Part shown: positions 1 through 35,613 of the stretch, in pieces
Position numbering within the stretch: position 1 is the first letter of the stretch
Layout of the letters: each line of letters begins with the position of its first letter
Source of the DNA: Acidobacteriota bacterium
GTDB taxonomy: Bacteria > Acidobacteriota > Vicinamibacteria > Vicinamibacterales > UBA2999
Length of the DNA: 35,613 nucleotides
NCBI GenBank assembly: GCA_003222635.1
Contig: QHWQ01000309.1
Span: forward strand, 1 to 35,613
Direction: 5' to 3'
Notes under the pieces: generated by a model
The model's input: only the letters and a program-made list of their open reading frames with translations
What the model was told of the DNA's origin: nothing
The model's database searches: none
Program-made: the position numbers and the translations under genes

Positions 1-111
1 TCTTCATGGTGCGTTCAACGGCATTGCATCGAGCGCACGCGCACGTCACCGCGCGCCGCACGTGTGCAACTTCCCGCCCAGGGTGCGCGTCTTGCGTAGT
101 CGCGCACGCGT

Positions 112-657
112 ATGCGCACACCACTGGTCATCGCCTCGATCGCTCTCGCGCTCGTCACGATCAACTGCGGTTCCGTGGAGCCGACATCGCCATCGAGCGT
201 TCCGGCGGGGAGCGTTCCGTCGCGATCGAACAACAGCGGAACACCGACACCAACACCGACACCCTCACCAATTCCGCCACAACCCGTGCCTTCGAGCGGC
301 ACCGGCACCGTGCAGGTGACGGTCTCGCCGAATCCAGTGCCGTTCAGCGGGCAGCCGATTACAGATATCGCCAGCTGCGCGAACCGGCCGAACACGTGGT
401 TCTACGATCAGGTGCTGAGGGAAACGGGCGGCGTCGCCGTCACCGTGACGCGGCGTGTGGACACCTTCGATGGCGCCGCCGGCTCAGCGACAAATCCGAA
501 CGTCAGAATCGCCGCCAACGGATCGACGACCATCCGCACGCGATGGTGCAGCGTGGCGTCATCCGCGCACACGGCTCAGTCGAGCTTCAGCGGCACAGAC
601 GCGAACGGCAAGACATGGAGCGTCACGGGCACGCTCGTACGGCTGAACGCGAAATAG
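112..657 (+). CDS. putative secreted lipoprotein, unknown function
   Basis: ORF MRTPLVIASIALALVTINCGSVEP: signal peptide with lipobox-like Cys, followed by a Pro/Thr/Ser-rich linker. Confidence 0.6.
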   Translation: MRTPLVIASIALALVTINCGSVEPTSPSSVPAGSVPSRSNNSGTPTPTPTPSPIPPQPVPSSGTGTVQVTVSPNPVPFSGQPITDIASCANRPNTWFYDQVLRETGGVAVTVTRRVDTFDGAAGSATNPNVRIAANGSTTIRTRWCSVASSAHTAQSSFSGTDANGKTWSVTGTLVRLNAK

Positions 658-691
658 TTGACGGTGCAACTCCCAAGGAGTAAATCGGGTC

Positions 692-726
692 TGGAAGTTG
701 GCCGTTGGAAGTTGGGAGTTTATAAT
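692..726 (+). promoter_or_regulatory. four heptamers (TGGAAGT TGGCCGT TGGAAGT TGGGAGT) running into a consensus -10 TATAAT
   Basis: TTGGCC (698-703), 17-nt spacer, TATAAT (721-726), then 7 nt to ATG at 734. Confidence 0.5.
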
Positions 727-733
727 CGCGCGC

Positions 734-1342
734 ATGATGAACAGACTGTTCGCGATCGCGTTGCTCGGAACTTCGCTTGCCGTGCCGGCCGCTGCGCAGC
801 AGGGGCAGCAGGGACAGGGCCAGCAGCCGCAAGCGCCGCCGACGACCTCGGCGTTCCTGCGCAACATGTACAACGGCAACAAGAACAACATCCTCCGCTC
901 GGCCGAGAAGGTGCCGGAGGATCTCTACGGCCTGCGCCCCGGTCCGCAGGAGGAAGTGCGCACCTTCGGCCAGCACCTCGCGCACGTCGCCAACTACAAC
1001 TTCCTCTGGTGCGCCCAGGCGAGGGGCGAGAAGAACCCCAACGCCGGCGTCAATTTCGAGAAGACGCTCAAGACGAAGGCTGAAATTCAGAAGGTGCTCG
1101 CCGACTCGTTCGCCTTCTGCGATCCGGCCTACGCGTCGCTGAACGACGAGAACGGCGCGCAGGTCGTCGAAATTCAGCAGGAGAACGGCCGCGTCACGCG
1201 CAACACGCGCGAAGCTCTGTTGATGCTGAACGTCGTCCACAACAACGAGCTGTACGGCAACCTCGTGACGACAATGCGCATCAAGAGCATCGTGCCGCCG
1301 TCATCGGAGCCGCGCCCGGCGCAGGGCGGCCGCGGACAGTAG
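734..1342 (+). CDS. DinB-like family secreted protein
   Basis: ORF from internal ATG (MMNRLFAIALLGTSLAVPAAAQQ signal peptide); body LRNMYNGNKNNILRSAEKVPEDLYGLRP...FGQHLAHVANYNFLWC resembles the DinB superfamily. Confidence 0.7.
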   Translation: MMNRLFAIALLGTSLAVPAAAQQGQQGQGQQPQAPPTTSAFLRNMYNGNKNNILRSAEKVPEDLYGLRPGPQEEVRTFGQHLAHVANYNFLWCAQARGEKNPNAGVNFEKTLKTKAEIQKVLADSFAFCDPAYASLNDENGAQVVEIQQENGRVTRNTREALLMLNVVHNNELYGNLVTTMRIKSIVPPSSEPRPAQGGRGQ

Positions 1343-1361
1343 ACAGCAGTACGAGGGGCGG

Positions 1362-1515
1362 GTGGCGCCTCCGAATCGCGCACAGCTGCTCGCCTTTCTT
1401 CGTGCCCATCGCTATGCAGCAGTTGCGTCGATTAATCCCATCACGGACCCGCAGCCTGCTGTCGTCGGCATCGCGTGCTCGATACATTTGAAATCGTCTT
1501 CGACACAGACTTCGC
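1362..1515 (+). pseudogene. remnant of a pyridoxamine 5'-phosphate oxidase-like (PNPOx fold) gene
   Basis: Frame 1 VAPPNRAQLLAFLRAHRYAAVASINPITDPQPAVVGIA, then a frame change to FEIVFDTDFA; resembles the N-terminal half of PNPOx-like proteins (..AVVGIA..EIVFDT..); no intact ORF. Confidence 0.45.
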
Positions 1516-1718
1516 AGTCCGCCCTCCGCTGATCATCGAACTGAAGCCGCCAAGTTGTTCCTTCGTCTCGGCGAATGGGCCATCCGTGGCTGACATCCTG
1601 CCGCCGCGCACCTACCGGGAAAGACAAGTGATATGCTCGCCGCTCTCGAATCGCCGAGCTCCAAATTTCTCGTCGCGTTGTCATCGCGGGCGCCGTCGCC
1701 GCTGCCAAGGAGGAGCCG

Positions 1719-4706
1719 ATGGATACCACGTTCCGAACACTTCGCGGGAGACACCTTGTTCTCAGGTCGCTCGTCCTGCTGATCGGATGCCTGGTTCCTG
1801 CCGCCGTCCACGCGCAGGAAGCGAGCATCATCGGACAAGTCACCGACGATACCGGCGCCGTGCTGCCGGGCGTGACGGTGACCGCCACCAGCCCCGCACT
1901 TCAAGTCAAACAAGTTGTTGACGTCACCAACGAACGCGGCGAGTACCGGCTGACGCCGCTGCCGCTCGGCACCTACTCGGTCGAGTACACGCTCGAGGGA
2001 TTTCAGAGCGTGCGGCGCGCCGATCTCCGCCTCACCGCCGGCTTCACCGCCAAGGTCGACATCGTGCTGAAGGTGAGCGCGCTCGCCGAGACGATCACGG
2101 TCTCCGGCGAGGCGCCGCTCGTGGACGTCACGTCCACGACCGCGACCACACAGTTGACCCGCGAAACGCTGGAGGTCATCCCCACCGGCCGCAACAGCAT
2201 CGTCGCGCTGATGATCCAGGCGCCCGGCGCCCGTCCGCAGCTCGATTGGAGCTTCGTGACCGGCAACCCGCAGTTCAAGGTGTTCGGTGAGCTCGGCGAG
2301 CAGTGGGTCGCCATGGAAGGCGTCGTCACGAGCGGGCCGAAGACCGGCACGCAGGGCGGCAATCATTACGACTATTCCGCCATCGAGGAATCGACCGTCT
2401 CGACCGTCGGCAACACCGCCGACGCGCCGACCAAGGGTCTGCAGATCAACGTGATCCTGAAGTCGGGCGGCGATCAGTTCCACGGCAACGGCGCCTTCTT
2501 TGGCACCAATCACCATCTGGAATTCGACAACGTCAACGACACGCTGCGCGCGCGCGGCATTACCGGCGGCAACCCGGTGAACGTGCGCTGGGACGCGAGC
2601 GGCGAGCTGGGCGGACGGATCGTCCCCAACAAGCTCTGGTTCTACTACTCGACGCGCCGGCGCGAGGAGAAGGTGCAGACGTTCAACGCCTTCCACGACG
2701 ATGGCGTGACGCCGTCCGTGTCCGACATGTTCCAGTACTTCCACACGGGAAAGATCTCGTATCAGATGAACCAGTCGAACAAGTTCATCGGCTTCGTGCA
2801 GTACGTGCGTCAGGGCGGCGAGAGCACGAACAATCAGTTCTCGTCGTATGACTCGCGCATCTACAGCCCGACGCAGGCGACGACGAGCAAGATCGAGTGG
2901 CAGGGCATCCGCGGCAACAAATACTTCTCGGTGCAGTCGGGCGCGTGGATCTGGAACGTCTCGCGCCAGTGCTACTCGAACAACGTGGCGACCACCGATC
3001 TGCTCACGAGCCGCATCACGGGCTGCAACAACAACTACGGCATCAACTCGTACGAGGGGCGCGATCACCAGCTTGGACGGCTGACGTGGTACAAGCCGAA
3101 TTTCTTCGCCGGGAACCACGACTTCAAGGCCGGCTTCGACTACGCGGCCGCGCACGCCGATCGGAAGATCAGCTCGCGCGACGGCCGCGGCAGCGAGCAG
3201 ACCGGTCTCCCGAAGGGGTTTGTCGGCAACTATCAGCTCGTCTACCGCACGCCGCCGGGGTCTCCCTCACTGGTCCCGTTCGCGATGGACGCCTATAACA
3301 ACTGTTACGAGGACGACAAACCGGATTGCACGCCGAAAGATCTGACGCACACCTTCTGGTCGTACGCGGAGGACAGCTGGACGATTCATCGTCAGTTGAC
3401 GCTGAATCTGGGCGCTCGCTATGCGCATGCGGTCGGGTTCATCCCCGAGCAGTGCCGCACGGCATCGGCGCCGCCGCTCGAGACCGTGTATCCCGCCAAG
3501 TGCTGGGATCGGATCGATTTCCGGACGTGGAACTCGATCGTTCCACGTCTCCATGCGGCGTACGACCTCACCGGCAGCGGCCGCACGGTCATCAAGGGCG
3601 GTTACGGCCGGTTCGCGCACAACTGGCACTCGGATGAACTGCAGATGGCCAACGAGAACGTGCATCTCGTGTCGCGGTTCCTCTGGCACGACCTCAACGG
3701 CAACAAGCTGTTCGATCCCGGCGAGATCAACTTCGACCTCGCGGGTTCCGACTTCGTGTCCACGAGCCTCTTCACCGGCGGCGAGGACGGCCTCGCGGGC
3801 GCGGTGCCCAACCCGAACATCAAGGAGCCGATGAGCAACGAGTTCTCCATCGGGCTCGAGCACCAGATGACGCATTCATTCGCGATACGCGCCACCGGGA
3901 TCTATTCGCGGCAGCAGGTGTTCCGCATGCAGAACAACCTGCGGCCGTACGGCGTCTACAACATTCCGGTCACGCGGCCCGATCCTGGTCCCGACGGCGT
4001 GCTCGGCACGGCGGATGATCCGGGACGCTCGATCACCTTCTACGAATATCCCGCGGCGCTCGCCGCCCGCCAGTTCCAGCAGCCGATGCTCGTCAACGGC
4101 ACGCCCGCCGACGATCAGAAGTACACGACGGTCGAGATCGCGGCGAGCAAGCGGCTCGACAGGCGCTGGATGGTGATGGCGTCCTACTCGACGACGAAGA
4201 TCGACGTGCCGCACTGGCAGAACACGGCGAGCACCGGCAACGACTTCACGATGCCGGGTCTGCAGGTGTTCCTGACGACGCTGGATCCGAACGCCGAGAT
4301 CAATTCGGCGTACAGGATCTGGGAAACGACTGCCCGCGCCGACGCCGCCTATATCCTGCCGTGGGGCGTGCAGGTCTCCGGGAATTTCGAGCACCGCAGC
4401 GGTCAGCCGTGGGCGCGCACGGTGAATTTCGCCGCGCCCGCCGGCCAGCCGATTCCGAACATCACGCTGCGGACCGAGGCGATCGGCGCCGAGCGCCTGC
4501 CGGACATCAACCTGCTGCACATGCGCATCGAGAAGGCGATCCGCATGTCGGGGGGCCGGAAGCTCGCGCTGCGGCTGAACATCTTCAACGTCACCAACAT
4601 CAATACCGAGCAGTCGATCACGCAGCTGTCCGGTGTGAACTTCGGACGGCCGGGAGGCGTCATGCCGCCGCGGATCGCCGAGGTCGGCGCCGAGTATTCG
4701 TTCTGA
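1719..4706 (+). CDS. TonB-dependent receptor with N-terminal carboxypeptidase-regulatory-like domain
   Basis: 995 aa; signal peptide, GQVTDDTGAVLPGVTVTAT, plug-like ETITVSGEAPLVDVTSTT, C-terminal beta-barrel ending VGAEYSF; RBS AAGGAGGAG. Confidence 0.9.
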   Translation: MDTTFRTLRGRHLVLRSLVLLIGCLVPAAVHAQEASIIGQVTDDTGAVLPGVTVTATSPALQVKQVVDVTNERGEYRLTPLPLGTYSVEYTLEGFQSVRRADLRLTAGFTAKVDIVLKVSALAETITVSGEAPLVDVTSTTATTQLTRETLEVIPTGRNSIVALMIQAPGARPQLDWSFVTGNPQFKVFGELGEQWVAMEGVVTSGPKTGTQGGNHYDYSAIEESTVSTVGNTADAPTKGLQINVILKSGGDQFHGNGAFFGTNHHLEFDNVNDTLRARGITGGNPVNVRWDASGELGGRIVPNKLWFYYSTRRREEKVQTFNAFHDDGVTPSVSDMFQYFHTGKISYQMNQSNKFIGFVQYVRQGGESTNNQFSSYDSRIYSPTQATTSKIEWQGIRGNKYFSVQSGAWIWNVSRQCYSNNVATTDLLTSRITGCNNNYGINSYEGRDHQLGRLTWYKPNFFAGNHDFKAGFDYAAAHADRKISSRDGRGSEQTGLPKGFVGNYQLVYRTPPGSPSLVPFAMDAYNNCYEDDKPDCTPKDLTHTFWSYAEDSWTIHRQLTLNLGARYAHAVGFIPEQCRTASAPPLETVYPAKCWDRIDFRTWNSIVPRLHAAYDLTGSGRTVIKGGYGRFAHNWHSDELQMANENVHLVSRFLWHDLNGNKLFDPGEINFDLAGSDFVSTSLFTGGEDGLAGAVPNPNIKEPMSNEFSIGLEHQMTHSFAIRATGIYSRQQVFRMQNNLRPYGVYNIPVTRPDPGPDGVLGTADDPGRSITFYEYPAALAARQFQQPMLVNGTPADDQKYTTVEIAASKRLDRRWMVMASYSTTKIDVPHWQNTASTGNDFTMPGLQVFLTTLDPNAEINSAYRIWETTARADAAYILPWGVQVSGNFEHRSGQPWARTVNFAAPAGQPIPNITLRTEAIGAERLPDINLLHMRIEKAIRMSGGRKLALRLNIFNVTNINTEQSITQLSGVNFGRPGGVMPPRIAEVGAEYSF

Positions 4707-4717
4707 GGAGGTGCGCC

Positions 4718-5287
4718 ATGAAAGTTGCAGTCATCGCGTTGTGCGCGCTGCTGTCGGGGGCGGCGCCGCTGCTGGCGCAGGACTCGCCGCAGTTCGACGT
4801 CGCCGGCACCTACGGCTTCATGCGCGACACCAATCGCGGCCAGAACTTTCCCGCCGGGTGGGCGGTCGCGGCCACGGGCCACGTCAACGACTGGGCTGGC
4901 GTGGTCACCGAAGTCGGCGGCGGCTCTACGACGTGCACGAACTGTCAACGAGGTCCGTTTGCCAGCGAGGCGTTCCGCGGCCGGGATCTTCATCTCCGTG
5001 TCCTCACGTTCATGGGAGGGCCGCGCGTGACAGCGCATGGGCTCGGGACCGTGACGCCGTTCGCGCAGATGCTGTTTGGCGGCGCGCACCTCAGCGGCGG
5101 CATCGAGTGGGACGGCGCGCTGAACACGGGATTTGCGTATCAGCCCGGCGCGGGCGTTGATTTCCACGCCGGCCCGAAGGTCAGCTTCAGAATCCAGGGC
5201 GATTACCGCATCATCCGCACGACCGGCCACAACAACAATCAATCGCGCGTGCTGACGGGAGTCGTCTACAATTTCGGCTCACAATGA
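4718..5287 (+). CDS. outer-membrane beta-barrel-like secreted protein
   Basis: MKVAVIALCALLSGAAPLLAQ signal peptide; amphipathic repeats ending VVYNFGSQ; RBS GAGGAGGTG. Confidence 0.65.
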   Translation: MKVAVIALCALLSGAAPLLAQDSPQFDVAGTYGFMRDTNRGQNFPAGWAVAATGHVNDWAGVVTEVGGGSTTCTNCQRGPFASEAFRGRDLHLRVLTFMGGPRVTAHGLGTVTPFAQMLFGGAHLSGGIEWDGALNTGFAYQPGAGVDFHAGPKVSFRIQGDYRIIRTTGHNNNQSRVLTGVVYNFGSQ

Positions 5288-5325
5288 GAGGGGTTGCCGT
5301 GCTCACAATTAGAGAGGTTGCTGTG
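5278..5325 (+). repeat. 24-bp imperfect tandem duplication over stop codon, RBS and start region
   Basis: CTCACAATGAGAGGGGTTGCCGTG followed directly by CTCACAATTAGAGAGGTTGCTGTG (21/24 identical). Confidence 0.85.
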
Positions 5326-6162
5326 AGAAAAATGCTTTGCGCTCTGTGGGTCGTCTCGCTGCTGGTGCCCGCCATCGCGTCCGCGCAGCCGTTTCCGGTG
5401 AATGCGGCTGGCGTGACCAACGGCCACTGGCACCTGAACTCGAAGGACATCGAGGCGAACAAGAAGATCTTCGTCGCGATGGGCGGCACGCTGGTCACCA
5501 ACGGGAATTTTCAGATCGTCAGATTTCCCGGCGTCCTCGTCTATCTGAATCAGGGAGCGGGCGCGGCGCCGGCCAACGGCGGGACGGTGGGCAGCGTGGT
5601 GAACCACGTCGGCTTCACGGTGCCGAATACGCAGGCAGCCGTCGCGAAGTGGAAGGCGGCCGGCGTGAACGTGCTGCCGGGTGGCGCGGGGCGGACCGAT
5701 CAGGCGTTTGTCGAGACGCCCGATGGCGTGCGGATCGAGATCCTCGAGAACAAGGATCAGAAGTTCCCGATCCAGAGCCAGCACGTCCACTTCAACGTTC
5801 CCGAATCTGAAATCCCGAAGATGCAGGCGTGGTACGCGGCCTGGTTCGGCGCGGTGCCGGGCAAGCGCGGCGCCAACATCGCGGCGGACCTGCCGGGCAT
5901 CAACCTGTCGTTCTCGAAGGCGATGGACGACAAGCCGCAGGTGACGACGAAGGGGCGCACGCTGGATCACATCGGCTTCGATGTGAAGAACCTCGAGGCG
6001 TTCCTGAAGCGGTACGAGGCGGCGGGCGGGAAGATCGATCGGCCGTACACGAAGAACGCGCAGGCCAACACCGCGCTCGCGTTCATCTACGATCCGTGGG
6101 GCACCTACATCGAGCTCAACGAGCGGCCGGATACGCCTTCGGCGACCACGGCCGCTCGGTAG
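5323..6162 (+). CDS. VOC (glyoxalase/dioxygenase-like) family secreted protein
   Basis: ORF (extends to 5284); signal peptide MLCALWVVSLLVPAIASA; two VOC modules (NHVGFTVPNTQAAVAKWKAAGV; LDHIGFDVKNLEAFLKRYEAAGGKID...IYDPWGTYIELNE). Confidence 0.85.
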   Translation: MRKMLCALWVVSLLVPAIASAQPFPVNAAGVTNGHWHLNSKDIEANKKIFVAMGGTLVTNGNFQIVRFPGVLVYLNQGAGAAPANGGTVGSVVNHVGFTVPNTQAAVAKWKAAGVNVLPGGAGRTDQAFVETPDGVRIEILENKDQKFPIQSQHVHFNVPESEIPKMQAWYAAWFGAVPGKRGANIAADLPGINLSFSKAMDDKPQVTTKGRTLDHIGFDVKNLEAFLKRYEAAGGKIDRPYTKNAQANTALAFIYDPWGTYIELNERPDTPSATTAAR

Positions 6163-6238
6163 GCGGCAGGTGGCAGTGGGCAGGTGGCAGTGAGGTTCTG
6201 CAACCTACTGCAACCTGCCTCCTGCCCCCTGGTACCTA
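6160..6238. repeat. heptamer-based inverted repeat between convergent genes (probable bidirectional terminator)
   Basis: TAGGC GGCAGGTGGCAGTGGGCAGGTGGCAGTG ... CTGCAACCTGCCTCCTGCCCCCTGGTACCTA; outer ends are the TAG stops of both genes. Confidence 0.6.
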
Positions 6239-7489
6239 ATTCGTCGTGTTCACGCGGAATGCCGCGCGGTCAATCTTCGCGCCGCGGAAGTAGACCGAGT
6301 TGATCTTCCGCGTGTTCGTGATGTTGTCGAGCGGATTCGCGTCGAGCACGAGGAAGTCGGCGCTCTTGTTGGCCTCGATCGTGCCGACGTCGGTGAGGCG
6401 CAGGAACTGCGCGCCGTTGCGCGTCGCCGCGACGATCACCTGCATCGGCGTCATCCCCGCCGCCACCATGTCCTCGATCTCGACGTGCGGCGCGTACGGC
6501 GTGTTGCCGTCGGTGCCGACGACGATCTTGATGCCGGCGGCATTGAGCTTCGCGAGGTTGCGCGCCTGGATGCTCCAGAAGTCGTGCGCCTTCGCATCGG
6601 CCTTGTTCGCCGCGTCGATCTTGGCGAAGTCGGCGGCGGACATGCCCTCGCGCAGGAAGCTCAAATCGGTGCGGACGCCGCGCTCCGGCATGTTCGGCCC
6701 GATGACGAAGTTCGGGTTCTTCTTCACCAGCGTCATGAACTCCTCGTCGACGTCCTTGTCGCGCACGTCGTGCGCGAAGGCGTCGACGCCGGCGCGCAGC
6801 ATGCCCTTCGCATCCTCGAGCGTGTAGATGTGCGTGATCGTGCGGAGTCCTTTCTTATGGGCTTCGTCGATGGCCGCGCCGTAGATATCCGGTGTCAGCT
6901 TCTTCACGGTGCCCATCCGATCGTCGACCCAGATCTTGATGAGGTCGACTTTCTTCGCGGCTTCCTCGTCCACGGCGGCCCGCGCCTCCGCTGGCGACGA
7001 TACCCAGTGCGGCGCCATCGTGCGTCCCGGCTCGACGCCGGTGATGCCGCGGCCGGCGGTGAAGAAGCGCGCCGCGCCCGGGATCTTTCCTTCGCGCGTT
7101 TCCTCGCGAACCTGGAACGAGATGGGCGTCGTGTCCTGGCCCATGCTCTGCGCCGCGGTGACGCCGTAGTAGACGCGCCGCTTCAGATCGTCGACGAGCA
7201 TCTCGCGCGTCTGGCTGAGATGGTTGTGCGTGTCGATGAGCGTCGGCATCACGGTCTTGCCGGCCAGGTTGACGCGCGTCGCGCCCGCGGGCACGCGCAC
7301 GTCGGCCGCGCGGCCGACCGCCGTGAAACGGTTCCCTGTGACGACAAAGGTGGCGTTCTCGATGGGAGCGCGTCCGTCGCCGACGATGACGCGCGCGCCT
7401 TCGAAGATGGTGACGTTGTTCTGCGCCAGCATGGTGAGCGGCAGCGCCAGGATGGCGGCCGCGAGGACGAGAAGCTTCGCTCGGTGCAT
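6236..7489 (-). CDS. secreted amidohydrolase family protein
   Basis: 417 aa; signal peptide; VNLAGKTVMPTLIDTHNHLSQTRE metal-binding motif; VVGTDGNTPYAPHVEIEDMVAAGMTPMQVIVAATRNGAQFL; ...ANKSADFLVLDANPL. Confidence 0.9.
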   Translation of the reverse strand: MHRAKLLVLAAAILALPLTMLAQNNVTIFEGARVIVGDGRAPIENATFVVTGNRFTAVGRAADVRVPAGATRVNLAGKTVMPTLIDTHNHLSQTREMLVDDLKRRVYYGVTAAQSMGQDTTPISFQVREETREGKIPGAARFFTAGRGITGVEPGRTMAPHWVSSPAEARAAVDEEAAKKVDLIKIWVDDRMGTVKKLTPDIYGAAIDEAHKKGLRTITHIYTLEDAKGMLRAGVDAFAHDVRDKDVDEEFMTLVKKNPNFVIGPNMPERGVRTDLSFLREGMSAADFAKIDAANKADAKAHDFWSIQARNLAKLNAAGIKIVVGTDGNTPYAPHVEIEDMVAAGMTPMQVIVAATRNGAQFLRLTDVGTIEANKSADFLVLDANPLDNITNTRKINSVYFRGAKIDRAAFRVNTTN

Positions 7490-7537
7490 GGGCCCTCCAG
7501 CGCGGTGAACTCTATCACCGACCGATAAGATCCGGTG

Positions 7538-8065
7538 ATGGCGCAGCCATCCGCCGCCTCCTCACTCGTATGGACCCGCCCGGAGCGCCTTTCGGAGCAT
7601 TTCGAGCTGCGGGGCGCCGACGGTCCAATCGCGACGCTCACGTTCGATCCGCGTCCAACCGTTGCCTGGGAATACACGGCACGGCATGAGGCGACCGCCG
7701 CCGCGGGCGACGCCCGCTGGCGGCTCGCGGTGGTCCGCCGCGGGTTTCTCGGATTGAAGGCGGACGTGCACGTCGGCGGCGCCAACGAAGGAATGCTCGG
7801 GGCGGGTTACTTCCTGCGCAACGCGATCGTCGACGTGTCGGGACTCCCGCCGTACAGCTGGGACGGCAGCGTGACGCGCAACAGCAGCGACGTGTTCGTC
7901 CATCCCGAAGGATTTCCGGCGTTGCGCTTCGAGCACGGTGAGTACTTCGATCGCGTAAACGCACACGTCACCGTGCTGTTCGACGCGATGCCGCCCCGCG
8001 ACGTCGTCCTGCTGGCCACGCTCGGCCTCTATTTGCGGCTGTTGATGAACAAGGTGTACCGCTAA
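7538..8065 (+). CDS. hypothetical protein
   Basis: ORF MAQPSAASSLVWTRPERLSEHFELRGADGPIATLTF; no recognised family. Confidence 0.6.
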   Translation: MAQPSAASSLVWTRPERLSEHFELRGADGPIATLTFDPRPTVAWEYTARHEATAAAGDARWRLAVVRRGFLGLKADVHVGGANEGMLGAGYFLRNAIVDVSGLPPYSWDGSVTRNSSDVFVHPEGFPALRFEHGEYFDRVNAHVTVLFDAMPPRDVVLLATLGLYLRLLMNKVYR

Positions 8066-8088
8066 GATTGCGCGCACGGAGGCTCGCC

Positions 8089-9192
8089 ATGAAGATTTTG
8101 CTGTGTGCGCTGTTCGCGCTCGCGTCCTCACCGGCATTCGCGCAGCAGACCGTTCCCGACATTCCCTTCGATTCGAGCGCCGACTTCCTGAAGCTGCCGG
8201 CCGGCATGAACTTCGGCGAGGTGCCGGGCGTGGCGGTGAACTCGAAGGGGCACGTCTTCGTCTTCACGCGTTCCAACAGCGCGGGCGGTCCCGCCTACGC
8301 GCCGACGGCCGCGCAGCTGCTCGAGTTCGGGCCGAAGGGCGAGTTCATCCGCGAGATCGGCAAGGGCCTCTACGGCTGGTCGTTCGCGCACAGCGTGCGC
8401 ATCGACAAGGACGACAACATCTGGGCGATCGACAAGGGCTCCGACATGATCATCAAGTTCGATCAGTCGGGCCGCGTGCAGATGGTCTTCGGCCGGCGGA
8501 AGGAATCCGCGGACGATGAAACCAAACCGTGGGAACACGTCAATCCGCCGCTGCCGCCGATCGATGGACTGTTCCGTCAGCCGACCGACGTCGCATGGGA
8601 CTCCGAGGGCAACATCTATATCACCGACGGCTACATCAACTCACGCGTGGCCAAGTACGACAAGAACGCCGACTGGGTGAAGTCGTGGGGCACGCCGGGT
8701 AAGGGGCCCGGACAGTTCAACCTGCCGCACGCGATCGCCATCGATCGCAACAACAACGTGTATGTCGGCGATCGCAGCAACCGCCGCATCCAGGTGTTCG
8801 ATACCGACGGCAAGTTCCTCCGCATGTTCACCATCGACGTGCCGCCGGTGCCTGGGACGAAGGCGGTCAACGGCGCCACGCCGACCGGCGAGCGGCTTGC
8901 GGCCGTCATCGGTGCGCCGAATTCGATCTGCATCACGCCGGGACAAAACCAGGTGCTGTTCGTCGGCGAATCCACGTTTCCGGGCCGCGTGTTCAAGGTC
9001 TCGCTCGATGGCAGAGTGCTCGGCGTGATCGGCCGCTCGGGACGCCAGCTGAAACAGTTTTCCGGCGCGCACGCGCTGGCGTGTCCGTCGGAGACCGAAG
9101 TCTACGTGGCGGAAACGTCGAACTGGCGCGTGCAGAAGCTGACGCTGCACACCACGCCGCAGCAGACCGCGAGAGCCCGCGAATCGCGTTAG
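8089..9192 (+). CDS. NHL-repeat / 6-bladed beta-propeller secreted protein (peptidylglycine alpha-amidating lyase-like)
   Basis: Signal peptide MKILLCALFALASSPAFAQ; repeated DxxGNIYITDGYINSRVAKYD, NLPHAIAIDRNNNVYVGDRSNRRIQVFD; RBS GGAGG. Confidence 0.85.
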   Translation: MKILLCALFALASSPAFAQQTVPDIPFDSSADFLKLPAGMNFGEVPGVAVNSKGHVFVFTRSNSAGGPAYAPTAAQLLEFGPKGEFIREIGKGLYGWSFAHSVRIDKDDNIWAIDKGSDMIIKFDQSGRVQMVFGRRKESADDETKPWEHVNPPLPPIDGLFRQPTDVAWDSEGNIYITDGYINSRVAKYDKNADWVKSWGTPGKGPGQFNLPHAIAIDRNNNVYVGDRSNRRIQVFDTDGKFLRMFTIDVPPVPGTKAVNGATPTGERLAAVIGAPNSICITPGQNQVLFVGESTFPGRVFKVSLDGRVLGVIGRSGRQLKQFSGAHALACPSETEVYVAETSNWRVQKLTLHTTPQQTARARESR

Positions 9193-9227
9193 CGCCGGGG
9201 GGAAGTCGGGTTGAGATTTCAGTCTTG

Positions 9228-9305
9228 AATCACGAAGGTCGCGAAGGACGCGAAGATCGCGAAAGTCATTTTTTGTGACCTTCGCGTTCTTCGCGCTTCG
9301 TGGTT
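9228..9305. repeat. 9-bp-period repeat forming an inverted repeat between convergent genes
   Basis: AATCACGAAGGTCGCGAAGGACGCGAAGATCGCGAAAGTCA-TTTTTTG-TGACCTTCGCGTTCTTCGCGCTTCGTGGTT. Confidence 0.75.
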
Positions 9306-9312
9306 ATGACGT

Positions 9313-9834
9313 CTACTGGACGCGAACGAGCTGCCCGCGCGAGAATCCGCCCGGATTCGTCGTCGAGTGCACGTTGAAGTAGAACGCCGGCGGGTTGTTG
9401 ATGATCTGCTGCACGAGCGCGGGGTCGGCGAACACGCCGGTGAAGCTGAACTCCCCCGTTCCGTCGTCCAGCACGCGCGTGTTCGCCGTGGCGAGGCCCG
9501 TGCTGATGATCACTGGACCGTTCACGCCGGCGGGAGCGGGATGGATGTGCGCGCCGACGATTGTGGTGCCGGGAGGATAGCCGGTGAGCTGGAAGTAGAA
9601 GGTGCCGACGGCGCCGGTAATCGCGCCGCCCGCGTCGCGCGTCAGATCGAACTGAATCTGCACGGCGCCGTGGCCGGCCTGTTCGGCGTTGGAGACCGGA
9701 GGCACTTCGTTGCTGGGAACCAGAGTCGCCGAGAAGACCACCGGCGCAGCCGACGGCGTGGTCGTCCCGTTGTCATTGCAGGCGGCCAGGAACACACACG
9801 AGGCAATGGCGAAGAGCGCTATCGATCGATGCAT
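9313..9834 (-). CDS. CHRD domain-containing lipoprotein
   Basis: MHRSIALFAIASCVFLAACNDNG lipobox; FSATLVPSNEVPPVSNAEQAGHGAVQIQFD...GAHIHPAPAGVNGPVII CHRD-type motif; start possibly 9843 or 9867. Confidence 0.85.
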   Translation of the reverse strand: MHRSIALFAIASCVFLAACNDNGTTTPSAAPVVFSATLVPSNEVPPVSNAEQAGHGAVQIQFDLTRDAGGAITGAVGTFYFQLTGYPPGTTIVGAHIHPAPAGVNGPVIISTGLATANTRVLDDGTGEFSFTGVFADPALVQQIINNPPAFYFNVHSTTNPGGFSRGQLVRVQ

Positions 9835-9883
9835 GCGGGACATTCTAGAGCGTTCCTTCGCTGTCAAAGCTCTGCTGTTGGTT

Positions 9884-10687
9884 TTAGTGGTGGTCGTCGG
9901 TGACGATGTGCGGGCCGTCCTGCTCCAGGCAGGGCGGGTCTTCCTCGAGCAGCGCCTTCGGATTCGGATTCAGCTTCAGATTCCGGGGGGTCATCTCCCA
10001 CGCCTTGGTGAAAACAACCGGATCCTCCACGGTCGCCGCCCACGTCAGCGCGTCGCCCTTGCGTGAGAGGCGCTCGACGACATGCATCTTGTTGCTGTGG
10101 AACCAGCCGTCGGCGCCCAGCCAGCTGTCCTCCACCAGCTTCGCCGTGTCGATGACGAGCGTGTCGTCCTCCCATCGGCCGACGGAATCGCCGTTCCACG
10201 TCCAGTCCGCGTCGGCGTTGTGCGCGCGGCCGTCGGTCGGAATCGTCCGGAACGTGTTTCGCCCCTGGTAAAGCAGCACGACGAGGCCTGGCGTCTGCAC
10301 GATCTGGCTGGGCGGTCCCAGCCGCGGCACGCCGAGCGGCTTGCAGTAGAACGCCGGATCGTTGAACTGCCGCTTGTCGGAGAGCAGCTGCACCTTCCCG
10401 GCGAGCTCCGGTTTGTAGGGCGGCTTGTTCGGTTCCGCCGCCTGACGCTCCTTCGCCGCGCGATCCATCTCGTCGAAGATGCGCTTGTCGTCGGGGTTGG
10501 TGCGCACGGGGAAGAGGATGCGCGTGGACTGTCCAGGCGCGAGCGCTTTCACGGCCTCTTCTCTGCCGGCCCAGACGCCGCTCAGATCCGGATGACCGTC
10601 GGCTGTTCGCCGCTGCGCGAGCGCGGGTGATGCACAGAGCGCGGCGATCGCCATCGCCGCGACGAGCGACGACATCGCGCGAGCCAT
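9884..10687 (-). CDS. secreted 'DLSGVW' protein, uncharacterised family
   Basis: Signal peptide; GHPDLSGVWAG; GRWEDDTLVIDTAK; ERLSRKGDALTWAATVEDPVVFTKAWEM; paralogous to 14153-15109 and 15519-16331. Confidence 0.8.
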   Translation of the reverse strand: MARAMSSLVAAMAIAALCASPALAQRRTADGHPDLSGVWAGREEAVKALAPGQSTRILFPVRTNPDDKRIFDEMDRAAKERQAAEPNKPPYKPELAGKVQLLSDKRQFNDPAFYCKPLGVPRLGPPSQIVQTPGLVVLLYQGRNTFRTIPTDGRAHNADADWTWNGDSVGRWEDDTLVIDTAKLVEDSWLGADGWFHSNKMHVVERLSRKGDALTWAATVEDPVVFTKAWEMTPRNLKLNPNPKALLEEDPPCLEQDGPHIVTDDHH

Positions 10688-11092
10688 TTACGGATTCTCC
10701 TTCGACGCGTCGCCGAGCCAGATTTCCAGCTTGTGGCCGTCGGCGAAGGTGATCGTCCGCAGGAACGCGAGGTTGGCGCCGTCGCGCGCGCGGAAGGCGA
10801 GGATGCTGACGGTCTCGCCGTAGCCGAGCAGGTCGCGCGTCAACCCGCCGCGCCGCAAATTCCCCGGCGGCAGCGTCGTCACCGCCCACTTCGTCACGGC
10901 GCCCTTGTCGTCCTTCACGTCCAGATAGACGTAGACGTGCGGGTTCACCCAGTCCACCTTCGTGACGGTTCCCTTGAGCGTGATCGACTGATTGATGTCG
11001 TATTCCGACTGGAGGGAGTGATGCGCCAGCGCCGGCGCCGCCGCGCCCGAGAGCGCCACGGCCATCGCGCCGGTCCACAGGATGTATTTCAT
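10688..11092 (-). CDS. DUF6152 family secreted protein
   Basis: MKYILWTGAMAVALSGAAAPALAHHSLQSEYDINQSITLKGTVTKVDWVNPHVYVYLDVKDD. Confidence 0.85.
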   Translation of the reverse strand: MKYILWTGAMAVALSGAAAPALAHHSLQSEYDINQSITLKGTVTKVDWVNPHVYVYLDVKDDKGAVTKWAVTTLPPGNLRRGGLTRDLLGYGETVSILAFRARDGANLAFLRTITFADGHKLEIWLGDASKENP

Positions 11093-11122
11093 CGATTCCT
11101 CCGAAGATGCGGCAATTATGGA

Positions 11123-14059
11123 CTAGAAGCTGATATTCGCGCTGAACTGAAGAATCCGCGGCTCGAGGACGAGCGTCGGCACCAGCCAGCGGCCGCCGAA
11201 CGCGTTGGTATCCGCCAGCACCGATCCCGAATTCGTCACGTTGTACAGGTCGACGTTGCCCTGCACCTTCACGCGCTGCGTCAGCCGCACGGTCTTGCCG
11301 ATGCGCAGATCCAGGCGCGTCGTCCGCTTGTCGAAGTACGTGCTCGGCGCGAGCAGACCCACCGTCGCGGTACGGACGCCGCCGGCGAGATCGCGTCCGA
11401 GCGACGGCGCGATCGATGCCGTCGCCGCGGCCCAATCCGCCGTGTACGCGGGTCCCGAAAGATTCTGATAGAGCGCGCTGACGAAGAACTCGCGCGGCAG
11501 CGGGTAGCTGCCATTCAGCTTGATCTGCGTGTTGCCCGAGAAGGGCGATGTCACGCGGCAGAACGGACTGGTCGGCGTCACCGCGAAGCTGCCGGTGATG
11601 TTCAGCTCGGGCACGGCCTTGCGCACGTCGCAGACATCGCTGGTCGTGCGTCCCGTGTCGATGCCGCCGCCGAGCCGCGCGCCCGACGCGAAGCGCGCAT
11701 CCATCGCGAAGGTGAAGAAGTTCGACACCTGCGTCTGCGTGCCGAAGTCCTTCGCGGGCCGCACGAGGTTGTTCGACTGGCCGAACTTCCCCGGGACGAC
11801 GTCGTAGAGATCGCACACCTGATATCCGCCGCCGTCGGGCAGCCGCGGATCGCGCGGCGCGTTCACGCAGAAGCTGTTGAAATCCGCGGGGCCGACCGAC
11901 AGGTTGTCGGTCACGCGGAAGTTGCCGTACCAATTGCGATAGTAGCCGACGGTCATCGACATGTCGCGGCCGATCTGGCGCTGCAGCTCCGCGCTCATGT
12001 CCCAGTTGTACGGCCGCACGCCGAATCCCTTCAGCACCGAATCGGAGTAGCGGGTCGTCACGACCGGGTTGCCGAAGTTCTGATTCTGCAGCGGCCCGCA
12101 CTCGCCGTTGGCCACACGGCTCGCCAGGTTGCAGTCCGGCGCGTAGTTGCCGTTGCTGTCCGTCCACGCGCGATTGACCTGGTTCACCGACGCCACGATC
12201 GGGTTGTTCGCATTCGCAATCTCGACAACCGATCGATTCACGTAGCGGCCGAGCGACGCCTTCAACGCGGTCTTGCCGTCGCCGAACAGATCGTAGGCGG
12301 CGCCGACGCGCGGATTCAGGTCCTTCCAGAGCGGCACGTTGTTCACCTGCGCGTACTCGCGCTCGGGAAGCCAGCCGTTCGGCGTCGCCGCGACATGCTG
12401 CGCGGGGACGTAGCCGTTGAAGTAGTCGTAGCGCAGCCCGAGGTTCAGCGTGAGGCGGCGAATCGCCCACTGATCCTGCGCGTAGAGTCCCATGTCGTGG
12501 CGGAAGCGGTTCTGCAGCTCGTACGGCGTGGCGTACTGCGTCAGGCTGACCGGCACGCCGTTGCTGAACGTGTAGCTGATGTTCGCGGTCGAGGCGACGC
12601 GATACGCCTTGAGGATGCCTTGCTCATCCTGGAAGCCGAACTTCAACGCATGGCTGCCGGTGACGTACGACGCGGAGAAGCGCTCGCCGTAGCGGTCCTG
12701 CACGTTCGGATCGTCGTACGTTTCCCGCGCGTTGAACCTGACGCCCGTCGTCTGCTCGAGGATGGAGATCGTGTCCTTCATCACGCCCGGCTGACGGAAC
12801 TCGGGCCAGTGATTGATCGTCGCGGAGAAGGAGCCATCGAGCAGCAGCCGGCTGGTGAAGGGCGCGGTCCACGATGTCTGGTAGAAGCCGGTCGGACGGA
12901 AGTGATAGGCGCGGATCGCTTCGGGCGCCATGCCGACGCCGGAGCTGATCGTGCCCGTGCGGCAGATGCACGCATCCTGGAAGTCGCCGAAGAAGCTGAA
13001 TTTCTGTTTCGGCGTCGCCTGCCACGTGATGCGCGCCGCCTTCGACTCGAACCACTGCGTGCGGTTCGCGGGCCGCGCCGGATCCGGTGTGTAGAAGGGC
13101 GACCCCTGCGTCTTGTTCCAGTAGAAGCCGGCGAAGATGTAGTTGTTGCCCCATTCGCGCGCGGAGGCGAAGAACCACACCTTGTCCTTCTTGATCGGAC
13201 CGCCGAGCGTTGCGGTCGCATCGTAGACATTCAGCGGCCGATTGACGGAGGTGAGCCCGCGCGCTTGCAGATCGCTGTTCAGGTTGTCGCCCGACAGATC
13301 CGAGTTCGTGTAGAGACCGGACAGCGTGCCCGCGAACAGATTGCCGCCATCCTTCGGCACCATGTTGATCAGCACGCCCTCGGCGTTGCCTTCCGCGGTG
13401 ATGCCGCTCGCCTGCAGCGTCATCTCCGAGACGAGCGCGGGGTTGAGCTGATACCCCGCGTTGCCCGTCATGTTCTGCACGCTCATGCCGTCGAACTGCG
13501 TGCGCGTGCCGCCCTTGCCGTGGAAGTTGCCGCCGACCTGCGTCGCGTAGATGCCGCCGACGTCCGCGATGCCCGCGAGGCCGAGCGTGACGCCGATGAG
13601 CGCGTTCGGATTCTTGATGCTCGTCGGCAGCACGTCGAGCGTCTCGGAGGTGAGCACCGTCTGCCGCCGGACATTCTGCGTGTCGACGAGCGGCGTCTCG
13701 CCGCTGACCGTGATCGTCTCCGACAGCGTGCTGACCTGCAGATCCGCGTTGACCGGCGCCGTGAAGCCGGCCGTCAGCACGATCCCCTCGCGCCGCAGCG
13801 TGCTGAAGCCCTGGAGCGTGAAGGTCACCGCGTAGGTGCCGGGCGGCAGGTTGACCACGTTGTACCGACCTTCGCCGTCGGTGACGGCGACGCGCACGCG
13901 CTCGATCAGCGCGGGGCTCGACGCCTCAACCGAGACGCCGGGGAGCACGCCGCCCGACGCATCGCGTACGGTGCCGGCGATGCCGCTCGCCTGCTGCGCG
14001 TACGCCAGAGAAGAAATGAGACAGAGACCCGCCGTCAATGACAGAAGAACCCGCCGCAT
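11123..14059 (-). CDS. TonB-dependent receptor with N-terminal carboxypeptidase-regulatory-like domain
   Basis: 978 aa; IAGTVRDASGGVLPGVSVEASSP; ETITVSGETPLVDTQNVRRQTVLTSETLDVLP; C-terminal barrel ending ILQFSANISF. Confidence 0.92.
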   Translation of the reverse strand: MRRVLLSLTAGLCLISSLAYAQQASGIAGTVRDASGGVLPGVSVEASSPALIERVRVAVTDGEGRYNVVNLPPGTYAVTFTLQGFSTLRREGIVLTAGFTAPVNADLQVSTLSETITVSGETPLVDTQNVRRQTVLTSETLDVLPTSIKNPNALIGVTLGLAGIADVGGIYATQVGGNFHGKGGTRTQFDGMSVQNMTGNAGYQLNPALVSEMTLQASGITAEGNAEGVLINMVPKDGGNLFAGTLSGLYTNSDLSGDNLNSDLQARGLTSVNRPLNVYDATATLGGPIKKDKVWFFASAREWGNNYIFAGFYWNKTQGSPFYTPDPARPANRTQWFESKAARITWQATPKQKFSFFGDFQDACICRTGTISSGVGMAPEAIRAYHFRPTGFYQTSWTAPFTSRLLLDGSFSATINHWPEFRQPGVMKDTISILEQTTGVRFNARETYDDPNVQDRYGERFSASYVTGSHALKFGFQDEQGILKAYRVASTANISYTFSNGVPVSLTQYATPYELQNRFRHDMGLYAQDQWAIRRLTLNLGLRYDYFNGYVPAQHVAATPNGWLPEREYAQVNNVPLWKDLNPRVGAAYDLFGDGKTALKASLGRYVNRSVVEIANANNPIVASVNQVNRAWTDSNGNYAPDCNLASRVANGECGPLQNQNFGNPVVTTRYSDSVLKGFGVRPYNWDMSAELQRQIGRDMSMTVGYYRNWYGNFRVTDNLSVGPADFNSFCVNAPRDPRLPDGGGYQVCDLYDVVPGKFGQSNNLVRPAKDFGTQTQVSNFFTFAMDARFASGARLGGGIDTGRTTSDVCDVRKAVPELNITGSFAVTPTSPFCRVTSPFSGNTQIKLNGSYPLPREFFVSALYQNLSGPAYTADWAAATASIAPSLGRDLAGGVRTATVGLLAPSTYFDKRTTRLDLRIGKTVRLTQRVKVQGNVDLYNVTNSGSVLADTNAFGGRWLVPTLVLEPRILQFSANISF

Positions 14060-14072
14060 GAGACCCCCTTGT

Positions 14073-14155
14073 TAGTTGGTAGTTGGTGGTTAGTAGTTGG
14101 TAGGTGATGGTTCATCGTTCGTGACTACGAACTACCAACTACCAACCACGAACTA
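14073..14155. repeat. TAGTTGG heptamer inverted repeat
   Basis: TAGTTGGTAGTTGGTGGTTAGTAGTTGGTAGG...CTACGAACTACCAACTACCAACCACGAACTA between a stop codon and the downstream receptor start. Confidence 0.8.
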
Positions 14156-15109
14156 TTTCCGCGCCGCGTCAGCGGCGCGTGCTGCACTCAGCATGTGCTC
14201 GAGTCCGAGATTCCCTTCGTGGCAGGCGTATTCGTAGATCAGGCCGTCGATGCGGTTCCACGGCAGCTTCGCGGTCCACGGGCGCGTCCACGTGTCGGCA
14301 TCCGCCACGGTGAACTCGTAGTCGATCGTGCGATCGCTGATGCGCGTGAAGCGCTCGACGAGCGTCATGTTCTTCGTCGCGTACTGGAACGTGGAGCCGC
14401 GCCCTTCATCCGTGAAGTTCGTCGTCTCGACGACCAGGGTGCTGCCTTCCCAATGGCCCCGCGAATCACCCAGCCACTGGCGGACGGTCGACGGCAGATG
14501 GGTGCTCCCGCCGATCGGGATGAGCCGCGTTTCGTGCACCTGCTCCTGCAGGATGGCCACCATGCCCGGCGCCTGCACGATCTCGTAGTTGTTGTTGTAG
14601 CCGGTGGAGAGGCGCGGCAGCGCCGAGCGGATGATGCAGCGGCTGTAGACGTCGAAGTCGAGCCAGGAGGCCGCGAACTTCTCGTTGTCGGACGCCCTGC
14701 GTTCTTCCTCGCGGCGCTTCTGCGCGGCGGGGGTCAGCGGCGGAATCTTTCCGTCGGGCGGATCGACGATCAGCGACGTGCGGCGATCCGCGACGATCTT
14801 GTTGCCGCGATCCCACCACACCTGGTTGTACGCGAGGTTGACGTCCTGCACGGTGCCGGGCGTGCGGTTGTCCACGTTGCCGGCCTCGACGAGCTGCTTC
14901 TCGTACGCCGCGGCTTCCGCTTCCGTCAGCACCGGCTTGTCTTTGAACCGCGCCGGACGTTCGAGCGGCGTCAACGTCTGGTTCGACCAGGTCCCCTGCA
15001 GGTCGGGATCGCCCCATGGCGTGCGCCACTGTGTTTTGCCGTTCTGTGCCGCGAGCGGGGCAAGCGCCAGTACCAGTAATGTCGCGAGTGCAACTGCGCG
15101 CATGGCCAT
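14153..15109 (-). CDS. secreted 'DLQGTW' protein, uncharacterised family
   Basis: Signal peptide; WGDPDLQGTWSNQT; WLGDSRGHWEGSTLVVETTNF; ERFTRISDRTIDYEFTVADADTWTRPWTAKLP. Confidence 0.8.
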   Translation of the reverse strand: MAMRAVALATLLVLALAPLAAQNGKTQWRTPWGDPDLQGTWSNQTLTPLERPARFKDKPVLTEAEAAAYEKQLVEAGNVDNRTPGTVQDVNLAYNQVWWDRGNKIVADRRTSLIVDPPDGKIPPLTPAAQKRREEERRASDNEKFAASWLDFDVYSRCIIRSALPRLSTGYNNNYEIVQAPGMVAILQEQVHETRLIPIGGSTHLPSTVRQWLGDSRGHWEGSTLVVETTNFTDEGRGSTFQYATKNMTLVERFTRISDRTIDYEFTVADADTWTRPWTAKLPWNRIDGLIYEYACHEGNLGLEHMLSAARAADAARK

Positions 15110-15114
15110 CTCCC

Positions 15115-15522
15115 TTACTTGCTCTGAGCGTCGTTGCCGGCCGACGACCCCATCAGGAGCTTGCGGCCGTCGGGCAGCGTCATGTCGCGGCCGTTGGCCC
15201 GCTTCGCGCCGTCGCGCGCTTCATAGCCGCTCACGACGATCTCGGTGCCCACCGGCAGCGCCTCGCGCGTGAAGCCGAGGCGGAACAGCGTGTTCGGCGT
15301 CCCCGCTTCGATGCCCCATTCCTCGCTGGTGCCGTCCGGCTTCTTCACGTCGATCCAGATCCACGAGTGCGGGTTGATCCACTGCACGCGCTTCACCGTG
15401 CCCTGCAGCGTGATCGGCTTGTTGACGTCGAACTCCGCGGAGAACGAGTGATGCGCGAGCGCGGCTGTCGCGGTCAGGCCGAGAGCGATCGCGGCAATCG
15501 CGGCGATGTGTGTCGGTTTCAT
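15115..15522 (-). CDS. DUF6152 family secreted protein
   Basis: MKPTHIAAIAAIALGLTATAALAHHSFSAEFDVNKPITLQGTVKRVQWINPHSWIWIDVKKPDG; start overlaps upstream stop (ATGA). Confidence 0.85.
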   Translation of the reverse strand: MKPTHIAAIAAIALGLTATAALAHHSFSAEFDVNKPITLQGTVKRVQWINPHSWIWIDVKKPDGTSEEWGIEAGTPNTLFRLGFTREALPVGTEIVVSGYEARDGAKRANGRDMTLPDGRKLLMGSSAGNDAQSK

Positions 15523-16331
15523 TTCTTCCTCAGGTTTCCGTAGATCAGTTCTTCGGAGAAGGGCACGCACTTGAACTCGAGAAATTGCGCGTTCTTGTCG
15601 AGCCGGCGGTAGAGCGGCAGCGAAATCTTCCACGGGCGCGTGAACACCTTCGGATCCGTCATCGTTGCTTCGTACTGAATGACGTTATCGCCCATCGGCG
15701 TGTAGCGCTCGGAGACGATCAACTGCTCGCTGTGGAAGTTGCCCGCGCGGTCGAACCACGTGTCTTCGATCTGGTTGGTGACGTTGACGACCAGCGCGTC
15801 GCCCTCCCATTTCGCGCGCGACCATCCCATCCACGCGTCGGCGGGACTTTCACCGACGTCGGTCATGTGGAGGATGCGGCTCGCGCTCGCGAACGGGTAG
15901 GCGATGATGATCTCGTTGTTGCCCTGGATGATCTGAAACGGGAACGGCATGTAGGTGGCGCGCGGCACGCCCGGCATGTAGCACTTTGCCTCCGGGTCGC
16001 TCGTCCACCTGTTCTTGAAATTCTCCTTCTGCTTCTCCGCGGCCCACGGCTGATACGGGATCTCGTTGCCCTCGACGATGCCGACGCCCGCGGGCTCGGA
16101 GAAGAGCGCGCCGAACGGCGCCGGGCCGGGACGCGCGTTGTGCGCGAGGATGTCCCAGTTGGCCTCGGTCATCGCCTGCCAGAGGCCGTTGAAGTTCGGA
16201 TGTCCGGCGATGCGCCCGCCTCCGCCTTGCGGCTTCGGCGTGGCCGGCGTTGTACGCGGTGTCTGAGTCTGCCCGTCGAGCTGGGTAAGCGTGAGCGCGA
16301 GGAGTGCTGTTGCGAGCGCCAGTTTTCGCAT
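15519..16331 (-). CDS. secreted 'NFNGLW' protein, same family as 14153-15109
   Basis: MRKLALATALLALTLTQLDGQ signal; GHPNFNGLWQAMTE; WSRAKWEGDALVVNVTNQ; ERYTPMGDNVIQYEATMTDPKVFTRPWKISLP; RBS AGGAGACCC. Confidence 0.8.
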   Translation of the reverse strand: MRKLALATALLALTLTQLDGQTQTPRTTPATPKPQGGGGRIAGHPNFNGLWQAMTEANWDILAHNARPGPAPFGALFSEPAGVGIVEGNEIPYQPWAAEKQKENFKNRWTSDPEAKCYMPGVPRATYMPFPFQIIQGNNEIIIAYPFASASRILHMTDVGESPADAWMGWSRAKWEGDALVVNVTNQIEDTWFDRAGNFHSEQLIVSERYTPMGDNVIQYEATMTDPKVFTRPWKISLPLYRRLDKNAQFLEFKCVPFSEELIYGNLRKK

Positions 16332-16351
16332 GGGTCTCCTGAGGGCGCCTC

Positions 16352-16380
16352 TAAATAACTCCAAACCCAGTAGGAGTCAA
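16352..16380 (-). promoter_or_regulatory. candidate sigma70-type promoter of the 16331-9884 minus-strand cluster
   Basis: On minus: TTGACT (16375-16380), 17-nt spacer, TATTTA (16352-16357), followed by RBS and ATG at 16331. Confidence 0.45.
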
Positions 16381-16384
16381 TGTT

Positions 16385-16858
16385 ATGGTCTTTCGCGTGT
16401 GCAGGTTAGCGGCCCTGTTCTGTGCGGTCGTGGCGCTCGCCGGCTGCGGTGACGGCGTTCGCAGCGCGGCGCCTACGGCGCCGACGCCCACAGTGGTTCC
16501 AAGCCTGCAACCTGTTCCGCCTTCGCTGACCGGTACCTACCCGCCGATTACGGGGCCGGCTCGCGTCTTTGTCTACCGCGATTCGCCGTATCCACGCGTC
16601 GCCGCGTACACACTCACCTCGCGCTTCGTTCTGTATGACGACGGCCGCTTCGCGCTGCAGTACGAGCAGCCAGTCGGCGAATATCGAGGGACGTACACGG
16701 CGAGCGATGGTGTCGTCACGTTCAATTGGGAAGGCTGGAGCGTCGCCGGCCCCTGGGGGGCGGAGGCGACGCTCTCAGGTGATGTGTTGAACGTCCGCTA
16801 CAACTTGATCATGCAGCTGACGGACTTCGAAGACGCCGACTACGTGCGCAACCAATAA
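16385..16858 (+). CDS. putative lipoprotein, unknown function
   Basis: MVFRVCRLAALFCAVVALAGCGDG lipobox; RBS AGGAG. Confidence 0.65.
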   Translation: MVFRVCRLAALFCAVVALAGCGDGVRSAAPTAPTPTVVPSLQPVPPSLTGTYPPITGPARVFVYRDSPYPRVAAYTLTSRFVLYDDGRFALQYEQPVGEYRGTYTASDGVVTFNWEGWSVAGPWGAEATLSGDVLNVRYNLIMQLTDFEDADYVRNQ

Positions 16859-16907
16859 TGAACTTCGTTGACCTTCGTTTCTACGGCGCGCGAAGTAAAA
16901 TGCACGC

Positions 16908-17135
16908 ATGAGCCGCAAACCGAAGGTCGTCACTTGGAATGGCAAGGACATTCCGGCGGAGTTGCGCGATTTGCCCGCCGGCCGGTATCTCGTCGAACCA
17001 CTTGACGAGGACGCTCCGACGTTGACTTCCGAAGAGGAAGCCGGCATCGAAGCGGCGCTCGAATCGTACCGCCGAGGTCGCATCGTAGACGCGCAGCGCG
17101 CTCGCGAAATCATCGACGCCGCGCTCGGGCGTTGA
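16908..17135 (+). CDS. small hypothetical protein (antitoxin-like)
   Basis: 75 aa MSRKPKVVTWNGKDIPAELRDLPAGRYLVEPL...EEEAGIEAALESYRRGRIVDAQRAREIIDAALGR; C-terminal helical region resembles antitoxins but no toxin partner adjacent. Confidence 0.5.
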   Translation: MSRKPKVVTWNGKDIPAELRDLPAGRYLVEPLDEDAPTLTSEEEAGIEAALESYRRGRIVDAQRAREIIDAALGR

Positions 17136-17340
17136 ACGTCACCTCTAGCCCGAAATCCGCCAGGAAATGTCGCGATCTCGATGAGTCTGTAATCCGCCAG
17201 ATCAGCAACCACTGTCAGCTGCGACGCGGTTTGCCTCCGTGTCCGCGATCCACACCGGCATGCGATCGAGCAGCTCGATGAGGCGCTCGCCGCCAAATTC
17301 TGGGTCGACGACGATTGCTAAGGTGTAAACAGGGATCCCG
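17112..17340 (-). pseudogene. degenerate coding remnant
   Basis: Protein-like fragment VYTLAIVVDPEFGGERLIELLDRMPVWIADTEANRVAA, then coding-looking fragments in other frames (LADYRLIEIATFPGGF / FLADFGLEVTFNARARRR*); no start codon or intact frame. Confidence 0.3.
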
Positions 17341-17363
17341 ATCAAGATCGCCTCAGCGAATGC

Positions 17364-17397
17364 AAGTAGAGGCGGACCCGAAGGTCCGCCTCTACTT
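17364..17397. repeat. REP-like perfect inverted repeat, possible terminator of 17435-18532
   Basis: AAGTAGAGGCGGACC-CGAA-GGTCCGCCTCTACTT: 15-bp perfect stem; on minus strand the loop is cTTCGg. Confidence 0.85.
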
Positions 17398-17434
17398 TCG
17401 TCCTTCGCGTTCTTCGCGGCCTTCGTGGTTTCGA

Positions 17435-18532
17435 TCAGTTGGTCGACGTCGCCTTGTAGCGCAGCTCCTGGCCGACTAACTTCGCGGGATCGGCGCCGGG
17501 CTTCGGACGGAACTTCTGCACGCGGCCGTTGAAGACTTCCGCAAGATAGAGGTTGCCATCCTGGTCCACCGTCATCGAGTGCGGTCCGTTGAACTGACCG
17601 GGCTGACGGCCGGGGCCGCCCCACCCGTATAGATAGTGTCCGTTCAGGTCGTACTTCACGATGCGCTGCGTCCCGCCGTCGGCGAACCAGAGGAACTGAT
17701 CCGTCGTGATGAGATGCGTGTAGGGCGACGAGTTCGCGCCGGTGTTGATGATGTCGAGGAACTTGCCGTTTTCGTCGAACACCTGGAAGCGGCGATGGCC
17801 GCGATCCACCACGAATAGACGGCGGTCGTTGCTGATCTGAATGCTGTGCACCGTGTTGAACTCGTTCGGCCCCGGGTTCTTCGGATCCTTCGGCGGCGTT
17901 CCCCAATCCATCAGGAACTTGCCGTCCTTGTCGAACTTCGCGACGCGCGTGCCGCCGTAGCCGTCGCTGATGAAGAACGTGCCGTCGGGCAGCCAGGCGA
18001 TGTCGGTGGGGCGATCGAACAGACGGCCGCCGTCGCGCCCGCGCTGACCCTTCGTTCCCCATTCCTGCACGAGCTTGCCGTCGTAGGTGAACTTGTAAAT
18101 CTTGTGGAGCTGGTCGTCGATGATCCAGACATGCTTCTCGGGATCGTACGGACTCATCTTGATCTTGTGAGGCCCGCGTCCGCACTTGCCCTCGAATATC
18201 TTGTCGAGGTCCTGCCACCACTGCACCTTGTTGCCGTCGCGATCGACGACGAAGATCGCGTGGTGGTAGCGGCGCTCCCAGCCGCGCTTCGTCTCGGCGT
18301 CGCACGTCGCGTTCAGACCGTCGCCGTTGCCGGTCGCGTTGCCCCGCGACGGCTGGAGGAGCGCGTACGGCGTCCACGGCTTGTTGCCTTCGGGCAGCGG
18401 CAGCTCACCCCGCTGCGCGATCCAGATGCGATCGGGCGTCTCGGCGAAGACGGCGCCGACCGATCCCCAGGTCCAGCGGGCGTGCTTCACGCCATCGGCC
18501 TCGTCGGGAAGCGGCTTCGGCCAGTTGGGCAC
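17435..18532 (-). CDS. NHL / 6-bladed beta-propeller protein (no signal peptide in this ORF)
   Basis: MPNWPKPLPDEADGVKHARWTWGSVGAVFAETPDRIWIAQRGELP; NHL-type repeats DQDGNLYLAEVFNGRVQKFRPKPG; GTG start assumed. Confidence 0.8.
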   Translation of the reverse strand: MPNWPKPLPDEADGVKHARWTWGSVGAVFAETPDRIWIAQRGELPLPEGNKPWTPYALLQPSRGNATGNGDGLNATCDAETKRGWERRYHHAIFVVDRDGNKVQWWQDLDKIFEGKCGRGPHKIKMSPYDPEKHVWIIDDQLHKIYKFTYDGKLVQEWGTKGQRGRDGGRLFDRPTDIAWLPDGTFFISDGYGGTRVAKFDKDGKFLMDWGTPPKDPKNPGPNEFNTVHSIQISNDRRLFVVDRGHRRFQVFDENGKFLDIINTGANSSPYTHLITTDQFLWFADGGTQRIVKYDLNGHYLYGWGGPGRQPGQFNGPHSMTVDQDGNLYLAEVFNGRVQKFRPKPGADPAKLVGQELRYKATSTN

Positions 18533-18633
18533 GACCTCGTAGGGACCTGTTTCTTCCTGGCCACTGGAGTCATACGGCTCTCCTTGAATGGGGCGCAGTT
18601 TAGACCATTTGCGAACCTGTTACGCTGGTTTGG

Positions 18634-20100
18634 ATGGACCGGAAGGATCTGCGTGCAATCGCGGAGCTTCTCGAACGGATTGCGAAGGATCGCAGCCTGC
18701 TCGAGGATGTGCCGGACGAGGACCGCGAGCGGTTCCTGAAGGCGGTGGCGGAGGTCTATCACCCCGATCGCGTCGAGCGGCGGCGGATGGGGAAGGTGGT
18801 GGACAAGCAGCGCAAGGCCGCGCGCGTGAAGCGCGACGACAGCGTGCTGCATGAAACGGGCATCCGGGCGCTGCGTCGAAAGCCTGTCTTTACAACGCCA
18901 AATTATTTTCCACCTGCAGAAGGTCCGGCTGAAGCCGGACCCTACGATTCAGGATCTTCTCGCGCGTCCGAGCTTCTGCATTGCTATGCGTGCAAATCGA
19001 AGTTCACGCAGATTCATCACTTCTATGACCAGCTTTGCCCGAAGTGCGCGGAGTTGAACTTCCGCAAGCGGACCGAGCTCGCGAACCTCGAGGGCCGCGT
19101 CGCGCTGCTGACGGGCGGGCGCGTGAAGATCGGTTATCAGGCGGGACTCAAGCTTCTGCGCTGCGGCGCGTACGTGATCGTGACGACACGCTTTCCGCGC
19201 GATTGCGCCGCGCGCTATTCGCAGGAGGCCGATCTCAACGAGTGGAAGGATCGGCTCGAGATCTTCGGCCTCGATCTGCGCCACACGCCGAGCGTCGAGG
19301 CGTTCTGCCACGAGATGCTCACGACGCGGAGGCGGCTCGACTTCATCATCAACAACGCCTGTCAGACCGTTCGCCGTCCGCCGGATTTCTACGCGCACAT
19401 GATGGCGCTCGAAGCGGAAAAGGCGGGTGGGGCGGGTAAGGCGGGTAGGGCGGGTAGGGCGGGTGCGTTGGTAAGGTCGTTTGGCGCACCCGTGCCGCGG
19501 ACGTCCGCTGAGATGACGCAAGTTGCGATATTGCCCGACGACAAACCAGACCAGGTTGATCTGTTCCCTGCGGGACAGCTCGATCAGGACTTGCAGCAGA
19601 TCGATCTACGCGGAAGAAATTCGTGGCGACTGCTGCTGCACGAAGTGTCGTCGGTCGAACTGCTCGAGGTGCATCTGGTGAACGCGGTCGCGCCGTTCAT
19701 CTTCAACGCGCGACTCAAGCCGCTGATGCTCCGCACGCCCGAGCGCAACAAGCACATCGTCAACGTGTCGGCGGTGGAAGGGCAGTTCTATCGCAACTTC
19801 AAGACGACGCGGCATCCGCACACGAACATGGCGAAGGCGGCGCTCAACATGATGACGCGCACGTCGGCGGCCGATTACGAGGGCTGCGGCATCCACATGA
19901 ACAGCGTGGACACCGGTTGGATCACGGACGAGGATCCTGCGGAGATCGCCGCGCGCAAGACCAGCGAGCAACGCTTCCACCCGCCGCTCGACATCGTCGA
20001 CGGCGCCGCGCGCATCGTCGATCCCATCATCAGCGGGTTCAACACCGGCACGCACGTGTGGGGACAGTTCCTGAAGGATTACGCGCCGACGGACTGGTAG
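18634..20100 (+). CDS. SDR family oxidoreductase with N-terminal Cys-rich (zinc-ribbon-like) region
   Basis: [83 protein letters not shown]; carries two repeat-derived in-frame insertions. Confidence 0.85.
18923..18945. repeat. REP-like palindrome inside the SDR CDS
   Basis: GTCCGGCTGAAGCCGGAC-C-CTAC; reverse complement GTAGGGTCCGGCTTCAGCCGGAC. Confidence 0.8.
19420..19464 (+). repeat. five 9-bp tandem repeats inside the SDR CDS
   Basis: AAGGCGGGT GGGGCGGGT AAGGCGGGT AGGGCGGGT AGGGCGGGT encoding [15 protein letters not shown]. Confidence 0.9.
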
Positions 20101-20149
20101 AGTCAGCGCGCGCTCACCCGACGGCGCCGGCCACGTTGACGGACTCTAC
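20097..20149. terminator. inverted repeat spanning both stop codons of convergent genes
   Basis: GTAGAGTC(20097-20104)...GACTCTAC(20142-20149), with further inner pairing GTCAGCG/CGTTGAC; contains TAG stops of the SDR and the toxin gene. Confidence 0.55.
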
Positions 20150-20559
20150 TCCGGGGCGATGTCACCAGGACGTTTAGCCACGTCTGGGAATACTTTGAGG
20201 ACTTGCTTGTCGAAGGTCACGAGCGGGAGTCGACGCCGTTGCGCGAGCGCAACGAACAGCGTGTCATAGGCGGACAGGCCTGATTCCAACGAGAGGGTCA
20301 GGGCGAGTTGCCAGAGTGAGCCAATCGGTACCGCCTGTACTCGCAGGCGGCTCGCGAAGTCGAGACGGCGATGGCCTTCATCGGCGGAGACGGCGCCCGT
20401 TCGAATGGCCATCCACACGACATTTGCGAGTTCTGCTTGCCAGTGTGCCGGCGCCAACGGTTGGTCGGTCGCTCGCCAGAACCGGCGGGCTTCGAGGGCG
20501 AATGGCTCGGTACCCAGGAGGTAGTAGGCAACGACGTTTGTATCGACGACGGCGCTCAT
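20146..20559 (-). CDS. PIN-domain toxin (VapC/FitB-type)
   Basis: MSAVVDTNVVAYYLLGTEP...WQAELANVVWMAIRTG...GLSAYDTLFVALAQRRRLPLVTFDKQVLKVFPD: conserved PIN acidic residues. Confidence 0.9.
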   Translation of the reverse strand: MSAVVDTNVVAYYLLGTEPFALEARRFWRATDQPLAPAHWQAELANVVWMAIRTGAVSADEGHRRLDFASRLRVQAVPIGSLWQLALTLSLESGLSAYDTLFVALAQRRRLPLVTFDKQVLKVFPDVAKRPGDIAPE

Positions 20560-20783
20560 TCTCGGCCGACTCTGAGCCACTGGTCGATTTCAGTGGCCCT
20601 TGGCCGGCGAGCCTGCTGTGCCCAAGCGCGTTCAATCTGCTCGAGAAGGGCCTCTCGGTCGCCGACGTGTTCTTCAAGAACGGCACGCACTTCCTGCTCC
20701 ATCGAGCGTCGGTTGCGCTTGGCGAGCGTCTTGAGCGTCTTGACAACCTTGGGAGGCACGTTGCGAACGGTTAGCGTAGCCAT
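20556..20783 (-). CDS. ribbon-helix-helix antitoxin (FitA-like)
   Basis: MATLTVRNVPPKVVKTLKTLAKRNRRSMEQEVRAVLEEHV; overlaps toxin start by ATGA. Confidence 0.88.
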   Translation of the reverse strand: MATLTVRNVPPKVVKTLKTLAKRNRRSMEQEVRAVLEEHVGDREALLEQIERAWAQQARRPRATEIDQWLRVGRE

Positions 20784-20794
20784 GTGCTTCTCAC

Positions 20795-20813
20795 TGCTAG
20801 CAGTATGCTAGCA
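20795..20813. promoter_or_regulatory. candidate antitoxin operator: duplicated 8-bp palindrome
   Basis: TGCTAGCA-GTA-TGCTAGCA, 12 bp upstream of the antitoxin ATG; copies 11 bp apart. Confidence 0.6.
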
Positions 20814-20849
20814 TCGGCGGGGCCGTCGAACAAAGCGCAGGAGCCGACG

Positions 20850-21479
20850 TCAGGCCGCCGCTTTCCGCAGTGCGTCGAGGAAGACTTCGGGGGCCTGCGC
20901 ACCCGAGACGCCATAACGGCCGTCGAACACGAAGAGCGGGACGCCAGTCGCGCCGAGGCGGCGCGCGAGGTCGATGTCGGCGTTGACCGCATCAGCGTAG
21001 CGGTTCTCGCGCAGCGCCGCCGCGGCTTCGTCGCGATCGAGGCTGATATCCGTCGCAAGATCAATCAGTGAGCCCTGATCGAACAGCGATCGCTGTTCGG
21101 TGAAGTACGCGCGATACAGGCGCTCCATCGCGGCGTCCTGCAAGCCATGCGTCTGGGCGAGATGCACCAGCTGGTGCGCGTAGAAGGTGTTTCCGGTGAG
21201 CGTCCCTTCGAGCTTGAAGTCGAGGCCTTCACCCGCCGCGGTCTGCGTCATGCGGCCGTCCATCTCCACAACCTGCTCGGGCGAGAGCCGGTACTTGTGC
21301 ATCAACATCTCGCGCCGGCTCGACGTCGTGTCGCGAGGCGCCGCAGGGTTCAACTGAAACGAACGATGCACGATCTGCACGTCGTCGCGGTGCCCGTAGC
21401 GCGCAAGCGCCTTCTCGAAGCGGCGTTTGCCGACGTAGCACCACGGACAGACGAGGTCGGACCAGATATCGACGCGCAT
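20850..21479 (-). CDS. DsbA family oxidoreductase (FrnE-like)
   Basis: MRVDIWSDLVCPWCYVGKRRFEKAL (CPWC); GVPLFVFDGRYGVSGAQAPEVFLDAL. Confidence 0.93.
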   Translation of the reverse strand: MRVDIWSDLVCPWCYVGKRRFEKALARYGHRDDVQIVHRSFQLNPAAPRDTTSSRREMLMHKYRLSPEQVVEMDGRMTQTAAGEGLDFKLEGTLTGNTFYAHQLVHLAQTHGLQDAAMERLYRAYFTEQRSLFDQGSLIDLATDISLDRDEAAAALRENRYADAVNADIDLARRLGATGVPLFVFDGRYGVSGAQAPEVFLDALRKAAA

Positions 21480-21483
21480 CGAT

Positions 21484-21879
21484 CTATTTTCGCGCGAAGG
21501 CGAGCGCCAGCTGACGAGCCGTCTTCTCGTCGATGGCGCGCGCGGTCGAGCTCTTCAACGCGAACAGCTCAATCCATCGCACGGTTCGGTCGTTTGGATT
21601 GTGGAACCCGTGCATCGTGCCGCCCTTGAAGAAGTGCGCCTGCCAGGGGCCGAGGTGGACGGTCGGCTCCCCTTCGATGAGCAGGTCCATCGGCGCGTCG
21701 GTGGTGACGTACACGTGCCAGAGCGCCTCGGGATGGGTGTGGAGCGGCCGCGTGTCGTTCGCGGGAATCTCCACCTGGACGACGCGCGTCTCGGGCGTAT
21801 CGAGGATGCGCGTCACCTTCACCTGCGCGAACAGCGGCGCGGGCGCGATCAGCAGAAGGAGTGCGGTGAGTCTCAGCAT
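21484..21879 (-). CDS. secreted cupin-domain protein
   Basis: MLRLTALLLLIAPAPLFAQ; RPLHTHPEALWHVYVTTDAP...GPWQAHFFKGGTMHGFHNPNDRTVRWIELFALK. Confidence 0.8.
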   Translation of the reverse strand: MLRLTALLLLIAPAPLFAQVKVTRILDTPETRVVQVEIPANDTRPLHTHPEALWHVYVTTDAPMDLLIEGEPTVHLGPWQAHFFKGGTMHGFHNPNDRTVRWIELFALKSSTARAIDEKTARQLALAFARK

Positions 21880-21956
21880 GCGGCGATGCTAGCGCAACAC
21901 GGCCGTTGCTTGACACCCGGTTGCAGGCATCCGTAGAGTAGCGGCGACTGACGTCC

Positions 21957-23729
21957 ATGATCGCCAGACGCCCCGCACTCGCCGTGTTTGTGATCGCGCT
22001 CGGTACGAGCGCTGCCTTCACCGGCGCCCAGGCGCCGACATCCAGCCTGACCGGCACGGCGAAGCTTGCGGGCGGCGGCGTGGAAGGCGTTGTCGTGTCC
22101 GCGCGGGCGGCGGGCAGCAACATCACGACGTCCGTGCTCACGGATGGACGCGGTGAGTACGTCTTTCCACCGCTCGACGGCGGCCCCTACGACGTCTGGG
22201 CGCAGGCAACCGGTTATCAGACGGCGCGCGCGAGCCTCGCGATCGAGGGCGGCCGGCAGGCCCATCAGGCGTTCACGCTGAACGCCATCGACGACATCAC
22301 GCCGCAGCTGAGCGCGTCGGAGTGGTTTTCCGCGATGCCGGAGGAGACGAAGGAGCAGCGGCGGATGAAAGCCATCTTCCGCACCAACTGCACCGCGTGC
22401 CACGGTCCGACGCATGCCCTGCAGAACCGCTTCGACGAGAACGGCTGGCGCGCCGAGGTCATGTTCATGGAGCGCATGACCGGCACGGGCGGGATCAACC
22501 GGCACACGACCGTCGCGCACTATCGCGACGAGCTGGCGCGCTATCTCGCGTCGCTGCGCGGCCCCGCATCGCCGCCGCTGAAGTTCACGCTGCAGCCGCG
22601 CCCCTCCGGTGACGCCGCGCACGTCGTCTTCACCGAGTACGACGTGCCGCTCGCCGGTTCGCGGCTCGAGCGCGCGTGGCTGGATGGCAGCGACTGGTCG
22701 ATCGGATGGCCCACGGCCTCGCTGGGCGCGCGCTGGATCCACGACATCGTGCCGGACAACGACGGCAACGCCTGGGGCACGAGGGATCGCGGTCCCGCGG
22801 ACATGTCGTTGTTCAAGATCGACACGAAGACCGGCGACGTGACCGGCTATATCATCCGGGACGGGAAGACCATCCGGCGGTCGCATTCGATCACCAAGGA
22901 TAGCAACGGCATCATCTGGTTCGATGGCGGCAACGGTCCGCTCGGCCGGCTCGACCCGCGCACCGAGACGTTCGAGATGTTCACGCCGCCGCTCAACATG
23001 GGCGGCGGCCAGCTGACGACCGTCGACTGGAATCCGCAGGGCAAGATCTGGGGCGCCACCAACAGAGGTGCCAACCGGTTCGATCCGGAGACCAACACCT
23101 GGACGCACTACGAGAGTCCCACCTGGAGCAACAACTTCGTGTACGGCACCGCCACTGACGCCGAGGGCAACGGCTGGTGGACGCAGTACACGGCGGACAA
23201 AGTCGTCAAGGCGGATCCGAAGACGGGGAAGACGTACGAAGTGGCCATGCGCCCGCCGTGGGTGAACGTCGACGATGTCACGACGGCCGCGGATCGCGAG
23301 TGGTATCAGGCGATGGGCGTGATGACGTGGGGCAACCTGAACACCGTGCCCTACGGGCAGCAGCCGCGCCGCATGGGCGCGGACAAGCGTGGAGAGTACG
23401 TCTGGGTACCGAACAACGTCGGCAACAACGTCGCGCGCATCAACATCCACTCGCTCGAGGTGAAGTACTACCGCGTGGACGGCAACCCGTACTTCGTCAC
23501 CGTCGACAAGGACTCGAACGTCTGGACGAATCTGTTCAGCGACGCGAAGGTGGCGCGGCTCAATCCCCGGACCGAGCAGTGGACCTATTACACGCTGCCG
23601 AGCCGCTGCGAGTCGCGCAACATCTCGGTCGACGATCTCCGCGGCGATGTGTGGGTGCCGTGTGCCAACACCAGCCGCGTGATTCGCATGCACCCGCGAA
23701 CGGCGGCGGAGATCGAGGCGTTGAAATGA
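21957..23729 (+). CDS. multidomain secreted protein: carboxypeptidase-regulatory domain, CxxCH haem-binding segment, virginiamycin B lyase-like beta-propeller
   Basis: SSLTGTAKLAGGGVEGVVVSARAAGSN; FRTNCTACHGPTHALQNRF; repeated propeller blades (DSNGIIWFDGGNGPLGRLDPRTETFEMF; DKDSNVWTNLFSDAKVARLNPRTEQWTYY). Confidence 0.85.
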   Translation: MIARRPALAVFVIALGTSAAFTGAQAPTSSLTGTAKLAGGGVEGVVVSARAAGSNITTSVLTDGRGEYVFPPLDGGPYDVWAQATGYQTARASLAIEGGRQAHQAFTLNAIDDITPQLSASEWFSAMPEETKEQRRMKAIFRTNCTACHGPTHALQNRFDENGWRAEVMFMERMTGTGGINRHTTVAHYRDELARYLASLRGPASPPLKFTLQPRPSGDAAHVVFTEYDVPLAGSRLERAWLDGSDWSIGWPTASLGARWIHDIVPDNDGNAWGTRDRGPADMSLFKIDTKTGDVTGYIIRDGKTIRRSHSITKDSNGIIWFDGGNGPLGRLDPRTETFEMFTPPLNMGGGQLTTVDWNPQGKIWGATNRGANRFDPETNTWTHYESPTWSNNFVYGTATDAEGNGWWTQYTADKVVKADPKTGKTYEVAMRPPWVNVDDVTTAADREWYQAMGVMTWGNLNTVPYGQQPRRMGADKRGEYVWVPNNVGNNVARINIHSLEVKYYRVDGNPYFVTVDKDSNVWTNLFSDAKVARLNPRTEQWTYYTLPSRCESRNISVDDLRGDVWVPCANTSRVIRMHPRTAAEIEALK

Positions 23730-24142
23730 GAACGCTCGCCGCGGCCGCCGCGATGCTGGCGCTGGCCGTTGCCGCCGCCGCGCAGATCCAGCGGAACGGC
23801 GAGGCCTTCTCGTCGACGCCCACCGTCGAGCGCGAGCGCTACGATACGCGCGTATTCATGGCGCCCCTCATGCTGACCGACGCGCAGCTGAACGGCCGGC
23901 GCATCGTCGCACAGCGATGCGCGAACTGCCACGCCGGCAATCCACGCCAGCCCGGCCCGCCGCTCGGCAAACCGATCGTCGACAACCGCGGTGAGGCGTT
24001 CATTCGCGACAAGATCGCGACAGGATCCGTGTTGATGCCCGGCTTTCAGTACACGCTGCAGCCGGTCCAGATCGACGACATCATCGCGTTCCTGAAGACG
24101 TACACGCCGCCGCCGCGAAGCGCCGCAGCCGGGGACGAGTAG
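23726..24142 (+). CDS. c-type cytochrome
   Basis: Signal peptide; GRRIVAQRCANCHAGNPRQPGPPLGKPI (CANCH); distal VLMPGFQYTLQPVQIDDIIAFLKTY; ATGA overlap with upstream gene. Confidence 0.85.
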   Translation: MRTLAAAAAMLALAVAAAAQIQRNGEAFSSTPTVERERYDTRVFMAPLMLTDAQLNGRRIVAQRCANCHAGNPRQPGPPLGKPIVDNRGEAFIRDKIATGSVLMPGFQYTLQPVQIDDIIAFLKTYTPPPRSAAAGDE

Positions 24143-24145
24143 ACG

Positions 24146-26929
24146 TCACTTCCTCCTTGTTGCCATCTGCAGATTGCGCCGCGCATCGTCGAACTCGGGA
24201 TCGATGGCGAGCGCCTGCTTGAATTCGTTCAGCGCGTCATCCATCCGTCCCGATGAGGCGAGCGCGATGCCGAGATTGTTGTGCGCTTCGGCTGAATCCG
24301 GATTCCACGTGAGCGCCTCGCGCAGCTGCCCGATCGCATCAGGATAGCGACGCGCCACCAGCAGATCGGTGCCGCGTTGATAATGCTCGACGAACGCGGC
24401 CTTGAGGATGGAATCGAGCTGCGCCGAATGCGGGACGACGGTGCCGAGGTAGCCGCTGCCCGCAATCGGCCGCCGGTCCGCGCCGGTCGCCACGGTTTGT
24501 CCCGGACCGACCGGAGGCGCCGTGTAGGCGAGCTCGAGCAGGGATAAATACGTGTCGAGCCCTTCGACGATCGGCGCGGGCCTGCCGGAGACGAAGCACG
24601 ACGGGCACCACGCGGCCACATGGTCGACGTCGATGAGCGACGGGGGAATCGCCTCGTTCAGCGGCAGCAACGACGTCCGCCCGTATTCCTGAATCGGATG
24701 ATCGTCGGTGACCGGCTCGACGCCGCGCGTCGCCTTCACCAGCGTCTGCGATGGCGCGACGAACATGCTGACGATGTCGCGGGGCGTGCCGAGCTCGACT
24801 CGCTGGAGGTCCATCTGGACCGCGGGCGCGCGGGCGAGCGCGGCGGCCAGGCGATGCGGATCGATTTCGTTGTGCGGGGCGGTCGTTCCCACGAGCAGCA
24901 GGTTCGATGACGCGCCGGAGAGCAGCACCGCGTTCGGGAACACATCGACGAACGAGCGCGTCATCGAGAGGATCATCGACTGCGGCACGCCGTAGGCCGG
25001 CAGCCACTGCGTCAGGTAGCCGTTCGGCTTCAGCCGCGCCCGGGCGCGTTGGTAGAACTCGGTCGTGTAGAGCGCGGCGACGCCGGCGTGCACGATCGGC
25101 GGCGGTTCGAGCGTGATGAGGTCGTACGCCTCGGACGATCGCATCTGCAGGTGATGACGGCCGTCGTTGATGTAGACCGCGACGCGCGGGTCGTGCAGCA
25201 CGTCGCCGTTGAAATCCTTGAAGTAGTCCGCGTGCTCCAGGATATGGCGCGAGAGATCGACGACCTCGACTCGTGTCACGGTGGGATGCAGCGTCGCCGC
25301 GTTCGCGGTGTTGCCGACGCCGAAGCAGAGCACGAGCACGCGTTCAGGGTTGTCGGCGAGCAGCAGCGGGACGTGCGCCATCGCGCGCATGTAGCGCTGC
25401 GAGAGCAGCTCGGTGGAGGACATCGGGTGACCGTTGGTGACGAGGACGCGCCCGCCATCAGGACCATCGGTCACGGCGACGAGCTCCGTGACACCCTCGC
25501 TGATCGTATAGGCGCGCTGCGGTGGAAAGAGCAGCGCGCGCGAGAGCAGGTAGTCGGATGGCAGCAGCAGCCATACCACGATGGCGACAATCGGAATCAC
25601 GATCGCCGCGGTCCGGCTAAAGCCGGACACTACTGGAACGGTAGCGTCCGCCTTCAGGCGGACCAACGGCGCGATCGCGAACGCCGCCGCGATCATCAAC
25701 ACCGTTGCGCTGCGCTGCATCCCGAGCATCGGCAGCAGCACGAATCCCGTGACGATCGATCCGCAGACCGCGCCGAAGGTGTTCGCGAGGTAGAGCAGCC
25801 CCGCGCGGCGGCCGACCGTCGCCTCCGCGCGCTGGATGATGGCGTTGGCGATCGGAAACGCGAATCCCATCAGCAGCGCCGGCAGGGAGACGACAAGCAG
25901 GATGGGGCGCGCGTTGAACCAGAAGTCATCGAACGCCGTGGGAGTCGTGTAGGCGCCCGCGGCGTCGCTGATGGTGCGCGCATTGACCGAGGCGAGCCCC
26001 GCGAGCGTCGAGACGATGAAGAGCACCTGCGCGGTGATCAGGATCTGCGCGGGCCTGTCGATGCGCTTCTGCACATACGCGCCAAGCAGCGAGCCGGCGC
26101 CCATCCCGAGCAGGATCATCGCGAGCAGCAGCGCGAAGACCGCGCGGAACTCGCCGAGGAGGATCGAGAAGTCTCGAAACCAGAGGATCTCCATGCCCAT
26201 GCCGGCAGCGCCGGTGAGCACGAGCGCCGCCGCGGCGGCAGTGACCGGGATGCGGGATCCGGGATCCGGGACCCGAAGGTTCTTTGGGATTTGGGGTTTG
26301 GGATTTGGGATTTGGGATTTGACGGCGAGCGCGCCGCTCGCCGTCGCGAGATTGAGTGCGACCGCGATCAACTGCGTGGCGCGAAGGCCGAACGACGGCA
26401 CGAGCGAGGAGTCGGTCAGGAAACATCCGAGCGCGGCGCCGAGCGTGTTCACGCCATACAGCCAGGCGATGCGGCGAGTGGACAGGTCCGCGCCGCGAAG
26501 CAGATGACGGATCAAGACGGTCAGCGTGCCGCCCATCAGCAGCGTGATCGGCGTCAGCAGCACGAGCGCGATCAGCGTGCGTGCCGCGTACGATCCGAAC
26601 GATAGGACGTACCAGCCGTCAGTGCCGCGCGTGTACGATGAAACGGCCGCTGACAACTCGCCGAGATCCGGCAACAGCGTCGAGATGCCGAGGCCGAGCA
26701 CGCCGATGGCGAACTCGAGCGATGCAAAGACGTGAACGAGCGAGTTCGGCCTCCGATCCGCCCACAGGCCCGCAAAGAGGCTCCCGATCCCCAGGCCGAG
26801 CATGAACACGGCCGTCACGATCGACGCGGAATAGATCGTGTTGCCGAAGACGTTGGCAAACACGCGCACCCACACCACCTCGTAGATCAGCGCGCTCGCG
26901 CCCGATGCAAAAAACAGCAGGTACAGCAT
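24146..26929 (-). CDS. fused membrane transporter-like / spermidine synthase-like protein with C-terminal TPR repeats
   Basis: N-terminal multi-TM region; RVLVLCFGVGNTANAATLHPTVTRVEVVDLSRHILEHADYF...INDGRHHLQMRSSEAYDLITLEPPP; C-terminal EAHNNLGIALASSGRMDDALNEFKQALAIDPEFDDARRNLQ. Confidence 0.88.
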   Translation of the reverse strand: MLYLLFFASGASALIYEVVWVRVFANVFGNTIYSASIVTAVFMLGLGIGSLFAGLWADRRPNSLVHVFASLEFAIGVLGLGISTLLPDLGELSAAVSSYTRGTDGWYVLSFGSYAARTLIALVLLTPITLLMGGTLTVLIRHLLRGADLSTRRIAWLYGVNTLGAALGCFLTDSSLVPSFGLRATQLIAVALNLATASGALAVKSQIPNPKPQIPKNLRVPDPGSRIPVTAAAAALVLTGAAGMGMEILWFRDFSILLGEFRAVFALLLAMILLGMGAGSLLGAYVQKRIDRPAQILITAQVLFIVSTLAGLASVNARTISDAAGAYTTPTAFDDFWFNARPILLVVSLPALLMGFAFPIANAIIQRAEATVGRRAGLLYLANTFGAVCGSIVTGFVLLPMLGMQRSATVLMIAAAFAIAPLVRLKADATVPVVSGFSRTAAIVIPIVAIVVWLLLPSDYLLSRALLFPPQRAYTISEGVTELVAVTDGPDGGRVLVTNGHPMSSTELLSQRYMRAMAHVPLLLADNPERVLVLCFGVGNTANAATLHPTVTRVEVVDLSRHILEHADYFKDFNGDVLHDPRVAVYINDGRHHLQMRSSEAYDLITLEPPPIVHAGVAALYTTEFYQRARARLKPNGYLTQWLPAYGVPQSMILSMTRSFVDVFPNAVLLSGASSNLLLVGTTAPHNEIDPHRLAAALARAPAVQMDLQRVELGTPRDIVSMFVAPSQTLVKATRGVEPVTDDHPIQEYGRTSLLPLNEAIPPSLIDVDHVAAWCPSCFVSGRPAPIVEGLDTYLSLLELAYTAPPVGPGQTVATGADRRPIAGSGYLGTVVPHSAQLDSILKAAFVEHYQRGTDLLVARRYPDAIGQLREALTWNPDSAEAHNNLGIALASSGRMDDALNEFKQALAIDPEFDDARRNLQMATRRK
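25611..25663. repeat. BIME-like pair of REP palindromes inside the CDS
   Basis: GTCCGGCTAAAGCCGGAC-A-CTAC-TGGAACG-GTAG-C-GTCCGCCTTCAGGCGGAC; translated in frame as VRLKADATVPVVSGFSRT. Confidence 0.88.
26247..26320. repeat. heptamer repeats inside the CDS (GGGATCC and GGGATTT families)
   Basis: GGGATGC GGGATCC GGGATCC GGGACCC GAAGGTT CTTT GGGATTT GGGGTTT GGGATTT GGGATTT GGGATTT; translated on minus as SQIPNPKPQIPKNLRVPDPGSRIP. Confidence 0.9.
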
Positions 26930-27042
26930 GCCCGCGGGAGGCTACAGCCTTCCCTACCTCCTTGACAAACCACGGCTGATGACGCAACGTGTGCGGGTTT
27001 CCATACGCCACATCCCCAGGTTGATCGAAGGAGATCAGAGGA

Positions 27043-29961
27043 ATGAATCGTCTCGTCATGACCGCGTTGGCTCTCGCGGTGCTGATTGGACTTGCGGCGC
27101 CCGCGCGCGCGCAGGTCGTCGGCCAGATTCAAGGTACCGTGACCGACGCGCAGGGCGCCGTGCTGCCCGGCGTGTCGTTGACCCTGCGGAACAGCGAAAC
27201 CGGCGCCGTGCGCACCAGCGTCAGCGAAGGCGACGGACAGTACCGCTTTGCCGGGCTGCAGCCCGGGACCTACGCCCTCAAGGCGGAGCTCCAGGGCTTT
27301 GCGACGGTTGACGTCGAACGCCTCACGATCAACATCGGTCTCCAGCTGCAGCAGGACCTCAAGATGCAGCTGCAGAGCCTGCAGGAAACCGTGACGGTCA
27401 CCGGCGAAGCGCCGGTCATCGAGGTGACGCGCACCGAGGTGGCGCAGGTGATCACGCAGGAGCAGATCGACACGCTGCCGATGGCCGACCGCCAGCCGGC
27501 GAGCCTCGTGCTGCTGCTCCCGGGCACCAACATGGACAACACGCAGGTGCGCCGCGCGCAGGCCAACATCGGCGCCGGCGGCATCAACAACCAGATGAAC
27601 GCGTACTTCCTCGACGGCGCCTCGAACTGGTCGACCAACTCGGGCCAGCAGCACGCGGAGATGCCGCAGCTCGCCATCCGCGAGTTCCGCGTGAACGTCG
27701 CGCAGGCCTCGGCCGAGCATGGCGGCAACGTCGCCGGGCTGGTGAGCATCGTCACGAGGAGCGGAACGAACCGCTTCAGCGGCGAGGCGCTCGAATACTT
27801 CAAGAACCAGAATCTGCAGGCGCGCGACAAGAACGCGGAAGACGTGGGCGCGCCCAAGCCGGACTACAAGCGCAACAACTGGGGACTCTCGCTCGGCGGT
27901 CCGGTCCTCAAGGACAAGCTGCACTTCTACAGCGCCATCGAATATCAGACGGAGAACAAGTCCTTTACCGTCAACACCGGCCAGCCGCGCTTCTACAGCG
28001 CGCTCGAAGGCGTCTTCCCGACCGACTACCGGCGCCACAAGTACTTCCTGCGCGGCGACTGGCAGATCAACCAGGCGCAGAGCCTGTTCGTCCGCTACGG
28101 CCGCGACTTCGAGCACATCGACTGCGAGGCATGCGGCGGGCTCAACGCGGCGTTCAGTCAGAGCTACGTCGAATCGCCGCGCGACACGACGGTCACCGGA
28201 CACACGTGGGTGATCAGCAATCGCGCGCTGAACGAGCTCCGGGTGCAGTACCCAGCCCGCCTCTGGAACGCGAACGGACCTCCGGGAACGCCTGTATGGG
28301 ACCGCCCGGGAGAATTTCCGGCGGAGCGATTCAACGGCTACACGCAGGTCTACAACTTCCCGAGCCTGCGCTGGGGATCGGCGACCGCGAGCCTGAACTT
28401 CACGAAGCGCTTCGAGGTCAAGGACGACTATTCGTACTCGGCCGGCAACCAGCAGTGGAAGTTCGGCGGCGGGTACGAACGCTACATCTCGCCGGAAGAC
28501 GTCGTCGCCAACCTCGGGACGTGGACGTTCTCGACCGACCAGTTCTTCGACGGCTCGGCGGCCGCGATCGCCGCGTTGAGGAACCCGGTCTCGTTCACCG
28601 CGTCGTTCCCCTCCACGGTGCGCAAGCTGCACAACTACTGGATGAACGGGTACGCGCAGGACGAGTGGAAGCCGATCAGCAACGTGACCGTCAACCTCGG
28701 CCTCCGCTACGACACCCAGTACCACTCGTTCAACAATCAGCTCGATTTCACGGGCCGCGAGGTGTTGAAGCAGCTGGTCGACCCGACGTCGCGGCACGAC
28801 AACAACAACTTCGGTCCGCGCGTCGGCGTGGCGTGGGACGTCACCAACGACACGAGGACGCTGGTGCGCGCGGCGTACGGACGGTTCTACCAGTACCTGC
28901 CGCAGGGCAGCCTGCGAAACGAGCTCGGCACGCTCCTGCAGAACAGCATCAGCATCACGAACCCCTCGTATCCGGATCCGTACGGCGGCCTGTCACAACA
29001 GGCGTTCGTGACGGTGTCGGCGCGGCCGAACGTCAACATTCTTGACGACAACATCCAGAACATGACGGGCGATACGGCGACCGGCGGCGTCTCCCGGCAG
29101 TTGATGCGCAACCTCGCGATTCACGTCGACGGTGTCTACACGAACCTGCGGCAGTTCGCGCGGACGCAGAACATCAACCAGCCGAGGCCCGCGTTCGACT
29201 TCACGACGCTCGACGCGGCGACGGCCGCGAAGATCGCCGCGTTCTCGACCGCGCAGCTCAACGCCGCGCGGCCGATGGCGAACTGGGGGAACATCGTCCA
29301 GCTGACGTCCAACGGCTGGAGCCACTATCGGGCGCTGTACGTGCGGCTCGACAAGCGGATGGCCAACCGCTACATGTATCTCGTCTCGTATACGAGGGAC
29401 TGGACGACCAATTCGGTCGACAACGTGTCGGACTTCTACCATCCAGACCTCGACACCGGGCCGAGCGGCCGGAAGCACACGCTGGTCGCGAGCGGCTCCG
29501 CGCGGCTGCCGTTCGATCTCACGTTCGGCGCGGTCTGGACCATTCGTACGGCGCTCCCGTACAGCGCGCTCTCGGGCGTCGATTTCACCGGCGACGGCAC
29601 GATCGATTTCGTCCCGGGGACGTCGCGCAATCAGGCAGGGCGCGACAGCGCGGGCACCGCGTTCGTGCTGCAGAAGGTCAACGAGTGGCGGGCGGTGCGC
29701 AACCTCGCGCCGATTCCGGCGAGCCAGCTGCAGAGCAGCGACTTCAACCGGTTCGACATCCGGTTGAGCCGCGCGCTGCAACTGGGCGGCGGCCGCAGCG
29801 TCGATCTGGTCGCACAGGTGATCAACCTCTTCGGACGCGACAACCTGATAGGCGGCACCGGCGGCACCTTCACCAACATTGCGCTCTCGAGCTCGTTCGG
29901 TAAGTACGCGGTCGCGGCGCCGCGTCAGGAAGCCGAAGTCGGTATTAGTTTTAAATTCTAG
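27043..29961 (+). CDS. TonB-dependent receptor with N-terminal carboxypeptidase-regulatory-like domain
   Basis: 972 aa; GQIQGTVTDAQGAVLPGVSLTLRN; ETVTVTGEAPVIEVTRTEVAQVITQEQIDTLP; ends EVGISFKF; RBS GAAGGAGATC. Confidence 0.93.
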   Translation: MNRLVMTALALAVLIGLAAPARAQVVGQIQGTVTDAQGAVLPGVSLTLRNSETGAVRTSVSEGDGQYRFAGLQPGTYALKAELQGFATVDVERLTINIGLQLQQDLKMQLQSLQETVTVTGEAPVIEVTRTEVAQVITQEQIDTLPMADRQPASLVLLLPGTNMDNTQVRRAQANIGAGGINNQMNAYFLDGASNWSTNSGQQHAEMPQLAIREFRVNVAQASAEHGGNVAGLVSIVTRSGTNRFSGEALEYFKNQNLQARDKNAEDVGAPKPDYKRNNWGLSLGGPVLKDKLHFYSAIEYQTENKSFTVNTGQPRFYSALEGVFPTDYRRHKYFLRGDWQINQAQSLFVRYGRDFEHIDCEACGGLNAAFSQSYVESPRDTTVTGHTWVISNRALNELRVQYPARLWNANGPPGTPVWDRPGEFPAERFNGYTQVYNFPSLRWGSATASLNFTKRFEVKDDYSYSAGNQQWKFGGGYERYISPEDVVANLGTWTFSTDQFFDGSAAAIAALRNPVSFTASFPSTVRKLHNYWMNGYAQDEWKPISNVTVNLGLRYDTQYHSFNNQLDFTGREVLKQLVDPTSRHDNNNFGPRVGVAWDVTNDTRTLVRAAYGRFYQYLPQGSLRNELGTLLQNSISITNPSYPDPYGGLSQQAFVTVSARPNVNILDDNIQNMTGDTATGGVSRQLMRNLAIHVDGVYTNLRQFARTQNINQPRPAFDFTTLDAATAAKIAAFSTAQLNAARPMANWGNIVQLTSNGWSHYRALYVRLDKRMANRYMYLVSYTRDWTTNSVDNVSDFYHPDLDTGPSGRKHTLVASGSARLPFDLTFGAVWTIRTALPYSALSGVDFTGDGTIDFVPGTSRNQAGRDSAGTAFVLQKVNEWRAVRNLAPIPASQLQSSDFNRFDIRLSRALQLGGGRSVDLVAQVINLFGRDNLIGGTGGTFTNIALSSSFGKYAVAAPRQEAEVGISFKF

Positions 29962-30075
29962 GGGGAAGGGAAAAGGGGGAAGGGGGAAGGGCGGGTCCAG
30001 TCGTCAGGATTCGGTTGCTTAGGCCTTAGGCCTACACCCCTGACCACTAGACCAGCCCTTCCCCCCAACCCCTGC
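29959..30075. repeat. GGGGAAG-type repeat with nested inverted repeats downstream of the receptor
   Basis: GGGGGAAGGGCGGGTCCAG (29982-30000) pairs with CTAGACCAGCCCTTCCCCC (30047-30065); inner GTCAGG/CCTGAC and TAGGCCT-T-AGGCCTA. Confidence 0.75.
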
Positions 30076-30108
30076 CCCCTAATCCCTGATCTGCGTAAGG
30101 AGACATCA

Positions 30109-31056
30109 ATGAGAGGGACACGCATCGCCACGTTCGCGCTCGCCTGCCTGGCCACAGGCGCACTCATCAGCGCGCAGACCGCGGGACCCGCGCCCGGCGA
30201 GTCGTTGAGCCAGAGCTATCGCGGCAGCCAGGCACGCAACGTCGAGTATCAGAAGATCGCGCCCTTCAAGGTGATGGACAACGTCTATTACGTTGGACCG
30301 GGCACGGTCTCGGTGTGGCTCGTGCCGACCAGCGCGGGGCTGATCCTGATCGACACCGCGCAGGAGCCGTACGTCGATACGGTGATCGACAACATCCGCA
30401 AGGTCGGCTTCGATCCGAAGAACATCAAGTACATCCTGCTCACGCACGGCCATCTCGATCACTTCGGCGGCGCCACGAAGATCAAGGCGCTCTCGGGCGC
30501 GCGTGTCGCGCTGACCGAGACGGACTGGAACTTCATGGCGACGCAGCAGGCCAACCAGATCAAGAACGGCCGCGGGCCGAAACCGGGTGACGAGGTGCCG
30601 GCCAAGGACATGGTGATCAAGGAAGGCGACACCATCACGCTTGGCGATACGAAGATCAAGGTGTACGTGCTGCCGGGCCACACGCCGGGATCACCCGCCT
30701 ACGAGTTCACCGCCTTCGACAAGGGCAAGGGCTACAAGGCGTTCGTCTTCGGCGGCCCGGGCCCGCGCAACGGCGTCGAGGGCGGCACCGAGTTCCTCCA
30801 GAGCATTGAGCGGCTCGAGAAGAACTTCACCGACGTGCAGGTGGCGCTCAACGTGCACAGCTATCTGAACAGCTACCCGTATCCGAACAACATGGGGATC
30901 CTGGAGCTGCGCGACGTCAAGGCGAAGAACCCGAACGGGCCGAATCCGTTCATCAACAACGCGCTCTGGCGTCAGTGGCTGAAGGACGCGCACGCCGGCG
31001 CGGTGAAGTACATCGCCGAGGAGAAGGCGAAGGCGCAGAAGGGACAGACGAACTAG
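30109..31056 (+). CDS. secreted MBL-fold metallo-hydrolase
   Basis: Signal peptide; LILIDTAQEPYVDTVIDNIRKVGFDPKNIKYILLTHGHLDHFGGATKI; VLPGHTPGSPAYEFT; RBS AAGGAG. Confidence 0.9.
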   Translation: MRGTRIATFALACLATGALISAQTAGPAPGESLSQSYRGSQARNVEYQKIAPFKVMDNVYYVGPGTVSVWLVPTSAGLILIDTAQEPYVDTVIDNIRKVGFDPKNIKYILLTHGHLDHFGGATKIKALSGARVALTETDWNFMATQQANQIKNGRGPKPGDEVPAKDMVIKEGDTITLGDTKIKVYVLPGHTPGSPAYEFTAFDKGKGYKAFVFGGPGPRNGVEGGTEFLQSIERLEKNFTDVQVALNVHSYLNSYPYPNNMGILELRDVKAKNPNGPNPFINNALWRQWLKDAHAGAVKYIAEEKAKAQKGQTN

Positions 31057-31058
31057 GA

Positions 31059-31131
31059 AATCCCAAATCCCAAATCCCCAAATCCCAAGGACCTCGGTTG
31101 AATCGCGACCGGTTCCTTGGGATTTGTTTTT
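31059..31131 (+). terminator. intrinsic terminator built from AAATCCC heptamers
   Basis: (AAATCCC)n ending AAATCCCAAGG (31080-31090) pairing with CCTTGGGATTT (31115-31125), followed by GTTTTTG. Confidence 0.75.
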
Positions 31132-31221
31132 GTACTTCGGTCTCGACGGCGCGCAACGTGTAGCTCCCGCAGCTCTGGTCGCGAATGCGATGGCGGCATC
31201 GAGCGCACCGAAGGCGGCGGG

Positions 31222-31246
31222 CCGCGCAGCTCACGGAGCTGCGCGG
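31222..31246. repeat. perfect 11-bp-stem palindrome in intergenic region
   Basis: CCGCGCAGCTC-ACG-GAGCTGCGCGG. Confidence 0.85.
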
Positions 31247-31316
31247 ATAGATCGAGGCCCGGTGGAGAACGCGTTTTTCCGCGTCGTCGAACCGGAGGCC
31301 GGGAGTGAATACGCGT

Positions 31317-32345
31317 CTACGGTTCGAGCGAGGCGATGTACGCGCTGATGGCGATCGCGTCGTCTTCGGTGAGCTTCTGGACGGGCACCTTCATGAACGC
31401 CGCGTTCGTGCCGGCGCGGGCGCCCTGCTGGAAGTCGTAGAGCGCGCGGCCGATGTAGCCGGGCGAGCGGCCGGCGATGGTCGGGACAATGACGTTCTTC
31501 AGCATCATGCCGCGCATGTCGGCGCCGTGGCACGTGCCGCACTTGGCGGCGGTGACGAGCGCTTCGCCTTTCTTCAGGCTCCCGATCGGCGCATACGCGA
31601 CGAAGCCCGAGCGCGGATTCCGCAGGATGTTCGTCTGATACGTGTCCTCGGGCATCTCGACGATGCGATTGCCGAGCGGAATCGTGTCGTTGCCCTCCTC
31701 CTTCAGGGCGAGGCCGTTGACGGTGAACGTGAACTTCGGCACGTCCTCCGATTCCACGACGCGCACCCACTTCGTGTATTTCATCGACGAGAAGTAGTCC
31801 GCCGCCGCCTGCGCTTCGGCATCCGTCAGGTTGCGCGCGATCGCCTGCATCTCGTATCCGTTTGCCTTGTTCGGATCGGCCGTGTGCCGCTTGCCCGACT
31901 TGAAGTCCGCGAGCTGCTGCAGGATGTAGTCGCGCGGCAGGCCCGAGACGCTGCCGTTCTGCATCAGCCCCTTGCCGTTCGGCAGATGACAGATGCCGCA
32001 CGCGCGCACGCCGTTGGCTTCCTTGCCGTGCGCGACGATGTCGGGCATCGGCGGGTGATCGGCGGGGAACCAGTCGGCCGGGTTGTAGCGCGCGTTGATC
32101 TGCGCGACGGTGTAGGTGCGATCGCTGCCCGCGAGCGTGCGCGGCATGTTGTTCGGATCCGTCGGCAGCCCGCCCGGGCGATCGCAGGGATCGGCGCGCT
32201 TCCCCTGGCACTTCTGCGTGTAGTCGCCCGGCATCGCGGGATACGCGATGTAGCCGTACGCCCAGAGCGGAATCGTGGTCATCTGCGCGCGCCCGACCAG
32301 CGATGCAGCTACGCACAACATTCCCACCAGCAGGACTCGTCGCAT
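31317..32345 (-). CDS. di-haem c-type cytochrome, secreted
   Basis: Signal peptide; ACGICHLPNGKGLMQNGSVSGLPRDYILQQLADFKSG and KCGTCHGADMRGMM (two CxxCH). Confidence 0.88.
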   Translation of the reverse strand: MRRVLLVGMLCVAASLVGRAQMTTIPLWAYGYIAYPAMPGDYTQKCQGKRADPCDRPGGLPTDPNNMPRTLAGSDRTYTVAQINARYNPADWFPADHPPMPDIVAHGKEANGVRACGICHLPNGKGLMQNGSVSGLPRDYILQQLADFKSGKRHTADPNKANGYEMQAIARNLTDAEAQAAADYFSSMKYTKWVRVVESEDVPKFTFTVNGLALKEEGNDTIPLGNRIVEMPEDTYQTNILRNPRSGFVAYAPIGSLKKGEALVTAAKCGTCHGADMRGMMLKNVIVPTIAGRSPGYIGRALYDFQQGARAGTNAAFMKVPVQKLTEDDAIAISAYIASLEP

Positions 32346-32351
32346 GACGCG

Positions 32352-32361
32352 AGTCTACACT
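32352..32361. promoter_or_regulatory. overlapping divergent -10 elements
   Basis: AGTCTACACT: plus-strand TACACT (32356-32361) 7 nt before ATG 32369; minus-strand TAGACT (32357-32352) 6 nt before ATG 32345. Confidence 0.5.
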
Positions 32362-32368
32362 AGGTGGG

Positions 32369-32746
32369 ATGGACGAACTGGACGTCTACGCGGCGATCGG
32401 CGAGGACGGATTCCGCCGCCTCATCGCCGCGTTCTACCGGCAGGTGCCGGGCGACGAGATTCTCGGACCGATGTACCCGGCGCGTGATCTCGCGGGCGCG
32501 GAGCAGCGGCTGTGCGACTTTCTGATCGGCCGCTTCGGCGGCCCGCAGCGCTACATCGAGCAGCGCGGCCATCCGCGGCTGCGGATGCGGCACATGCCGT
32601 TCGCGGTCAACCCCGCGGCGCGCGAGCGCTGGCTGCTGCTGATGACCAACGCGCTCGACGAAGTCACGCTTCCTCGTGAAGTCGATGCGTTGCTGCGTGA
32701 ATTCTTCGCCGGGGTATCGGCTATGCTCGTCAACCGTCCTGGTTAG
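32369..32746 (+). CDS. truncated haemoglobin (group II-like globin)
   Basis: LIAAFYRQVPGDEILGPMYPARDLAGAEQRLCDFLIGRFGGPQRYIEQRGHPRLRMRHMPFAVNPAARERWLLLM. Confidence 0.92.
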   Translation: MDELDVYAAIGEDGFRRLIAAFYRQVPGDEILGPMYPARDLAGAEQRLCDFLIGRFGGPQRYIEQRGHPRLRMRHMPFAVNPAARERWLLLMTNALDEVTLPREVDALLREFFAGVSAMLVNRPG

Positions 32747-32799
32747 TTGGTAGTTGGTAGTTGGTAGTTGGTAGTTGGTGGTTGGTAGTTGATGGTCGG
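32744..32799 (+). repeat. eight consecutive TAGTTGG-family heptamers starting at a stop codon
   Basis: TAGTTGG x5, TGGTTGG, TAGTTGA, TGGTCGG; first TAG is the globin stop codon. Confidence 0.95.
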
Positions 32800-32810
32800 A
32801 ACGTCGCGGG

Positions 32811-33269
32811 ATGAAGCAAACTCTTGATGATCCCAAGCTGCGCGCGGAGCTTGTGGCGCGCCTGCGGCGGCTTGCGCCCGAGAGCCAGCGCCGGTGGGGA
32901 AAGATGACGTCGCATCAGGCGATCTGCCACCTGAGCGACTCGTTCCGCGACATGATGGGTGCGAGGGCGATCAGCTCCGTCGCGACACCGTTCTCGCGAA
33001 CGTTCGTCCGGTGGATCGCGCTCCATTCCGGCCTGCCATGGCCGCACGGCGTCAAGACACGACCCGAAGCCGATCAGGAGATCGGCGGAACCAGGCCCGT
33101 CGAGTTCTCACAGGACCGGCGCCAGCTCGAGGCGCTCATCGAGCAGTTCGCATCGCGCGGCGGCGGCGACTTCCAGCCGCACCCGATGTTCGGCCGGCTG
33201 TCGACGCGGGAATGGCAGCACTGGGGCTGGCGGCACACAGATCACCACCTTCGGCAGTTCGGTGTTTAA
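32811..33269 (+). CDS. DUF1569 domain-containing protein (DinB-like)
   Basis: MKQTLDDPKLRAELVARLRRLAPESQRRWGKMTSHQAICHLSDSFRDMMG...HPMFGRLSTREWQHWGWRHTDHHLRQFGV. Confidence 0.85.
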   Translation: MKQTLDDPKLRAELVARLRRLAPESQRRWGKMTSHQAICHLSDSFRDMMGARAISSVATPFSRTFVRWIALHSGLPWPHGVKTRPEADQEIGGTRPVEFSQDRRQLEALIEQFASRGGGDFQPHPMFGRLSTREWQHWGWRHTDHHLRQFGV

Positions 33270-33277
33270 TACGCGCT

Positions 33278-33754
33278 ATGAGTGACGACGCGCTGCGCGA
33301 GCAGCTGGTTCGATTCCTCGACTGGGAAGAAGCGCACGTCGGCTTCGACAAGGCGATCGACGGCCTGCCGGCGGAGAAGCGCGGCGGCCGCGCGGCCGGC
33401 TTCGAGCACAGCGTGTGGGAGCTGCTCGAGCACATGCGCATCGCGCAGGAAGACATCCTCGACTTCTGTATCAATCCGAAGTACGTCCACACGATGAAGT
33501 GGCCGGACGACTACTGGCCGGCACATCCCGCGCCCCCGAATGCCGCGGCGTGGGACGAGTCGATCGCGTCGTTCAAGCGTGAGCGCGGGAAACTCAAGAC
33601 GCTCGCGCGGGACACGAAGGATCTGTACGCGCTGGTGCCGACGGGCAAGGGCCACCAGACCTACCTGCGCGCGCTGCTGCTGATCAACGATCACAACAGC
33701 TATCACCTCGGTCAGATTGTCGCGGTGCGCCGCGCGCTCGGAGCATGGTCATGA
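33278..33754 (+). CDS. DinB family protein
   Basis: FEHSVWELLEHMRIAQEDILDFC...TYLRALLLINDHNSYHLGQIVAVRRALG: conserved His pattern. Confidence 0.88.
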   Translation: MSDDALREQLVRFLDWEEAHVGFDKAIDGLPAEKRGGRAAGFEHSVWELLEHMRIAQEDILDFCINPKYVHTMKWPDDYWPAHPAPPNAAAWDESIASFKRERGKLKTLARDTKDLYALVPTGKGHQTYLRALLLINDHNSYHLGQIVAVRRALGAWS

Positions 33755-34056
33755 TGCTCGGCGGCCGCACGTCGGAGCAGTGGATCGCGCAGTACGCGAC
33801 CAGCCATCAGCATCCGGTCAATCGTCTCTGCCACACGCTCGGCATCCCGCTCATCGTGATGTCGATCGCCTGGTTCGCGATCGCCTGGGCCGCATCGCTG
33901 CCGCTCTGGATGCCCGTGACGCTCTTCGTCATCGGCTGGGCGCTGCAGTTCGTCGGCCACGCCTTCGAGGGGAAGGCTCCCGAGTTCTTTCACGACTGGC
34001 GGTACCTGTTCGTCGGCCTGCGATGGTGGGTGGCGAAGATGCGCGGGCGCGCCTGA
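33751..34056 (+). CDS. Mpo1-like / DUF962 family membrane protein
   Basis: QWIAQYATSHQHPVNRLCHTLGIPLIVMSIAWFAIAW...GWALQFVGHAFEGKAPEFFHDWRYLFVGLRWW; ATGA overlap. Confidence 0.9.
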   Translation: MMLGGRTSEQWIAQYATSHQHPVNRLCHTLGIPLIVMSIAWFAIAWAASLPLWMPVTLFVIGWALQFVGHAFEGKAPEFFHDWRYLFVGLRWWVAKMRGRA

Positions 34057-34067
34057 GCGGGTCGTCG

Positions 34068-34087
34068 GGTCCGGCTTCAGCCGGGCC
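34068..34087. repeat. REP-like palindrome, intergenic
   Basis: GGTCCGGCT-TC-AGCCGGGCC between the DUF962 and methyltransferase genes. Confidence 0.65.
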
Positions 34088-34096
34088 AGTGCGCAT

Positions 34097-34912
34097 ATGA
34101 ACAGCGACTACGCGCGCTTCCAACGCGACGGCTGGCAGCGCGTCGCCGGCCAGTATGAGCACGCCTGGGCGGGTCTGACGCGCCTGTTCATTTCCGATCT
34201 CCTCGATGCCGCGCAGGTCAGCGCGCGGCAGCGCGTGCTGGATGTCGCCTGCGGTCCTGGATACGCGGCGGAAGCGGCGCGCGATCGCGGCGCTACGGCG
34301 ACCGGCATCGATATCTCCTCCGAGATGATTCGTCTCGCGCGCGAGCGCAACACGGATATCGATTTCCGCGTCGGCGATGCGACCGCCCTGGCCTTCGACA
34401 CCTCGCAGTTCGACGTCGTCATCTCCAACTTCGGCGTCATTCATGCGCCCGACTATGCCGCTGTTTTTGCCGAAGCGCGGCGCGTGCTGCGGCCGCATGG
34501 CATCTTCGCGTTCACCGCCTGGGCCGGACCCGAGGCGAGCGCCGGCGCGCGCATCATGGACGCGGCCATCCGTGCGCATGGCGACGTGAACGTGGCGATT
34601 CCAAGAGGCCCCGATTCGTTGATGCTGGCGAAGCCCGACGTCTGCCGGGCGATGCTGGCGGACGCGGGCTTCGGTGCGGCATCCGTGACGGTTCGCACGG
34701 CGACACACCGATGGCGCGTGCCAGACGCGTCGTTCATCTTCGAGCGGGAGCGCGATGCGGGCGTGCGCACGGCGGCGCTGCTCGCGAAGCAGACGTCCCA
34801 CGCGCTCGACGCCATTCAGCGCGACGTCGAAGCCGCCATGGCCGCGTTTGCGGATCCGCCAGGCTTTCTCGTCCCGTACACGGCACAGGTGGTGTCCGCC
34901 GCGGCACCATGA
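34097..34912 (+). CDS. class I SAM-dependent methyltransferase
   Basis: VLDVACGPGYAAEAARDRGATATGIDISSEMIRLARER...FDVVISNFGVIHAPDYAAVFAEARRVLRPHGIFAFTAW. Confidence 0.93.
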   Translation: MNSDYARFQRDGWQRVAGQYEHAWAGLTRLFISDLLDAAQVSARQRVLDVACGPGYAAEAARDRGATATGIDISSEMIRLARERNTDIDFRVGDATALAFDTSQFDVVISNFGVIHAPDYAAVFAEARRVLRPHGIFAFTAWAGPEASAGARIMDAAIRAHGDVNVAIPRGPDSLMLAKPDVCRAMLADAGFGAASVTVRTATHRWRVPDASFIFERERDAGVRTAALLAKQTSHALDAIQRDVEAAMAAFADPPGFLVPYTAQVVSAAAP

Positions 34913-34957
34913 CCTCCGGCACATGCCGGCTGTTCCCGAAGATGGGACGATGCGGCC

Positions 34958-35536
34958 GTGACCGTCGCCATCGTCCTGGTTCTCGCCGGCGCCTTCGTCA
35001 TCGAACTGGCGCGCGGCGCGGCCGGAGATGAGCGGGCGCTGATTCCGCTCGGCGCGCTCATCACCCGCGGCTGGTCGTCAACGGACTGGTGGCGGGTCCT
35101 CACGTTCTCGTTTCTGCACTTGAACGCGCTGCATCTGGCGCTCAACACCGCCGGCGTGCTGTGGCTTGGCCGGCTCGTCGAGCGTCGCCTCGGACGAGCG
35201 CGTCTGCTCGCGATCTTTCTGCTGAGCGGAATTTCCTCTGGCGTCGCGGGCATGTTGTTGGGGCCACTGTTGCCGACCACCGGCGTCGCCGTCGGCGCAT
35301 CGGGTGCGCTGTGCGGGCTGCTTGCGGCCGCGCTGATGCTCGCCTTTCAACGCGGCGCGGACCGGCGGCTGCGCCTGCCTTTGTTGATGTGTCTCGTCGT
35401 GGTCATCGCGATATCGCTGATGCCCGGCGTCAGCCTCGCCGGCCACATCGGCGGATTTCTCGGCGGCGCTGCATGCACGGCCGTTCTCCAGTCGCCAACG
35501 GAACCTTTCGCCGGAACCAGCAGTAAGACCGGATAG
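34958..35536 (+). CDS. rhomboid family intramembrane serine protease
   Basis: WWRVLTFSFLHLNALHLALNTAGVLWLGRLVERRLG; VGASGALCGLLAA (GxSG); LAGHIGGFLGG. Confidence 0.9.
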   Translation: MTVAIVLVLAGAFVIELARGAAGDERALIPLGALITRGWSSTDWWRVLTFSFLHLNALHLALNTAGVLWLGRLVERRLGRARLLAIFLLSGISSGVAGMLLGPLLPTTGVAVGASGALCGLLAAALMLAFQRGADRRLRLPLLMCLVVVIAISLMPGVSLAGHIGGFLGGAACTAVLQSPTEPFAGTSSKTG

Positions 35537-35543
35537 AGACTCG

Positions 35544-35613
35544 ATGGCGGAGCCGGGACGCGATCTCCTGCGACGATTCGTCGACGGCGATGCGTCGGCG
35601 TTCGAGGCGCTGT
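35544..35613 (+). CDS. 5' end of probable sigma-70 family (ECF-type) RNA polymerase sigma factor, truncated by window
   Basis: MAEPGRDLLRRFVDGDASAFEAL... resembles the sigma-70 region 2 N-terminus. Confidence 0.6.
   Translation, partial: MAEPGRDLLRRFVDGDASAFEAL

Follow-up and report, generated by a model that had tools for sequence, protein, structure and literature searches.

A tail-to-tail GTAG REP heterodimer read in frame within a membrane-protein gene of an Acidobacteriota bacterium

Introduction

How does a pair of facing palindromes come to lie within the open reading frame of a membrane protein? This question is raised by a 35,613-nt stretch of DNA (hereafter, the window; contig QHWQ01000309.1 of assembly GCA_003222635.1) from an Acidobacteriota bacterium of the order Vicinamibacterales. 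A preliminary description made from the letters of the window had proposed that two hairpins at 25611-25663 form a BIME-like pair of REPs tagged with GTAG, of the kind recognised by RAYT (TnpA-REP) transposases, and that this pair is translated in the manner of the Rickettsia palindromic elements. In GTAG REP families, tail-to-tail dimers, heterodimers and intragenic dimers are all on record (Di Nocera, De Gregorio and Rocco 2013, PMC3733652). That survey calls the preference for heterodimers unexplained and, for tail-to-tail and heterodimer arrangements, mentions the cost of long perfect inverted repeats as one possible reason. RAYT transposases have been described to act on single-stranded REP hairpins (PMC8266576). 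Here, we report the repeat family to which the pair belongs, its candidate transposase and the proteins in which its copies lie. We conclude, with a probability of roughly 90%, that the window carries a GTAG REP heterodimer, probably spread by a RAYT, which entered a membrane-protein loop in frame and is tolerated and translated there.

Results

The window pair runs GTCCGGCTAAAGCCGGAC (25611-25628), A, CTAC (25630-25633), TGGAACG, GTAG (25641-25644), C and GTCCGCCTTCAGGCGGAC (25646-25663), and its two GTAG-tagged hairpins are inverted with their tails pointing inward (tail-to-tail, Table 1). The facing hairpins, both tetranucleotide tails (GTAG/CTAC) and the spacer of 7 nt agree exactly in position and sequence with the preliminary description. 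The 8-bp stems given at the same time hold if a 2-nt loop is allowed, but folding yields 7 bp and a 4-nt loop (z ~ -5.5). The reading as a GTAG REP pair stands as well, although "tail-to-tail REP heterodimer" fits the arrangement better than BIME, and it is this identification that we find largely supported. A diverged REP-like palindrome without the GTAG tag (GTCCGGCTTCAGCCGGGC) is also present in the window at 34069-34086.

Table 1. Position of the repeats and of the genes that carry them in the window
Feature	Position	Strand	Remark
REP unit 1, G-type, GTAG-T-GTCCGGCTTTAGCCGGAC	25611..25633	-	encodes VVSGFSRT of the host protein
7-nt spacer between both GTAG tails	25634..25640		TGGAACG
REP unit 2, C-type, GTAG-C-GTCCGCCTTCAGGCGGAC	25641..25663	+	antisense to the host gene; encodes VRLKADAT
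Host ORF, 927 aa	24146..26929	-	membrane transporter/spermidine-synthase-like fusion protein with TPRs at the C terminus; residues 423-440 form the REP peptide
7-bp arrays (CCGGGAT, TTTGGGA), second repeat class, in the host ORF	26245..26321		encode the other variable linker SQIPNPKPQIPKNLRVPDPGSRIP (IPNPKPQIPK)
Single exact REP copy in another called gene (18634-20100, +)	18923..18945	-	reads GPAEAGPY; a short-chain dehydrogenase domain follows

We searched the genome of origin (a draft assembly of 428 contigs and 5.6 Mb, 88% complete) with the degenerate 23-mer GTAGNGTCCGNCTTNAGNCGGAC. It matched 165 times, against 0 for a reversed-pattern control, and with up to three mismatches it matched 252 places against 1, a number in which the palindrome may count on both strands. 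Because 165 copies stand against none in the control, the palindrome represents a repeat family, and we rejected a chance origin. The exact copies comprise 94 with CCGGCTT (G-type) and 71 with CCGCCTT (C-type). When copies no more than 150 bp apart were clustered, they fell into 71 singles, 41 pairs and 4 triplets. Among the pairs, 40 are inverted, all with their GTAG tails inward, and one is direct. All 40 inverted pairs join one G-type to one C-type unit (20 per order), whereas at random mixed types would be expected with a frequency of 0.49 per pair; this provides a clean case of heterodimer preference. BIMEs are characterised by alternation of two REP types with conserved spacer motifs; here the two types alternate within pairs, and the spacers measure 3 to 50 nt overall and 3-12 nt in 26 of the 41. 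The exact repeat is present in 8 of 297 genomes sampled across the phylum and in 40 of 149 genomes of the same order, the highest copy number being 519 (G088). Head-to-head pairs are found among the listed copies of some relatives, G408 and G116 for example, so the arrangement of pairs varies among genomes.

A RAYT gene flanked by REPs, direct upstream and inverted downstream, is present in two relatives (G314 and G088). The flanking REPs are exact or near-exact copies of the window family, and both RAYTs, 67% identical to one another, exceed the cut-off of the REP-associated model NF047646. In the window's own assembly, which at 88% completeness may lack an intact cognate gene, no intact RAYT flanked by window-family REPs was found. 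Four Y1 matches were recovered there. A relic on C185 is 61-66% identical to the G314 and G088 RAYTs over 70 aa and carries a REP at its N terminus, after which it is truncated. The Y1 gene on C394 exceeds the NF047646 cut-off and is 44% identical to the REP-flanked RAYTs; it is not itself REP-flanked, with nothing but a diverged REP-like site ~1 kb away. The genes on C237 and C45 were discarded as cognate candidates, being under the cut-off and distant from the REP-flanked RAYTs.

We next turn to the protein that contains the pair. The host ORF has a high coding score with our simple codon-usage gene caller, contains Spermine_synth and TPR domains and has homologues that align over its full length in many related genomes. 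The ORF is real: homology extends to either side of the pair, which is read through in frame as had been suggested, giving the 18-residue peptide VRLKADATVPVVSGFSRT. In an AlphaFold model of the host protein (28 sequences, mean pLDDT 86), the REP residues form a coil that joins two long, probably transmembrane helices, and pLDDT falls below 50 at residues 428-434, within the insert. The protein is presumably made, and folds, with the insert in place. The named homologues come mostly from Acidobacteriota MAGs, several of them labelled subgroup 6, which by itself would make Vicinamibacterales the probable order. One homologue (L025), from a record titled Acidimicrobiia bacterium, groups with Acidobacteriota, and the label of that record is probably wrong.

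The linker that holds the pair varies greatly between homologues. Among relatives and paralogues no empty site was found at the window locus, where the linker cannot be aligned: the linkers of relatives have ~26-38 residues of unrelated sequence, and insertion and later erosion are therefore inseparable at this site. In a paralogue on C188, this linker (linker 2) likewise holds a REP pair, offset by ~3 codons and with a different spacer and unrelated flanking DNA. In a maximum-likelihood tree the window protein (C6) and C188 fall in separate supported clades whose nearest members have no REPs there, which favours two insertions, and the C188 pair is apparently independent of the window pair. 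In several homologues (L038, L039, L041, L043, L047 and L015), the other variable linker (residues ~203-222) contains REP-derived peptides; in the window protein and in C188 (G000 C188 ~28479-28514) it holds 7-bp arrays. Across the genome there are dozens of matches to the TTTGGGA array pattern. Additional 7-bp tandem arrays (TTGGTAG, AGGGGGA, AAATCCC, TAGTTGG) lie in the window at 14069-14155, 29960-29991, 31058-31088 and 32744-32791, mostly near gene ends; several distinct 7-bp units thus exist together in the window.

To place the copies relative to genes, we called genes with a home-made codon-usage script (coding fraction 0.90) over ~1 Mb that took in the surroundings of every exact copy and some background sequence; diverged copies elsewhere are under-sampled. 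Both intragenic and intergenic copies are present: 94 of the 165 are intergenic, 22 lie across gene ends and 49 (30%) fall within called genes, against 88% of random positions. For 22 clusters, 30 aa or more separate the repeat from either end of the gene. Inside genes the repeat reads VVSGFSRT, VRLK[PA]D[TA]T, GPPEGGHY-like or SVRLQPD. Since phases that contain a stop are impossible within an ORF, this reading-frame pattern reflects survivorship and is not evidence for frame selection. The copies lie in both orientations in functionally unrelated genes, and the expectation that the same peptides would recur in unrelated proteins was borne out by several cases. The enzymes concerned include an Lhr helicase, an FAD enzyme, a thiolase, threonine synthase, prephenate dehydrogenase, UbiD, polyphosphate kinase and GlgE. 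Open frames and homology suggest that REPs would be translated in frame within these unrelated proteins. No mention of the peptides VRLKPD, SGFSRT or VRLQPD was found in the literature searched. In a separate locus (L082, 4000-4875), a GlgE-like N-terminal domain contains a row of REP-derived peptides (VRPKEEVRLKEKVRLKADTTETGAPHDTVVSGFSRT), apparently from several insertions in succession.

Judged from alignments with homologues, the copies in other genes are insertions. In the Lhr helicase, the REP pair is a net insertion of 17 aa relative to most homologues (two of them ~80% identical overall) and is also absent from the solved mycobacterial Lhr (7lhl/5v9x). An AlphaFold model places this insert in a coil between a helix and a strand, with pLDDT <50 at residues 197-209. 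In the FAD-dependent enzyme, a single REP accounts for 6 extra residues at a turn relative to ~80% identical homologues, and in the thiolase ~10 additional residues lie between the two domains. In threonine synthase and prephenate dehydrogenase, the REP takes the place of native loop residues, and length changes little or not at all. Empty sites in homologues are thus clean for Lhr and the FAD enzyme, but none is clean at the hypervariable linker of the window. One FAD-enzyme homologue (L238, G116 C42) is reported with an in-frame TGA.

Discussion

A RAYT transposase (TnpA-REP, Y1/HUH) would probably have spread these REPs by working on single-stranded REP hairpins, a unit such as GTAGTGTCCGGCTTTAGCCGGAC being a candidate substrate for binding and cleavage by an enzyme of the G314/G088 type. 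Such an enzyme may well have mobilised the window copy; the heterodimer would have landed in frame in a loop of the membrane protein and there been tolerated and translated. Selection presumably removes insertions that disrupt the reading frame or a folded element; the copies that persist would then be those in intergenic DNA, at the ends of genes and in flexible linkers. The window insert itself is probably neutral rather than selected.

Could the pair instead be kept for a function? It may act in the mRNA as a hairpin (in attenuation, stabilisation or translational pausing between membrane segments), its peptide being incidental. Folding of the RNA strand across the pair predicts a single long imperfect hairpin (-34.3 kcal/mol, z -6.8), and REPs are proposed as RNA elements in the literature (PMC3733652). 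We nevertheless regard an RNA role as unlikely, given that homologues do without the repeat at this site, that intragenic copies lie in unrelated genes in either orientation and that an Rfam search returned no match. We similarly doubt that this transporter family has domesticated the peptide as a useful linker, with linkers repeatedly built from repeat DNA. A paralogue from another supported clade does have a like pair in the same linker, ~3 residues further along, and the other linker of several homologues has REP peptides or 7-bp arrays. But the linkers are conserved in neither sequence nor length, many homologues have no repeat at all, and a tolerant landing site accounts for the pattern equally well. 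Repeated landing in linkers requires only that linkers be tolerant, and a positive role is not needed. It is a tentative and rather improbable generalisation that REP heterodimers and short tandem arrays repeatedly provide flexible protein linkers in this acidobacterial order; if true, a domesticated-transposase system would be a source of in-frame linker peptides, beyond intergenic clutter.

The C6 and C188 pairs might also have arisen by gene conversion or shared descent, given that in both proteins linker 2 holds a REP pair and linker 1 a 7-bp array. The differences in flanking DNA, spacer and insertion point, together with REP-free nearest members of each clade in linker 2, make this quite improbable, and shared descent was judged unlikely from the tree. 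A chance palindrome or an assembly artefact is close to negligible: the genome is a draft, but the exact copies stand against an empty control, homologous ORF sequence flanks the pair on both sides on one contig, and many further in-frame copies exist. Misassembly was rejected. We therefore retain a RAYT-spread heterodimer, tolerated in a loop, as the preferred reading.

The family shares with the GTAG REPs of the 2013 survey the GTAG tag, a short GC-rich palindrome, tail-to-tail dimers and heterodimers, and a mostly intergenic location with some copies translated within known proteins (PMC3733652). This is a likeness by description, and in the survey Acidobacteria appear only for tyrosine transposases with other flanking terminal repeats. 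Several features by which GTAG REPs are recognised were found here, namely a tag beside the palindrome, high copy number, a mainly intergenic location and dimers in opposite orientation, and the cognate RAYT with the same flanking REPs was found in relatives G314 and G088. Compared with the REPtron, a RAYT/TnpA-REP gene with flanking REPs (PMC2817692, PMC8266576), the system has a Y1 transposase of the same REP-associated model, flanked in G314 and G088 by inverted copies of the same REP; the window's genome differs in having only a truncated relative, and RAYT activity here is a prediction from sequence. REPINs are likewise inverted REP doublets and probably the unit of movement (PMC3116915). 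Those of P. fluorescens, however, are described as mostly combining REPs of one group, and their counts refer to extragenic DNA, whereas the pairs of the window family are strictly two-type and 30% of its copies are in genes.

The comparison with Rickettsia palindromic elements survives as a concept (a palindromic repeat, in frame and translated in unrelated proteins) but not in tag or lineage. RPE-4 and RPE-6 are listed in the survey among the CGTC repeats, a class without a known dedicated transposase (PMC3733652), and the window REP, with its GTAG tag and other lineage, is neither rickettsial nor of the CGTC class. Intragenic translated GTAG REP dimers are already known from other bacteria, as the 2013 survey reports (PMC3733652). 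The present work adds a REP family from Acidobacteria together with its RAYT, a pairing that is exclusively heterodimeric, and insertions into core enzymes that are well resolved. With its 5.6 Mb, its apparently non-reduced state and translated REPs in its core enzymes, this genome lends itself to asking how mobile DNA comes to be accepted by proteins: the insert is short and of known sequence, empty sites are available from relatives, and there is a candidate transposase, with REPs of its own, that can be expressed. A separate RAYT gene (L192 of G167, 1270-1969) has flanking REPs with the same stem and with TGAG-like tags in place of GTAG, and possibly represents a family with an altered recognition tetranucleotide.
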